The notes below the pieces were generated by a model. That model was not told the DNA's origin and made no database searches. It was given only the letters and a program-made list of their open reading frames with translations. A stretch of 54,555 nt of DNA from positions 1 through 54,555 of the forward strand of contig CANLJX010000004.1 in the NCBI GenBank assembly GCA_947491545.1. Reading direction: 5' to 3'. Below, piece after piece: positions 1 to 54,555 of this stretch. Source of the DNA: Deltaproteobacteria bacterium. Lineage in GTDB: Bacteria > Bdellovibrionota_C > UBA2361 > OMII01. Made by a program: the position numbers and the translations under genes. Every line of letters begins with the position of its first letter. Position 1 is the stretch's first letter.

Positions 1-30
1 CAAGTTGCCCTCGCCGCTCTCTTTGTGAAA
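1..30. repeat. right arm of ACAAAGAG palindromic repeat (cut by window edge)
   Basis: The first bases contain CTCGCCGCTCTCTTTGTG, which matches the right arm of the palindromic intergenic repeat found seven more times in this window. The left arm would lie outside the window. It is followed at about 121-170 by a GC-rich block of CCGGNN-type hexamers, the same combination seen at the other copies. Confidence 0.7.
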
Positions 31-120
31 ACACTCCCATCACATTATGGGGTAGGCGATTTTCTCCGGCTTGGCGCCAGCTCGCTACTGCACTGGTTGC
101 CTTAAAATCCGATAACCACC

Positions 121-172
121 AGGCAACGGGAACGGCACCGGCTCCGGTACCGGTTCCGCTCCCGAATCGCAC
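121..172. repeat. CCGGNN hexamer-type GC-rich block
   Basis: The block is built from loosely 6-bp-periodic units such as ACCGGCTCCGGTACCGG and GGGAACGG. It lies just beyond the 3' end of the minus-strand glycosyltransferase at 200-1903. Similar blocks sit at 3613-3720, 17040-17100, 20445-20503, 33035-33090 and 33455-33510, so this is one member of a repeat family. Confidence 0.6.
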
Positions 173-199
173 CTGCCTTGAAGCTAGCCAGAACCGCCC

Positions 200-1903
200 T
201 TACTTCAACCCCTTCCCCGTCCCGCGATACACATTCCACTGGCCAATCTCTGCCAGCTTCTTGTCGCTCAACGTGGGGTCGATTCCGAGCAGCTCCTTCT
301 CGTTGCGATTGCGCACGACGAGCACATCTACGTCCGCATTCGGAATCTGCGGGTCCTCTAGGTTCACGATCGTCAGAGATGGGCTCTGGTGCAGCGGACC
401 GTAGAAGGTGGACGAGAACGGGAAGTACACGGGGAATCCGACCCGAATCTGAGCGTCTGGCTTCGAGAGCGATGCAACCAATTCAAGAACGCGGCGTGAA
501 GAGCGGTTGTTCGAGATATGGTTGTTCCACGCTACGGATGCGAGGGCATACGTCATGACCGTGCAGACTGCGAGTCGTCCGATCTCCTTTATTGGAGATG
601 TCTGCGCCCGGTTCACGTAGAGCGATGCTACGTACAAGAAAGCCACCGCAATCACGCACGCAGCGAGAGCGCCTGGGGTCCCGTACATTGTAACGCCGAT
701 AATCGCCCCGGTGAATGTTACTGCAGCCAAGAGGACCGTGAGGCCACGCGTGAGCTTGTACGAGAAGCGCAGCGCGCCTTCATCTGGCTCAACGAAGCGA
801 GCCCACAGCACAGCGCCCAAGAAAGCGAAGCCTGGAATGGAAGGCATGATGTAGGTGCCTGTGTACTGCCGCGCTCCGAGCAGCAGGAACGGGCAGCAAG
901 TTGCCCAGAGAACACCAAAGAGCAGGTCTGGATCAACAACGATCTTCTGTACTGAGCTTTTGCTGAAGACCTGCTTGTAGCGAGCAGCAAACCAGAACAG
1001 GAGCATTACAGACCACGGGACGAGTGCTGGAATCATCATCAACCACGCGGCACCGAAAGGTTGGCGATGGCCAGAGCCGTACACGTCGCCGTACTCCTTC
1101 TTAAAGAAGCGGCCGAAATTCTCCGAGATGAAAAAATACTCCAAGAATCCCGGAGTTTTTAGCTCAGCCAGAATGTACCAAGGCATGGCGACCACCAGGA
1201 AGAGCAGCGTGCCGGCAATCCACGGCAGTGCGGCAAACTGCTTAGGCCACTTTCCGGTGGTGTAGCGCAGAATCACCATCCAGGGCACGACGATGAGTCC
1301 CGGCAGCACGACTGCCAGAGGCCCCTTGACTAACATGCCGATGCCAGCACCAACGAATGCGACGTAGCCCCAAACGTTCGAAACTTGGAGCGAGCCCGGC
1401 CCTCTTCTTTTTTCAGCAAGAAGAAATCCGACGATCGACATGGTTGTGCCAAGCGTCAACGTCGTGTCTAGCAGCGCTGCTCCGGCGAGGAAGAAGGCTA
1501 TCGTCGAGGATGCGAAGATAATTGCTGCTGTGTAACCGGCCGTAATACCGAGCCGAACCCTGCCCGCAAAACCGAGCAGCACTCCAATTCCGATTCCGCT
1601 TAGCACACCCGGAAGGCGAGCTGCGAACGATGTGTATCCGAAGAGGAGGTAAGAGATCTGCATCAGCCAGAAGTGGAGCGGGGGCTTGCCGTTGTAGGGC
1701 ACCTCAACTCCCCGCAAGTTGATCCACGGCGTAATCCAATCGTTGCGGTCGAGCATTATCTTGGCGACCGAGCCGTAGCGACCCTCGGTTGAGTCCACCA
1801 GGTCAGGGAAAGGCAGGGTAAGGAGCCGCATCAAAACGATGGTTGCGAGAATGGCTATGGAGCCTTTCGCGAACTGCCGGGAAGAAAATTGTGGGACGTG
1901 CAC
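200..1903 (-). CDS. ArnT/PMT-like membrane glycosyltransferase (GT39/GT83 type)
   Basis: This is a 567-residue polytopic membrane protein of the GT-C class, which transfers a sugar from a polyprenyl-phosphate donor on the periplasmic side. After a first membrane segment (residues about 14-30) it shows the family's acidic loop motif STEGRYGSVAKIM with a key Glu. This is followed by the NGKPPLHFW segment typical of ArnT-like proteins. Many hydrophobic segments follow, and a short soluble tail of about 110 residues closes the protein. The start is GTG with GAGG eight bases upstream. It stands alone, divergent from the lipoprotein gene at 2229, and apart from the main glycan locus. The acceptor (lipid A, protein or glycan) cannot be read from the sequence. 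Confidence 0.85.
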   Translation of the reverse strand: MHVPQFSSRQFAKGSIAILATIVLMRLLTLPFPDLVDSTEGRYGSVAKIMLDRNDWITPWINLRGVEVPYNGKPPLHFWLMQISYLLFGYTSFAARLPGVLSGIGIGVLLGFAGRVRLGITAGYTAAIIFASSTIAFFLAGAALLDTTLTLGTTMSIVGFLLAEKRRGPGSLQVSNVWGYVAFVGAGIGMLVKGPLAVVLPGLIVVPWMVILRYTTGKWPKQFAALPWIAGTLLFLVVAMPWYILAELKTPGFLEYFFISENFGRFFKKEYGDVYGSGHRQPFGAAWLMMIPALVPWSVMLLFWFAARYKQVFSKSSVQKIVVDPDLLFGVLWATCCPFLLLGARQYTGTYIMPSIPGFAFLGAVLWARFVEPDEGALRFSYKLTRGLTVLLAAVTFTGAIIGVTMYGTPGALAACVIAVAFLYVASLYVNRAQTSPIKEIGRLAVCTVMTYALASVAWNNHISNNRSSRRVLELVASLSKPDAQIRVGFPVYFPFSSTFYGPLHQSPSLTIVNLEDPQIPNADVDVLVVRNRNEKELLGIDPTLSDKKLAEIGQWNVYRGTGKGLK

Positions 1904-2228
1904 AGTATATCCTCAAGGAACTTCAAGGCGCCGAGGTTATCACCTGGAGAGGGGGCTGACGAGCCGTCTAGGGTATAAAAATGATGACCCTGTTGCTGGG
2001 TAACTTGAGTCCCTGCCAGGGAAAAAAGAGAGGAGCAGCTACCGGTCGATCAGGGGAGGTTTTGTGGCAACCGACCGGTAGTGCTCCACGCCTAAGGTGA
2101 TTGACGGCCCTCTCTCCACTCTATTCAGGACCTGCGGCGCTTTTTCCTCATCCTACTCCGTAAGTGCCAGTGCCGCTGAGGTATCTGGACCAATTTCCCG
2201 CGGGATCTTCATGTTCTTTTCGGTATCG
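1904..2228. other. 325-bp divergent intergenic region with several hairpins
   Basis: This gap carries the promoters for two divergent genes. Inverted repeats include AGGGT/ACCCT (1970-1974/1987-1991), TCCCTGCCAGGGA (2010-2022) and a long stem with arms 2032-2048 and 2072-2087. An open frame runs from a GTG at 2097 into the downstream gene, but its first 44 residues look unlike a signal sequence. I treat those residues as untranslated. Confidence 0.5.
2032..2087. repeat. long inverted repeat (stem-loop) in the leader of the lipoprotein gene
   Basis: The left arm GGAGCAGCTACCGGTCG pairs with the right arm CGACCGGTAGTGCTCC with one bulged base, leaving a 23-base loop. No T-run follows on either strand, so it is not a simple intrinsic terminator. 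It could be a structured mRNA leader or an operator, and I recognise no known riboswitch core in it. Confidence 0.55.
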
Positions 2229-3467
2229 ATGACGCGTCTTGTGGCGCGGATCTGTGCGCTCTTTGCGCTGCTGCATACCGGCGGCTGCTTCCGCGTTTCG
2301 CGTGATCACCTCTACGACGGGCCCCCGCCTCGGCCGGCAGCGATGGAGCGCTACTACGCGCCTGAACAGAGCTACACCGGCTACCGCGAGGAGATCGAGA
2401 AGGCAACGCCGAAGTTTACGATCAAGCACATCACCGTGGAGTCCTACGCAGGACCGATCGTAATCGACTACTTCCAGACCCCGAAGCAGAGCGATGCGCT
2501 TGTGCTCGTCTTCCCGGTGCTGGGCGGAAAGAACTTCATCGAGCGGCACATGGCAAAGTACTTCGCCGAGGCTGGATTCGATGCAGCGATTGTAAACCGC
2601 AGCAACGAGTTTAAGGATCCAGCGAAGTTCGATCAGCTTGAGGAGATCTTCAGGCTCAACGTGATTCGCGATCGTCTCGCGCTCGACTTTTTCCAGAACG
2701 AGTACGGCAAGGCTCGCTTCGGCACCTTCGGCATCAGCCGCGGCGCAATTAATGTGGCGCTGACTGCGGGGATCGACGATCGGCTCAAGTACAACGTGCT
2801 CGTGATGGGGGGCACTGACCTAGTCGACCTCTTCCGTGACTCAAACCAGCCGCGCATATCGAATTACATCCAGATGGTCTCTGAACAGAAAGGTTTTGTT
2901 CAGGAGCAGTTCTTTGAGGCGTTGCGCCGGCAGCTCCGTACCGACCCTAAAAACACAGCGCGTTACCTTGATGGGCGCGATACGCTCCTTATCCTCGGCA
3001 TCTTCGACCGCACCGTGCCATTCCGGTATGGGCTCAGGCTGCGCGAACAGATCGGACGGCCGGAGACGGTCTTCTTGCTCGCGGACCACTATGTTGGAGT
3101 GCTTTACTCGCAGACGGTGTCAGTCGTGCCGCCAAGCAAAGATGGTCCTGGGCTCTTCCCATTTCCGTACGTCGAAGAGGAGGCGCTCAATTTCTACGAC
3201 CGGCACTTCAACAACGAGACGCACTGGACGATCATCCCGTACCGGATACTGCAGACCCCGGTGAATCTCCTTGCCGAGGGCTTCGCCGAAGTCGGCTCGT
3301 TCTTCGAGTGGGCGTTCGACTCGGATGAAGATGAGCCTTCGGACGACGAGAGCGAAGAGAGTGAACAGTACTGGGTTGAGGCGCTTCAGATTGCGGCGGG
3401 GGCGAAGCCCGAAGATGCCGAGGGGTTGGCGTTGCAGGGGGGCACCGGAGTGGCTTCGGTGCGGTAG
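2229..3467 (+). CDS. alpha/beta-hydrolase-fold lipoprotein
   Basis: The chosen start (ATG at 2229) gives a 412-residue protein. It begins with a lipoprotein-like signal (RLVARICALFALLHTGGC, acylated Cys near residue 20), so it is probably membrane-anchored outside the cytoplasm. Residues about 70-330 resemble an alpha/beta hydrolase: a strand leading into VFPVLGG, then the nucleophile elbow GISRG with Ser near residue 170. A candidate Asp lies in ILGIFDRTVP and a candidate His in ADHYVG. The C-terminal tail is strongly acidic (DSDEDEPSDDESEESE). An in-frame GTG at 2097 would add 44 residues and bury the signal peptide, so it is less likely. The substrate is unknown. Confidence 0.75.
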   Translation: MTRLVARICALFALLHTGGCFRVSRDHLYDGPPPRPAAMERYYAPEQSYTGYREEIEKATPKFTIKHITVESYAGPIVIDYFQTPKQSDALVLVFPVLGGKNFIERHMAKYFAEAGFDAAIVNRSNEFKDPAKFDQLEEIFRLNVIRDRLALDFFQNEYGKARFGTFGISRGAINVALTAGIDDRLKYNVLVMGGTDLVDLFRDSNQPRISNYIQMVSEQKGFVQEQFFEALRRQLRTDPKNTARYLDGRDTLLILGIFDRTVPFRYGLRLREQIGRPETVFLLADHYVGVLYSQTVSVVPPSKDGPGLFPFPYVEEEALNFYDRHFNNETHWTIIPYRILQTPVNLLAEGFAEVGSFFEWAFDSDEDEPSDDESEESEQYWVEALQIAAGAKPEDAEGLALQGGTGVASVR

Positions 3468-3483
3468 CTGAAGGGGGAGGTTT

Positions 3484-3561
3484 ACAAAGAGAGCAGCGAG
3501 AGCAGCGGGCAGGGGAAAGCCAGACTAATTCCCCCTCGCTGTTCTCGCTGCTCTCTTTGTG
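3484..3561. repeat. ACAAAGAG palindromic repeat, copy 2
   Basis: The left arm ACAAAGAGAGCAGCGAGAGC and the right arm GCTGTTCTCGCTGCTCTCTTTGT form an imperfect palindrome with a short unpaired centre. It starts 17 bases after the stop of the lipoprotein gene, so it may also act as a transcription-terminating structure. Confidence 0.8.
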
Positions 3562-3612
3562 TTTATTCCCCTCCTCAAGCCTGCTCTTGGCGGCAGTGAT
3601 CTCTGATTTTTG

Positions 3613-3780
3613 TGCTGCGGAGCCGTAGCCGGAACCGTTCCCGCTGCCGCTCCCGGTTGGTGGGGCCCACGTCGCGATACTCCTTACCCGGGCACGGCAC
3701 CGGGAACGGTTCCGGTTTCGGCTCCTTCGCGCTTAGCGGGACTCTCTGCCGTGTACGGGTACGTGCACGTTCACGTCCCG
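3613..3780. repeat. CCGGNN hexamer block plus ACGTGCACG palindrome
   Basis: The block begins GCTGCGGAGCCGTAGCCGG, the reverse complement of a core seen at 33060 and 33475. It continues as degenerate CCGGNN/GGAACG units and ends in GTACGTGCACGTTCACGT. It joins repeat copies 2 and 3. Confidence 0.6.
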
Positions 3781-3795
3781 AGCGGGATTTGTTTT

Positions 3796-3869
3796 ACAAA
3801 GAGAGCAGCGAGAGCAGAGAGGGGAAATGAAGTTAACTCCCCCTCGCTGTTCTCGCTGCTCTCTTTGTG
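3796..3869. repeat. ACAAAGAG palindromic repeat, copy 3
   Basis: The arms are nearly identical to copy 2, but the centre differs (GAGGGGAAATGAAGTTAACT). The right arm ends ten bases before the stop of the minus-strand gene at 3879. Confidence 0.8.
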
Positions 3870-3878
3870 TCTTCCCCC

Positions 3879-5141
3879 TTATTTTGTTTGCTGAAAATCC
3901 GCCAAGCCTTTGCCGAAATCGAAGTACGTATATGGCTGAGATGCGGCCCACTCGTCTCGGCTCTTGGCGTTGTTGAACCAGATGCGGAGGTGCGAGGGCT
4001 CGTAGAGCACGTTCTGGAAGTTCGATGGCATCGCGATGTACGGGATGACCTCGTCCATAATGTTCTGTGGGGTCAGCTTGCCACGGTGCTCGGTGAGGGA
4101 CTGGTGCATCTTGTCATCGTAGTGGCCGCCGTACACAAAGTTTGGTATCCCGGGAAAGTTGCGCGAGTCATCCTTGAGTGTCTCTCCGACCTTGTGCACC
4201 TCGAAGCGGAACGGGTCACGAATGTACAGCTCGGCGCTCTTGTCCTTTCCGTCGCTCATGAGGAACACGAATGAGTTTGTTGGTGGTGCGGAACTGATAA
4301 TTTTCCGGACATCTTTCAGGTTTTTGGAGTACGTGAGCACATCGCGCAACAGGAACGGCATCGGCTCGCCGTGCATCGTCTCTCCGTCCGGGTCTCCGTA
4401 GCCCATCTCGCCTAGCGTGATCTGCTCGGCGTTCATGCCGGAGACGGCTCCAAGGAATCCTACCCAGCCGACGTTGACCGACGGTACGCCTTTGTTAGGG
4501 ACGTTGACGGTTAGCAACGGGTACTCGTGCAGCTTGGAGATCTTGTGCAAGCCCCAGTCGAGGATTCGCACGGTGTACATGGAGCCGTCGGCGGTGGCCG
4601 GCCCAGACGCAGCGAAGTTGCTGCACGAGGTTCCGTAGGCGCCGTTCATCATGTTTTTGATCACTTCTTTGAGCTTCTTCTTTCCGCCCCACTCTGAGAT
4701 CTCTGGCAGTGCGTGAATGCCGTGCACCACTTTAAGAGGCAGTCGGGCGCCGTGCGCTAGGCCGTGCATCTCTTCGATGTACTCCTGAGGGATGTACGGG
4801 CGCTGCCGCTCGTAGGCTTCAAAGAGGAGCTCCTCGAAATGGTACTTGGAGAGGAGCTTGTCGTAGAGATAGAGAAGATTGTCGCGCACCTCTTCGCGCA
4901 AGAGGACTCCCTGCTGGTATCCGCGCTCGTAAGGAGTGCCCGAGACGTAGATCACGCGCACCTTGCCGTCGTCGGTCCAGCCGACTTTGGCTTTCGACAC
5001 GATCTCCTTCTCTTGCTCCACCGAGCTTATGACGTCGCTGCGAATCAGGAAGTGGTCGGGGTCGATCCGTAGGTAGGCGCAGGCGTTGAGCGAGAGCGAT
5101 GCGAGTGCGACGAGGGTAAACCGGAGCAGGGGGTGTTGCAT
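3879..5141 (-). CDS. C45-like NTN-hydrolase (acyltransferase/peptidase family) lipoprotein
   Basis: This is a 420-residue protein starting at the ATG at 5141. It has a lipoprotein signal (lipobox SLNAC, Cys near residue 21). It resembles the peptidase C45 / acyl-CoA:6-APA acyltransferase and choloylglycine-type NTN hydrolases. The N-terminal half holds the TPYERGYQQGVLL region. The probable nucleophile is the Cys in GTSCSNFAA (near residue 173). The central part shows the family-like TVRILDWG and GVSGMN-type (GAVSGMNAEQI) segments. These enzymes normally self-cleave before the Cys and hydrolyse or transfer acyl amides. A longer open frame (start 5195) would push the signal peptide inward and is unlikely. 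It is convergent with the lipoprotein at 2229. Confidence 0.75.
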   Translation of the reverse strand: MQHPLLRFTLVALASLSLNACAYLRIDPDHFLIRSDVISSVEQEKEIVSKAKVGWTDDGKVRVIYVSGTPYERGYQQGVLLREEVRDNLLYLYDKLLSKYHFEELLFEAYERQRPYIPQEYIEEMHGLAHGARLPLKVVHGIHALPEISEWGGKKKLKEVIKNMMNGAYGTSCSNFAASGPATADGSMYTVRILDWGLHKISKLHEYPLLTVNVPNKGVPSVNVGWVGFLGAVSGMNAEQITLGEMGYGDPDGETMHGEPMPFLLRDVLTYSKNLKDVRKIISSAPPTNSFVFLMSDGKDKSAELYIRDPFRFEVHKVGETLKDDSRNFPGIPNFVYGGHYDDKMHQSLTEHRGKLTPQNIMDEVIPYIAMPSNFQNVLYEPSHLRIWFNNAKSRDEWAASQPYTYFDFGKGLADFQQTK

Positions 5142-5298
5142 AACGTTTGTGGCTTTCTTCCCAGTATAGCGAGCTTTTGTGTGGCTCCGAAGCACGGAAC
5201 TACTTAAGGGAACATTCGGCGGATTTGTCCTTTTTCTTGAGCACGAACTAGGCTGCTTGGGCGCCGCGAGAAGCTGTTATAACGGCGATTGGGGCGGG

Positions 5299-5682
5299 CT
5301 AGGTCAGGGAGATTTCATCTACCAGGGCGAGGATCTCGCGCGTCTCGACGATCCGCAGCTCATCGTCCCAGGGGACACGAACTCCGGCGTTTTTGGGGAT
5401 AAGGACGGTGCTGCCGTTTGGAATGCCGCTCACGTTGGTTTCCTCGGAGGTGTCTGAGTCCACGGCGCTGGCGACCTCGATCACCTCGGCTACGATGCTC
5501 TCCTGCAACGCCTCCTTGGCTCCTTCGGGCAGATAAAGACCGCTATCGGTTACGTTTAGGTCCTTCTGGATCCTGACTAGCACTCGCAGCCCTAACGGGT
5601 GGACTCTACGAATCCGGCGTTTTTCTGAGTGTCGATGGGATTCAAACAGCGGTTTGCTATCTTGGTGTTTCTTCGGAGTCAT
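5299..5682 (-). CDS. GroES-like co-chaperonin 10 with basic N-terminal extension
   Basis: Residues about 30-127 match the Cpn10 fold: PLGLRVLVRI at the start of the barrel, then a mobile-loop-like segment (DSGLYLPEGAKEA) and AEVIEVA. A roof/closing part follows (GSTVLIPKNAGVRV, EILALV). GroES caps the GroEL ring. The protein is longer than the usual 95 residues because of a Lys/Arg/His-rich N-terminal stretch of about 28 residues. No groEL gene lies next to it, which suggests a secondary or divergent co-chaperonin. The start at ATG 5682 is uncertain; an upstream in-frame start at 5766 exists. Confidence 0.75.
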   Translation of the reverse strand: MTPKKHQDSKPLFESHRHSEKRRIRRVHPLGLRVLVRIQKDLNVTDSGLYLPEGAKEALQESIVAEVIEVASAVDSDTSEETNVSGIPNGSTVLIPKNAGVRVPWDDELRIVETREILALVDEISLT

Positions 5683-5953
5683 GTGCGAATTTCTGTGCTT
5701 CCAGGGGAGGTCTTTCCTGTGCGTCAGCAGCCTGCTCATCGTAGCTAGCCTGCTCCGAGCAGGCAACGAGGGGAGTGAGAGCCGATTAGCGTTGTTTCGG
5801 CAGCAACGCCGCTCTAGTGCTGTGCTGCAGCCCGTGGCGTGCTATATGCGGGGCGCACAGTTTCGCCGTATTTCTTTATACTTGGACCCTTTTTTCTGGC
5901 GAGAGAGTCTAAGTAGTACTGAGTGTGCGTAGCGAAGCACGAGGAGAAATAGA

Positions 5954-7243
5954 ATGTCCGAGATAGCTGAACTGAAACTCGCGGGGCAGACGATTGAGCT
6001 GCCGGTTGTTATTGGCACAGAGAACGAGAAGGGCGTCGACGTCTCGAACCTGCGCGCGAAGACGGGCTACATCACGCTCGACAACGGCTACATGAACACG
6101 GGCGCATGCACGAGCGCGATTACGTTCATCGACGGCGAGAAGGGGATCCTGCGTTACCGCGGCATTCCGATCGAGGTGCTCGCCGAGCGCTCTACCTTCC
6201 TTGAGGTCGCCTACCTTCTGATCGAGGGGAAGCTTCCGACTCAGGCAGAGCTCGACTACTTCACGAACCGAGTTCGTCGCCACACGATGATCCACGAGGA
6301 TATCAAGCGCTTCTACGACGGATTCCCGCGCGATGCTCACCCGATGGCGATCCTCGCCTCAGTAGTCTCGTCGCTCTCGACCTTCTACCAGCACGATGAC
6401 CAGCGCTCAGAAGACGAGCAGTTCTCGCTCAATGCGGTTCGCTTGCTCGCCAAGCTGCCGACTATCGCCGCGTACGCGTACAAGAAGTCGATCGGGCAGC
6501 CGCTCATGTACCCGCAGAACCACATGAGCTACTGCGAGAACTTCCTGCACATGATGTTCTCGACTCCAGCTGAGCACTACGAGGTTGACCCGGTGATGAC
6601 TGAGACGCTCAACCTGCTGCTGATCCTGCATGCCGACCACGAGCAGAACTGCTCGACGTCGACGGTGCGAATGGTGAGCAGCAGTAAGGCGAGCCTCTTC
6701 GCAGCGATCACTGCCGGCATCTGTGCCCTGTGGGGTCCGCGTCACGGCGGCGCTAACGAAGAGGTCATCGACATGCTCACCCAGATGCGCAACGAGGGCG
6801 GCGGGGTGAAGAAGTACATCGACATGGCGAAGGACAAGAACAGCAACTTCAAGCTGATGGGCTTTGGCCACCGTGTGTACAAGAACTTTGATCCACGCGC
6901 AAAGATTATCAAAGCGGCATGTGACAAGCTTCTCGCTCGGATGAAGATATCAGATCCGCTGCTCGACATTGCGAAGGAGCTCGAAGAGGCGGCGCTCAAG
7001 GACCCGTACTTCGTGGAGCGAAAACTCTACCCGAACGTCGACTTCTATAGCGGCATTATCTACAAGGCGATGGGCATACCGACTGTCGCGTTCACTGTGA
7101 TGTTCGCACTTGGACGTCTCCCAGGCTGGATTGCGCACTCGAAGGAGTACAGCAAGGAGCCGGGCAACAAGATCAACCGGCCGCGGCAGATCTACATTGG
7201 AGAGCCGCAGTCGGAGTATGTTTCGGTGGATAAGCGGAAGTAG
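5954..7243 (+). CDS. gltA: citrate synthase (type II)
   Basis: This 429-residue protein condenses oxaloacetate and acetyl-CoA in the cytoplasm, the first step of the TCA cycle. It has the full citrate synthase layout: an N-terminal beta region, the YRGIPIEVLAE segment, NHMSYCENFLHMMF, catalytic His regions PRHGGANEE and GFGHRVYKNFDPRA, and the catalytic Asp region NVDFYSGI. Its length and N-terminal domain fit the hexameric, NADH-sensitive type II enzymes. The ribosome-binding site CGAGGAG lies eight bases before the ATG. It is divergent from the GroES-like gene. Confidence 0.97.
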   Translation: MSEIAELKLAGQTIELPVVIGTENEKGVDVSNLRAKTGYITLDNGYMNTGACTSAITFIDGEKGILRYRGIPIEVLAERSTFLEVAYLLIEGKLPTQAELDYFTNRVRRHTMIHEDIKRFYDGFPRDAHPMAILASVVSSLSTFYQHDDQRSEDEQFSLNAVRLLAKLPTIAAYAYKKSIGQPLMYPQNHMSYCENFLHMMFSTPAEHYEVDPVMTETLNLLLILHADHEQNCSTSTVRMVSSSKASLFAAITAGICALWGPRHGGANEEVIDMLTQMRNEGGGVKKYIDMAKDKNSNFKLMGFGHRVYKNFDPRAKIIKAACDKLLARMKISDPLLDIAKELEEAALKDPYFVERKLYPNVDFYSGIIYKAMGIPTVAFTVMFALGRLPGWIAHSKEYSKEPGNKINRPRQIYIGEPQSEYVSVDKRK

Positions 7244-7255
7244 AGAGCTGGCGTT

Positions 7256-7296
7256 CCTGGGGCTTGAACGGAGCCCAGGTAGGGCGCTAGCCCTTT
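7256..7296 (+). terminator. probable terminator after gltA
   Basis: Two consecutive stems, CCTGGGGCT/AGCCCAGG and GGGC-GCTA-GCCC followed by TTT, lie just after the citrate synthase stop. They overlap the end of the convergent gene, so this may work in both directions. The T-run is short. Confidence 0.45.
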
Positions 7297-7841
7297 GGCC
7301 ACGTTATTGAGCTGTCCTCATCAGCTGCGTTCCTGCAGCATTCCTCGAATTCCTGCGAGCATTTTTGAATCTTTGCCTGGTCTTTCTTCCATGAAAGCAG
7401 GTTGGCTAGGAGCTGAGCGATGAGGACCCCTTTTTCAGTGGCCTGCTTCATAAAGTACTGCATCGCCTTTGGATCTTTTGGATCTTTCTCGTTCCGGGCC
7501 TTCCAGAAGAAATCCTCCTGCTCCTTTTTGAGGCGCTCAATTCGCTCAAGGATCAGGGCCTCGTTGTCCGGCAGCTGCGTAAAATCATCCGTTCCCGCAA
7601 TGCAGTAGATGAAAGCAGACTCGCATTTAGAGAGATACGCTGGACAGCCATTTGCTGGGGGGTACCGAGGGGTTTGAGTCCCATTTGCCGGTTGAGGGTC
7701 TGCCGGCGACGAAGCTGATGCGTTACCGGGGGCCATCGCGCTCTGCGGCGCAGAGAAGGCAGCTGCTGGCATCAATAGCATCGCGATGGATAGCGAGCAG
7801 ATGAGCTTGGTTAAAAATCCCCAAGAGCCTTGATTTGTCAT
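7287..7841 (-). CDS. secreted Cys-containing protein of unknown function
   Basis: The product is 184 residues from the ATG at 7841, which has an excellent upstream GGGAGG. A signal peptide (residues about 8-33, ending AAAFSA) is followed by a Pro/Ala/Ser-rich linker. A helical domain then carries six cysteines (CPAYLSKC, FIYC, KCSQEFEECC), suggesting disulfides outside the cytoplasm. A charged stretch (ERIERLKKEQEDFFWKARNEK) looks coiled-coil-like. I do not recognise the family. It is convergent with gltA. Confidence 0.65.
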   Translation of the reverse strand: MTNQGSWGFLTKLICSLSIAMLLMPAAAFSAPQSAMAPGNASASSPADPQPANGTQTPRYPPANGCPAYLSKCESAFIYCIAGTDDFTQLPDNEALILERIERLKKEQEDFFWKARNEKDPKDPKAMQYFMKQATEKGVLIAQLLANLLSWKKDQAKIQKCSQEFEECCRNAADEDSSITWPKG

Positions 7842-7989
7842 AAGCGCCTCCCTGTAGTGAAGTAGGTAGTCGGGCTGTTTTTCAAGGGGCTTGAGCGTCA
7901 AGACCACCCTAAAGAACTTTGAGTTTAGGGAGCATGTTGTTTCAATTGGTTATAGCGCTGAAGCTGTTTTAGGCCCTGAATAGAGGAGA

Positions 7990-8008
7990 GGGAGAAGAGC
8001 CTTCTCCC
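7990..8008. terminator. perfect hairpin downstream of nhaD
   Basis: GGGAGAAG-AGC-CTTCTCCC is a perfect 8-bp stem located about 40 bases beyond the nhaD stop. It lacks a clear T-run, so its role as a terminator is a guess. Confidence 0.35.
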
Positions 8009-8045
8009 AGATGCTTCGAGAGGAGGAGCCTAGGGCTGGCGAACG

Positions 8046-9323
8046 CTAAAAAAGCGCCCCCCGCTGAGCAATAAACACCGCGGCACCGGCCGCGTATCCA
8101 AGCAGGGCGAGGCCCGTTACGCGCTTCAGGTACCAGAAGAAGTCGATCTTCTCGATCCCCATGGCTGCTACTCCTGCGGCGGAGCCGATGATGAGGGCGC
8201 TGCCGCCTGTTCCTGAGCAGTAGGTGAGGAACTGCCAGAAGACGTGGTCTGTTGGGAACTGCTCTAGCGGGAACATCCCCTGCATCGCTGCCACGAGCGG
8301 CACGTTGTCGACAACGGCTGAGAGCAGTCCGATCAGGAGGCTCACAACGGCCAGGCTCTGTATTCGTGCTTGTAACCACGTCGATGCTGCGGTGAGGACT
8401 CCGGCTGCTTCAAGGGCTGATACCGCAAGCAGGATCCCGAGAAAGAAGAGGATGCTCGGAGCGTCGATCTTGCGTAGCGCGTGGTTTACCGAGAGGACAC
8501 CGTGATCTGCGTCGTCTTTCTCGCCGTGCACGAGCTCTGTCAGGAGCCACATCCCTCCTAGCCCGAGCAGCATCCCCATGAAGGGGGGCAGGTGCGTGAC
8601 TGTCTTAAAGATCGGAACTGCGATCAGCGCCCCGAAGCCAAGCGAGAGCACGAGGGTTCTCTCCCAGCCAGGGGCGATGCTGTGCTTCTCTTGCGGGGCT
8701 GCTGGTGGCAGCTCGCCCTTCGTGGTTAACGAGAGCAGTGCGAGAGGAGCTATAAGGCAGGCGAGGCTCGGAAGGATCAGGGTTGTTACCGTGGCGGCAG
8801 GGGTGATCTGCTTTCCGATCCAGAGCATGGTGGTGGTGACGTCACCGAGCGGCGACCATGCGCCTCCTGCGTTCGCTGCGATGACTGTCATGCCAGCGAA
8901 GATCAGCCGGTCGTCACGCGAGGGAATGAGCCTCCTCATGAGCGTTACCATGACTATGGTAGTGGTGAGGTTGTCGAGCAGGGCAGAGAGAAAGAAGGTG
9001 ACGAGGCTCGCTCCCCACAGGAGCTTCACCTTGTTGCGGCTGCGGAAGAGGACCCCGAGCGAGTCAAAGCCGTTGTGCGCGTCGATCAGCTCGACTATCA
9101 CCATTGCGCCGAGCAGGAAGAAGAGGATTCCGGCTATGTCTGCGAACTGCTGCTCAAGCGCGTGCAGGACCGGCTCGCGGTCGGGTGCGAGCATCACGCA
9201 CACCGTCCAGCACACAACTCCTGTCACCAGGGCGCTGGCGGATTTGTTGACCTTGATGGCGTGTTCTAGCGTTATCGCCAGGTAGCCGAGGGTGAATATC
9301 GCTACGAGTAGGGTGACCGTCAT
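8046..9323 (-). CDS. nhaD: NhaD-type Na+/H+ antiporter
   Basis: This is a 425-residue integral membrane protein of the NhaD (ion transporter superfamily) type, exporting Na+ or Li+ in exchange for protons. Diagnostic segments are FFLLGAMVIVELIDAH, ALLDNLTTTIVMV and IAANAGGAWSPLGDVTTTMLWIG. The second-repeat counterparts are VVDNVPLVAAM and YCSGTGGSALIIGSAAG. The two internally similar halves are typical. A DUF3313-like lipoprotein lies 30 bases upstream on the same strand and may share the transcript. The presence of NhaD suggests a saline or alkaline habitat. Confidence 0.9.
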   Translation of the reverse strand: MTVTLLVAIFTLGYLAITLEHAIKVNKSASALVTGVVCWTVCVMLAPDREPVLHALEQQFADIAGILFFLLGAMVIVELIDAHNGFDSLGVLFRSRNKVKLLWGASLVTFFLSALLDNLTTTIVMVTLMRRLIPSRDDRLIFAGMTVIAANAGGAWSPLGDVTTTMLWIGKQITPAATVTTLILPSLACLIAPLALLSLTTKGELPPAAPQEKHSIAPGWERTLVLSLGFGALIAVPIFKTVTHLPPFMGMLLGLGGMWLLTELVHGEKDDADHGVLSVNHALRKIDAPSILFFLGILLAVSALEAAGVLTAASTWLQARIQSLAVVSLLIGLLSAVVDNVPLVAAMQGMFPLEQFPTDHVFWQFLTYCSGTGGSALIIGSAAGVAAMGIEKIDFFWYLKRVTGLALLGYAAGAAVFIAQRGALF

Positions 9324-9353
9324 CGAGATCTCTCGGAGTCCCCTAGCGTAAAA

Positions 9354-10115
9354 CTACCACGGCAGAATGCTGAAGGTGCCTTGGCTCTCTACCTTGGCGA
9401 AGCCGTCGCGGTTAAGAGCTTCAGCAATGATGTTGGCCCATGTCGACACTATCTCGCGGTTCGGGCTTGTGACGGTTACTTTGTTGAGATCCAAGAGCCT
9501 TGTGGGTGGGAACTTCCTGTCTGCAGCCGTTGCGACCAGCTTCCCGGTCTTTCCGTCGTACACCCGAGCGGCGAACGCTACGTGTGGGTCGGAGATAGCA
9601 GAGAAGAGCATCGCGGAGCCGGGTACCGGCACTAGGAGCGCGCCGGTGTTCTCAATTGGCTGAGAGAATTCGTTCTCGGTGATGGCGAGATCGATTACGA
9701 GGCCATCCGGCATCGGCTTGTCTACAACTTTCATCGTCCCCTTCGGGTACTTCTCGACCTTGTTCTTGAGCTGCTCAAGGAAGTAGTCCGCCAGAAGCTG
9801 GGATTCCTTCATGAAGTCGGCCTCTGAGGTGATGTAGACACTCTTGCTGTCCTTCCAGCTCTCCGGTGGAAGCTTTGAGAGCGTCACTGAGCGGAAATAC
9901 ACATTGTGGTAGTGGCCGAGCGGGAAGTTCGGCTCAACCCAGGCGTGATCGAATGGGAGGGTCTTGTCTTTAACCGATACGTCCCGGTCCTCAAGGAAGA
10001 GGTTTGAGACTGGATTGGTGCGTTTTTCTACGGCGCAGCCGGTGAGGGTAAAAAGAGCTGCTACGACCTGCACTGCTGCTACGAACTTTGTAAAGGAGTG
10101 GCTGAGGTTGCGCAT
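9354..10115 (-). CDS. DUF3313-like lipoprotein
   Basis: The 253-residue product starts at the ATG at 10115 and has a lipoprotein signal ending LFTLTGC. The remainder resembles the DUF3313 family of secreted lipoproteins: VYFRSVTLSKLP, LADYFLEQLKNKV, the long beta region LVIDLAITE, then AFAARVYDGKTGKLVA and WANIIAEALNRDGFAK. Function in this family is unknown. The open frame continues 70 codons upstream of the chosen start, but that part is unlike coding sequence. It probably leads a transcript into nhaD. Confidence 0.7.
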   Translation of the reverse strand: MRNLSHSFTKFVAAVQVVAALFTLTGCAVEKRTNPVSNLFLEDRDVSVKDKTLPFDHAWVEPNFPLGHYHNVYFRSVTLSKLPPESWKDSKSVYITSEADFMKESQLLADYFLEQLKNKVEKYPKGTMKVVDKPMPDGLVIDLAITENEFSQPIENTGALLVPVPGSAMLFSAISDPHVAFAARVYDGKTGKLVATAADRKFPPTRLLDLNKVTVTSPNREIVSTWANIIAEALNRDGFAKVESQGTFSILPW

Positions 10116-10334
10116 AGTTACTTTTTTTCTGATTGAGTTTTCCGGCGAGAGTCGGCTCGGGGGATGGTCACACCAAAGCTGGTGGTTTTCAAGGCTAGAA
10201 CTTTGGGGTGAAGGGCGGGGTTGGTGTCGGGGCCGGAGTTGTTGGGTTTTTCGCTGGCCGTGGAATTGAGTGGGTGATAACGAGCACAGAGATAAGGTAA
10301 GCCCTTGTTTTGAGCCCCAAATCACGCCTTCCCA

Positions 10335-10360
10335 CGTGAACGGGCACGTGTCCGTTCACG
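10335..10360. repeat. CGTGAACGG/CCGTTCACG palindrome
   Basis: A perfect 9-bp inverted repeat with an 8-base centre that is itself GCACGTGT. A sister palindrome, ACGTGAACG/CGTTCACGT, lies at 10542-10569, and shorter relatives lie near 3765, 33093 and 33520. Confidence 0.7.
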
Positions 10361-10392
10361 AACCCGATAAAAGTGACCGAGGAATAATTAAA

Positions 10393-10472
10393 CACAAAGA
10401 GAGCGGCGAGAGCAGAGAGGGGAAGGTGGAACGAGCTTAATCCCTCTCGCTGTTCTCGCTGACCTCTTTGTG
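10393..10472. repeat. ACAAAGAG palindromic repeat, copy 4
   Basis: The left arm is ACAAAGAGAGCGGCGAGAGC and the right arm CGCTGTTCTCGCTGACCTCTTTGTG, with the shared GAGGGGAA near the centre. It is flanked on both sides by CGTGAACG palindromes. Confidence 0.8.
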
Positions 10473-10541
10473 AACATTCCTCGCATCGACTCTGAGCCAG
10501 CCATCGAGCCATCAGTCTTTCTATCCCTCTAACCTTCACAC

Positions 10542-10569
10542 ACGTGAACGTAAACGAGCACGTTCACGT
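10542..10569. repeat. ACGTGAACG/CGTTCACGT palindrome
   Basis: A perfect 9-bp inverted repeat around a 10-base centre, closely related to the palindrome at 10335-10360 on the other side of repeat copy 4. Confidence 0.7.
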
Positions 10570-10720
10570 CGGCGTAACACCGACTCTACCCACTCGATTT
10601 CACCAAGAGACGGTTTTTTGGGGGTCGACCGTGGGGGGGATATTTGGCATACCATTCCAAGGAGTTATCCGGTGATGGGCGTGTTTTGCGCGGTCGCCGG
10701 TCTGTAGCCGTAAACCAAGC

Positions 10721-12859
10721 ATGTCATCACCTAACATCTCGCGACTAAGGATCTTTCAGCTGCTGTCTCTGCTCGTGGTGGCGGCTGCCTTCGTGTTTCT
10801 GCGAAACGAGTGCTTAAGTGCCGAGGTCGGTGGGGTTGGGTGCCTTGCTCAGGCTGCTGCACTCTTCGACCCAGTGGTGCAGTTCGGAACCTTTATTCTT
10901 AATCATCACCGAGACTACTACTTGTATGAGCTCGGTCTGGGTGCAGTCGGCGTCGTGCTGGTGGTGCTTACCCTTCTGTTCCGGCGCAGCTTAACTGTTT
11001 GGGCGCTGCTGTACCTCCTAGCTGTCACCATTACAGGCATGGGCGAGATGTTCGCTATCGAGAAGAAGCAGCTGCTTGTTCTCTACAGCGGGCTTGCAGC
11101 GGCAGCTGTGGCGTTCGTCTCGTTCTGGCTTATGTCGAGACGCTCTCCGGCGCTGCTGTCTGAGGGCTGGCTTGAGACGAGGCGCACGACGGCTCCGATT
11201 CGCCTGCTTGAGGTGGTGCTCGTTGTCGCGATCATGGCGGCTGGCATCGTGGCGCGTTTCCACGAGCTAAACCGCAATCCTTCCGGCTACGACGCTGAAG
11301 CGTGCCCGCATCGTTTGGTAGCAGCGTCGTGGCACGAGATCCTAAAGCAGGAGGTGGGCCAGGCTGTACAGCAATCTTCAGGCATGTCGTGGGTCGCCCT
11401 TCACAACCTCTTCACGCGCGTCGACCACTTCAATCTCTTCTACCTCGATGAGCGTTTGCTTGGGGTGGGGATAAGCCTCGTCTGTTGCCTTGCGATCTTC
11501 TTCTTCGTGCGAAACCTGCGCGGCTCCTTTGCGGCTGTGCTTGCGCTTTCGCTGTACGTGTTTGGCCCGCTCGACCTCGATTGGTCTCGACTCCCGGTCT
11601 TGCACCACGTTCCAGTGCTGCTCGGCATCCTGATGGCGTGGGCGGCACTCAATGCGCTCAGCACTCGAAGCTTCGGGAGCTTCCTGCTGCTCGCGCTGCT
11701 GATTCCTGTGTCGAAATTCGTTTACCCATCGGCGAAGCTGATCTGGTTCGGCCCACTCGCTGCTGTGTTGTGGGTTTTGCTCTTTGAGCGCAAGGAGTGG
11801 CGCGGGCATTTGCTTAAGCCCCTGGTGGTGTTCCTTGGACTAGCTGTGTTCGTGGCGGGGCGAACGGCTGTGTGGTGGCTCTTGTACGGGGAACTCCGGA
11901 TCATGCCGCCGTTTGAGAATCCGTACCCAGCCGACCAGGCGATCCCGGCGATTGAGCGGGCACAGCAGATGCTCTACCAAGGGCTGCTCTTCTTCTACGA
12001 GCTCTTCTACTCTCCGGCTGAGGTGACGCACTGGACCAACCACGCGACGGTGCTTCCAGTGCGCTCCATCTCGTCGTTCTGCGTTGTGTTCCTAGTTGCT
12101 GCCTTCGTGCGCCTGCTCTTCCTCTTCCGCCGGCCCGAGTCGATCGTCTTTATGGGGATGATCGCAGGGGGGCTCATCCCGGGAATGGCAACGGGGCTCG
12201 CGGATCGGCGCATAGCGGTCAGCATCGTGCTGTGCCTCGTGCTGGCTGTGCTTGAGTTTTCGTGGCTGATGGACACGGTTGTTGGACGCGCATCGAAGTG
12301 GATGTCAGGGCTCCTGAAGGGGGCAACGCTGATAGCTGTCACCGCGTGCCTCTTTGTGGTGCAGACGCAGTCGTTCTTCTCGCGACCGAGGGGGCGTCCG
12401 GCCCAGGCAGAGACTGGCGACACGGTGCGTGCCCTTCTTAAGCCGAACACGGTGGTGATCTACTTAGCCGAGGAGCGTCGCTGTGAGATGTTCTACAGCA
12501 TCTACGACATGATGAGGGATTCTGGCGGGACGATAGCGTATGCTAACGCCGACGACAGCTTAGTGCGGCTCGACGCACAGCTTCGCAATCCAACACCGAT
12601 AATTGACTCGTGGTTCTACACGCTCTCTGAGCTTGAGCCGCAGCGCGAGAAGATTCGCAGCACTATGAAGTGGGACCATTACATCTTTGTGTTCCAGCCG
12701 ACGCCGGAGCGCGAGGAGTGGATCGCCAAGCTTCGGGCGCTCTACCCGAATGGCAGAGAGCAGACGGTGGACTACCAGAAGGTGTGGGGGCAGAAGCTCT
12801 TCGTGTTTGAGGTGGACAATCCTCCGGCACAACAAGTGGCTGCGCCTGCTGCACCGTGA
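10721..12859 (+). CDS. GT-C-like polytopic membrane glycosyltransferase
   Basis: A 712-residue protein with many hydrophobic segments up to about residue 560, followed by a soluble C-terminal domain. An acidic pair in the first large loop, YDAEA (residues 190-194), is placed as in ArnT/PMT-type GT-C enzymes that use polyprenyl-phosphate sugars. I find no better match than this general family, and sugar and acceptor are unknown. The soluble tail (about 150 residues, including KPNTVVIYLAEERRCEMF) is shared in style with the other GT-C proteins of this locus. It is convergent with the propeller fusion protein, with 12 bases between stops. The ribosome-binding site is weak. Confidence 0.7.
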   Translation: MSSPNISRLRIFQLLSLLVVAAAFVFLRNECLSAEVGGVGCLAQAAALFDPVVQFGTFILNHHRDYYLYELGLGAVGVVLVVLTLLFRRSLTVWALLYLLAVTITGMGEMFAIEKKQLLVLYSGLAAAAVAFVSFWLMSRRSPALLSEGWLETRRTTAPIRLLEVVLVVAIMAAGIVARFHELNRNPSGYDAEACPHRLVAASWHEILKQEVGQAVQQSSGMSWVALHNLFTRVDHFNLFYLDERLLGVGISLVCCLAIFFFVRNLRGSFAAVLALSLYVFGPLDLDWSRLPVLHHVPVLLGILMAWAALNALSTRSFGSFLLLALLIPVSKFVYPSAKLIWFGPLAAVLWVLLFERKEWRGHLLKPLVVFLGLAVFVAGRTAVWWLLYGELRIMPPFENPYPADQAIPAIERAQQMLYQGLLFFYELFYSPAEVTHWTNHATVLPVRSISSFCVVFLVAAFVRLLFLFRRPESIVFMGMIAGGLIPGMATGLADRRIAVSIVLCLVLAVLEFSWLMDTVVGRASKWMSGLLKGATLIAVTACLFVVQTQSFFSRPRGRPAQAETGDTVRALLKPNTVVIYLAEERRCEMFYSIYDMMRDSGGTIAYANADDSLVRLDAQLRNPTPIIDSWFYTLSELEPQREKIRSTMKWDHYIFVFQPTPEREEWIAKLRALYPNGREQTVDYQKVWGQKLFVFEVDNPPAQQVAAPAAP

Positions 12860-12871
12860 GCGAAGTTCGCG

Positions 12872-15800
12872 CTACCGTCGAACGAGCGCGAGCAAGGCGA
12901 CTGGCTCGCCCATGTTGTCAGTGATCGTCTCAACCGGGGTCCCAGGGTACGTCTGAAGGATAATCGGCAGGTCGATGTCCTTACGTTTTATCTGCACGAT
13001 GAATCCTTTGCTCGTGCCTGGCGGGACCTGCAGCTCGTCTTGGAGGTCGTACACCTCTTTTATCCGGAAGCCGTGCACGTACGGGAGCATGACACCGAAC
13101 TGGGACATGTCTTTAAGGATCCAGAGACGTTCGCCTCGCGCCAGGAGCACGTATGTTGGCTCGGGTCCGATCGCGTGGATCTTGCGGGCAATTGCCACCA
13201 TCGGGTGCGAGAGGTAGCGGGTATTGCCGGCGTGAGTCTCGTGCGCCACGTACTTCTGGAAGTTCGGGAAAGTCGAGAGCGCTATCATCGCCACACCAGA
13301 GATCGGGAGCAGAGAGCGGAAGAGCCACCGACGTCCGGCGCTAAAGTTGTGCAGCCCCTCTATCGCCCGTGCAAGCAGCATGCAGGCTACTGGCGCGGTG
13401 GGGAGGAGGCGGGTGTACCAAGGCGGGCCCACAGCGAACGCTCCGCAGACCAAGAAGGTAATCAGGAGGAACGTGCCCAGCAGAACGTTGAAGGAGAGCC
13501 CCTCAATCAGCAGCACCACACAGCCGCACGCAAAGAGCACGGCCTCAATCGCATTGAAGCCGGGCCCAATAGTGCCCTGCGAGCTGCGGTCTCCTTCATT
13601 AAAGAGCCAGGCGAAGCTGCGGTAGAGGAGCTGCAAAGTGGGATGTTCTGCTGCTGCCCGAAGCCAGCCTCCTTCCCACGTGACGCCGCTAATCGACGCG
13701 CCGGCGCGCGGCATGAAACGCTGTGGGTACTCCTGCCACATGATAATGAGCGGGGCGATCATGAGCAGAAACGTAACGAGACCGGTGAAGAGCTGTCGGC
13801 TCTGGCGCAGCTGGGTCAGGGGATACCGGAGAAGGATCAGGGCGTACACGGCGCCAACGGCAGTGAAACCGACGCGCGCGACTGGCCACTGGTAGAACGA
13901 GAAGCCGGAAGCCAGCCCTGCCAACGTCCACAGCGAGACGCGCTTGTGCTTGAGCGCAAGCGCAAAGAGCGCCAAGGTCCACAGGGCGATGGTCGCTGAC
14001 GAGCCGTTTGACTGAAGCCGGCCGAAGTGGATGAAGGGGATATTGCCGGCTAGGGCGAGGGCAGCCCAGAATCCAACGCGTGAATTCCGATAGGTCTTTC
14101 CGAGCAAATACGCAGCGAAGAGACCGGAGATGTTAAAGATAGAGTTGCCGACGCGGTAGCCGAGCGGGGTGAACCCGCCAACCAGAAGCCCGATAATCTC
14201 GGGCAGCGTCCCGAAAGCGGGACCGGGCACATACCCCCAATCCCAACCTCCGTCGACTCGGCCGCGCAGGAGCTGGGCTGCGAAGAAAGAGTTTAGGGTG
14301 AAGTCAAAGTGGCAGTTGTAAGGCACCTCGAGCAGCTTGTAGAAGAAGGTAACGCCGCCAACCGCAAGCGGGAACCCGAACAGCAGCCACTCGCGCTTTA
14401 CGAACCGGAGCAGCTCTGCCCGGCACTGTATCGCCTCGACCGCGACGATTGCGAAGACGAGCACTAAGCCAGCGCAGAAGGCTGACTCCCGCACGCCAAA
14501 GTACGAGCGGTCTATCCCCATCTGGTACACGTACACGGCTAGGGCTGCGATAGAGAGGGTCGGCAGCATAAAGAGCCACGAGCAGGTTGGAATCGGCCCG
14601 CGCATCATCTGCGTAAAATTCTCTGGCTCGTCTTGGTTTGGCGATAGCCTGCGCCAGGCTTCAACCGAGAGCGCAACGAGGATGGCGCCTGCCATGTACC
14701 ATGGGAGCCACACGGAGCGAGGCTCGCCGGAGAGCAAGATCTGTTGCCCTCTCCACGCCATCCAAAGGCCGCCAGCACTGGTGAGAAGAGCGATTGGCAG
14801 CACAAGCGCTCGAAGTCGCGGCGTTCCACGCGCGACAGGCGCTGCTGCAGCGGGAGCGCTGGGGCCCGATGCGCCGAAGAGAAGGGCAACGATCGACCAG
14901 AGGAGAGCTGCGGCGCTGGCTGCGCCGATCCATACGCCGAAGGTTGCCCAGTCAAATGGGCGCTCCTGCTGCCCAAGGATCTGGTCTTGAATCTCTGGCC
15001 ACGACGACGTCGCGGGGTGCTCGTAGGAGAGGGCGATCAGCTTCCTTCCTGGCATAAAAGCTAGAGAGGTTGGCTGGACGTAGAACTGGAATGAGGCCAG
15101 CGTTTTATCGTCTGCGGAGAGTTCGGTAACTGTGCCCTCCATCGAAACTGCCACGATGCCGCCATCGGGTTTCGCGCTGGCGAGCTGTGTCGCTGGAGCG
15201 TGGAAAACTCGCACGGGCTTAAGGACCTCGCCGGCTAGCGTGCCTTCGACTACAGCGGCTTGTCCGAGGCGCCAGATGTAGACGGAATTCCCCGAGGCGC
15301 TCAGGGCATTCGGGATAAAGGGCTCTTCGCCTTTAGGCTGCTCGATCTGTACCGTCTTCCATGAGCCGTCTGCGGGGTTAAAGACGTTAAGGCTGCTGTT
15401 GGCATCGCTCGCGTCGGGGCGGTTGATGATGTAGCGGCCGTCGGACAACGCGGCAGCAGTCGAGAAGATCTTTTCTTCGCCAGGGTAGGGAAATCGAGTC
15501 GTCGTTGCGTCTTGGTTGAGGCGCAGAAATCCCGCGATGCCGTCGGCGAGAAGCAGAGATCCTGACGGCTCTCGAAAAACTGCAAGGAGGTAGGGGAACG
15601 ATTCCGGCAGCTTCCACGACTGTACTGCTGCGAGCCCGCTTTCTGAGTCCGCGAAGAGCAGGATCTCGTTCGTAGCGCGGTCCGCTACAAAGAATGAGCC
15701 ATCGGCGTTGAGTGTTATCGCTTGGGGCTTGGAGAGCCCCTTTAAGCGCAGCACCGAAGCACCTGAGGGGTCGAGCAGGTCGACTCTGCCGCGGGTGTTA

Positions 15801-15952
15801 GCCGACAAGGGTTTTACGAGGATCTCAGCAGTCTCGGCAGATGCGGCAGAGGCAGCGAGCCAGCAGAGCGAGGCAACTAGGCACGCGACCACAAAGCGCC
15901 GCGTACGGTACGTGACTCTTGCTGGAGCGATTCCTGATGCGTAGCTAGCCAT
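12872..15952 (-). CDS. periplasmic beta-propeller fused to a GT-C-like membrane glycosyltransferase
   Basis: A 1026-residue protein (ATG at 15952). A signal segment (residues about 18-40) leads to an exported region of about 290 residues. Its repeated short motifs (FFVADRATNEILLFAD, SLLLADGIAGFLRL, GRYIINRPDASD) read like NHL/six-bladed beta-propeller blades. One membrane helix (near 345-365) follows. From about 380 onward there is a polytopic GT-C-like region with an acidic loop (CHFDFTLNSFFAAQLLRGR) and a soluble tail. An upstream in-frame TTG at 15976 directly abuts the preceding methyltransferase stop, so the two are probably translated together. The propeller could bind the acceptor, but this is inference. 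Confidence 0.75.
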   Translation of the reverse strand: MASYASGIAPARVTYRTRRFVVACLVASLCWLAASAASAETAEILVKPLSANTRGRVDLLDPSGASVLRLKGLSKPQAITLNADGSFFVADRATNEILLFADSESGLAAVQSWKLPESFPYLLAVFREPSGSLLLADGIAGFLRLNQDATTTRFPYPGEEKIFSTAAALSDGRYIINRPDASDANSSLNVFNPADGSWKTVQIEQPKGEEPFIPNALSASGNSVYIWRLGQAAVVEGTLAGEVLKPVRVFHAPATQLASAKPDGGIVAVSMEGTVTELSADDKTLASFQFYVQPTSLAFMPGRKLIALSYEHPATSSWPEIQDQILGQQERPFDWATFGVWIGAASAAALLWSIVALLFGASGPSAPAAAAPVARGTPRLRALVLPIALLTSAGGLWMAWRGQQILLSGEPRSVWLPWYMAGAILVALSVEAWRRLSPNQDEPENFTQMMRGPIPTCSWLFMLPTLSIAALAVYVYQMGIDRSYFGVRESAFCAGLVLVFAIVAVEAIQCRAELLRFVKREWLLFGFPLAVGGVTFFYKLLEVPYNCHFDFTLNSFFAAQLLRGRVDGGWDWGYVPGPAFGTLPEIIGLLVGGFTPLGYRVGNSIFNISGLFAAYLLGKTYRNSRVGFWAALALAGNIPFIHFGRLQSNGSSATIALWTLALFALALKHKRVSLWTLAGLASGFSFYQWPVARVGFTAVGAVYALILLRYPLTQLRQSRQLFTGLVTFLLMIAPLIIMWQEYPQRFMPRAGASISGVTWEGGWLRAAAEHPTLQLLYRSFAWLFNEGDRSSQGTIGPGFNAIEAVLFACGCVVLLIEGLSFNVLLGTFLLITFLVCGAFAVGPPWYTRLLPTAPVACMLLARAIEGLHNFSAGRRWLFRSLLPISGVAMIALSTFPNFQKYVAHETHAGNTRYLSHPMVAIARKIHAIGPEPTYVLLARGERLWILKDMSQFGVMLPYVHGFRIKEVYDLQDELQVPPGTSKGFIVQIKRKDIDLPIILQTYPGTPVETITDNMGEPVALLALVRR

Positions 15953-15976
15953 ACTTGCTGCCGACTTGAGGAGCAA

Positions 15977-16720
15977 CTACCAGTGCATCCCGCGTTGCCC
16001 GAGGAAATTCTTGGCAGTATCGAGCTTCGGAGAGCTGCACTCGTAGAAGCGGTAGAAGCCCAGTCCCTTGCAGAGCCCGAACACCTTGCACTTCGCTTTT
16101 TCAAAGAAGACGTTTAGGACACCCTCGATGTCAGCGGCCGTATTGACGTGCTCGTAGCGCATCAGGACTTCGTACTGCAGGCCGTAGCGCTTCTTGAACT
16201 CTCGCCCTGTTACCTTTGTTCCGAGCTTCCACAGGGGCGTGCCCTCATTCGGTATTCCGACGCGCAGCGTGCCGCTTGGTTTGAGCAGCAGCGCGCACTG
16301 CGCCACAACCATCGGTAGGTCCATGATGTGCTCGAAGACGGCAACGTTGGTGATGCGATCGTACGGACCACAGTTCTTTGCTTCGCTAATATCGTCGAAA
16401 GCGTTGCGAATTCGCTCGCGCCCCGGTGCGGTTTCCCAAAGAGCGCGGAACGGCTCGACGATGTCGTATGGACCGCACACCGGTTCATACGGAAGCTGGT
16501 TGAGTGTGCCTGCTCCGACCTCAAGAGTTGATACCTCTACCCTGGGCTTAAGATCAGCAGCGACCTGCCGGTGCATCCACGACTCAAGCCGAGAGGAGAG
16601 CGAGGTTGTTTTGTACTGGCCGTTACGGTTCGCGAAGTAGTGCTTCTCGTAGATCGCTTTGTACTCGTCTGGCAGGTCGAGCCGAGTCTTCGGGAATGCT
16701 GACAGGATGTTCTCTTTCAT
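15977..16720 (-). CDS. class I SAM-dependent methyltransferase
   Basis: A 247-residue cytoplasmic protein with a Rossmann-type SAM-binding site (LEVGAGTLNQLP, with a motif II-like YDIVEP and FDDISEA). It has the common post-motif VAVFEHIMDLPMVVAQCALLLKPSGTLRVGIPNEG. Such proteins in polysaccharide loci methylate sugars or glycan ends. It lies immediately upstream of the propeller-GT fusion on the same strand with no gap. The substrate is unknown. A GAGG lies about 12 bases before the ATG. Confidence 0.8.
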   Translation of the reverse strand: MKENILSAFPKTRLDLPDEYKAIYEKHYFANRNGQYKTTSLSSRLESWMHRQVAADLKPRVEVSTLEVGAGTLNQLPYEPVCGPYDIVEPFRALWETAPGRERIRNAFDDISEAKNCGPYDRITNVAVFEHIMDLPMVVAQCALLLKPSGTLRVGIPNEGTPLWKLGTKVTGREFKKRYGLQYEVLMRYEHVNTAADIEGVLNVFFEKAKCKVFGLCKGLGFYRFYECSSPKLDTAKNFLGQRGMHW

Positions 16721-17122
16721 AACGTGTGCGCCTCTATGCGTGAATCGGAGCCTACAACAGGCATGCAGTGCATGCAGCGTTTCGGCCCGAAAGCGGAGTC
16801 TTTCCGCGCTTATGTAAGATGAGTCGAGGTGTTAGCCAGGATGCGCCTTTGGCGGTTATCTGGGCGTAAAAGCGGGGGGAAAGCCGGTATGACGGCGAGG
16901 TTTTAGTGCTTCGGGGACAGGGTGGGTATTTCGGGGGATTTTGGGATGGTGTTTTCGATGGTTTCTTCGGGGATAGGGGTGAACGCTGTTTTGGGTTGGG
17001 CTTTGTGCGGGACTAGAAACGGAAACGGTTTGGTGCACCAGTGTGGGGTTCGGAGCGGGAGCCGGAGCCGGGACCGGAGCCGTTCCCGGGGAGTATGGGG
17101 AGGAGAATTAAGGGCGCGAGGG
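16721..17122. other. 402-bp gap with GC-rich repeat block
   Basis: The gap contains a GCATGCAGTGCATGC inverted repeat near 16760 and a G/T-rich stretch from about 16850 to 17000. From 17040 to 17100 it holds a CCGGNN-type hexamer block (GCCGGAGCCGGGACCGGAGCC) just beyond the stop of the minus-strand gene at 17123. No gene is visible. Confidence 0.6.
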
Positions 17123-18835
17123 TTAGGTCGGGCGCAGGATTACGAAGAGGACGTCGAGTTTGAAGTCTAGGTTGAGTGTGAGGGGTTCTGTTCGGACTTC
17201 CTTGGTGAAGCCGGGGAACTCTTGTGTTGCGATAGGGTCTCCGACTGAGGCGACGATGATCCCTGGCTGGCGAGGTTGAGCAGCTGTTGGCATGGCATCC
17301 TTCGCCTGCAGTCGCTGCCAGTTCGGCAGGAAGTACTGTGCGCACGGCAGGAAGCTTTCAACTCGCGGGTTGTTGAGGCGATCCATCAGCCATCCGGTCG
17401 CGTAGGGGGTTAAGCCGGACTGTTGAACGAGGCTGATCACCTTCTCTGCCACTACCTCACGGCCCATGGCCGGCCGACCGGGGGTGAAGAGCGGCTGCGT
17501 TTTGTAGGTCTCGCGAACCGAGTAGCCAACTCCGACTGCGAGCAGAATTAGCACGGTGCGTGCTACGATTGCGCGTGGCTTTGTGCGGCTTGTAAGCCAG
17601 AGGACCAAGCGCCCCATCATGAGGACGAGCGCCGGGATGATGATGAGAGCGCGGTACAGGGCTAACGGCAGCTCCGGCGATATCTTTCCGCGCATGTTGA
17701 TCGACGCCCAGATGACTGGAAGGCACCACGCGACGAGCAGAACTGGGAGCGGACCGGCACGCAGCGTTAGGGCGAACACCATCGCGATAATCGTTGGGAT
17801 AACGAACTCCTTCGGCGTAAAGATCGTTTTCGATATTGAGAATGTCATGTCCAGCGCTTGCTGAAAGTTGAAGATCATCTCGGAGAAGGTAATGAGGCGC
17901 GGCTTGATGGTGTTGGTCGTAACGAACTTGAGCGCAAGGATGATCACCACGCAGTTGATGAGCACCGCTACGAGAAGGGTGCAGAGAGATCGTTCGCCGC
18001 GCGCCCAGGCCCGGACAGCCCACAGCGCCAGGAGCATGACCAGCAGCGCCACCAGCGCCATGCCGGAAGTGAAGGAGGCTGCTAGCAGCGCCACGGCCCA
18101 CGCGGCGACGACTCCGCCGACGCTGGTTGGGCGGGCTGCAAAGAGCATCACGGCTCCGATCGCCCAAAGCCCGAAGCTCAATGAAGAGACCGCCATCTCA
18201 AACGAGCGGCTAATTGTGCAGAAGGTTGGGTAGGCGAACATTGCGGTCGCCATCAGGCCAGATACTGCCGAAGAGAAGCGGTGCTTAGAGTGGTACCGTC
18301 GGCTGCCTGCGAAGAAGAAGAGCGCGCCAAAGAGGATGGGGAAGGAGAAGCCGATACGGTATGCGACGGGAGTCGGGCCGAGGAAGAAGGTAGGAATTAG
18401 GTTAATCAGGAGCGAGCGCCCCGGATACGAAACCCAGAACACCCCGGTGTACCCGAGGTCGGGCTTCTGGAGCTCCTCAAGGGCGTACTGAAGCTCGGAG
18501 AGGGACTCTGTGTTGAGCATGCCGTACGAGCCAAGCTGGAAGAAGCAAAGCGGTACCGCTGCGGCGAGAGGCAGGAGCCCCCAAAACCCCCCGCGCCGCG
18601 CGTCTTCGGCCACGGCAATCAGGTACTCGCGGCAGAGGTACACGAAACAAAAGATGCTAAGAGCGATCCAGAGGTAACAGGCGACGATTGCAGCAATCCC
18701 GCCAACGGTGAACGCCAGCACCTCAAGCAGCGCTACAGCGATCAGCAGAAGGACTGATTCTTTTAGTCGCGCGAGGCCAGGGGCGCCCTCTCCTTGCTCG
18801 AAAGGCAGAAGGGGGCGAGCCAAAAGTTTTTTCAT
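17123..18835 (-). CDS. GT-C-like polytopic membrane protein
   Basis: A 570-residue protein with a hydrophobic start (residues about 25-65), at least ten further membrane-like segments, and a soluble tail of about 120 residues. The first loop carries NTESLSELQYALEELQKPDLGYTG, an acidic region in the place where GT-C enzymes keep their catalytic Asp/Glu, although it is not a textbook motif. A good GGAG precedes the ATG by eight bases. It lies 45 bases downstream of the similar gene at 18881, so both are probably on one transcript. Assignment as a glycosyltransferase rests on architecture and neighbours. Confidence 0.65.
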   Translation of the reverse strand: MKKLLARPLLPFEQGEGAPGLARLKESVLLLIAVALLEVLAFTVGGIAAIVACYLWIALSIFCFVYLCREYLIAVAEDARRGGFWGLLPLAAAVPLCFFQLGSYGMLNTESLSELQYALEELQKPDLGYTGVFWVSYPGRSLLINLIPTFFLGPTPVAYRIGFSFPILFGALFFFAGSRRYHSKHRFSSAVSGLMATAMFAYPTFCTISRSFEMAVSSLSFGLWAIGAVMLFAARPTSVGGVVAAWAVALLAASFTSGMALVALLVMLLALWAVRAWARGERSLCTLLVAVLINCVVIILALKFVTTNTIKPRLITFSEMIFNFQQALDMTFSISKTIFTPKEFVIPTIIAMVFALTLRAGPLPVLLVAWCLPVIWASINMRGKISPELPLALYRALIIIPALVLMMGRLVLWLTSRTKPRAIVARTVLILLAVGVGYSVRETYKTQPLFTPGRPAMGREVVAEKVISLVQQSGLTPYATGWLMDRLNNPRVESFLPCAQYFLPNWQRLQAKDAMPTAAQPRQPGIIVASVGDPIATQEFPGFTKEVRTEPLTLNLDFKLDVLFVILRPT

Positions 18836-18880
18836 GAGAAGCGCTCCACTCTAGGGCTTTGCGCGCCCGCGCTAAGCCGT

Positions 18881-20173
18881 CTACAGGTTCGGGAAGTCGG
18901 TGTAGTCTTGGAAGTACGCGCTCATCGAGTCATACGAGATGATTGCCACTCCGAGCCACAAAATAATGTACGGAAGCCACTTGAACTTCTCTGGAAGGTA
19001 GCGCGACACGAAGTCGAGCGGGACGCATGCGCCAAGAATTGCGATAAAGAGGTCAGCGGGAATGCCGAGCAGCATACGGTTGCGCGTAATCCCGGTGGTG
19101 ACGAGCAGCGGCAGCCAGGCCATGATCGACCACAACGGCAGCATGAGGTAACGCTGCTTCGAGCGCGCGTTGAAGAGGCAGCTCAAGACCCCAAGCGCCA
19201 TGCACACAAGGATCACGTGGTGCATCGGATGCAGGAAGCCCTTGCGCTCCCGCACGAAGTAGCGGTGGTTATAGAAGCGTGTTCCGCGTGAGTAGAACTC
19301 GGAAAGCTCGCCCAGTCGCTGAGGAATCATCTCGCCCATCACGCCGCTAAGCCGGTGCTGGGGCTGTATCGACTCTGCCTCAAACCCTTCGCCAACGGTC
19401 TTGTCGGTGATCAGGAACTGCTCGCCACGTGCCGAGATAAACACGAGCGCCTCTTCGATTTTGCCGCCTTTGGTGAGCGCCAGCCCGAGCCCAATCAGCA
19501 GCGCGGCGGTGGCCGCAGCCGGCAGCAGGTTGGGCTTCCTGAACTCTTTCCGGAAAAGGAAGCGGTATGCGATCGGAATCAGCCCGACGACACACAGGTA
19601 GCGCACGGTGGAGTAGAAAAACGGCACCATGAACAAGCAGATTGCCAGCGGGATCCACGAACGGCGGCGACCTTCAAACGCTACCGAAAAGCCGAACAGT
19701 ACAATCGCCAGCTCGAGCGCGAGCGTGGGCCCGATGTATCCGCCGGTTCGGCCAAACGTCATCGTGTACTGGCTCGCACCGAGCAGGACGCCAGAGACAA
19801 ATGCCAGGTCTGGACGGAAGAACCTCCGGACGATCTCGGCCATGAGCACTGGAGCGAGGGCTGTCAGCAGCACGCACGGGAAGCGGTAGCCGAAGAAGCT
19901 CGTGCCGAAGATTGCGTGGCTCGCCTTGATCAGAAGGAACCAGAACGGCGCATTGACCGACTGGTTGCTGTCGTTTGGCCGCATGCTTAGGGTTTCGTGG
20001 ATGATGAAGCTCCACTCGCGCTCGAAGTTCGGGAGGTAGAAGTTTACCCACTCCTCGAACAGCTCAAGCTTGGCTGGGAGGGAGTTGAGCGAGATGCAGT
20101 AGACGCAGAAGAAGAGCAGGTAGAGAGCGATGTTCTCGATTGCGCGACGGTGCCTGGTGAAGAAGTTGGGCAT
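18881..20173 (-). CDS. GT-C-like polytopic membrane glycosyltransferase
   Basis: A 430-residue membrane protein (start ATG 20173, with GAAGGG upstream; an in-frame TTG at 20197 is less likely). The first periplasmic loop has LFEEWVNFYLPNFEREW and NAPFWFLLIKASHAIFG. The second resembles the P-P-x-x-Y/F-H-x-x-L-K-segment of ArnT/PMT proteins, where the nearby Glu residues are catalytic. The gene is upstream of and colinear with the gene at 17123. Substrates are unknown. Confidence 0.7.
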   Translation of the reverse strand: MPNFFTRHRRAIENIALYLLFFCVYCISLNSLPAKLELFEEWVNFYLPNFEREWSFIIHETLSMRPNDSNQSVNAPFWFLLIKASHAIFGTSFFGYRFPCVLLTALAPVLMAEIVRRFFRPDLAFVSGVLLGASQYTMTFGRTGGYIGPTLALELAIVLFGFSVAFEGRRRSWIPLAICLFMVPFFYSTVRYLCVVGLIPIAYRFLFRKEFRKPNLLPAAATAALLIGLGLALTKGGKIEEALVFISARGEQFLITDKTVGEGFEAESIQPQHRLSGVMGEMIPQRLGELSEFYSRGTRFYNHRYFVRERKGFLHPMHHVILVCMALGVLSCLFNARSKQRYLMLPLWSIMAWLPLLVTTGITRNRMLLGIPADLFIAILGACVPLDFVSRYLPEKFKWLPYIILWLGVAIISYDSMSAYFQDYTDFPNL

Positions 20174-20313
20174 GAGCTGAGTTCCCTTCGGGAGCAAAAG
20201 ACGAGGGAAAAACCCCCGCCTATCAAACGCTGGTTTGAAAACCGGCGAGGGCGGACAGTAAAACTAAAACACGAACGATTGCAGGCTGCAATCCGATAAG
20301 ACTTTAGATGTGG

Positions 20314-20380
20314 CTAGTGCCTTGTTCGAGGCTGCCACGTCGTTAGGTGAAGAAACTTTCTAAACGAGGCACTAGTTTTT
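20314..20380 (+). terminator. terminator-like stem on the plus strand without an upstream plus-strand gene
   Basis: A 13-bp stem with arms 20314-20326 and 20363-20375 and one G-T pair is followed directly by TTTTT. Both neighbouring genes are on the minus strand, so this would end a plus-strand transcript such as a small RNA. The loop is large (36 bases), which weakens the terminator reading. Confidence 0.4.
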
Positions 20381-20444
20381 CATAGTCGAGCAAGCTGCTC
20401 TGTTTTTTGGGGGAGGGGATGCTGTTGCTTGTTCGGGAGTTCCG

Positions 20445-20503
20445 CTGAGCGCTGCGGAGCCGCAGCCGGAACCGGAGCCGTTACCGGGGCCGATCCCGGT
20501 TAG
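20445..20503. repeat. CCGGNN hexamer-type GC-rich block
   Basis: TTCCGCTGAGCGCTGCGGAG, continuing into GCCGCAGCCGGAACCGG, is the reverse complement of the core at 33056-33089 and 33470-33510. It directly abuts the stop of the minus-strand gene at 20504. Confidence 0.7.
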
Positions 20504-22210
20504 CTAGTCGAAGCAGAAGTCGTCGAAGGTGACCTTGCGCCGTTCGTAGTCGGCGGATTCCATCTCCAGCATCATCGGGAAGTTGGAATTGACCGTAAAG
20601 AATTCGATGCGGATAGGGTAGCGCCCGGGCGCAGGGAAGGAGACTTCGCGCTCAGACGAAACTCGCCACTCGTGCCCGATCCACTTATTGACGAGGAGGA
20701 TCCCATCGACCGAGAAGCGCACGTTACCTTGGCCGAGGACGAAGAACCTGTAGCGGCCCTCCTTTGGTATGGAGACGAACCCTTCGTAGACACCTCCCAG
20801 CCCCTCTTTGCTCCCCGGTGCTATCTGAGCAAGGGTGGGAGGGCTGAACTCATGGAAGGGGATATCTGCTTGCGGGGCTCCTGCCTGCACGGTGAGGGCT
20901 GAGTCAGTGAAGTAGGTTCTCTTGGCCCCTTTGGTTGCGCATGCGATCTCGGTGCGGGGCGCAGAGGCGCTCGGCGTAAAGTTCAAGGCGAGCGGAGCCC
21001 CGTTCACCAGCACCACCCAGACGTTACTTAGGTAGGTCGTGGCGAGCAGCAGCGCAACAATAACGAGCGAAGGCACCTTGCTGCGCACCAAGAGCATTGT
21101 GCCCATGAGCAGCAGCGAGCACACGCCAGAGCCTACGAGGTCCCAGTCGATGTAGGGACCGTAGTCAAACTCCCACAGGAAGAGGTAGCCGATGTCTGCG
21201 GCCAGGTAGCCTAGGCACCAAACCGCGAAAGTGGTCGGCTTGAGCCACATCGTGAAGACGCGCACCAGGCCGAGCGGAGCGATAAAGCCGCCAAATATGA
21301 GCAAGGAGCGAACGATTGGCTGCCAGTGCTCTCTGCCGAACATCTGGTCGAGGGGGACGAACATTTGGCGGTTTCCGCCGCCGGTGACGTTGCCGAGGTG
21401 TCCGCCGCTGATCATGTTGAAGTCAAAGATGAAGATGTAAGCCACAACGACAGCGATGAATCCGAAGAATGCGAGAGCTCCAACGGTCGCGCGACTCAGG
21501 CGCTGTAGCACCGTTCCGGCTGGCAGGAGGCAGCCGAAGGCGAGCGCGGGGAATAGAAATGAGGCTCTGCCGTGGAGCAGTGCGGCGAGCGCGAGTGCAA
21601 CCGAGCACTTCACAACGTTTGCCATCGTCGGGCGCTGAAGGAAGGATATTGAGAGCAGCACCCAGAGCTGCTCAGCCGGGAGCGAGAGGGGCGGGTTCTC
21701 GATGTAGCCGTAAAAGAGGAACGCTACGCCCGCCGTCAGGAATGCCAGCCGGTGCAGGAGGCGGCGGTTGGGAGAGAGATCAGGGTACAGCGCGAGGGAG
21801 ATCTTGGCAACGAAGAGCAGGTAGAAGAATCCCGCGACGCGGCTCGTAAGCGCCACGGCATCTTTGGCTCCGATGTTGAAGGGCTCGTGCAGGAAGCGGA
21901 AGAACCAGTAGTGGCTCCAGGTCGCAAGTGGCTCGCTCATGTGGTAGCGGGCCCGCACTCCGTCCAGAACCTGGCCGGAGTCTCCGAGCGAGTCTTGGAA
22001 GGTAAAGAGGAAGAACGGCAGAGAATGGGTAAGCGCGAAGATAATTGGCCTGTCGGTGAAGCGTGCCCAGCGAGACGAGAGACTTAGGAGGCAGAGAATA
22101 ACGAGGGGCAGACAGGCGAACGCAAAGCCAGGCGCATCCGGCCTAGCCAGTTCTAGTCCGCGCGCGACTACGGCTTGCGGCTGCTGAGGGATCCAGTCGA
22201 ACAGAAACAT
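20504..22210 (-). CDS. GT-C-like membrane protein with C-terminal PA14-like domain
   Basis: The 568-residue protein has a polytopic N-terminal part (to about residue 400) with an acidic first loop (GDSGQVLDGVRARYHMSE). The last roughly 97 residues resemble a PA14-type carbohydrate-binding domain: GVYEGFVSIPKEGRYRF, then VRFSVDGILLVNKW and FPAPGRYPIRIEFF. These are the three sequence hallmarks of that fold. A PA14 domain would face the periplasm and could hold a glycan acceptor. AAGG precedes the ATG by nine bases. It follows the acyltransferase gene by 47 bases on the same strand. Confidence 0.75.
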   Translation of the reverse strand: MFLFDWIPQQPQAVVARGLELARPDAPGFAFACLPLVILCLLSLSSRWARFTDRPIIFALTHSLPFFLFTFQDSLGDSGQVLDGVRARYHMSEPLATWSHYWFFRFLHEPFNIGAKDAVALTSRVAGFFYLLFVAKISLALYPDLSPNRRLLHRLAFLTAGVAFLFYGYIENPPLSLPAEQLWVLLSISFLQRPTMANVVKCSVALALAALLHGRASFLFPALAFGCLLPAGTVLQRLSRATVGALAFFGFIAVVVAYIFIFDFNMISGGHLGNVTGGGNRQMFVPLDQMFGREHWQPIVRSLLIFGGFIAPLGLVRVFTMWLKPTTFAVWCLGYLAADIGYLFLWEFDYGPYIDWDLVGSGVCSLLLMGTMLLVRSKVPSLVIVALLLATTYLSNVWVVLVNGAPLALNFTPSASAPRTEIACATKGAKRTYFTDSALTVQAGAPQADIPFHEFSPPTLAQIAPGSKEGLGGVYEGFVSIPKEGRYRFFVLGQGNVRFSVDGILLVNKWIGHEWRVSSEREVSFPAPGRYPIRIEFFTVNSNFPMMLEMESADYERRKVTFDDFCFD

Positions 22211-22257
22211 GAAGAAACCTTACACCAGACGCGCATGTGTGGCAGTTCTAAAAATGA

Positions 22258-24270
22258 CTATTGCGGGAACATCACATCAGCCAGTTTCGAAACGAAGTAC
22301 GTTGCAGCGGGTGGGTTAAGGTGCCCGTCGTCGTATACGAGGAGCCCCTTGGGAGAATCGTCCATGCGGGTAAGGCAGCTCTTGCCCGAGTCGTCTTCAC
22401 AAAAATAGCTCTGAGGTGAAATGTAGGTGTATCCTATGGAGCGCACAAGCTCGGCCATGCGAGCATCCAGATTCCGTATGGTCGTGTTTAGGTTGGTTGC
22501 TGGAATTGGCAAGTACCTCGGCGGCATGGTTCCTGTTTGTTTGATGTGGGACTGCAGCACAGTAGCCAGTGCAGGTTCCCAGCGCATTAGAGGGCCGATG
22601 ACGATTATTTTTGTGCCTGGCACGGTCGACCGGAGGGTGTCCAGTTGATTGCGAAGTGCTGCAAGAACGGCATCTGGAGTTTTTGGAGAAACATAGGTGG
22701 CGCTCACCCACGCAGCTGCGAGGATCAGTATGTCAGGTTTGGCTGTCCGCACATGCGAAAGAATATCATTGTTTATGAGTGCGCAGTTCTTCCTGACGTT
22801 TGACACGGCATCGGCAAGCGGCGGGCAGCCCGACTGAGTCATCTCAGCAAAGCCGAAGGCGAATTTGCTCTTGAGGTCTCGAAAGCCTGGATAAAGGGCG
22901 GCCGCGTAGGAATCGCCCCAGAGAAATACGAGAGGTCGGGATTGTTCGATGCAAGATTCTGGATGAGCGCTAGCTTCCCAGTCCTGAATGTAGCAGCTAC
23001 CTGTTCGTAGCTCTTTAAGCCAGCTCTGGACAGAAGTTGGTTGGGTGAGGAAAGGGGCGGCCTGCTCTAGCTTGGAGCCCCTCACGAAGCCGCGCTGTTG
23101 CTCCGTGAGGAATCCGAGCCCACCGAGGCCGAACACCGCGGCTGCCAGAGCAGCGGAGGTGGCCCAGCTCCGACGCCGGTGTCGAAGCGGCTTCTCAACG
23201 AAGGCGTACGTGCCCCAAGCGAGAAGAACGCTCGCCCCAACGATTGCTGCTCCCACGCCCGGAAAGACGAAGCCTTGCAGCTTGATGAAGGCGAGCGAGA
23301 AGATCGGCCAGTGCCAGAGGTAGAGTGGGTAGCTGATAAGTCCCACTCCTACCATTAGTCGCCGGCTCAGGATGAGCGAGTTGAGCCCCGAGTTCGGGCT
23401 GCACAGCAGCAGGATAGCGGTGGCTCCCGCTGGAAGGAGAGCGTAGGCACCGGGAAAGGGGGTCGAGCGGCTGAAGGTGATGAAAGTTGCTACGAGCGCT
23501 GCCACGCTCAGGGTTGAGAGAAGGTCAGCGAGCGGTCCCTGTAAGCTAAAACCCCTGCGCACGATGTTCCCCACCACTGCGCCTAGCAGCAGCTCCCAGA
23601 ACCGGCTGAGGGGGTTGTAGAAAGCGGCGGTTGGTTCGCCGGCAGTTAGCCAGACGCTGAACGCGAAGCTCGCCAGCCCCAGGGGAGCAGCGATCCAGGA
23701 AAACGGCAGCCGCAATCTCCACCAGGCGGCGAGGATGAGGGGCCAGACGAGGTAGAACTGCTCCTCGATGCTGAGCGACCAGAGGTGCAGGAGTGGCTTG
23801 CGCTCCACTGCGATGTCGAAGTATCCGCCCTCGTTCCAGAGCGAGAAATTCGAGAAGAAGAATGCGCCTGCTAGCGTGTGCTTCCCGAGACGGGCAAACT
23901 CATCCCAGAAAAGGAGGGCCCAGCCGGCGACCAGCGTAGCCGCCAGCACTAGGGCGAGTGCCGGGAAGATGCGCATGATGCGGCGCCGGTAGAAGTCGAG
24001 GTAGCTGAACTGGCCCTCGGAGAGCCCATCCCAGATAATTCGGCTGATGAGAAAGCCCGATATGACGAAGAAGATGTCAACTCCGACGAAGCCCCCCGGC
24101 AGCCAGTTCGGGAACACGTGGAAGAGGACCACGCTCGCTACAGCGATGGCACGAAGACCGTCGACGTCCCGTCGGTACTTAAGGCTACTCGCGTTGTGGT
24201 CGCGAGGCTGCGACTCCTGCCCCTGAAGGGGCGCGGTTGTGGCAGCATTTTTGGAAGAGAGGGAGGTCAT
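22258..24270 (-). CDS. acyltransferase-3 / SGNH fused O-acetyltransferase (OafA-like)
   Basis: A 670-residue protein (start ATG 24270; an in-frame start exists six codons upstream). Residues about 35-370 form the acyltransferase-3 membrane domain with the signature YRRDVDGLRAIAV, then FFVISGFLI, FYRRRIMRIFPAL and LWSLSIEEQFYLVWP. The C-terminal part is an SGNH hydrolase-like domain with the nucleophile motif LWGDSYAAAL and the catalytic DDGHLN near the end. Such proteins O-acetylate sugars of O-antigen or other surface glycans. It sits inside the glycan locus, divergent from the gene at 24537. Confidence 0.92.
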   Translation of the reverse strand: MTSLSSKNAATTAPLQGQESQPRDHNASSLKYRRDVDGLRAIAVASVVLFHVFPNWLPGGFVGVDIFFVISGFLISRIIWDGLSEGQFSYLDFYRRRIMRIFPALALVLAATLVAGWALLFWDEFARLGKHTLAGAFFFSNFSLWNEGGYFDIAVERKPLLHLWSLSIEEQFYLVWPLILAAWWRLRLPFSWIAAPLGLASFAFSVWLTAGEPTAAFYNPLSRFWELLLGAVVGNIVRRGFSLQGPLADLLSTLSVAALVATFITFSRSTPFPGAYALLPAGATAILLLCSPNSGLNSLILSRRLMVGVGLISYPLYLWHWPIFSLAFIKLQGFVFPGVGAAIVGASVLLAWGTYAFVEKPLRHRRRSWATSAALAAAVFGLGGLGFLTEQQRGFVRGSKLEQAAPFLTQPTSVQSWLKELRTGSCYIQDWEASAHPESCIEQSRPLVFLWGDSYAAALYPGFRDLKSKFAFGFAEMTQSGCPPLADAVSNVRKNCALINNDILSHVRTAKPDILILAAAWVSATYVSPKTPDAVLAALRNQLDTLRSTVPGTKIIVIGPLMRWEPALATVLQSHIKQTGTMPPRYLPIPATNLNTTIRNLDARMAELVRSIGYTYISPQSYFCEDDSGKSCLTRMDDSPKGLLVYDDGHLNPPAATYFVSKLADVMFPQ

Positions 24271-24536
24271 GGTGCGCGCTCGGTACACTGAAGTCTCTTT
24301 GGTGCTGTCCTGCCGAGGTTCGGCTGGGACCTGCAGCGAGTTGCACCGACGCTTTAGCGGCGCCAGAAGGAAGCTACTCCGGACGTTCGCTTAAGTTCAG
24401 TATGGAGGTGCCACTTTGTCAATGCCCGTTGGGATCTTGGGGGCTCCAGACCGGCATTTTCCGGGCTGATGCGGGGCTGCATTTCTGATTATACTTCGAC
24501 GGTGCAAAGCGCACGCTAAGCTTTACAGGAGCTGTG

Positions 24537-26501
24537 ATGAACGGTCTTAAGAGTCTTTGGTTTAGGCTGGCGGTTTGGGTAGCCGTGGTGTGCCTCGTTG
24601 TTGGCGTTGCTTGGCTTGAGGGCAACCCGCGCTCAGCTCTCGGCGGCTACTTCTGGGCACTGCTCGGCGCCGGGTTAGTGGTGTGTTTGCCGGCCTCAGT
24701 TCGTTGCGGTGATCCCTCACGATTTGAGTGGCGGCTTGGCATGGGGCTCTCTCTTGCAGGGGTTCTCGCCTTAGCCGTGAGCATCATTAGCTACGTCGTC
24801 GGCACCCCGCGTGCTCAGATGGGGACGTATCCCCTTCTGCCGATGTGGCTAGCTGCAGCAGCTCTCGTGATTCTCGCTGCATTCTGTTTCGATCGCATCA
24901 AAGGAAATTCAATTCCACTGCCGCCTCGCAACGAGGTGCTCTTCTGTCTCGGTTTGTTCGTCGTGGCGATCGTTTTGCGCACCGTAGGCGTGCCGACACT
25001 TGTTGCGGACGAAGCCCTGCACGCCGTGAAGGTGCTCTTTATCCCAGTCACCAAGGATCCGCCAATCCTTGGCGCCTTGATGGAGGACGGCTATCCGCAC
25101 GTGCTTCTCCACGCATTTGCGGTTCTGCACGCGAAGACTGCAGCGGTCTTTAGCATCATCGATCTGCTCAAGTGGTTCTCGTACATCTGCTCCGCGCTCT
25201 CGATTGTGCTCTGGTATGCAGTTGTCAGGATGTACTCTGGACGGCTCGTTGCGGCATCAGCGTCTCTGCTCCTTGTCTGCTTTGGCTGGCATTGGGTGAA
25301 CTCGCGCTTCGGATACGCCTACCCCCCGGACCTTGCGGTTATCGCTCTCGCTGTTCTGGCCCTAGTGCTCGCCCTCCGAACGGGCAGCGTAATGGCGGCA
25401 GCGGTTGCGGGAGTTTCACTGGCTGCGGGATTCCTGCTCCAGAAATCGGGCCTCCTGCTCGTGCCTTTCCTCGGGTACATCGGCCTAGAGGCGCTCCTTT
25501 CTGCTCCCAAGGAGAAGAGGCGCCCGGTGCTCGTGGCGGGGGCCGTGCTTCTTGCAGCCTTCTGCGTTGCGTACGAGCCGGTGCTGATAGAGCACGCAAC
25601 GGGAACCTACTCGATGCCTCTCCAAGAACGCGCGATGCGCGAGCGAGCCGAGGTGCTCCCGAGGCTAGGCTACACGCAGACGAGTGCGCTGGGTTTCATG
25701 ATTTACGATGCGTTCAAGCAGTTCCAGGTGGCGATGCACGACTTCCCCCGGCATGCGTTCCGCCCGAATTCACCACTGCTCGATCCGATCTTCTCTGGGC
25801 TCTTTACCATCGGATTCGTCTACTGCCTTGTGAATATCCGCCGCTCGTCGGCAGCCCGTCTCTGCCTGCTGGGGCTCTTTGTATTTATCCTTCCGATGGC
25901 GTTTAGCTTCCCAGTGAACGACGACCAGCGCGGGTTGGCGCGCCGCATGCTCGGCACATCCTTCTTCCTGTCGTGGATCGCCGCCCTCGGAGCCGTTGCG
26001 CTCGTTGCGCGCCTCTGCCAGAAGCGCACCGCCACTATCGCGGTTGTAGGGCTGTGTGTGGCATCGGCGCTTATCAACGTTTGGCACTACATGACTGTCT
26101 ATTCTCAAGCGGCTGGTTTCGATTGGTACTCCTCAGGGATTAGGGGAGTGCAGTCTGCGGCGATGGTGGAGCTAGCTCTCGCCGCTGAAGCCGACGGGGT
26201 GCCAACCATCGTGCTTGAGGCCCCAGAGGCCTCGCTGCTTAGTCTGCCGGACAACGTTGTGCGGAAGTCAGCAGGCTTCGTAAAGGTGAACTCTGCAGGG
26301 GAAATTCGCAGCGCTCTAGCCTCGAAGCCAGGAGTGATGCAGCTCGTGATTATCCCGTGGGACACGGCGGCGATGCCTCGTGACTCGCAAGCTGTTGTGC
26401 AGGAGCTTTCAGACGTGATTCCGCCGTACCTGTGGCTCGCCGGACGTGGAGACCAGGACGGAATGCCGATGCTGCGTTACGCATTCGTTAGGGCGCGGTA
26501 G
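24537..26501 (+). CDS. GT-C-like polytopic membrane glycosyltransferase
   Basis: A 654-residue membrane protein with at least ten hydrophobic segments and a soluble C-terminal domain of about 120 residues. The first large loop has LVADEALHAVKVLFIPVTKDPP, with the D-E pair expected for GT-C enzymes that use polyprenyl-phosphate sugars. AGGAG lies six bases before the ATG, with a GTG one codon further upstream as a possible alternative. It is convergent with the GT2 gene, the two stops being one base apart. Its likely role is periplasm-facing addition of a sugar supplied by the neighbouring GT2 enzyme, which is inference from proximity. Confidence 0.75.
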   Translation: MNGLKSLWFRLAVWVAVVCLVVGVAWLEGNPRSALGGYFWALLGAGLVVCLPASVRCGDPSRFEWRLGMGLSLAGVLALAVSIISYVVGTPRAQMGTYPLLPMWLAAAALVILAAFCFDRIKGNSIPLPPRNEVLFCLGLFVVAIVLRTVGVPTLVADEALHAVKVLFIPVTKDPPILGALMEDGYPHVLLHAFAVLHAKTAAVFSIIDLLKWFSYICSALSIVLWYAVVRMYSGRLVAASASLLLVCFGWHWVNSRFGYAYPPDLAVIALAVLALVLALRTGSVMAAAVAGVSLAAGFLLQKSGLLLVPFLGYIGLEALLSAPKEKRRPVLVAGAVLLAAFCVAYEPVLIEHATGTYSMPLQERAMRERAEVLPRLGYTQTSALGFMIYDAFKQFQVAMHDFPRHAFRPNSPLLDPIFSGLFTIGFVYCLVNIRRSSAARLCLLGLFVFILPMAFSFPVNDDQRGLARRMLGTSFFLSWIAALGAVALVARLCQKRTATIAVVGLCVASALINVWHYMTVYSQAAGFDWYSSGIRGVQSAAMVELALAAEADGVPTIVLEAPEASLLSLPDNVVRKSAGFVKVNSAGEIRSALASKPGVMQLVIIPWDTAAMPRDSQAVVQELSDVIPPYLWLAGRGDQDGMPMLRYAFVRAR

Positions 26502-26502
26502 C

Positions 26503-27507
26503 CTACTGGTGTGAAGCCGTGCTGACGAGAGGGTCATCTTCCTCTCGCACCGGGTCAACGACGAACACCGGCAGGTTGGCGCGGAAGAGGTTGCGCAGGA
26601 AGTACTCTCCGTAGATGCCGAGCAGGAAGCATTGCACGCCTCCGAAGAAAACAATCAGCGCCACCGTGCTCGCCCAGCCTTCCTTGGTGAGGCCCAGGAA
26701 GTAAGACGTCACTGCGAAGACGAAGAGCAGCGTGCCTAGCACCAGGGCGAGTGCCCCGACGTAGAACGCGAGGCGGATCGGAAACTCGGAGTACTTGATC
26801 AAGCTATTGAGGGCTAGTGACGCCATCTTTCTGAAGGTAAAGCGTGACTGTCTTCCCTGAATCACGTCCTGCCTGTACGAGACCACTGGGGCGTCGGGGC
26901 TAAGCCAGCTAGCGAAGGCGCGCGTTGAGCCGCAGGTGTTCAGGTACGAACGCACCTGACGCAGCAGCGCGCCGTCCCATAGCTTGTAGTCCGCCATTCC
27001 GTCGAGCATGCGGAGGTGCCCGAGGCGGCGCATGAGCGAGTAGTAGCAGCGACTGGAGAGCCCCTTCATCTTTGAGAGCCGCTGGTCTGGAAGCCGGCTG
27101 GTGTGAACTATCTTCGCTCCAGCGAGCCAGTGTGGGATGAGGTCTTCAATCAGCTCCACTGGGTGCTCACCGTCAGCATCAAGCGTGATGACAACGCTGG
27201 CACCCTTTGATACTGCGAGCCGCATGCCTGCGAGCAGGGCAGCCTGGTGCCCAAAGTTTCTTAGGAGCGAAGCGTACGAGATCGTGACATCTCCTTGAGA
27301 GAGAGACTTCGAAGCCTCCTTTAGGCGAGCTTCAGTTTGGTCACGGGAACCGTCGTTTACTACCAAGACAGTCCAGCGAATTGATGGGAACTTAGAATCG
27401 GTGAGCCCCTGCAGGTAGCGCTGTACTCGCGCCAGGTAAAGCTGTATCCCCTCAGCCTCATTGAAGGCCGGCATCACCAGGAACACGTGGTTTTCAGGGG
27501 AACGCAT
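26503..27507 (-). CDS. GT2 family glycosyltransferase, ArnC/GtrB/DPM type
   Basis: A 334-residue enzyme with a cytoplasmic GT-A domain and two C-terminal membrane helices, the layout of ArnC/GtrB/dolichol-phosphate-mannose synthases. These make polyprenyl-phosphate sugars. Seen motifs are VMPAFNEAEGI, VVNDGSRDQT, the DXD-type TLDADGEHP, and membrane segments near residues 235-260 and 270-300. Its product would be the donor for the GT-C enzymes around it. The ribosome-binding site is poor. Confidence 0.88.
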   Translation of the reverse strand: MRSPENHVFLVMPAFNEAEGIQLYLARVQRYLQGLTDSKFPSIRWTVLVVNDGSRDQTEARLKEASKSLSQGDVTISYASLLRNFGHQAALLAGMRLAVSKGASVVITLDADGEHPVELIEDLIPHWLAGAKIVHTSRLPDQRLSKMKGLSSRCYYSLMRRLGHLRMLDGMADYKLWDGALLRQVRSYLNTCGSTRAFASWLSPDAPVVSYRQDVIQGRQSRFTFRKMASLALNSLIKYSEFPIRLAFYVGALALVLGTLLFVFAVTSYFLGLTKEGWASTVALIVFFGGVQCFLLGIYGEYFLRNLFRANLPVFVVDPVREEDDPLVSTASHQ

Positions 27508-27629
27508 ACGGGAAGATTCCAGCTCGGTCCGATAAGGGCAGCATCGCCACTTAGATGGACCCTACAAAGTAAGTAAGAGTGCTTCGAGACTTGAGGAGAT
27601 TCAAGAAGGAGAGGGGAAAACGCCGTTTG

Positions 27630-28925
27630 CTATCGGCTGAAGAGCTCGTCAACGGCTGGCGACATCACCCGAGAGAAGGGGGCGAGTCCGGCATCGGCAG
27701 CACTTCCCATCAGATTGGACACCTCTCGCAGGAGCTCAGAGCGTGCGTTTTTGTACAGCTCCTCCCAGCGCCGCATCGGAGCACGGAGTAAAACGGCTGC
27801 CTCCGAGAGCAATCTTATAAGCTGCTGAGCGATCTTATCGGGCGAGTGCTCCGAAGCGACGTAGCTTCGCGCTGGGGCAGTCGCCGCGGAGATATCGATC
27901 TCACAAGCGCCAGCGAGGATCGACCGAAGTTGTGAGGCCTCTGAAATGCCAGGAGTTACCTTGCACGCAACGCCCTCCGGCAGGTCCTCACCCTGAGCCA
28001 TGTCGCTTATCACGGTGAGCCGACCTGAAGCGAGGGAGAGCTGCAGGTGTGGCGCCAGGTGTCCGAAGCAGCTCGTTCGCAGGTGCACTGCCACGTGTGC
28101 TGATGCCAGGAGCTTCGACCACTCGGTCGGCGAGCTGCCTGTCGCGAGCGTGACCCCCTCGCCAGCTTCGAACTCTCTCAGCAGCATCTCTGCTGCTCGC
28201 AGGTCGCCGCCCTCAACTACCCAGGTGAGGTGCCACGGGTGAGAGAGCCCTCGCAGAGCTGCGAGCAGCTTATGGGCTCGGCTTTCAAGCCCTGTGCCGC
28301 AGAGCGCAACAACTCGGAGCGTTGAGCGCGACGGAAGGGGAGCTTGCTCGCCTAGCTCAATCGGCACCTTGAGGCACTCTGAAGCGTGCGCGCCGAGCTC
28401 GCCCTCAATGCGGTTGCTCAGCATCGTCTGGCTCTCTGTGAGCGCCCACTGTGAAGTAAAGAGGTTTAGCGGTGAAAGGGACAGCTCGCGGTACGCGCGT
28501 GGCCAGAGCTGGTGCGGCGCAACAGAGCGATCTGCAAACGGGAGCGAGCTATCGTAGAACTGCTTGATAGAGTGCTCCCACGGGCTTGTGTGCGTTGCTT
28601 CCGGCCCGAGATCGAGGAAGAAGAGGTCGTGGAACCATGTCACGCCCGGGACGATGCCGATGCTTGACCGGACGAATCGTGAGCGACGGCCATCCTCGAG
28701 CTGGTAGAAGAAGAGGTCGAACGGCTCATCGCGGTGACGTTGGTAGGCTTTCAGGTAGTGGTGGTGTGGAACGCCGTGAACCTGAGAAGCGAAGGAGTCG
28801 GAGAAAGCCTCAATCGCAAGCCGCTGGTTGAGCCTCGGCAGCAGCAGCCTGGAGCAGTGCGATGAGAGCGAGTCACTTCCCGTAAGGTCGCTGAAGAATG
28901 CGATGCGCAGCCGACGCTCGCTCAT
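27630..28925 (-). CDS. GT4-like glycosyltransferase, divergent
   Basis: A 431-residue protein with a GT-B-like layout: N-terminal RIAFFSDLTG, and a C-terminal half with VVALCGTGLESRAHKLLAAL, HLTWVVEGGDLR and APHLQLSLASGRLTVISDMAQGE, where a GT4 enzyme keeps its nucleotide-sugar site. The usual E-x7-E motif is replaced by HLQLSLASG, so activity is uncertain. Its start ATG overlaps the stop of the upstream gene at 28925 by one base (TAATG), so the two are translationally coupled. Confidence 0.7.
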   Translation of the reverse strand: MSERRLRIAFFSDLTGSDSLSSHCSRLLLPRLNQRLAIEAFSDSFASQVHGVPHHHYLKAYQRHRDEPFDLFFYQLEDGRRSRFVRSSIGIVPGVTWFHDLFFLDLGPEATHTSPWEHSIKQFYDSSLPFADRSVAPHQLWPRAYRELSLSPLNLFTSQWALTESQTMLSNRIEGELGAHASECLKVPIELGEQAPLPSRSTLRVVALCGTGLESRAHKLLAALRGLSHPWHLTWVVEGGDLRAAEMLLREFEAGEGVTLATGSSPTEWSKLLASAHVAVHLRTSCFGHLAPHLQLSLASGRLTVISDMAQGEDLPEGVACKVTPGISEASQLRSILAGACEIDISAATAPARSYVASEHSPDKIAQQLIRLLSEAAVLLRAPMRRWEELYKNARSELLREVSNLMGSAADAGLAPFSRVMSPAVDELFSR

Positions 28926-30019
28926 TACGCCCCCACGGCTTTGGCTGAGGAGTTCGTTGCAAGTGGCGACAGCAGGCCGTCAATCACTGCATCCCAGCCA
29001 GCCGAGAGCATCCCTGACCCTTCGATCATGCTCCGGCCGGCACTTCCGAGCCGCTGCCCGAGCGCTGGCTCTGAGAGAAGCAGGTTGCAGGCATGGGCGA
29101 TAGCCGCTGGTGATGGCTCAACAACGAATCCGTTCTCTCCGTCGCGAACGAACTCAAGGGTGCCACCGCTGTCAGCGGCTGTGATCACAGGGCGGCTGCT
29201 TGCCATCGCCTCAAGTGTCACGTAGCCGTAGTCCTCGTTGAAGGGCGCGTAGAACACGGCGAGCGACTTCGCATACAGCCCCAACAAATCCTCGTCGCTC
29301 ACGCGCCCAAGGAACGAGACTCGGGACTCAAGGCCGTGCTGCCTGATGACGTTAGAGAAGTACTCCATCGCGCCTGGCTCGTCGGGCACGCCAACCACCT
29401 TGAGCGAGAGGGAAGGGGTGTGCGCCAGTGCGTTGATCATCAGGTCGAGGCGCTTGATGCGGCAGATGCGGCCCACTGAAAGGATGTACGGTTCTGCTGC
29501 CGCGCTGAAGTATCGGTCGCCGAGGGGCAGGGGCGGATAGAGAACCGTCGATGAGAGGCCGTTAAAGGCTTTGAGCCGCTCTGCCACGTTCTTTGAGATG
29601 CATGAGCGGAACGCACACTCGCCGAGTGCTACGTTGTCGCCGTCAGTCAGCATGCGCCGCATGCTCTCATCGCGCGGGTCGTCGCCGATGTCCGAGAACT
29701 GTGTGCCGTGCAGGTCGTAGATCGAGCGGAGCTGATGCACGAGCCAGACGCTCTTGCGCGGATGGCGGGCGTAGTAGCTTGGAAACTTCGTTGCGATAAC
29801 GAGATCGATCCTCTGGCCCGCGAAGCTCTCCAGGTCGAGACTCCTCCACATGGCAGCCTGAACGAGCAGGTTCTGCTTCGGGAGCGGGTTGAAGGGCAGC
29901 TCGATCTGGTCCACCTCGTGGCCGCGCTCGCGCAGCTTCTTCACGAGGCTCGCGACGAGCACCTCCTGCCCTCCGTGCGTGAAGGGCACCTTGACTCCGA
30001 GCACTAGGATGCGCGCCAT
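28925..30019 (-). CDS. GT4 family glycosyltransferase
   Basis: A 364-residue cytoplasmic GT-B enzyme transferring a sugar from a nucleotide donor. Seen are VPFTHGGQEVLVASLVKKLRERGHEV at the N terminus, YILSVGRICRIKRLDLMINA at the inter-domain start of the second Rossmann fold, and the donor-site motif FNEDYGYVTLEAMASSRPVI. It overlaps the next gene by one base and is separated by two bases from the upstream methyltransferase, forming a tight three-gene unit. Confidence 0.9.
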   Translation of the reverse strand: MARILVLGVKVPFTHGGQEVLVASLVKKLRERGHEVDQIELPFNPLPKQNLLVQAAMWRSLDLESFAGQRIDLVIATKFPSYYARHPRKSVWLVHQLRSIYDLHGTQFSDIGDDPRDESMRRMLTDGDNVALGECAFRSCISKNVAERLKAFNGLSSTVLYPPLPLGDRYFSAAAEPYILSVGRICRIKRLDLMINALAHTPSLSLKVVGVPDEPGAMEYFSNVIRQHGLESRVSFLGRVSDEDLLGLYAKSLAVFYAPFNEDYGYVTLEAMASSRPVITAADSGGTLEFVRDGENGFVVEPSPAAIAHACNLLLSEPALGQRLGSAGRSMIEGSGMLSAGWDAVIDGLLSPLATNSSAKAVGA

Positions 30020-30021
30020 GG

Positions 30022-31368
30022 CTAGGGCACCTCAAGCACAAGGCAGTAGTCCTGGGAGCCGTACAGCAGGGCGTTGAGCTGCTTGATGTTCTCGTTGATG
30101 CGAGAGATGGCATCCTTCACGGCTGGCAGGTGGCTTGAGTCAACAGGGATCTCTTTGAGGAGCTGGTTCGGTGATACTGGCGAGAGCGGCAGCACCTCCT
30201 TGATTGCGAGGCCAGCGAGGGTCGCCATGTACCCAAGCGTGTCGGGGTGCATCGGCCAGACGTGGGTCGGGTCACGGAAGTAGTTTGATGAGAGAGCGAG
30301 CACTGACTGCGGATTAATCGTCTCAAACGCAACTGTTGAGCCGGGCAGCAGCTTCGCCTTCGCTAGTGCAAATAGCTCATGCAGCTGCTGGCGGGTGAGA
30401 TGCTCAACAACTTGAATAGCAACGAGCCCGCCGAGTGAGCGGTCAGGCAGGGAGCGCAAATGCGCGATCCCGTCGCCGAACTGCGTGTTGCAGCCGGCCG
30501 CATTTGCGACGTTGACCATCGCCGGATCGAGATCGACACCGTACGATTCAATTTTATCGCTCTTGAGGAGCCGCTGTAGCTCTCCGCGGCCTGAGCCAAT
30601 CTCAAGCACCTTCCCCTTCGCTGTGGCGAACATCGGTGGATAGACCTTGAGCCGACGCTCGATCTCAGCCTCGCTGCCACGGAAGCGATTTTCGAGGAGC
30701 AGGTACGAGATGTCTGCTGGGGCAGCACTACCGGGAGCTTCTGCAGCGCTAGGCGGAGTGGTGTTGCAAATCGTCGCCTGGTTGTTGAGCATCCCCTCTA
30801 GCCCACGAATCATCTGGTCGAGGGTCTTTACACGTCCCTCAAAGGCGACGCTCAGGTCCCGGAGCTGCTTCTCAACGCCAAAGATGGCCAGCGACTTCTC
30901 GTCGTCTACGCGGGCGAGGCGAGAGAGGGCCTGGTTGTCGCGAGCATCGACGTAGCGCGCCATGTCGTTTAAGAAGCGCACGAGGTTTATGTGAAAGTCT
31001 TCCTCCGCTTGGAGGTAATCGCGCAACACAGCATCGCGCGTGAAGACGGTGAGGAAACGCTTGAACTTGACCAGCAGCCGCCCGAGCAAGCCCCGGCGAT
31101 GCGTGGTTATTGAGGCCTCAGAGATATTTCCGCGAAAGGAGAAGGAGCGGTTGAGCAGCTTAAGCTCCTCTGATCGCTGCATGTCGCCGTAGCTTATCCC
31201 GTTCTCATCAGCGAATCGGACAGCGGCTTTGGAGAGACCAGCTCGGGAGTCGAGGCTTGAGTCGATGTCGCTCTTAATTCGCTCGCGGATCTCAGCCATC
31301 AGGGCGGGGATGTCCGGGCGTTCCTGTGGGCCAGCCTGTTTTGCAAGCTCTCGTACTGACTCTGACAT
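30022..31368 (-). CDS. WbdD-like SAM methyltransferase with helical N terminus
   Basis: A 448-residue protein (start ATG 31368, AGGA about 12 bases upstream). Residues about 1-200 are charged and helical, with coiled-coil-like stretches (DVFAFEGRVKTLDQM-type region around 180). The C-terminal half is a class I methyltransferase: GKVLEIGSGRGELQRL, YGVDLDPAMV, AIQVVEHLTRQQL. It resembles the O-antigen chain-terminating methyltransferases that cap a growing polysaccharide and set its length. No kinase domain is seen. It heads the methyltransferase-GT4-GT4 transcript, consistent with chain termination of a glycan made by those enzymes. Confidence 0.8.
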   Translation of the reverse strand: MSESVRELAKQAGPQERPDIPALMAEIRERIKSDIDSSLDSRAGLSKAAVRFADENGISYGDMQRSEELKLLNRSFSFRGNISEASITTHRRGLLGRLLVKFKRFLTVFTRDAVLRDYLQAEEDFHINLVRFLNDMARYVDARDNQALSRLARVDDEKSLAIFGVEKQLRDLSVAFEGRVKTLDQMIRGLEGMLNNQATICNTTPPSAAEAPGSAAPADISYLLLENRFRGSEAEIERRLKVYPPMFATAKGKVLEIGSGRGELQRLLKSDKIESYGVDLDPAMVNVANAAGCNTQFGDGIAHLRSLPDRSLGGLVAIQVVEHLTRQQLHELFALAKAKLLPGSTVAFETINPQSVLALSSNYFRDPTHVWPMHPDTLGYMATLAGLAIKEVLPLSPVSPNQLLKEIPVDSSHLPAVKDAISRINENIKQLNALLYGSQDYCLVLEVP

Positions 31369-31469
31369 GTGCAACACTTCCTCCCGGCGGGCGATTCCCC
31401 GCAAACGGCTATCCTGTAGAGTTAGGCGCGAGCCGTCAAGTGCCCGAAAGGGGAAAAAGCGCAGCTACT

Positions 31470-32789
31470 TCAGTGAGTTGAGCCGAGAATTGAGGCTGCG
31501 ACGTGCTGAGCACGCTCGCGCAGCTCCCTAACAGCGGTAATCTCCCACAGCACCTCCTTCTGAAGTGGCCCCACCACAGCGAAATTGGGTCGGTGCGGAA
31601 CCCCTTCGGTGTCGAGACCAAGCGCTAGCTGGCCTGGTCGGATCAGCTGCTGAGCAACGAGGCTCGCCACCAGGGGATGGTCGATCCGACGAATGTCGCC
31701 CTCTGGCCCAGCACACATGAAGCCTGCGTCGAAGCGGAGCCGCTCGGCTTCTCCGCCACAGCCCCGCAGCGTGACAACAGCTTCACGGGCTGATACCTCG
31801 GACACCTTGCCGGCCCGGATCGTCAACCGCCCTGCTGCTTGCAGCTCGCGGATGGCCTGCAGGTGCTCGTGCGGGATGCGGTGCCGATGAATCTCCCAGA
31901 AGGGGCGCAGGTGCCGGAGAAAAGCCCGTTGCTCAGTCAGAGAGAGGTTGGTCCACATCTGCTGGATCTTTGGCCGCATGGCGTCGAACACGGGCTGCGA
32001 CGAGCCGCACGCGCGCGATGCTTTGCGAATCGTCTTGAGCAGCGCAAAGGCCGTGCCAGGGTTCTCCCAGGACGGGGGAAGCGAGGCGCTGGGAAAAGAT
32101 GCTGGGTCTTCGTGCGAGAGAGGGAAGCGCCCGTTACGAGAGACAACCGAGTAGTGACCCTTAAAGCCGCGCCCCTCGCTCTCCATGATCACGTCGACTG
32201 CAGTGAGCGAGCTCCCGAGGATAAAAAGCTTGCGCAGCTGATCGAGGTCTCGGTAGCTCTGCGGGTTAAAAGGCTCTCGTAGGGCGCCTTTGGTTCCTAC
32301 ATCGCCAACACCACGACGTAAAATGTTCCCGATCGCGAGCACAACGCTGGCAGCCTCTAGTTGCTCCCCGCTCGCAAGCAGCAGGGCAAAGGATGAGCCA
32401 TCCGGTCGCTGTGTTACCTCAACCACCTCGTCCGTCTTGAGAGTCAAGCGCTGAGGCTCTCGCTGCACCGCTTCAGAGACCAGCTCCTGCAGGTAGAGCC
32501 CGTACTGCTGCCGGGAGATGAAGCTCTCGCCTGAAACAGTTGGCTCCCCCTTTTGTAGCCAATGAAGGAAGCCTTCCGGCTCCTGCGGAAAAGCCCCCAT
32601 CGCCTTAGCGCGCACGTTGAGCTTGAAGCGGTGGCTCGGGACTGTGTAGGCAAGACCGGGACCAAACGTCCCGCGCGGGTCGAAAAGCACCACGCGCAGA
32701 TCGTCTGGGGCATTTGGCTGACGAAGGATATTAAGAGCCGTCAGCGAGCCGCTAAAGCCGGCTCCTATGATGGCGATTGTGTGCGGCAT
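31470..32789 (-). CDS. FAD/NAD(P)-binding protein (NAD_binding_9-like)
   Basis: A 439-residue cytoplasmic protein beginning with a dinucleotide-binding GXGXXG motif (AIIGAGFSGSLTALNIL) and the FDPRGTFGPGLAYTV segment. A second nucleotide-binding region follows (ASVVLAIGNIL, LFILGSSLTAVDVIMES). This matches the family of FAD-NAD(P)-binding proteins related to hydroxylases and uncharacterised oxidoreductases. A reaction cannot be assigned. It lies about 100 bases upstream of the methyltransferase on the same strand, and a shared transcript is possible. Confidence 0.8.
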   Translation of the reverse strand: MPHTIAIIGAGFSGSLTALNILRQPNAPDDLRVVLFDPRGTFGPGLAYTVPSHRFKLNVRAKAMGAFPQEPEGFLHWLQKGEPTVSGESFISRQQYGLYLQELVSEAVQREPQRLTLKTDEVVEVTQRPDGSSFALLLASGEQLEAASVVLAIGNILRRGVGDVGTKGALREPFNPQSYRDLDQLRKLFILGSSLTAVDVIMESEGRGFKGHYSVVSRNGRFPLSHEDPASFPSASLPPSWENPGTAFALLKTIRKASRACGSSQPVFDAMRPKIQQMWTNLSLTEQRAFLRHLRPFWEIHRHRIPHEHLQAIRELQAAGRLTIRAGKVSEVSAREAVVTLRGCGGEAERLRFDAGFMCAGPEGDIRRIDHPLVASLVAQQLIRPGQLALGLDTEGVPHRPNFAVVGPLQKEVLWEITAVRELRERAQHVAASILGSTH

Positions 32790-32925
32790 GGCGAGACCTT
32801 AGCACCCTGAAGGTGGGTGAAAAAGGGGATAGAGGTGCTCTGCAGAAAACACGTGGAGTCTCAAAGCAGATTGTAAAGGGGCATAGCATTCCTCATCCTA
32901 ATCCTTCTCTTTCTCGTGCAGCTGC

Positions 32926-32953
32926 ACCGACTCCTGATCATAATCGAGTCGGT
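32926..32953. repeat. ACCGACTC/GAGTCGGT inverted repeat
   Basis: A perfect 8-bp inverted repeat with a 12-base centre, about 140 bases upstream of the FAD/NAD(P)-binding protein start. It could be an operator or a terminator stem, but no T-run follows. Confidence 0.45.
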
Positions 32954-33136
32954 AGGAGTAGTTGTTATGCCGGTCAATCCTGCCCGGTGCCGTGCCCGGG
33001 TAAGGTGTGCGCAGCATGTGCCGCACTAACCGGGAGCGGCCACGGTAACGGGTCCGGTTCCGGCTGCGGCTCCGCAGCGCTCAGCGGAACGTGCACATTC
33101 ACGTTGGGGGCTGGTATGGGCAGAAGGGGGAGTTTC

Positions 33137-33210
33137 ACAAAGAGAGCGGCGAGGACCGAGAGAGGGGGATTTATTCCCCACCCCCTCTCTGTTCTCGCTG
33201 CTCTCTTTGT
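33137..33210. repeat. ACAAAGAG palindromic repeat, copy 5
   Basis: The left arm is ACAAAGAGAGCGGCGAGG and the right arm CTGTTCTCGCTGCTCTCTTTGT, around a centre GAGAGGGGGATTTATTCCCC. Confidence 0.8.
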
Positions 33211-33233
33211 TCAAATGATTGGTTGCATATGCT

Positions 33234-33279
33234 CCCGTTCCCGTTCCCGTTCCCGTTCCCGTTCCCGTTCCCGTTCCCG
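33234..33279. repeat. CCCGTT hexanucleotide microsatellite (7 perfect units)
   Basis: Seven perfect CCCGTT units (33234-33275) are followed by a partial CCCG. The complementary strand therefore reads GGGAAC repeated, with eight GGG runs separated by three bases. That satisfies a strong G-quadruplex pattern. The length may vary between strains by slippage. Confidence 0.9.
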
Positions 33280-33323
33280 AGCGCGAGGATGGATGTGTGT
33301 GGGGGAGCAGAAGGGGGAGTTTT

Positions 33324-33390
33324 ACAAAGAGAGCGGCGAGGCCGGAGAGAGGGGGGATTTATTTCCCACCCGTCGCTGTTCTCTTTTTTC
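33324..33390. repeat. ACAAAGAG palindromic repeat, copy 6 (degenerate right arm)
   Basis: The left arm is intact (ACAAAGAGAGCGGCGAGG). The right arm is shortened to CGTCGCTGTTCTCTTTTTTC, so the palindrome no longer closes fully. Confidence 0.75.
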
Positions 33391-33566
33391 AAATAACTGG
33401 TCGGATATGTTCCCGTTCCCGGGCAAGAAGTGTTGCGGCGAGTGTTCCACCAACCGGGAGCGGCCACGGCACCGGTTCCGGCTGCGGCTCCGCAGCGCTT
33501 AGCGGAACTACTTGTGTACGTAAACGTGAACGCACCCGAAATAGGGGTCATTTGGACTGCGCAGAC

Positions 33567-33622
33567 GAGGACGAGGAATCCAGTGCAAGTGCAGGAGAAG
33601 GAGGACGAGCAGGGGAAGGATT
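33567..33622. repeat. GTGCAAGTGCAGGAG intergenic repeat, copy A
   Basis: The segment around CCAGTGCAAGTGCAGGAGAA matches 50717-50770 with scattered differences, including flanking AGGA units and the following AGGGGAA. Further similarity (GACACGTGTTCTAC versus GACATGTTTTCTAC) continues downstream. Function is unknown. Confidence 0.65.
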
Positions 33623-33711
33623 GGGAAGAGAGCGGCGGGCTATTTAGCCTCGGTCGGGAGGACACGTGTTCTACTTGGCATGTCCGTTACCCTTTTCGCT
33701 GGGTCACGGCA

Positions 33712-34326
33712 TCACAGCTCAGCGTGGTAGCACCCACTCCTCGTCGCTCGTTCAGTTGCCTCACCGTAATTCGAAAAGAAGGTCTCGCCTTCGCCAAAGA
33801 CACGCATGGATCGCAGGGGAGGGGAGTAGCAGTGCACGGTCACGAGATCCTCGCCGCTGCTAGAGTAGTTCGCCACGAGGTGGATGTCGTTGTCTGAGCT
33901 GACGGTGACCTCCCCCGAAGAGACTGCATGGCTGCCTGAGGGGATCAGGGGGCCCATCCCAGAAGCCGTAAATCCTATCTCGATAGCCTCCCCACGCATC
34001 ACGTATACTCCGCAGGTCGAGCCGGCGTGGTTGTGGATCGGGGTGCGCTGTCCTGGTCGCCAGCAGAGCAGGAGCACGTCGACGAAGCTGTTTGAGAAAA
34101 TCCGGTTGCGGCAGTAGGATTCGGCATCGAATCGCTCGAAGGTGGCGAGCTCGCTGGTGCATTTAGAGAGGGAGGCGAGTAGCTCTCGAACTTCTCTCTC
34201 AGAGAGGGGGCTGGCCAGCTCGTGCAGCGTTCGTAATGACCCGAGAAGTCTTCGGGGGGTGTCCGCACGCTCGTCCGAGCAAAGGTGCTGGGTAATCTGC
34301 TGTGAGAGGGCTGCTGAGTTCCGCAT
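33712..34326 (-). CDS. cysteine dioxygenase (cupin), type I
   Basis: The product is 204 residues from the ATG at 34326. The cupin motif PIHNHAGSTCGVYVM supplies two iron ligands (His98, His100), and DIHLVAN supplies the third (His149). VHCYSPP carries the catalytic Tyr (Tyr167), with the preceding His165. A Cys (Cys105) sits five residues after the second His, the same spacing as Cys93 in mammalian enzymes, which forms a Cys-Tyr crosslink; many bacterial homologues have Gly there. The enzyme oxidises cysteine to cysteine sulfinate. It is divergent from an Rrf2 regulator. No clear ribosome-binding site precedes the start. The frame remains open to 34431. Confidence 0.88.
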   Translation of the reverse strand: MRNSAALSQQITQHLCSDERADTPRRLLGSLRTLHELASPLSEREVRELLASLSKCTSELATFERFDAESYCRNRIFSNSFVDVLLLCWRPGQRTPIHNHAGSTCGVYVMRGEAIEIGFTASGMGPLIPSGSHAVSSGEVTVSSDNDIHLVANYSSSGEDLVTVHCYSPPLRSMRVFGEGETFFSNYGEATERATRSGCYHAEL

Positions 34327-34342
34327 ACCGAGTCGTAGGAGA

Positions 34343-34372
34343 TGTTTACTTAGTTTATCGGGTTTGTAAACA
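34343..34372. promoter_or_regulatory. TGTTTAC/GTAAACA palindrome between CDO and Rrf2 genes
   Basis: A perfect 7-bp inverted repeat separated by 16 bases fills the 46-bp gap between the divergent starts and ends one base before the Rrf2 ATG. Its position fits an operator controlling both genes, probably bound by the Rrf2 protein itself. This is inference from position and symmetry. Confidence 0.55.
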
Positions 34373-34813
34373 ATGAAACTTACCAACAAGTCTGAGTATG
34401 CGCTCTTGGCCCTAACAGAGTTGGCTCGCAACTACGGCAAGGGGCTGGTTTCTGGGGATGATCTCGCCGAGCGCCAGGGGGTGCCGAAGCGCTTCCTCCA
34501 GCAGATCCTCTTCGGACTCAAGCGTGCTGGGTACGTTCGATCAGTGAAAGGGCAGGATGGGGGATACGAGCTCTCCAAGGACCCCTCCGCAGTTACGGTT
34601 GCAGAGATCGTTCGATTCTTCGAGGGGCCTCTGGCTCCCACGACCTCGGTGAGCAAAAACTTCTATGAGCCGAGCCCAATCGAGCGCGAGAAGGGGCTGA
34701 TGGGACTCTTTGCGCGTATTCGCAACGAGGTGGCCAGTATTCTTGAGGCGACTACGTTGGCGGAGGTTAGCGGCGTTCGCCGCAGCTCTGGCAGTCGATC
34801 TAAGCGACGGTAG
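34373..34813 (+). CDS. Rrf2 family transcriptional regulator without cysteines
   Basis: A 146-residue winged-helix protein. The start MKLTNKSEYALLALTELA, the helix-turn-helix region VPKRFLQQILFGLKRAGYVRSVKGQDGGYEL and the VTVAEIVRFFEGPL segment are standard Rrf2 features. The Fe-S-ligating cysteines of IscR, NsrR and RsrR are absent, and there are no cysteines at all. That fits CymR-like members, which control cysteine metabolism. The divergent cysteine dioxygenase makes a cysteine-sensing role plausible. The C terminus is basic (SGSRSKRR). No good ribosome-binding site is seen, because the operator-like palindrome abuts the ATG. Confidence 0.9.
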   Translation: MKLTNKSEYALLALTELARNYGKGLVSGDDLAERQGVPKRFLQQILFGLKRAGYVRSVKGQDGGYELSKDPSAVTVAEIVRFFEGPLAPTTSVSKNFYEPSPIEREKGLMGLFARIRNEVASILEATTLAEVSGVRRSSGSRSKRR

Positions 34814-34875
34814 CGAGAAAGTCGCGAAAGGAAGGGGCTCCTTTGTTTACGCGATTTGCGCGAAGACATTTATTT

Positions 34876-34944
34876 ACAACGAGAGCGGCGAGGGGAAGCC
34901 CCTTGTTTCTACCCATCTCTCGTTGTCCTCGCTGAACTCTTTGT
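34876..34944. repeat. ACAAAGAG palindromic repeat, copy 7
   Basis: The left arm reads ACAACGAGAGCGGCGAGG (one change from consensus). The inner hairpin is GGGGAAGCCCC and the right arm is CCTCGCTGAACTCTTTGTG. Confidence 0.8.
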
Positions 34945-35023
34945 GCAATTCCTTCTGTTGCTATCTGGCGAAAGAAGGGGGCTGGTACCTGTATGTGCGC
35001 GATTTGTGTGAGGACATTAATTA

Positions 35024-35102
35024 ACAAAGAGAGCGGCGAGAGCGGTGAGGGGAAGCCCCTTGTTCCTGCCCATCTCCGGTTGCCCTCGCTGAACTCTTTG
35101 TG
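35024..35102. repeat. ACAAAGAG palindromic repeat, copy 8
   Basis: The left arm is ACAAAGAGAGCGGCGAGAGC, the inner hairpin GGGGAAGCCCC and the right arm CCCTCGCTGAACTCTTTGTG. The flanks match those of copy 7, showing a tandem duplication. Confidence 0.8.
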
Positions 35103-35117
35103 CAATTACTAATGTCG

Positions 35118-35768
35118 CTAGCTGTCCAAGAAATTCCCCTTCCGCAGAAATAAAGCCGAGAGCCTTGCAGCTTCACTGCTGAAAGGAAACAGCGCATGCA
35201 GCATGAAGCGCTTCGCACGGCCCTCTGCGCTGCCAAGCGTCGCCTCACGGACCGTAACAACACCATCGTTGTCCTCGCCAAAGAGCGGCATAAAGCCGAG
35301 GCGCGAGCCGCCCGAACCTACGACGCAGCCTATGGAAATCTGTTTCGGCTGCTCGGGCAACTGGAGTTCTGCGAGCTGCGCTAGCACCGGACCGAAGAGT
35401 GCGCGGAACGGTCGTGCACGGTTGAGAAAAGCAGCGATTGAAGCGCCCCCGTGAGGTGAGCCGAGGGTAACGAGCCGATGCAGCGGCGCAGGCGAGTCTC
35501 CACGGGCGTCGAGAGCTCTCACCACGATTCCGCCGAGCGAGTGCCCAACGAAAGACACGGGCTCTCCGCGAGCTTTTTCGCCGACAAAGAGAGCGAGCTG
35601 CTCGACGATCTGCTCAAGCGTTAGGCGCCGTGAACGGTAGTCGAACGTATGCACACTAGCCTCAGGCAAGAGACGCCGAAGCCGCGGAGCGAGCAGAAAC
35701 ATGTCATGCCGCGAGCGGGCGAGGCCGTGCACCAAGATGGTGTGAGGCGCGACGGAATGGCGCTCCAT
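35118..35768 (-). CDS. alpha/beta-hydrolase, lipase/PGAP1-like
   Basis: A 216-residue protein with the alpha/beta hydrolase pattern of small lipases: ILVHGLARSRHDM at the oxyanion region, the nucleophile motif FVGHSLGGIVVRAL (Ser near residue 97), VTLGSPHGG, a candidate Asp in FGEDNDGVV and a candidate His in MLHALFPFS. It has no signal peptide, so it is probably cytoplasmic. The ATG directly follows the stop of the FAH-family gene upstream (TAGATG), so the two are translationally coupled. The substrate is unknown. Confidence 0.85.
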   Translation of the reverse strand: MERHSVAPHTILVHGLARSRHDMFLLAPRLRRLLPEASVHTFDYRSRRLTLEQIVEQLALFVGEKARGEPVSFVGHSLGGIVVRALDARGDSPAPLHRLVTLGSPHGGASIAAFLNRARPFRALFGPVLAQLAELQLPEQPKQISIGCVVGSGGSRLGFMPLFGEDNDGVVTVREATLGSAEGRAKRFMLHALFPFSSEAARLSALFLRKGNFLDS

Positions 35769-36623
35769 CTACCCCCGGCTCCTCACCTCGTTACGGCATG
35801 CTCCGAGCCCCGATACAGAGTACTCGATAACGTCCCCGGCCCGGAGAAATCGGGGTGGTTTCATCCCGGCGCCAACGCCAGCCGGGGTTCCCGTGCTGAT
35901 GACGTCACCAGGCAGCAACGTCATAAAGTGCGAGATGTACGACACGAGGAAGGGAACCTTGAAGATCATGTCGGCAGTGCTGCCGTCTTGAACCCTTTCG
36001 CCGTTAAGGGAGAGCTTTAGAGAAAACCCGCTTGAGTCCGGAACTTCATCGGTCGTTGCGAGGAAGGGGCCAAACGGGGCAAAAGTGTCACAGCTCTTTC
36101 CCTTGATAAACTGCCCGCCGCGCTCCTTCTGGAATGCTCGTTCGCTGACGTCGTTCATGATGCAGAACCCAGCCAGATGCAAGAGCGCGCTTTCTTCGCT
36201 GATGCACGATGCCCGCTGGCCTACTACGAGCGCAAGCTCAACCTCCCAATCAGCTTTCGCTGCACCGATCGGCAGCACTATCGGATCAAATGCTCCACAC
36301 ATAGCGGTCGTCGCTTTTGCGAAGATCATCGGCTCTGGCGGCAGAGGTGAGGCAGTTTCAGCGGCGTGGTCGCTGTAGTTAAGCCCCACGCAGATAATCT
36401 TGCTCGGCCGAGCTACCGGAGGCGCTACGCGCGCATCGGCTGTCACTCTCGGTGCGCTAGCAACATTCTGTGCAAGCCACGCTCTAAGGCGCGCGACGCC
36501 AGCAGAGCCGAAAAACTCCTCGTCAAAGTCGCGAAAGGCATCGGAAACATCGACCCGCTCGTTAGCTCCTAACAACACAGCGGGTCTCTCGTCACCAATC
36601 TCCCCGAATCGGCACAGTTTCAT
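35769..36623 (-). CDS. fumarylacetoacetate hydrolase family protein
   Basis: A 284-residue cytoplasmic enzyme of the FAH superfamily, whose members cleave or decarboxylate beta-dicarbonyl compounds using Mg2+. Typical segments are ICVGLNYSDHAAE, PMIFAKATTAMCG, ADWEVELALVVG with two metal-binding Glu residues, IMNDVSERAFQ and FIKGKSCDTFAPFGP. The closing PGDVISTGTPAGVG is also present. Length is normal for single-domain bacterial members (acylpyruvase, oxaloacetate decarboxylase or homoprotocatechuate-type isomerase). The exact reaction is not decidable. It is coupled with the lipase-like gene downstream. Confidence 0.92.
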   Translation of the reverse strand: MKLCRFGEIGDERPAVLLGANERVDVSDAFRDFDEEFFGSAGVARLRAWLAQNVASAPRVTADARVAPPVARPSKIICVGLNYSDHAAETASPLPPEPMIFAKATTAMCGAFDPIVLPIGAAKADWEVELALVVGQRASCISEESALLHLAGFCIMNDVSERAFQKERGGQFIKGKSCDTFAPFGPFLATTDEVPDSSGFSLKLSLNGERVQDGSTADMIFKVPFLVSYISHFMTLLPGDVISTGTPAGVGAGMKPPRFLRAGDVIEYSVSGLGACRNEVRSRG

Positions 36624-36679
36624 GGGCAGAGTTCCTGATGAAGCAGAGCAGCGTGCTCGTGCAGCCGCCGCTCGGCTCC

Positions 36680-37237
36680 TTAGGCAGCGACGAGGCTGGA
36701 GAGATCAACTGGCTGGTACGTTGAGGGCTTGCGAACCTTCCCGCGAGTGTCTTTCCCGACAGCGAAGAAAACGCCGTCGACTTTGAGCACTTCAACTTTC
36801 ACCACCTCGGCAGGCCAGCTTACTTCAAGCTCGCAGTGCCACTCGTGGCTCTCAAGTTCGCGCTCTGCGCCACTCCACTTTTCGAGGCGCACAAACTTTT
36901 CGAGGTTGTTGTCGCACACGAGGTCAAATCCCGCTTCGAGCGGGATGCCGAAGGCGCAAGCATTCCAGTACATCGTGTAAGCGACATCGGCGAGGCCGTC
37001 GACCATCTCAACCGGGTCGGGCTCTGCCTTCGCCTCGTAGCTTAAGCTGTCAGGCGCGGTAATTGGGGTTCCGTTCACCACTGGTGTGACACCGAGCCCG
37101 TGAATGACGTACTCAAGAACCTCCGAAAGCAGAAGCTGGGCGCCGAGCGCACGAATTTTAGGGTCTCCGGTCTCAAGCTTTGAGCGGGTCTTTTGCCCTG
37201 CTAGGGTCATAAAGGCTTCGATCTTTGATGCGTCCAT
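36680..37237 (-). CDS. MazG/PRA-PH-like nucleotide pyrophosphohydrolase
   Basis: A 185-residue protein. The all-alpha NTP-pyrophosphohydrolase signature is visible: ExxE in LLLSEVLEYV, followed by ExxD in VEMVDGLADVAYTMYW and NNLEKFV. These carboxylates bind Mg2+, and the family cleaves nucleoside triphosphates to monophosphates. It differs from HisE, HisI and classical MazG in carrying extra C-terminal beta-rich residues with KDTRGKVRKPSTYQPVDL, a motif known from phage-type MazG-like proteins. It lies 56 bases upstream of the FAH gene on the same strand. Confidence 0.82.
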   Translation of the reverse strand: MDASKIEAFMTLAGQKTRSKLETGDPKIRALGAQLLLSEVLEYVIHGLGVTPVVNGTPITAPDSLSYEAKAEPDPVEMVDGLADVAYTMYWNACAFGIPLEAGFDLVCDNNLEKFVRLEKWSGAERELESHEWHCELEVSWPAEVVKVEVLKVDGVFFAVGKDTRGKVRKPSTYQPVDLSSLVAA

Positions 37238-37411
37238 AAACTCCTCTCTAACAGCATCGGTTATACCGTTGCTGGGTTATGGGGTCTATGGCGATCCGTT
37301 GGACGGAGGGCGTTTCGCCGCTAACAGGGCGCAGTGGCAATGACTACGTGCAGTCAGGGAGGCGATAGAGCAAGCCAAAGCAATGAGGAGAGAATGGAGG
37401 GGTGGACATCG

Positions 37412-37461
37412 AAGGTTTTGGAACCTTTCAGTATAATGCCGCCCCCGGAGAAGAGTTCTCC
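37412..37461. terminator. two adjacent hairpins beyond the 37472 gene
   Basis: AAGGTT-TTGG-AACCTT (37412-37427) and GGAGAA-GAG-TTCTCC (37447-37461) lie just after the stop of the minus-strand gene. Neither is followed by a clear T-run on the minus strand, so termination is a guess. Confidence 0.35.
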
Positions 37462-37471
37462 TATTAACGGA

Positions 37472-38047
37472 TTACTTGAAACGAATAGGAATTCCGAAGA
37501 AGTTCCCACCGTAGCGGTTTGTCTGGAACATGGGCCCGTTGAAACCGTTTCGACCAGCCTGGAAGCCGGCAAACGAGACGGTTCCATTTTTCCCGATGTA
37601 CGGCGCGGTCATGTTGGTCCGGTAGGACCCACGATGGGGGACGAAGGCATTCTGCCCTGGCGTCAACCCGCCGTATTGCTGAAACCACCCAACTTGGTTG
37701 GGGAGGTTTCCGCCACCCAAACGCTGCCCCCCTTGGCTGTAGGATCCCCTAGACCAGTCGGTCGCAGGGCCCGCATTGCTGTTGGGGCGATAAACACCTC
37801 CGGAGCGTGGCACCGGGGGTTCGGAAACATCTGCTCGCGCAGGCTCCCCTTTCTTGATCAGAGCGTCTCTCCTTTTCTGGAGGGACTCGATCTGAGCCAT
37901 CAGCTTCTTCTTGGTATCCGGGTCGGCTTTCGCCGCCTGGACGCCAAGTTGATAGATGCGGTACCCGATCTCATCCACCGTTTCCTGCGCACGCAGGGTG
38001 GTGGAGGACAAAATCATCGCCAGCACAATAAAAACGATCTTCTTCAT
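37472..38047 (-). CDS. secreted Gly/Asn-rich protein of unknown function
   Basis: A 191-residue protein with a signal peptide (MKKIVFIVLAMILSSTTLRAQ). A helical stretch (residues about 24-65, EIGYRIYQLGVQAAKADPDT) is followed by a low-complexity region rich in Gly, Asn, Gln and aromatic residues (GGQRLGGGNLPNQVGWFQQYGG) with no cysteine. AGGGG lies eight bases before the ATG. The plus-strand open frame over the same DNA has no such signals and is rejected. I do not recognise a family. Confidence 0.7.
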   Translation of the reverse strand: MKKIVFIVLAMILSSTTLRAQETVDEIGYRIYQLGVQAAKADPDTKKKLMAQIESLQKRRDALIKKGEPARADVSEPPVPRSGGVYRPNSNAGPATDWSRGSYSQGGQRLGGGNLPNQVGWFQQYGGLTPGQNAFVPHRGSYRTNMTAPYIGKNGTVSFAGFQAGRNGFNGPMFQTNRYGGNFFGIPIRFK

Positions 38048-38070
38048 TTGATCCCCTTTCTAGGGTCTAG

Positions 38071-38226
38071 AGAGAACGTCCGGTCTTACTGCAACCACTG
38101 CAGCTCCAGGACGCCATCGCCGACACAGCAGCGTGTCTAGCCAAGGCGGCCAAGAGCTACCAAAAAACCATCGACTTCGATGTCTCTACCCGTATGGAGA
38201 TTTCAAATGAACCGGAGAGTATATGA
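38071..38226 (+). other. short open frame without a start codon, possible gene remnant
   Basis: From the codon after a stop at 38068 to TGA at 38224 the frame is open for 51 codons. It reads with a protein-like composition (DAIADTAACLAKAAKSYQKT). No ATG or GTG lies at its beginning. Its TGA overlaps the ATG of the next small frame (ATGA). It may be a remnant or chance. Confidence 0.2.
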
Positions 38227-38351
38227 TAACTTCAGTCCAATCCGTCGCGTATGGTGCGCGAATCAAAACCTCAAAGCAAGCCGCACCAGCAGCTCCTAGC
38301 TGTAACCTGTCTGGATTAGACCGGAATAGAACTGCGGAAAAGCCTAGCTAA
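38223..38351 (+). CDS. small open reading frame, 42 residues, unknown
   Basis: ATG at 38223 with GGAGAG just upstream gives a 42-residue product (MITSVQSVAYGARIKTSKQ then an Ala/Pro-rich stretch and SGLDRNRTAEKPS). Its stop overlaps the 3' end of the minus-strand gene at 38344. It lies in an otherwise empty 296-bp gap and shares an ATGA overlap with the frame before it. I recognise no family, and spurious origin is quite possible. Confidence 0.25.
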   Translation: MITSVQSVAYGARIKTSKQAAPAAPSCNLSGLDRNRTAEKPS

Positions 38352-40596
38352 CGTTGCGCGCGGCTGAGGCACGGAAATAATCGACTTCGGAGCCGTAACG
38401 AGCGTGGAGACGCCTCAAGCAACCCGGAATACTAGTCAGGAGCCGCACCAATTTGAGGGTGCCCTCTGCCCGTGCCACAGAGAGCTCATGGCTGAGCTCG
38501 TTCAGCAATCGAATGGAGACCTCCGGGCGCTCGTTGACGGCCCTGGCCACCTGCTCCGATAGGTGATTCTTTCGCACTGGGCCAAGGATGGTGTTGCGGG
38601 CACTAATGACGTCCCGGAGATCCGCGAAGTGTCCGAGTTGGGTCCTGAGACTCTCGATTTTCGCTTCGGTGCTTGAAGCGTCAGCAATCTCGGCGTTGAA
38701 TGCCTCAGTGATTAAATTAACGTATCCCCGAGCTAAGGCGTCAGCTGAGCGGAGGTACTGAGTGCGAACGAGCGAATCTTCGGGAGCGGTTGTCGCAAGA
38801 GCGAGAAAGCGATCGAGCTCCGCAACGAAGAGCTGCACGTCTCCATCGTTGAAAGACTTTGAGAGCAACTCGATGGAGGAACTAGACTCAGACTCCGAGG
38901 CCTCAGTCGCAGCCTTATGAATGTAATCATAGAAATCTCGGAGCGCCTTTTCGATATCGTTGTCACCGAACGTTAGCGGGAACTGTTTTGCTTTTTCGAG
39001 GATAGCAGCGGTGGAATCTCCGTTAAGCTCCAACGCTTGGAAGCCGCGGGAGAGAGATGGGGCTACGTCAGTTGCCAAAGTGCCCATCAGGTCGGCTAGG
39101 GGACGAAACTCAAGGTGTGGCTGAAGCGCTTGCGCACCACTCCCAAGATTCTCAGAGTCCCTAATCATGCGGCTACAGTCGCCGATGACTGTTGGCGGCC
39201 GCTCCTTGAGAAGAACCGTCAATCGAGTTCCAAAAGTGTGGAAGATGACGAATAGGCCGCGAGCGACGGTTGCCTTAAGCTCCGGCCCTGCATCAGCCCA
39301 CAACTCTCGCCGCCCTGCCAGCGAGCGTTGCGACCACGAAGCTGCTGCCTTGACCATTTGTATCCAAGTCGGGGTGACGAGTTGCGCGTTGTACTCTGGG
39401 CGCTGCGCAAGCTCGGCCTGCGTCGCTTGGCATCCGAGAGAGACTGCAAACGTCATCGCCCCTTCGCGAGTTCCGTGGTAGTGCAGCCGAGAGAGCAGCG
39501 ATACGACGGAAGCAATGCCTTCCGGAAAACGCTCTGTGTGGGCCGGATCGAGGGACGCCAGCTCGTGTGCGGATACTGGAAGAGCGTCAACGAGGCTCTC
39601 CAGTAGTTCGTCGGTGGGGCTGTCGTCGGGCGTGGTCCAGGCCTTCTCTTTTTTTAGGAACTCGGCGGCGCAGCGAGATTCTAGGACCCGAATCGGAAGT
39701 TCGAGGGCTAGATTCGGTGCGATTGCCGCGTACCCGCCTCCTGTCCTTGCGCCCCTAAGCAGGGCCGCGAGCCCCGGCTTCTGTCCTGGCGGCGAAGACT
39801 TGTTGGTACGAGGGAGGGGGGACAGATGGGATGGAGGGCTCCTATCGAGGCGTCCGTGTTGGAGAAGCGACAAGACATCATCCTGTAGAGCAGTGCATGC
39901 TTCGGCAGCATCAAAGTCAGCGCGGCTAAGAGCAGCGTCCGAGCCTTCCTGCAACTTGGCCGCCAAGCCCTCAAGGGCTGGCGTGCCTAGATCGCAAAGC
40001 TGCGAATGCGTGAAGGTGTCTGGTGACAGCCAGTGAATCGCACGGAGTTCGCACAGGGCGTTGATCGTCCGATTCGTTACAGACGAGGCATCCTTCGGAT
40101 TAGTTGAGGCGCCGGTTGAGCTTAAGCGCCGCACTTCTTTCTCCGCCGTATCTCTCCGGCTTGCGAGCTTCGCTCGTGCGGCGAACACTAACTCGGTAGT
40201 CACCGCACGCACCTCGACCTCTTTCGCATCGTCGATGCCGCGGATGATGCCAACAAGCTGCGACAGCCTGTCTGTTGAACCCTGAGGCAGGGCGCCCAGG
40301 CGAGCGAACGTCGCCAGGTCAGAGATGACGGATTCCAGCATGACCGCTTGTAGCGTTTCCTTGCCGCTGCGCGAATTTCCGTACGAGCGGGGCAGTTCGA
40401 TGAATCTCTCTTTTGCGGCTAGCTCATTTGCCTCGGGAGTGACGGCGAATGAGGAGAGAAGCTCGGCGGAACGCGTGGGGAGGAGAATCCGTAGCCGGTC
40501 GGCAGCATGACCAGGTACCAATGGAAGCGATGCCTTCGAGAGGGACGCCCCTCCACCTGCCTCTTTCTCTGGGCCCGAAGGGTCATGATGAGTCAT
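38344..40596 (-). CDS. 750-residue predominantly helical protein, unknown
   Basis: The protein has no signal peptide and no membrane segments, so it is probably cytoplasmic. It is rich in Ala, Leu, Ser and Glu, with repeated heptad-like helices (for example ELVFAARAKLASRRDTAEKEVRRL). A low-complexity Pro/Ser linker lies near residue 265-280 (HLSPLPRTNKSSPPGQKPG). Short helical segments recur, suggesting an alpha-helical-repeat scaffold, but I cannot name a domain. The C-terminal part (SEQVARAVNERPEVSIRLLNELS) is amphipathic. It lies alone on its strand, downstream of the pyruvate dehydrogenase operon. Confidence 0.65.
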   Translation of the reverse strand: MTHHDPSGPEKEAGGGASLSKASLPLVPGHAADRLRILLPTRSAELLSSFAVTPEANELAAKERFIELPRSYGNSRSGKETLQAVMLESVISDLATFARLGALPQGSTDRLSQLVGIIRGIDDAKEVEVRAVTTELVFAARAKLASRRDTAEKEVRRLSSTGASTNPKDASSVTNRTINALCELRAIHWLSPDTFTHSQLCDLGTPALEGLAAKLQEGSDAALSRADFDAAEACTALQDDVLSLLQHGRLDRSPPSHLSPLPRTNKSSPPGQKPGLAALLRGARTGGGYAAIAPNLALELPIRVLESRCAAEFLKKEKAWTTPDDSPTDELLESLVDALPVSAHELASLDPAHTERFPEGIASVVSLLSRLHYHGTREGAMTFAVSLGCQATQAELAQRPEYNAQLVTPTWIQMVKAAASWSQRSLAGRRELWADAGPELKATVARGLFVIFHTFGTRLTVLLKERPPTVIGDCSRMIRDSENLGSGAQALQPHLEFRPLADLMGTLATDVAPSLSRGFQALELNGDSTAAILEKAKQFPLTFGDNDIEKALRDFYDYIHKAATEASESESSSSIELLSKSFNDGDVQLFVAELDRFLALATTAPEDSLVRTQYLRSADALARGYVNLITEAFNAEIADASSTEAKIESLRTQLGHFADLRDVISARNTILGPVRKNHLSEQVARAVNERPEVSIRLLNELSHELSVARAEGTLKLVRLLTSIPGCLRRLHARYGSEVDYFRASAARNVS

Positions 40597-40698
40597 TCCG
40601 CGTAACTACGTTGCTCCGACAAAGAAGTCAAAATCAGATTTCCCAGCAGCAGCCGCTCGAGACGGAATCTGTCGGAATCGGTAACGCTTTGCCTGGCG

Positions 40699-41223
40699 CT
40701 AGGGTTGGGATATCGCCGTGCGGTAGGTGGCCCCGAGGCGCTGGTAGCCAAGAGCCGATTCGAGCAAGCTCTCCTCCTCCTGTGCTGTGAGGGAGCGAAC
40801 GACCTTGGCAGGTGTCCCTATCACGAGGCTGCCCGGCGGGATGATCGCGCCTTTGGGCACCAGCGCATGTGCGCCAATAATGCAGCGCTCCCCAATCTGC
40901 GCGTTGTCGAGGATCGTAGCTCCCATGCCGATTAACGAATTGTCGCCGATAGAGCAGCCGTGCACGATTGCGCGGTGGCCGACCGTTACGTTCTTGCCAA
41001 TTACCGCATCCGACATGCCGTGGCTTGTATGCACGAGCACGTGCTCTTGAAGGTTCGTCCCTTCGCCGACCTGTATCTTTTGGATATCGCCGCGCAGCAC
41101 TGCGTTGAAAAACACCGAGCAGCGCGCGCCGATCTCAACTTGACCGATCACCCAGGCATCTGGCGCCACGAAGCAGCTGGACTCTATGAGTGGCGTTGCG
41201 CTGCCAAACGGAATGACCGGCAT
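40699..41223 (-). CDS. gamma-class carbonic anhydrase-like protein
   Basis: A 174-residue left-handed beta-helix protein. The hexapeptide pattern (VIGQVEIGARCSVFFNAVLRGD, VGHRAIVHGCSIGDNSLIGMGA) and the three Zn/Fe ligands (His in HVLVHTSHG, GHRAIVHG) match the gamma-CA/YrdA/PaaY family. It is followed by the usual C-terminal helix. Some members are true carbonic anhydrases and others are CoA-thioesterase helpers. It lies 18 bases downstream of pdhB, so it probably forms part of that transcript. Confidence 0.9.
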   Translation of the reverse strand: MPVIPFGSATPLIESSCFVAPDAWVIGQVEIGARCSVFFNAVLRGDIQKIQVGEGTNLQEHVLVHTSHGMSDAVIGKNVTVGHRAIVHGCSIGDNSLIGMGATILDNAQIGERCIIGAHALVPKGAIIPPGSLVIGTPAKVVRSLTAQEEESLLESALGYQRLGATYRTAISQP

Positions 41224-41241
41224 AGGGTTCTACGACCCGGC

Positions 41242-42258
41242 TTAGGCGCAGACGTCGCGGATAGCCTGCATGACCCTCTCCTTGCTCGGGAGGAGCACTA
41301 CTTCGAGCGCCTTGGAGTACGGCATCGGAGCCTCAAGTGACGAAACGACGCCAACTGGCGCATCGAGCTCGTCAAATATAGAGCTGTTGATCACGTGCGC
41401 CAGGTAGGCACCGTAGCTAGCAACCTCGTGCTGCTCCTGAATGACGACACAGCGGTGCGTCTTGGCAACGGAGGTGAGAAGCGTTTCACGATCGAGTGGA
41501 CGCAGCGTCAGAAGGTCTATTACTTCGCACGAAATGCCTTCCTGAGCCATCGCCTCAGCAACTTCGAGGGTGAGGAAGAGGTTCTTCGACCAAGTAACAA
41601 GGGTAACATCCGTTCCCTCGCGCTTAATGTCCGCCTTTCCGATCGGAACAAGGTATTCGCCTTCTGGAACTGGGCCGCGCTTTCCGTAGGTAAGTTCTGA
41701 CTCAAAGAATACCACCGGATTATCGTTGCGGATGGCGCTCTTCAAGAGGCCCTTCATGTCGTACGGAGTTGCCGGAGCGAGAACGATCAGACCTGGCGTG
41801 TACGCGTAGAACTGCTCAAACGAGTTTGCGTGCTGAGCGCCGAGCTGAAACGCTGCGCCGCCGGCTCCGCGGAACACGATTGGGCAGGAGATCTGGCCTG
41901 CCGACATGAGCCGAGACTTCGCCGCAGTGTTGAGGATCTGGTCGATCGCGCACAGCGAGAAGTTGAACGTCATGAACTCAACGATCGGCCGCAAGCCCGC
42001 CATTGCAGCGCCGATGCCGATCCCCGCAAAGCCGTTCTCAGCGATCGGAGCGTCAATAACACGCTTCGGGCCGAACTGCTCCTGCATGCCACGCGAGCAC
42101 TTGTAGGCGCCGTTGTAGCCGCCGACCTCCTCGCCGACGAGGAAGACGCGGTCGTCACGCAGCATCTCTTCCGTCATCGCCTCCTGGAGGGCGTCACGGA
42201 TCTGTATCTCTCGAACTGCGGACTGGTTCTGTGTGTCGGTAAGCATAGCGTTAGACAT
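41242..42258 (-). CDS. pdhB: pyruvate dehydrogenase E1 component, beta subunit
   Basis: The product is 338 residues from the ATG at 42258, and it forms an alpha2-beta2 heterotetramer with the E1 alpha subunit. Visible are EIQIRDALQEAMTEEM at the N terminus, VGEEVGGYNGAYKCSRGM, APIAENGFAGIGIGAAMAGLRP, and the C-terminal regulatory/catalytic domain VTLVTWSKNLFLTLEVAEAM with VIDLLTLRPLD and IQEQHEVASYGAYLA. The ATG overlaps the stop of pdhA by eight bases (ATGTCTAA), so the two are coupled. A longer in-frame extension to 42351 would overlap pdhA and is unlikely. Confidence 0.95.
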   Translation of the reverse strand: MSNAMLTDTQNQSAVREIQIRDALQEAMTEEMLRDDRVFLVGEEVGGYNGAYKCSRGMQEQFGPKRVIDAPIAENGFAGIGIGAAMAGLRPIVEFMTFNFSLCAIDQILNTAAKSRLMSAGQISCPIVFRGAGGAAFQLGAQHANSFEQFYAYTPGLIVLAPATPYDMKGLLKSAIRNDNPVVFFESELTYGKRGPVPEGEYLVPIGKADIKREGTDVTLVTWSKNLFLTLEVAEAMAQEGISCEVIDLLTLRPLDRETLLTSVAKTHRCVVIQEQHEVASYGAYLAHVINSSIFDELDAPVGVVSSLEAPMPYSKALEVVLLPSKERVMQAIRDVCA

Positions 42259-43198
42259 ATGTGTAATCCAAAGCAGTTTCCGGAGCAGGGAACGGGGACT
42301 CTTCAGCGAACCGTACGGCGTCCTGAACCTCGTCCTCGATCTCCTGCTCAATCTGTTCGCGGATCCCCTTCATTCCGAGCGCGTCCATCTTCTCTCCCAG
42401 AACCTTGATTGGATCGCGCGACTTCCACTGATCAACATCCTGCTGGGTGCGGTACTTAGCCGGGTCGGCCATCGAGTGACCGCGGTAGCGGTAGGTCTTG
42501 GCCTCGATCAGAGTCGGAAGCTTCTGCTCACGAGCGCGCTTCGCCGCAGCATGGATGCATGAGCGAACTGCGAACACATCGTGGCCGTCTACGGTGTCGC
42601 GCGCCATCGGGTACGCCAGCGCACGGATCGAGAGGTCGTCGGTTGCTGCCGTCTTCTCGAGCGGAGTGCCCATCGCGAAGTAGTTGTTCTCGATGACATA
42701 GATAACCGGGATCTCCCAGAGGGCAGCGAGTGCAAGCCCTTCGTGGAACGAGCCGATGTTGATAGCGCCGTCTCCCAAGAAGCAGATCGCGATGTTGTCA
42801 GTTCCTTTGTACTTCTCGGCGAACGCAAGCCCAGCAGCCACCGGGACCTGCGCTCCGACGATGCCCCAGCCACCCATGAAACGGCGCGGGATGTCGTAGA
42901 AGTGCATCGAACCGCCGCGGCCCTTGGCGCACCCGGTCTCTTTGCCGAGCAACTCCGCCATGCCAGCGCGAGTGTCTCCGCCGCGCGCCAGGTAGTGGCC
43001 GTGGCAGCGGTACGCGGTCATGACGTAGTCTTCGTCGTTGAGCACCGATATAGCCCCCACCGCAACGGCCTCCTGGCCGATGTAGAGGTGAAGGAAGCCT
43101 CCGATCTTCTTCTCGGTGTAGAGGCGAGCTGCCTCTTCCTCGAAGCGCCGGATGCGCAACATCTTGCTATACAGGTCGGTGAGAAGTTCCTGCTCCAT
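42251..43198 (-). CDS. pdhA: pyruvate dehydrogenase E1 component, alpha subunit
   Basis: A 315-residue thiamine-diphosphate enzyme that decarboxylates pyruvate and passes the acetyl group to the E2 lipoyl subunit. The TPP-binding motif GDGAINIG to ENNYFAMG (residues about 142-177) is intact, as are GFLHLYIGQEAVAVGA, the RCHGHYLARG loop and TYRYRGHSMADP. No E2 or E3 gene lies in the window. The gene heads the pdhA-pdhB-gamma-CA operon. GAGG is placed about 12 bases before the ATG. Confidence 0.96.
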   Translation of the reverse strand: MEQELLTDLYSKMLRIRRFEEEAARLYTEKKIGGFLHLYIGQEAVAVGAISVLNDEDYVMTAYRCHGHYLARGGDTRAGMAELLGKETGCAKGRGGSMHFYDIPRRFMGGWGIVGAQVPVAAGLAFAEKYKGTDNIAICFLGDGAINIGSFHEGLALAALWEIPVIYVIENNYFAMGTPLEKTAATDDLSIRALAYPMARDTVDGHDVFAVRSCIHAAAKRAREQKLPTLIEAKTYRYRGHSMADPAKYRTQQDVDQWKSRDPIKVLGEKMDALGMKGIREQIEQEIEDEVQDAVRFAEESPFPAPETALDYTYV

Positions 43199-43487
43199 CG
43201 CTACGTAACCTCATCAACAGCGGCCAGGCACCCTAGTGAACACCGCGCAAAGAGCTGCAGGATCGTGGGCGAGGCCGGTAGGTACTTGCCCGGGACAACA
43301 GCAAAAGGGGGCAATCCCCGCTGCCCTGGTCCGTGGCATCGCGGGGTTATACCAGCGACCCTCTGGGCTGTCCACCCGCACCGGGGCACCAAAGAGGGAC
43401 TCTTCGAGGCTCAAAGCAAAGCCATAAGGCAGGCGGATTTAATTGTCGCTATAGCGGGTTAGGCGATCAAGTCGTATCATCGACGGC
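43199..43487. promoter_or_regulatory. pdhA leader and divergent promoter region
   Basis: On the minus strand a TATAAC (-10-like) lies near 43350, followed by a stem around GGGG-ATTG-CCCC with a short CTTTT (about 43300-43320) before the pdhA start. The stem could act as an attenuator. The -35 is unclear, so this is only suggestive. Confidence 0.35.
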
Positions 43488-44114
43488 ATGCCCAGCTTCC
43501 GCCGACTACTATCTGTTGATCCGAGCCTAACCTGCTCCGGCTGGGCGCTCTTCTCGGTGCCGGAGGGAATTATCAAGGCGGTTGGGAAGATCCGAGCCGA
43601 GAAGCCACCGACTCCGTTAGCCCTGCGGCTCGAGAAGCTGCAAGCCAGCATCAAGAGGGTCATAGATGCCCTCCAGCTCGGACCGGGTGACGTCCTGGTT
43701 TGTGAGGCTCCGACTACTATGAAGGATCCCCACAACGCAATTAAGGTCGAGCAGGTTCGGGGGCTCTTTGAGTCGCTCAGCCGTGAGCGTGGAGTAACAG
43801 TGCCCGGCCGCGTCAACCCGCGCAGCGTCCAGTATGAGGTGATGGGGCTGCGCGGCAAGCAGCTCGCGCGACCGGAGGTTAAGGCAGCCGCGGTACGCAC
43901 AGTCGAGTTTCTGTACGCCGACCAGCTTTCGCAGCTTGGCTTGTCGGGGTTGGGCAAGCATCAGGATATTGTAGACGCCGTGCTAATCGGGCGCCTTGCA
44001 CTGCTGCAGATCGAGGCAGCCCGCGCATCGCAAGCGCCGCTTGAGACGCTCTTCGGCGGTCAGGAGAAACAGGATCGGCGTTCGTGGAGAGTGAAGCCAT
44101 GCACCATCTCGTGA
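43488..44114 (+). CDS. ruvC: RuvC-like crossover junction endonuclease
   Basis: A 208-residue protein of the RNase H-like nuclease fold. The acidic catalytic set is visible: Asp11 in LLSVDPSLTCSGWALF, Glu73 in VLVCEAP, and Asp160/Asp163 in GKHQDIVDAVLIGR. The length and the GVTVPGRVNPRSVQYEV insert are nearer to phage- or YqgF-neighbour-like RuvC homologues than to E. coli RuvC, so the symbol is provisional. No ruvA or ruvB is present. It overlaps the next gene by 16 bases. Confidence 0.72.
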   Translation: MPSFRRLLSVDPSLTCSGWALFSVPEGIIKAVGKIRAEKPPTPLALRLEKLQASIKRVIDALQLGPGDVLVCEAPTTMKDPHNAIKVEQVRGLFESLSRERGVTVPGRVNPRSVQYEVMGLRGKQLARPEVKAAAVRTVEFLYADQLSQLGLSGLGKHQDIVDAVLIGRLALLQIEAARASQAPLETLFGGQEKQDRRSWRVKPCTIS

Positions 44115-45289
44115 AAAAATCTAGGCTGCTGCTTACTGCGGCCATTCTAAGTGCCGGGATGATCCTCTCTGCGGGAGCAGAGGATGAGAGCGCGCCTACT
44201 GGCGAAGAGAGCGAGAGCTCCGAGTCGAGCGCAGCAGCTCCGAAGCAAGCCATTCCAACGCCCTTCCCCGGAACGGTGCTCACCGATCCGCGCGGCAAGC
44301 CAGACCTCACCGTCTGCAGCCAGAACCTCAAGCTGCTCGGCAGCTACGAGGAGATGAAGAAGAAAAACATAAAGTACACTCAGAAGGCGCACGCAGACAA
44401 AATCAGCGCTCTCTCTACGCGCTTCCTGAAGGCGAAGTGCGACGTAATCGCGCTGCAAGAGGTGATGGGCACAAGCGCCTCTGAGGAGGAGGCAGCCTTA
44501 CAGCCGATCATCGAGCAGCTCAGAGTCCGCGGCAACCGCGAATTCGAAGCGAAAGTCGGCCTCCCCGGAGATGGCGGAATGGCTCTCGGGTTCCTCGTGG
44601 CAAAAGATAGGTCAGCGGTGATTAACGTCCTTTCGTACTCGCGAGTCGAGCTGCCGAAGCTGGTCACGAAGGGCCGACCCCGTTTCTTCTCCCGGACCCC
44701 CTTCGAGGTTCAGCTCTCGGTGCGCTCAAGGCACGATGACACAGCCAAGATCGTGTCGCTCGTAAATTTTCACCTCAAATCGAAGCGCGGCGGCGAGGGA
44801 GACCCCACCGGACTTGAGTGGGAAACCTTCCGCATGGAGATGGCGGAAGGTTTTCGGCGCATCATCGAGGTGCGGCACCAGAAAGCCTTTGCATCGAACG
44901 AGCAGATCCTGATGGTTCTCGGAGACCGAAACAGCAACTTCGACGTTGCGAGCGCAAAGATTCTAGACGGCTCTCTCACTATTGAGAACTTCCGCACTGA
45001 TGGCGGCTGTCGGGTCAGCAAGCGAGGCTTCCCTGTGTGCACACCTGGCAAGCAGATGCCGCAACGGCTCTTCAGCATCCTCACTTCGAATCAAGAGGTG
45101 GCTACCTACCAAGGGACCTTCTCGTACAAGGGCGAGTATTCCTGGATCGATGACATGCTGATGCCTGCGGAAAGCCTTCAGTACGCTTGGCTGACGCCGA
45201 CAAGCGAGGGGCGTTATGACGCGGGGCTCATTAGTGAGCCGGCTGACGCTTCGGATCATGCCCTGCTCTGGGCGCGGCTCAATTGGTAG
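44099..45289 (+). CDS. secreted endonuclease/exonuclease/phosphatase (EEP) family protein
   Basis: A 396-residue protein (ATG 44099 with GGAGAG eight bases upstream; a GTG at 44084 is less likely). A signal peptide (residues about 7-26, ending SAGAE) precedes an acidic Ser/Glu-rich linker. The EEP fold follows, with CDVIALQEVMG (catalytic Glu), LVNFHLKSKRGG, VLGDRNSNF (metal-binding Asp) and the terminal SDHALLWARL His. Such secreted enzymes cleave DNA or phosphoesters. It overlaps the RuvC-like gene by 16 bases. Confidence 0.85.
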   Translation: MHHLVKKSRLLLTAAILSAGMILSAGAEDESAPTGEESESSESSAAAPKQAIPTPFPGTVLTDPRGKPDLTVCSQNLKLLGSYEEMKKKNIKYTQKAHADKISALSTRFLKAKCDVIALQEVMGTSASEEEAALQPIIEQLRVRGNREFEAKVGLPGDGGMALGFLVAKDRSAVINVLSYSRVELPKLVTKGRPRFFSRTPFEVQLSVRSRHDDTAKIVSLVNFHLKSKRGGEGDPTGLEWETFRMEMAEGFRRIIEVRHQKAFASNEQILMVLGDRNSNFDVASAKILDGSLTIENFRTDGGCRVSKRGFPVCTPGKQMPQRLFSILTSNQEVATYQGTFSYKGEYSWIDDMLMPAESLQYAWLTPTSEGRYDAGLISEPADASDHALLWARLNW

Positions 45290-45307
45290 GGAGCTGCTAC
45301 AGCGGGC

Positions 45308-46207
45308 TCAGCCCGACACCTGCGCCCACACGGCCTCGAAGCTCTGGTCGAGGCTCTTGAGCAAACAGTGGTCTCGCAGGCTCGGCAGGTAAAAAGCCTC
45401 CCGAATCTGCGCTTTAATTTCGTCATCGCTCATCCCCTCAGCCCGCGCGCGCTTTAATTCGCTGATAAGGTCATTCGTGTTCTGCACGATCGCCTCAAGG
45501 TGCTTTCGCACCAGTTCACCGGTGATGCATCCCCCGTACGAAAAACCGACCCCTGAGAGCTCAAGATCCTTAAGCCGTCCGATCGACTCTAGCGATGCTG
45601 GAATGGAGGCATTCGCTCCCGGCGCAGCGAGACGCCGTCCGTTGTAGTAGCCGAGCGTTTCGTCGCTTATCAGGAATTGGTGGGGGAGAACCAGGTAGCT
45701 CATTGAGTGGCTGCGGTGCCCTGGGGAGGCTACGCAACGCACGGCAATATCATCATCGATGGTGATTGTCTCGCCATCGACGATGCACTTCTCGAACTGA
45801 AGTGCCTTGCGAAATTCAGCGGGTGAGGGGAGTGCTCCAACCTCCATTCCGAGAGCCTTACTTATCTCTGCGTCCCTAGAGATAGTCGATGACACGAACT
45901 CGTCGCTCGCCAGCTCTGCAACCATTCCGGAGCTGCCAAAAATCTTTATTTTAGGAAGCTTCTTGCGGAGGGACGGCAGCACGCCGACGCGGTCCGGATC
46001 GAGGTGAGTGATCAGCACGCGTGTGACACGTTGGAGCGACAGCCCGAGCCGAACGAGCCTCTCCTCAAGACCCTCAAGGTGAGCGGAGGCGCCTGGGTCA
46101 GTGAGAGTAATCTCTCCGTTTTCAGCAACGATAGCGTAACGGGAAGTCGCGCCAAGGGACACGTGGTGGAGGCGTGGGTAGACCTCCATCGATGCACGAA
46201 TAAACAT
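45308..46207 (-). CDS. metallo-beta-lactamase-fold protein with altered metal ligands
   Basis: A 299-residue cytoplasmic protein with the MBL-fold order: LTDPGAS, the metal loop at residues 66-75, SPGHRSHSM (His164), LISDETLG (Asp182) and GFSYGGCITGE. The usual H-x-H-x-D-H is replaced by H-L-D-P-D-R (His68, Asp70, Asp72, Arg73), and the last histidine is replaced by Tyr224. This is unlike a normal di-zinc hydrolase and partly recalls the flavodiiron set, which has an acidic second ligand. Function is therefore uncertain. AGGA lies nine bases before the ATG. A terminator-like stem lies in its leader. Confidence 0.8.
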   Translation of the reverse strand: MFIRASMEVYPRLHHVSLGATSRYAIVAENGEITLTDPGASAHLEGLEERLVRLGLSLQRVTRVLITHLDPDRVGVLPSLRKKLPKIKIFGSSGMVAELASDEFVSSTISRDAEISKALGMEVGALPSPAEFRKALQFEKCIVDGETITIDDDIAVRCVASPGHRSHSMSYLVLPHQFLISDETLGYYNGRRLAAPGANASIPASLESIGRLKDLELSGVGFSYGGCITGELVRKHLEAIVQNTNDLISELKRARAEGMSDDEIKAQIREAFYLPSLRDHCLLKSLDQSFEAVWAQVSG

Positions 46208-46224
46208 AGGGGCGTCCTGTAAGA

Positions 46225-46275
46225 AAAAAGCCCCGCTCTGGCATGCACCCTACCTGGGTGTAGCATGGCAGAACG
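46225..46275 (-). terminator. terminator-like stem in the leader of the MBL gene
   Basis: On the minus strand CCGTTCTG...CACCC pairs with GGGTGCATGCCAGAGCGG (about 18 pairs with two small bulges) and is followed by GGCTTTTTTC. It ends 18 bases before the ATG of the MBL protein, too close for a separate promoter beyond it. It therefore looks like an attenuator of that gene. Confidence 0.6.
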
Positions 46276-46298
46276 GACCTCTAAAGACTCTCACAGTT

Positions 46299-46322
46299 GG
46301 TCGACTTACAAAAGTGCGACCC
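46299..46322 (-). promoter_or_regulatory. second hairpin in the MBL leader
   Basis: GGTCGACTT-ACAA-AAGTGCGACC forms a near-perfect stem with one bulged base, about 25 bases upstream of the attenuator-like stem. The two stems together resemble an expression-platform layout. I do not recognise a riboswitch class. Confidence 0.45.
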
Positions 46323-46341
46323 GAATATGTTTGAAAGGCAC

Positions 46342-46392
46342 AAAAAAAGGCAGGGAGCCTGTTCCTCGGCGAAGCCGAAAAAGGTCCCTGCC
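46342..46392 (-). terminator. intrinsic terminator of recA
   Basis: On the minus strand GGCAGGGA...TCCCTGCC forms the outer stem, with CGGC-TTC-GCCG inside, followed by TTTTTTT. It lies 24 bases beyond the recA stop and is a textbook rho-independent terminator. Confidence 0.85.
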
Positions 46393-46416
46393 CCTCGCTG
46401 TTTAGGCTTGAAGAAG

Positions 46417-47556
46417 CTAGCTGTTGGCAGCCACCTTCTTGCGCGATCGGGTGCTCTTCTCAGTCGCAGCGCTCTCGTTCTCTGAGTCGGAGTTGTTTGC
46501 GGCCGTACCCTCAGAGGTCGCGGTCTCACCTGAGCCGACACCACAAGAATCCATTATGAGGGTGCGAATCTGCGCCGCCATCTCCGGGTTCTCACGCAGG
46601 AACTGCTTCGCACCCTCACGGCCCTGGCCGATTCGCTCGCCGCGGAAGCTGAACCAGGCGCCGGCCTTATCGACGACTCCTTTGTCTGAGCCGATGTCAA
46701 CAAGCTCTCCGAGGGAGCTTACGCCCTCGTTGAAGATAATGTCGAACTCGGCTTCGCGGAATGGAGCAGCAACCTTGTTCTTGACGACTTTAACGCGCAC
46801 ACGGTTTCCGGTGACGCTGTCGGCTTCCTTGATAGAGCCGATACGCCGCACGTCCAAACGCACAGAGGCGTAGAACTTAAGGGCGTTTCCGCCGGTGGTG
46901 GTCTCGGGGCTGCCGAACATGACACCGATCTTCATGCGGATCTGGTTGATGAAGAGGATAGTGGTGTTGGACTTGGCTGAAGCTGCTGTCAGCTTGCGCA
47001 GAGCCTTAGACATTAGGCGAGCCTGAAGACCTGGCTGTTGGTCCTCCATCTCGCCATCGATCTCAGCGCGAGGAACAAGCGCTGCCACTGAGTCAATGAC
47101 GACGAGGTCCACTGATGAGGATGAAACGATCGCTTCGCATATGTCGAGCGCCTGCTCACCACAGTCTGGCTGGCTCACGAGAAGCTTCGAGGTATCTACG
47201 CCGAGACGCTTGGCATAGTTGACGTCGAGAGCATGCTCCGCATCAATGAAGACAACGGTGCCGCCGGCGCGTTGAACCTGCGCCGCGGTACTGAGAGCAA
47301 GGGTGGTTTTTCCAGAGGACTCAGGACCGTATACTTCGCAGATCCGTCCCTTGGGGATTCCGCCAATGCCGAGAGCGATATCTAATCCAACGCTTCCGGT
47401 TGAGTGTGCTTCCACTTTCTCGGACATTGATGTGCCGAGGTTCATGATTGCGCCCTTGCCGTACTTCTTTTCTAGCTGGGAGATGGCTGATGAGAGAGCC
47501 TTGCTCTTCTCGCCCGTGTTTTCTGTGTTCTCTGTGTCACGCTCGTACAGTTCCAT
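46417..47556 (-). CDS. recA: recombinase RecA
   Basis: The 379-residue protein has the Walker A motif GPESSGKTT (residues 77-85), IDAEHALD, the Walker B region [17 protein letters not shown], and the DNA-binding loops [14 protein letters not shown] and [14 protein letters not shown]. RecA polymerises on single-stranded DNA, drives strand exchange and activates LexA self-cleavage. A charged C-terminal tail ([14 protein letters not shown]) is normal. AAGGAG lies eight bases before the ATG. It lies directly downstream of lexA on the same strand with a 158-bp gap. Confidence 0.98.
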
Positions 47557-47670
47557 GTTTCTCTCCTTAGGTTCTTCCTTTTGTTAAACTGTTTTTCCTA
47601 TCGCTTTTCGAGATCTCTGCTGATTTCGTTTCTTCGCCCCCGCACTGCTGGCGGCTGCTCGCCGTTCAGA

Positions 47671-47686
47671 CGAGTGTTTCTACTCG
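47671..47686. promoter_or_regulatory. CGAGT-N6-ACTCG palindrome upstream of recA
   Basis: A perfect 5-bp inverted repeat around GTTTCT lies about 115 bases before the recA ATG, in the lexA-recA gap. It is a candidate LexA operator. It matches neither the E. coli (CTGT-N8-ACAG) nor the alphaproteobacterial (GTTC-N7-GTTC) consensus, and no second copy is seen near lexA. Confidence 0.35.
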
Positions 47687-47714
47687 ATCCGGGCTAGCGT
47701 GTTAACGACAATCG

Positions 47715-48383
47715 TCAATTGAGCTGTCGAATTACTCCGATCAACCGCCCCTGAATCGTCACCTTGTCCACAGTCAGCGGCTGCATGGTCGGATTAGCTG
47801 GGATCAGCATAACCTGACCACTCTTCAATCGGCGATAGCGCTTCAGAGTTGCGCTTCCGTCGTCGAGTAGGGCCACAACTATCTGCCCATCTTCGGCTCC
47901 GTCCTGCTTCTTGATGACCACTACATCGCGGTCACAGATGTGCTCGTCGATCATCGAGTTTCCGCTCACTTCGAGGCAGTAGACCTCGCCTCGACCGTCG
48001 ATCATGCTTGGCGGGATCTCGATAGTTGTTGATTGCTCTACCGCTTCAATCGGGCGGCCTGCGGCGATAACGCCCACGAGCGGCACCGCAGTCGGACCCA
48101 ATTCGGGGGTGGCTCGGTCTAGCAGCTCCAGCATTCCGTCCGCTCCGCGGCGGATGAATCCCTTCTGTTCGAGCCGCTCCAGGTGGAAGTGGGCAGTTGA
48201 CGCCGATTTGACGCCGATGAAGTCCGAGATCGCCTTCAGGGACGGGGCATAACCCTTCTCGGCGAGGAAGTTTCTAAGAAACTCAAGGGTTTGGCGTTGA
48301 ACAGGCGCCAGAGTGCTGGACTGAAATCCGGCTGCTTCCGGCGCTAGAGCGTCAGTTTGTTTGCGGTTTTTTGTCTTCATCAT
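47715..48383 (-). CDS. lexA: LexA repressor
   Basis: The product is 222 residues from the ATG at 48383, preceded by AGGGATTG. An N-terminal winged-helix domain (APSLKAISDFIGVKSASTAHFHLERL) is followed by the self-cleavage site Ala108-Gly109 in GVIAAGRPIE. The catalytic Ser143 (SGNSMID) and Lys181 (ATLKRYRR) follow in the protease domain. It represses SOS genes until RecA filaments trigger cleavage. Close upstream starts (48404, 48380) exist. It lies upstream of recA and divergent from the receiver-domain gene. Confidence 0.96.
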   Translation of the reverse strand: MMKTKNRKQTDALAPEAAGFQSSTLAPVQRQTLEFLRNFLAEKGYAPSLKAISDFIGVKSASTAHFHLERLEQKGFIRRGADGMLELLDRATPELGPTAVPLVGVIAAGRPIEAVEQSTTIEIPPSMIDGRGEVYCLEVSGNSMIDEHICDRDVVVIKKQDGAEDGQIVVALLDDGSATLKRYRRLKSGQVMLIPANPTMQPLTVDKVTIQGRLIGVIRQLN

Positions 48384-48535
48384 CAATCCCTGTTGAGATG
48401 CCATCTAGGGGCGTACCATATGCAAAAAAAATAGAATCGGCAAGGAATTATTTTAGTTGTCGGGTTTGTGGGTACTCCGGGTGGGTGTCGGTAATCTGGC
48501 GCCGTTGGTCCGGAGCGGCAACGAATGCCGGCAAG

Positions 48536-48548
48536 TTCTGTCGCAGAA
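48536..48548. promoter_or_regulatory. TTCTG-TCG-CAGAA palindrome near a CATAAT -10-like box
   Basis: A perfect 5-bp inverted repeat lies between the divergent lexA and receiver genes. A CATAAT follows seven bases later (48555-48560) and would be the -10 of the plus-strand gene. It may be an operator or a promoter element for the receiver gene. This is tentative. Confidence 0.35.
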
Positions 48549-48613
48549 ATCACACATAATCTGGGGGTTTAGCAGACTCGCGTCGGCGCCGATAAGAAGT
48601 ATATGCGAGGCGA

Positions 48614-49084
48614 ATGAACGCCTCGGCTGCTCAGGTGCTGCATACTTCGATGACTAGCATACCGACACATCGCGTGATGACGACGGCGCTCCGAAAGGAG
48701 GTTCGCCTGCTCGTCGTTGACGATCATGAGGAGCACTTCGAGCAGCTTCGCGAGATCGCCGAGATGTATCACCCGGAGTTCCGCGTTGAGTGTAAGCTGG
48801 CTTCGACTGCGGTCGAGGCGGTCGGTCTCGCCTGCTCGTGGAAGGCTTCGGTAGTTCTCCTGGATCTTCACGTGATCTCTAGCGCCTTGGATCTGGTGAA
48901 GCAGCTTGCAACACAAGGCACAGCAGTAGTCGCGACGAGCGACACTCGCCTTCCGGAGCTCGCTGAGACAGCTTCTGAGTACGGCGCAGTTGGCTACCTC
49001 TCAAAGAGCGACAACCCGGATGACATCGAGGCTCTGCTCACATTCATCGCAGGAGTCTCGGTCGAAGGGAGCCCGCACCAGTAA
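48614..49084 (+). CDS. single-domain response regulator
   Basis: A 156-residue protein, or shorter from ATG 48677. It contains one receiver domain: acidic pair LLVVDDHEEHF, phospho-acceptor Asp in VVLLDLHVISS, a Thr/Ser in VVATSDT and the conserved Lys in YLSKSDN. No output domain follows, so it acts like CheY by protein contact. No histidine kinase is adjacent. GAGGCG lies just before the ATG at 48614. It is divergent from lexA, but a functional link is not shown. Confidence 0.85.
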   Translation: MNASAAQVLHTSMTSIPTHRVMTTALRKEVRLLVVDDHEEHFEQLREIAEMYHPEFRVECKLASTAVEAVGLACSWKASVVLLDLHVISSALDLVKQLATQGTAVVATSDTRLPELAETASEYGAVGYLSKSDNPDDIEALLTFIAGVSVEGSPHQ

Positions 49085-49201
49085 GTTTCCGCGAGCTAGT
49101 CGCGCCCTCGCATCCCCATTCTCTACCTTGCGAAGCCCCAACCCACGCAGTAAGTACTCGTTGTCGCGTGGTTGTTATCTGCCTCTCTTGTTCGGCGTCG
49201 T

Positions 49202-50605
49202 ATGGTTCGCCTCTCAGCGCGAGCGGTTTACTCGCTCTCCCTGCCGTCTCAGCGCCTTCTTCGAGGAGTTCTGTTTCTTTTCATTGTAACAGCGCTCGTT
49301 CTCGGGGTGTCGGCAGCGCAGGCGCAGTCTCGCAAGGGCGGTAAGCCGCGTGCCAAGGGATCGCCACTGCGCTCCCTGAGTGCGCCTAAAGTGCTTCGCA
49401 AGCTCGATCTCAAAGACTTCGGCTCCCAGGTCGTGAAGTTCGGGCGGCTCGGTAGTGCCGGAGCGCTCTCGGCACTCTTTGTTCAGGTAAACTACGATAG
49501 AGAGATTACGTGCTTAACAGCGGTCTCTCTCGATACGAGTGAAGTGCTGTGGCAGCTCGGCACACCAGATGCGTCGAATTACAAAGCCACTTCAGAGATT
49601 CCGGTTCAGGTTTTCGACTGGAACGAGGATGGCTTCGACGACGTAATCTTCGCCCAGAGCGGCAGCGTTGCAGTTGTGAACGGAGCCGACGCGAGCAGGC
49701 TCGCATCGGTGCAGGCGGAGACTCCCTACAGCATCTTCGTGTACGAGACTGAGCAGTTCGGTGGTTCAGCTGGATTGGTGCTCCATGGGCGCACGTCGAC
49801 GACCCTGCTTGGGCCCAACCTATCGGTTGTGTGGACTAGGCCGAATGAGTTCTCGCATTTTCCGATGGCGATGGACGTCGACGATGACGATGAGCCTGAG
49901 CTGCTCGCGGGGTACCTGCTGTTCCGCTCCAACGGCGAGTTAATCTGGGACCGACGAGACCTCGGCGCGCATAACGACGCCTCCGATTTCGGCGATGTCG
50001 ATTGTGATGGGGAGCGCGATGTCGCAATTGCGACGAGTGGCAAGAGCGCGCTGCTCAAGCGCGACGGGTCGATTCTTTGGCGTGGAGTCGAGAATCACTC
50101 GCAGCACATCACGATGGGTTCATTCCTTCCGGGGCGCTGCGAACGGCAGATTGCAACAATCGATCGAGACCCGGGAGAGAGCGGAATTTTGAGGCTCTAC
50201 GGCCACCGCGGAAAGCTGCTGTGGGAGAGTAGGGGTCATGGTCCTAAGGCGATGATGACACGGATTGACGACTGGATACCGCAGTCAGAGGAGAGCCTAA
50301 TCTTGGTGTTTCGTAGCTTCACGCAGCCGCCGATGCTCTACGACGGCAAGGGCGCAGTTGTTGGCAAGCTGCCGTTTCCGCCAGCCGTTGTCCGAGGCTC
50401 CAAAGGGGCTGCCTACGGAAAGCACTACGCCCAGCACTTCGACACAGATGGTGACGGCAGGGAGGAGATCTTGCTCTACAACGAGCGGGCTCTCTGGGTG
50501 TATGGCAACTCAGCAGCAGTCGTCGGGGCAAGCAACAAGAAGCCATCCCAAGCCCTTCCTAATCCGCGTATCTTCAATGCCACGTTCTACATGGGGATGC
50601 AGTAG
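49202..50605 (+). CDS. secreted FG-GAP/beta-propeller-like protein
   Basis: The 467-residue protein begins with a long signal segment (residues about 20-42, ending SAAQAQ) and a basic linker (RKGGKPRAKG). The rest has repeated FG-GAP/VCBS-type Asp-rich calcium loops (FDWNEDGFDDVIF, DVDDDDEPELLAG, GDVDCDGERDVAI, FDTDGDGREEILL) spaced about 60-80 residues apart. These are the hallmark of an integrin-like beta-propeller. It was probably exported to the periplasm or surface. It is followed on the same strand by another Asp-rich protein. The start is chosen to fit the signal peptide; an in-frame start at 49172 exists. Confidence 0.8.
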   Translation: MVRLSARAVYSLSLPSQRLLRGVLFLFIVTALVLGVSAAQAQSRKGGKPRAKGSPLRSLSAPKVLRKLDLKDFGSQVVKFGRLGSAGALSALFVQVNYDREITCLTAVSLDTSEVLWQLGTPDASNYKATSEIPVQVFDWNEDGFDDVIFAQSGSVAVVNGADASRLASVQAETPYSIFVYETEQFGGSAGLVLHGRTSTTLLGPNLSVVWTRPNEFSHFPMAMDVDDDDEPELLAGYLLFRSNGELIWDRRDLGAHNDASDFGDVDCDGERDVAIATSGKSALLKRDGSILWRGVENHSQHITMGSFLPGRCERQIATIDRDPGESGILRLYGHRGKLLWESRGHGPKAMMTRIDDWIPQSEESLILVFRSFTQPPMLYDGKGAVVGKLPFPPAVVRGSKGAAYGKHYAQHFDTDGDGREEILLYNERALWVYGNSAAVVGASNKKPSQALPNPRIFNATFYMGMQ

Positions 50606-50969
50606 CCCGGGGGCGGCTTAAGCGAGACTGGTGCAAACCCGAGGGTTCAAAGGTAAGCATAGCCTGGCGACAGATCGTGCCGGTTGCCCACAATATTCGT
50701 GTCGAGATGCCCGAATGAGGACTAGGAGCCCGGTGCAAGTGCAGGAGGATGAGAAGGGGAAAGATAAGGAAAAGCTCGGAGGAAAGAGCACCCTGCTACG
50801 AAATCCTCAGGGACAAGACATGTTTTCTACAGAGCGCTACAAACCCCTTTTTCGATTCACCATGCCGGGGTATCGTGTTGGTCCATAACAGAGTTAGCCT
50901 GGAGCGCCGGGGCCCATGTCTTTTCTGGGTTGCCCGCCGCAGGTCTTAAGTCCACCGAGGGGTCGTCGT
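50606..50969. other. 364-bp gap with a dispersed repeat
   Basis: The gap contains copy B of the repeat first seen at 33567 (50717-50770) and its loosely similar continuation. No gene is evident. The promoter of the TSP3 gene probably lies in the last 100 bases. Confidence 0.55.
50717..50770. repeat. GTGCAAGTGCAGGAG intergenic repeat, copy B
   Basis: The segment around CCGGTGCAAGTGCAGGAGGA and the AGGGGAAAGATAAGG tail align with 33567-33622. Both lie in otherwise non-coding DNA. Confidence 0.65.
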
Positions 50970-51887
50970 ATGTTCAAGAAGTCCGTGCTTGAGAAGGCTG
51001 CGTCTTGTATCGCATTCATGTCGGTGGCGGTTTTGGTTAGCGGCACTGACGCGTGCCAGACGGACTACTCAATCGGCGGACAGTCACAAGGTCCTGTGGG
51101 GACGGGAACCCCGACGTCTGAACCGACCAGCACGCCAACCTCAGAGACCACCGGGACTCCTTCCGACACCGAAGAGCCCACGCCGCAGACAACCGGAACT
51201 CCGGCGTCGACGTCAACAGCGACAGCCACTCCTGACCAGAACATTGAGGGGCTTAGTGCAAAGAAGAGCGGGCTGCTCGACGAACTATCCCAGGCAGCGG
51301 AAAAAGACGAAGAGGGTGGGGGCACTGCTGCTGGCGGCTCAGCGGCGGGGGGAGCATCCGGCAACTGGCTCGGACAGGGATTCAAGGACCAGGAGGTAGC
51401 GGCCGGTTTCGCCGATGGCGATGGCGATGGATTCTCTGACGAGCTCGAGCTTACGCTCGCAAGCGACGCACAGAGCGCGCAGTCAGTTCCTGATGGTGGC
51501 ACCTCGACCGACGTCAATCTGCGGGTGCGGGCGGCTGATGCCGACTTGGACGGCGTCCTAGACGCCAATGAGCTGACCGAGGGCACCAATGCCCAGTCAA
51601 ACGACTCCGACGGAGATGGACGCATCGACGGAGCTGAAGTGCTCTCAGGCGGCAACCCACGTGATCCGAAGGACACCTACCCGGATGGGGATGGTGATGG
51701 GCTAAGCGATACTTACGAGGCGGAGGTAGGAACAGACCCTGCCAAGATGGATAGTGACAGCGACGGCCTGCGGGATGACCTAGAGTTCGTGTTTGGTTCT
51801 AACCCAAAGGTGGCTGATTCAGACAATGACGGGATCTCCGACGGGCGAGAGTACACTCTCGGCTCTGATCCGATGGCAGCAGAGTAG
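50970..51887 (+). CDS. secreted thrombospondin type 3 repeat protein
   Basis: A 305-residue protein (ATG at 50970). A signal-like N terminus (MSVAVLVSGTDAC) contains a Cys that could be lipidated. A Thr/Pro/Ser-rich linker (residues about 45-95) and a short Gly/Ala-rich part (GGSAAGGASG) follow. From about residue 145 to the end there are five or so Ca2+-binding repeats (DGDGDGFSDELELTL, DADLDGVLDANELTEG, DSDGDGRIDGAEVLSGG, DGDGDGLSDTYEAEVG). They resemble thrombospondin type 3 or dockerin-like loops. Such repeats stiffen cell-surface proteins when calcium is bound. It follows the FG-GAP gene. Confidence 0.85.
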   Translation: MFKKSVLEKAASCIAFMSVAVLVSGTDACQTDYSIGGQSQGPVGTGTPTSEPTSTPTSETTGTPSDTEEPTPQTTGTPASTSTATATPDQNIEGLSAKKSGLLDELSQAAEKDEEGGGTAAGGSAAGGASGNWLGQGFKDQEVAAGFADGDGDGFSDELELTLASDAQSAQSVPDGGTSTDVNLRVRAADADLDGVLDANELTEGTNAQSNDSDGDGRIDGAEVLSGGNPRDPKDTYPDGDGDGLSDTYEAEVGTDPAKMDSDSDGLRDDLEFVFGSNPKVADSDNDGISDGREYTLGSDPMAAE

Positions 51888-52025
51888 GGAAGCTCGATTC
51901 GGGCCAGAAGGCTCGATTCTATCGCCGTTCCGTTGCAAGATATGCACACTGTGGGTGCCATGGTCCCTCGGCAGCGACGTTTGCTGTGCGAGTGCATCAG
52001 GGCCCGTCAACCGTGTGGTGAAGCT

Positions 52026-53318
52026 ATGAACAGTGACCGTTCTCACGAGCTCTTTGCGCGTGCCAAGACATTCTTTCCTGGGGGCGTTAACTCTCCGGTG
52101 CGAGCCTTCCGCTCGGTGGGTGGAGAGCCCTTCATCGTCAAGCACGGCAAGGGACCGTTCCTGTTCGACGTCGATGGCAACAGGTACGTCGACTACATCA
52201 ATAGCTGGGGGCCGCTTGTACTCGGGCACGCCCACCCTGCAGTGGTGGCGGCGCTGCACGAGCAGGCGCAACTTGGCACGAGCTACGGCGCGTGTCACGA
52301 GCGTGAGGCCGAGCTGGCTCAGGTCGTGCGCGAACTCTTCCCCTCGCTTGAGCTGATGCGCTTCGTAAACTCAGGGACTGAGGCGGGGATGGCGGTGATT
52401 CGCCTCGCACGTGGCTTCACGGGTCGTCGCAAAATCGTGAAGTTTGAAGGGTGCTACCATGGTCATGCGGATGTGCTGTTGGCCAAGGCGGGCTCCGGAG
52501 TGTTGACGCTCGGATTGCCCGATTGCGCCGGCGTGCCGCCCTCAGCGGTGGAAGACACGCTGGTGGCCGAATTTAACAACGCAGAGTCAGTCGAGAGGCT
52601 CTTTGACGCGTGTGGGGAAGAGATAGCGGCCGTCATCGTTGAGCCAGTTGTCGGAAACTGTGGGCTGCTCGTGCCGGAGCCAGCGTTCCTCAAGGCTCTT
52701 CGCTCTATTACTGAGAAGCACGGTGCGCTCCTTATCTTCGACGAGGTGATGACAGGCTTCCGAGTGCACCTAGGAGGCGCGCAAGCCTTGTACGGAGTGC
52801 GCCCTGACCTCACGATGCTCGGAAAGGTGATTGGAGGAGGGCTGCCGGTCGGTGCCTTCGGCGGTCGCCGCGATATTATGGAGCGTCTTGCGCCCCTAGG
52901 CCCGGTGTACCAAGCAGGGACGCTCTCAGGAAATCCGCTAGCGATGGTTGCTGGGCTCTCAACGCTCAGCGAGTGGCGCAAGCCGGGCGTATTTGAGCGG
53001 GCGGTTGGCGTAACAGAGCGCCTGGTCGAAGGATTGCGCGCCGGCGCCGCAAATCACGGGCTCCCGCTCGTTGCCCAGTCAGTGGGTACTATGTTTGGCT
53101 TTTTCTTCTCAGAGAAGCCGGTGCGCTCGTACAGGGATACTCTCAGCGCTGACAAGGACGCGTTCAACCGCTTCTTCCACGCCATGCTTGAGGCGGGAGT
53201 CTACTTTGCTCCATCAGCTTTCGAGGCTGGATTTGTCTCGGTTGCGCACGATGGCGAGGCGATTGACTTCACCCTTGCCGTGCTCGATCAGGGATTTCGG
53301 GCGGCGAAGCAGCGATAG
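52026..53318 (+). CDS. hemL: glutamate-1-semialdehyde 2,1-aminomutase
   Basis: A 430-residue pyridoxal-phosphate enzyme of the C5 pathway. It turns glutamate-1-semialdehyde into 5-aminolevulinate for haem and other tetrapyrroles. Seen are the PGGVNSPVRAF start, RYVDYINSWGP, FVNSGTEAGMAVIRLARG, KFEGCYHGHAD, IFDEVMTGFRV, and the PLP lysine in LGKVIGGGLPVGAFGGR, then AGTLSGNPLAM. Its presence means the organism does not use the ALA-synthase route. The start is set at ATG 52026 because upstream residues are unlike the family. Confidence 0.97.
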   Translation: MNSDRSHELFARAKTFFPGGVNSPVRAFRSVGGEPFIVKHGKGPFLFDVDGNRYVDYINSWGPLVLGHAHPAVVAALHEQAQLGTSYGACHEREAELAQVVRELFPSLELMRFVNSGTEAGMAVIRLARGFTGRRKIVKFEGCYHGHADVLLAKAGSGVLTLGLPDCAGVPPSAVEDTLVAEFNNAESVERLFDACGEEIAAVIVEPVVGNCGLLVPEPAFLKALRSITEKHGALLIFDEVMTGFRVHLGGAQALYGVRPDLTMLGKVIGGGLPVGAFGGRRDIMERLAPLGPVYQAGTLSGNPLAMVAGLSTLSEWRKPGVFERAVGVTERLVEGLRAGAANHGLPLVAQSVGTMFGFFFSEKPVRSYRDTLSADKDAFNRFFHAMLEAGVYFAPSAFEAGFVSVAHDGEAIDFTLAVLDQGFRAAKQR

Positions 53319-53356
53319 GATGCGCGCCGATCAAAGCGATTGAGGGATGGAGGTCG

Positions 53357-54067
53357 CTACGCTGCTTCGGGCAGGGTCACCAGCGACGGAAAGAATCGCC
53401 ACACCTGATTGATTGCATCCGGCGGGAAGAGCTGTGCCGCGCATGTCACACCGATCGCAAACGAGCCCACGAGGATCGGTATGCAGAGCAGCGAGAGCAT
53501 AATCGCGGTGGAGAGTGGTGAGTTGCCGATGGCCCGGATTGCGTACATGAACACCAAAAATATCAGCGCCGCAGCGAAGTACACGAGCCAGGGAAACATC
53601 TCTAGCAACCAATCGTTCTGAGCGGGCTGGCCGTGAGCGAGAAACGACAGTACCGTCAGTTCTCCTTCGAGAGCGAAGTTAGCTATGTAGTAGGCGATCA
53701 TGAGAGGGATGGTAGCTACCAGGGCGTACACATTAGCCGCCACAACCTTTATGAGCGGCGCACTTATCCCCATGATTCGAAGCAGTATAGTGGTGCAAAG
53801 AGTAAACACCACGAAGCTCACCGCGAAGCATACCGTGATGGCCCAGGCAGCTTCCTTGTTAGCTGGAGCTACCCCTGAGCGGTACATGTAGAGCAGGGTT
53901 GGTAGCACAAGCACCGCAAACAGCCCCAGGAGGGACGAGATGATATACGGGGGAACAGGGCGCTCGATAAGGAGGTGGTCCATCGTCCCCTGGCGGTCTA
54001 GAACCGAGGACATGAGCAGGTCGAGTAGCCCCATCCGCCGCTCGTACTTTTTCATTTTTTGGACCAT
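53357..54067 (-). CDS. Yip1-like multi-pass membrane protein
   Basis: The 236-residue protein has five hydrophobic segments (about residues 45-62, 75-97, 108-130, 160-180, 190-215) and a short charged N terminus. The MGLLDLLMSSVLDRQGTMDHLL start and overall layout resemble Yip1-domain membrane proteins. Function in bacteria is poorly known. The start is uncertain: ATG 54067 or 54055. It is convergent with hemL (38 bases). Confidence 0.6.
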   Translation of the reverse strand: MVQKMKKYERRMGLLDLLMSSVLDRQGTMDHLLIERPVPPYIISSLLGLFAVLVLPTLLYMYRSGVAPANKEAAWAITVCFAVSFVVFTLCTTILLRIMGISAPLIKVVAANVYALVATIPLMIAYYIANFALEGELTVLSFLAHGQPAQNDWLLEMFPWLVYFAAALIFLVFMYAIRAIGNSPLSTAIMLSLLCIPILVGSFAIGVTCAAQLFPPDAINQVWRFFPSLVTLPEAA

Positions 54068-54281
54068 GCTTGGGTAGTGTGCAGCACAACTTCTTGGGTT
54101 GGCGAGCCCAAATCTTATTGGTAAGGCGGTAGCTTATAAATCATGCGGGCAAAATACGGTTTCTATGCGGGGCGCCTCATCTGCATTGCCTTTTCTCTAC
54201 ACTTGGTGTTGAATCGACGGCGCCCGTAGGTCACTGAGTCTACCACTGAAATAATTCCTCATGTTGTGAGGGGTTACTTGA

Positions 54282-54358
54282 GCGGGAGTAGCTCAGTTGG
54301 CTAGAGCATCAGCCTTCCAAGCTGAGGGTCGCGGGTTCGAGTCTCGTCTCCCGCTCCA
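54282..54358 (+). tRNA. tRNA-Gly (anticodon TCC)
   Basis: A full cloverleaf can be folded: acceptor GCGGGAG/CTCCCGC, D-arm GCTC/GAGC, anticodon stem TCAGC/GCTGA around loop CTTCCAA (anticodon TCC, reading GGA), and T-arm with TTCGAGT. The discriminator is T, as expected for glycine, and CCA is encoded. No second tRNA follows. Confidence 0.96.
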
Positions 54359-54360
54359 TT

Positions 54361-54555
54361 TTTCTTCCTTTGCGAACTTGGCTTCGCCAAGATTCGCAAG
54401 ACGGGTTAGGGTTTCTTCCTTTGCGAACTTGGCTTCGCCAAGATTCGCAAGACGGGTTAGGGCAACCCCTAACAACCCCAGTGCCAAATTCTTCCTTTGC
54501 CAACTTGGCTTCGCCAAGATTTGCAAGACGGGCTAGGGTTTCTTCCTTTGCGAAC
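54361..54555. repeat. 51-bp tandem repeat downstream of tRNA-Gly
   Basis: Two identical 51-bp units (54361-54411 and 54412-54462) are followed by a 25-bp spacer, a third unit with a few changes (54488-54538) and the start of a fourth, cut by the window end. Each unit contains the nested palindrome TTGCGAA-CTTGGC-TTC-GCCAAG-A-TTCGCAA, so each could form a strong hairpin. The array begins three bases after the CCA of the tRNA. Confidence 0.85.

Follow-up and report, generated by a model that had tools for sequence, protein, structure and literature searches.

The window, by which we mean the whole stretch of 54,555 nucleotides that was analysed, carries a gene for a type I cysteine dioxygenase (CDO), a divergent gene for an Rrf2-family regulator and, downstream of cdo, a gene for a flavoprotein of family PF13454. 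We predict that these three genes form a self-contained module for the oxidation of cysteine sulfur, in which a local Rrf2 repressor would control a cdo-flavoprotein operon, and we give this reading a probability of about 0.6. The putative Rrf2-CDO-flavoprotein unit, which is conserved, is the unexpected part of the locus.

The locus

The window is contig C4 of a draft genome of 3,026,882 bases (3.03 Mb) in 206 contigs, which is 84% complete. Its phylum is represented in the collection by 45 genomes, all within one class. The features discussed below are the following, with positions in the window and the evidence in brackets.

31470 to 32789, minus strand: FAD/NAD(P)-binding flavoprotein of family PF13454, 439 amino acids, downstream of cdo (PF13454 at 119.1 bits, synteny, fold and profile matches)
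32790 to 33711, no strand: repeat-rich spacer of 922 bp between cdo and the flavoprotein gene (sequence; the gaps in relatives are far shorter)
33712 to 34326, minus strand: cdo, type I cysteine dioxygenase, 204 amino acids, ATG start at 34326 (PF05995, alignment to CDO chains, census alignment, AlphaFold model)
33826 to 33828, minus strand: codon of Tyr167, at the rat Tyr157 position (numbered from the ATG at 34326)
34012 to 34014, minus strand: codon of Cys105, at the rat Cys93 position (numbered from the same ATG)
34343 to 34372, no strand: palindrome TGTTTAC-n16-GTAAACA (left arm changed in genomes G002 and G011)
34348 to 34371, plus strand: conserved footprint ACTTAGTTTATCGGGTTTGTAAAC, a likely Rrf2 operator (conservation in congeners; ends 1 nt 5' of the rrf2 start codon)
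34373 to 34813, plus strand: rrf2, Rrf2-family regulator, 146 amino acids, free of cysteine (PF02082 at 113.7 bits)

An earlier note on this DNA had assigned all of 33712-34372 to a cysteine dioxygenase. The identity of the gene holds (69.3 bits for the CDO_I profile PF05995, with a cut-off of 23), and the upper bound does not, as the ATG is at 34326 and the remaining 46 bp (34327-34372) are the spacer between cdo and rrf2, through which the cdo frame merely stays open. Across this spacer cdo is divergent from the cysteine-free rrf2, just as the note had described. The cdo-flavoprotein spacer and the one at 34814-35117 contain many diverged repeats, among them elements of the AAAGAGAGCGGCGAG type in either orientation and an array of the hexamer TTCCCG.

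Conservation of the three genes

The divergent Rrf2-CDO arrangement followed by the flavoprotein gene is present in all five genomes that have the CDO-Rrf2 pair (G000, G002, G006, G011 and G013). G013 belongs to another family, and its CDO and Rrf2 are 42% and 43% identical to those of the window. Among 12 congeneric genomes, which are drafts of 60-97% completeness, cdo and this Rrf2 are found in the same four (G000, G002, G006 and G011); at the same threshold G003 has only a 33% Rrf2 relative, and flavoprotein homologues without cdo occur in G009 and G003. The gap between cdo and the flavoprotein gene is 48 bp in G006 (contig OMIG01000035.1), 46 bp in G002 and 25 bp in G011 (contig JAFMJG010000030.1), and in G013 the two genes overlap by 8 nt. 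Because 922 bp part them in the window, co-transcription is less certain there than in the relatives.

The wider distribution was taken from a census of 83 distinct sequences of the CDO family, the query among them. They come from 109 loci, nine of which had no CDO match; the query stands in for two copies of the window's sequence among the 84 distinct matches. Sampling was not random, and relatives of the query are over-represented. Within the flanks around the census CDOs, mostly 1.5 kb per side and 0.6 kb for 17 loci, 76 of the 83 rows have no match to the flavoprotein profile at E <= 1e-4, the seven positives being the five module genomes, G673 and G699. At the same threshold a match to the Rrf2 profile occurs only in the five module genomes, and two Vibrio stretches (L042 and L043) have neither.

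The association of CDO with the flavoprotein takes several forms. In G673, from a draw on the phylum of a Cupriavidus genome, a single open frame of 751 codons encodes a CDO domain of the Cys type together with a PF13454 domain (L053:1051-3303). In the actinomycete Streptantibioticus cattleyicolor the genes for a CDO and a PF13454 protein overlap by 4 nt, and G699 has a CDO-like gene, with Phe at position 157, that is followed 25 nt on by a PF13454 gene. G025 carries another flavoprotein gene, and divergent from it, where the contig ends, is the N-terminal part of an Rrf2. A possible CDO-flavoprotein fusion in S. meliloti was rejected, as the long tblastn match falls in a PF13454-type reading frame and no CDO was seen.

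Two other neighbourhoods may be mentioned. In G009, where no CDO was found, a small Cupin_2 protein adjoins the PF13454 flavoprotein gene (L086:862-1389). The CDO gene of G025 is followed by a gene for a PF03601 membrane protein (L003:2015-3013), possibly a sulfur-anion exporter; we take PF03601 to be the YeiH type.

The cysteine dioxygenase

In the alignment with mammalian CDO chains and in the census alignment, window residues R73, H98, H100, C105, H149, T163, H165 and Y167 correspond to rat R60, H86, H88, C93, H140, S153, H155 and Y157. The earlier note had placed Cys105 at the spacing of mammalian Cys93 and Tyr167 at that of Tyr157, and alignment with the mouse and human chains bears this out. 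HNHAGSTC in the window has the same His-to-Cys spacing as HDHTDSHC in mouse, and Tyr167 aligns with Tyr157 in YSPP; the alignment with bacterial and animal CDOs that the note had proposed likewise places both the Cys and the Tyr of the crosslink position. The iron-binding trio H98, H100 and H149 is invariant across 42 aligned Arg-type sequences. His165 and Tyr167 of the Ser-His-Tyr network (153/155/157) are present, and Thr163 stands for Ser153, as Thr does in other Arg-type rows. Taken as a whole, the window enzyme shares with mammalian CDO1 (rat, mouse and human) the 3-His iron site, Arg60, His155, Tyr157 and Cys93 at equal spacing. It differs in being only 28% identical to the mouse segment, in the Thr for Ser153, in the DNA-binding regulator gene that adjoins cdo and in that its crosslink is only predicted.

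The AlphaFold model of the CDO has a mean pLDDT of 87.8, and the ten-residue blocks with C105 and Y167 average 97 and 98. Its best structural match is the Bacillus subtilis CDO 4qm9 (Z 21.1, rmsd 2.0 over 152 residues), followed by ergothioneine dioxygenase (Z 19.7) and rat CDO entries (Z 18.2-18.5, rmsd 2.4-2.7 over 161-164 residues). The B. subtilis enzyme (YubC; 3eqe, 4qm9) is thus a bacterial CDO and the nearest in structure, whereas it presumably has Gly at the Cys93 position and hence no crosslink. A crosslink in its G82C variant is reportedly the subject of one published paper.

The fold family includes activities on other thiols, so one could argue that the window enzyme acts on 3-mercaptopropionate, mercaptosuccinate or ergothioneine and not on cysteine. 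The match to ergothioneine dioxygenase, which exceeds that to rat CDO (Z 19.7 and about 18.4), and the Thr163 in place of Ser153 would fit such a role. However, R73 occupies the position of Arg60, which makes the window CDO Arg-type, and in Arg-type CDOs this residue holds the cysteine carboxylate. The Gln-type enzymes are set apart in a clade of their own (support 100/100), and the best PDB matches by sequence are CDOs (mammalian CDO, E about 6e-14; B. subtilis CDO, 2.8e-13), with ergothioneine dioxygenase far behind (2.6e-7). A different substrate is therefore very unlikely. Judged by its sequence, the window protein is a regular Arg-type, cysteine-using enzyme with crosslink-capable residues, and cysteine oxidation is its predicted activity.

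The crosslink between Cys105 and Tyr167 is possible in that the residues, fold and spacing fit, and because of the fold match of the predicted model the two residues would be expected to lie close together, as in the mammalian enzyme. The Cys could also be present with no crosslink being formed, catalysis proceeding as in the Gly-type bacterial enzymes or in the mammalian enzyme before maturation. This finds some backing in passages of PMC4019311 and PMC10966181, according to which the crosslink boosts activity, is not essential and needs hundreds of turnovers to form. Against it, Cys is found in 34 of the 46 Arg-type sequences of the census and Tyr157 in each of those 34, although this pairing is weak evidence because Tyr157 is near universal (82 of 83). 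In addition, PDB entry 4wvz is titled as an artificially crosslinked G95C variant of a bacterial thiol dioxygenase, so a Cys at that position can be enough for the crosslink. We consider an enzyme that stays uncrosslinked to be the lesser possibility, if a substantial one.

Distribution of the cysteine at the crosslink position

The earlier note described the Cys as a eukaryotic-type ligand position and stated that bacterial homologues often have Gly. The second statement is right as far as it goes: the Cys93 column of the census (n=83) contains Gly 47 times, Cys 34 times and Ala twice, and so Cys is common as well. The description as eukaryotic did not survive. All 34 rows with Cys are Arg60-type with Tyr157, and none of the 34 Gln-type rows has it; seven of the Cys rows have a loop shorter by one residue, and the Cys column there depends on the alignment. 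Cys was found in eight of eight places in the draw from the window's phylum besides the query, in four of seven places from the phylum of the Bacteroidia genome (296 genomes), in 16 of 48 from that of the Cupriavidus genome (398 genomes; some places are below the family cut-off) and in two of two, both from the same genus, in a further phylum (all 132 genomes in the collection). Two Vibrio plasmid sequences, among five of 13 plasmid matches that were examined, have it as well.

A tree of 78 census rows, from which five distant rows were dropped, has three changes of the Cys state. In a second tree, with 41 Arg-type rows (five dropped) and one mouse row, the mouse CDO joins the four Cys sequences from the draw on the phylum of the Bacteroidia genome with support of 99/86, and this group sits inside a clade of 20 (100/98). 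The mouse row thus nests among bacterial Cys-type enzymes, a placement that is provisional because there is a single eukaryotic row and both trees carry long-branch warnings. An import of the Cys from eukaryotes was rejected on the census counts and both trees. The CDO of S. cattleyicolor, which is outside the census, is Gln-type yet Cys-bearing (YRQH with HDHVSWC), and so Gln-type enzymes do not always have Gly.

In the passages available, a 2013 review (PMC4019311) states that "many", not all, bacterial CDOs are without the crosslink cysteine, PMC8050391 describes eukaryotic CDOs as crosslinked and the Tyr of bacterial forms as unmodified, and PMC10966181 treats the crosslink as a feature of mammalian CDO, with an unmodified Tyr in a bacterial MDO. 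Variation of this Cys among bacterial CDOs is already in print; a statement of its extent was not found in the parts of the literature that were covered.

The Rrf2 regulator and its probable site

The regulator scores 113.7 bits against the Rrf2 profile (cut-off 30), and with no cysteine in its 146 residues it has none of the cluster-ligand cysteines of the IscR/NsrR-type Fe-S proteins. By sequence the closest solved chains are 4cic and, second, CymR (2y75, E 2.1e-20), and the best NCBIfam equivalog is also CymR (NF047409). The score of 87.9 bits is, however, below the equivalog cut-off of 195, and CymR has a regulon whereas the window type of Rrf2 has one perfect site per genome. Direct sensing of cysteine by this protein, as the earlier note suggested, is a guess.

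The title of a paper cited in PMC3519770 has CymR acting in complex with CysK. In the parts of PMC3519770 that were available, the B. cereus cysteine dioxygenase and cymR are both lowered in a plcRa mutant, among other cysteine-metabolism genes, and CymR motifs are named 5' of other genes, not of the dioxygenase. In the portion of PMC2577008 that was searched, cysteine dioxygenase appears only as a term in the reference list.

The note had also proposed that a TGTTTAC/GTAAACA palindrome filling the gap would be the operator. The palindrome is present, and at 34343-34372 it is the only match to TGTTTACN{10,22}GTAAACA in the 3.03 Mb assembly. When the 46-bp gap is shuffled by mononucleotides, however, 2.2% of the shuffles contain a 7-bp inverted repeat, which makes the palindrome alone weak evidence, and the left arm is altered to TGTTCAC in G002 and lost in G011 (TTTGCAC). 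As an operator, the palindrome was rejected because its left arm is not conserved in congeners.

What is invariant in the four congeners is the element ACTTAGTTTA-n5-TTTGTAAAC at 34348-34371, beside the rrf2 start codon. It contains inverted half-sites, GTTTA (34353-34357) and TAAAC (34367-34371) with n9 between, that are kept in all four. The 30 bases at -30 to -1 of rrf2 share 22-29 pairwise among these congeners and those at -60 to -31 share 7-10, while the 4-fold sites of rrf2 share 16-37%, that is, the silent sites are randomised. The footprint is well beyond chance since neither flanks nor 4-fold sites are conserved, and this 24-bp element appears to be under strong selection.

The element could act in the translation or as a promoter of rrf2 instead of being an operator. 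Its constant distance of 1 nt from the start codon in four congeners would be expected of such an element. A scan for a sigma-70-like promoter found none, although the promoter type of the host may differ. In G025, a genome of another family, a 48% identical Rrf2 is divergent from a flavoprotein gene with no cdo between, and the spacer matches the element at 17 of 24 positions (reached in 3 of 2000 shuffles), but this block ends 10 nt 5' of the start codon. That shift, in an Rrf2-flavoprotein spacer, and the inverted half-sites in all four congeners argue for an operator, and a translation or promoter element is unlikely. The G013 spacer matches weakly, at 14 of 24 (287 of 2000 shuffles reach it) or, with the core alone, at 13 of 19 (48 of 2000). 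In Acidisoma the Rrf2-flavoprotein spacer agreed at best at 10 of 19 positions with the core and at 13 of 24 with the form found in G025. When six spacers, four of them from close relatives, were aligned, their dyad symmetry was modest, with at best 40 of 78 pairs.

The core occurs as one perfect copy in each of the four module-bearing genomes and, within three mismatches, in none of the other eight congeners; in its own genome the site is single at up to three mismatches. These counts bear on whether the Rrf2 might regulate redox or sulfur functions in general, with cdo as one target among many and the divergent site there only for autoregulation. Rrf2 regulators often run regulons, IscR and CymR being examples, and G011 has a second site with two mismatches (L114:1501-1524), just 5' of a reading frame with no Pfam match. 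We rejected this second site as evidence for a regulon, as it is not above the rate of the reversed control pattern, which gave three matches in the 12 genomes. A degenerate regulon motif could escape the patterns used. Given the single site and the presence or absence together of Rrf2 and cdo in the congeners, a general regulator is quite unlikely. We infer that this Rrf2 would be a local, autoregulating repressor, and we find the case for the regulator and its conserved site as a putative local switch convincing. The control of cdo by the divergent Rrf2 that the earlier note proposed finds good support in the conserved divergence, the co-occurrence and the footprint, over a different element from the one that it named.

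The flavoprotein

The model of the flavoprotein has a pLDDT of 84.9, and its best fold match is the aspartate N-hydroxylase FzmM (8cp2 and 8cp5; Z 26.1, rmsd 3.7 over 427 residues), followed by bacillithiol disulfide reductase and N-hydroxylases with Z of 24.6 and below. A profile of eight flavoprotein homologues searched against the PDB also finds FzmM first (E 3.4e-6). Single-sequence searches of the PDB gave no match at E <= 1 for the window protein and did not find FzmM for the G025 homologue, and a profile of the helical region, that of the Arg cluster 266/276/409/412/416/577, did not reach FzmM.

The passages of PMC10404684 that were available give Asn62 of FzmM as catalytic and Arg13 as binding the aspartate substrate. 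Asn62 corresponds to Asn58 of the window flavoprotein and Arg13 to Ser13, both invariant in the eight homologues, and FzmM Trp51 is Tyr48. The window protein therefore resembles FzmM in its fold, its profile and the catalytic Asn, and differs in being 19% identical, in its length (439 vs about 600 residues), in Ser for Arg13 and in Tyr for Trp51. It seems to be built like a class B monooxygenase of this kind, but we do not file it as an aspartate N-hydroxylase. Within its Pfam family the resemblance is to FAD-NAD(P)-binding proteins, and the NCBIfam model of that name (NF007381) matches four of the eight homologues; what differs is the association with CDO and sulfonate-type genes observed here. 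We take the PF13454 proteins to be YdhS/COG4529. No function for COG4529, YdhS or PF13454 was found among the papers listed, at the level of titles and the openings of abstracts.

The G673 fusion matches 606 plasmid records, and in the 16 annotated contexts that were viewed no CDO is listed beside the flavoprotein gene. In 10 of the 16, as a raw count, sulfate- or sulfonate-type genes are found at a distance of up to about 6 kb from the flavoprotein gene. The 10 are from the following organisms.

Aureimonas
Azospirillum oryzae (counted for a TauD/TfdA dioxygenase beside an ABC transporter)
Nostoc sp.
Paracoccus sp. AK26 (counted for msuE with an LLM-class oxidoreductase and an ABC transporter)
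Hartmannibacter
Acidisoma
Streptomyces coelicoflavus
Sphingobium
Shinella
Nostoc edaphicum

The contexts of Methylomagnum, S. meliloti, Sphingomonas, P. alcaliphilus, Novosphingobium and A. ramasamyi show no genes of this kind. The first six contexts were chosen partly by names in the match list (four of six positive) and the other ten blind to their neighbours (six of ten positive), two of the ten being congeners of earlier records. An Rrf2 gene directly adjoins the flavoprotein gene in three of the 16 and lies within 4 kb in four. The Rrf2 proteins near PF13454 genes in Acidisoma (L128:4288-4776), P. alcaliphilus (L129:4455-4895), Shinella (L134:6405-6869) and S. meliloti (L124:396-851) have four or five cysteines. 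In Nostoc (L122:6019-8304) a PF13454 flavoprotein is fused to a metallo-beta-lactamase-fold domain, beside ssu sulfonate genes.

A proposed pathway

In the self-contained module that we favour, an Rrf2 dimer would bind the 24-bp element near both divergent promoters and would repress its own gene and the cdo-flavoprotein operon. The repression would be relieved by a sulfur metabolite, which might be cysteine or a precursor, or by a partner protein, as with CymR. CDO would then oxidise L-cysteine to L-cysteine sulfinate, its Cys105-Tyr167 thioether maturing with turnover, and the flavoprotein would use NAD(P)H for the further oxidation of cysteine sulfinate or a relative of it. L-cysteine sulfinate is an isostere of L-aspartate, and by this analogy an action of the flavoprotein on the CDO product is suggested, no more.

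One may go a step further and propose that the PF13454 flavoproteins are a sulfur branch of the class B monooxygenases, and that here cysteine sulfinate would be the substrate of an aspartate-N-hydroxylase-like enzyme. Two coupled steps, S-dioxygenation by CDO and NAD(P)H-dependent N- or S-oxygenation by the flavoprotein, would then be carried out in some cases by one fused protein and be under a dedicated cysteine-free Rrf2 repressor. We offer this as speculation that, in its full extent, is probably wrong.

In conclusion, many of the Arg-type bacterial CDOs in the census, from at least four phyla, have the residues for the crosslink, and because these residues are common in bacteria, with the mouse row nested among them, naturally crosslinked bacterial CDOs may exist. 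The CDO-flavoprotein pair is accompanied by what we predict to be a simple Rrf2 switch with one site. The partner flavoprotein, which is conserved and in one case fused, would provide a testable function for a widespread and poorly assigned protein family.
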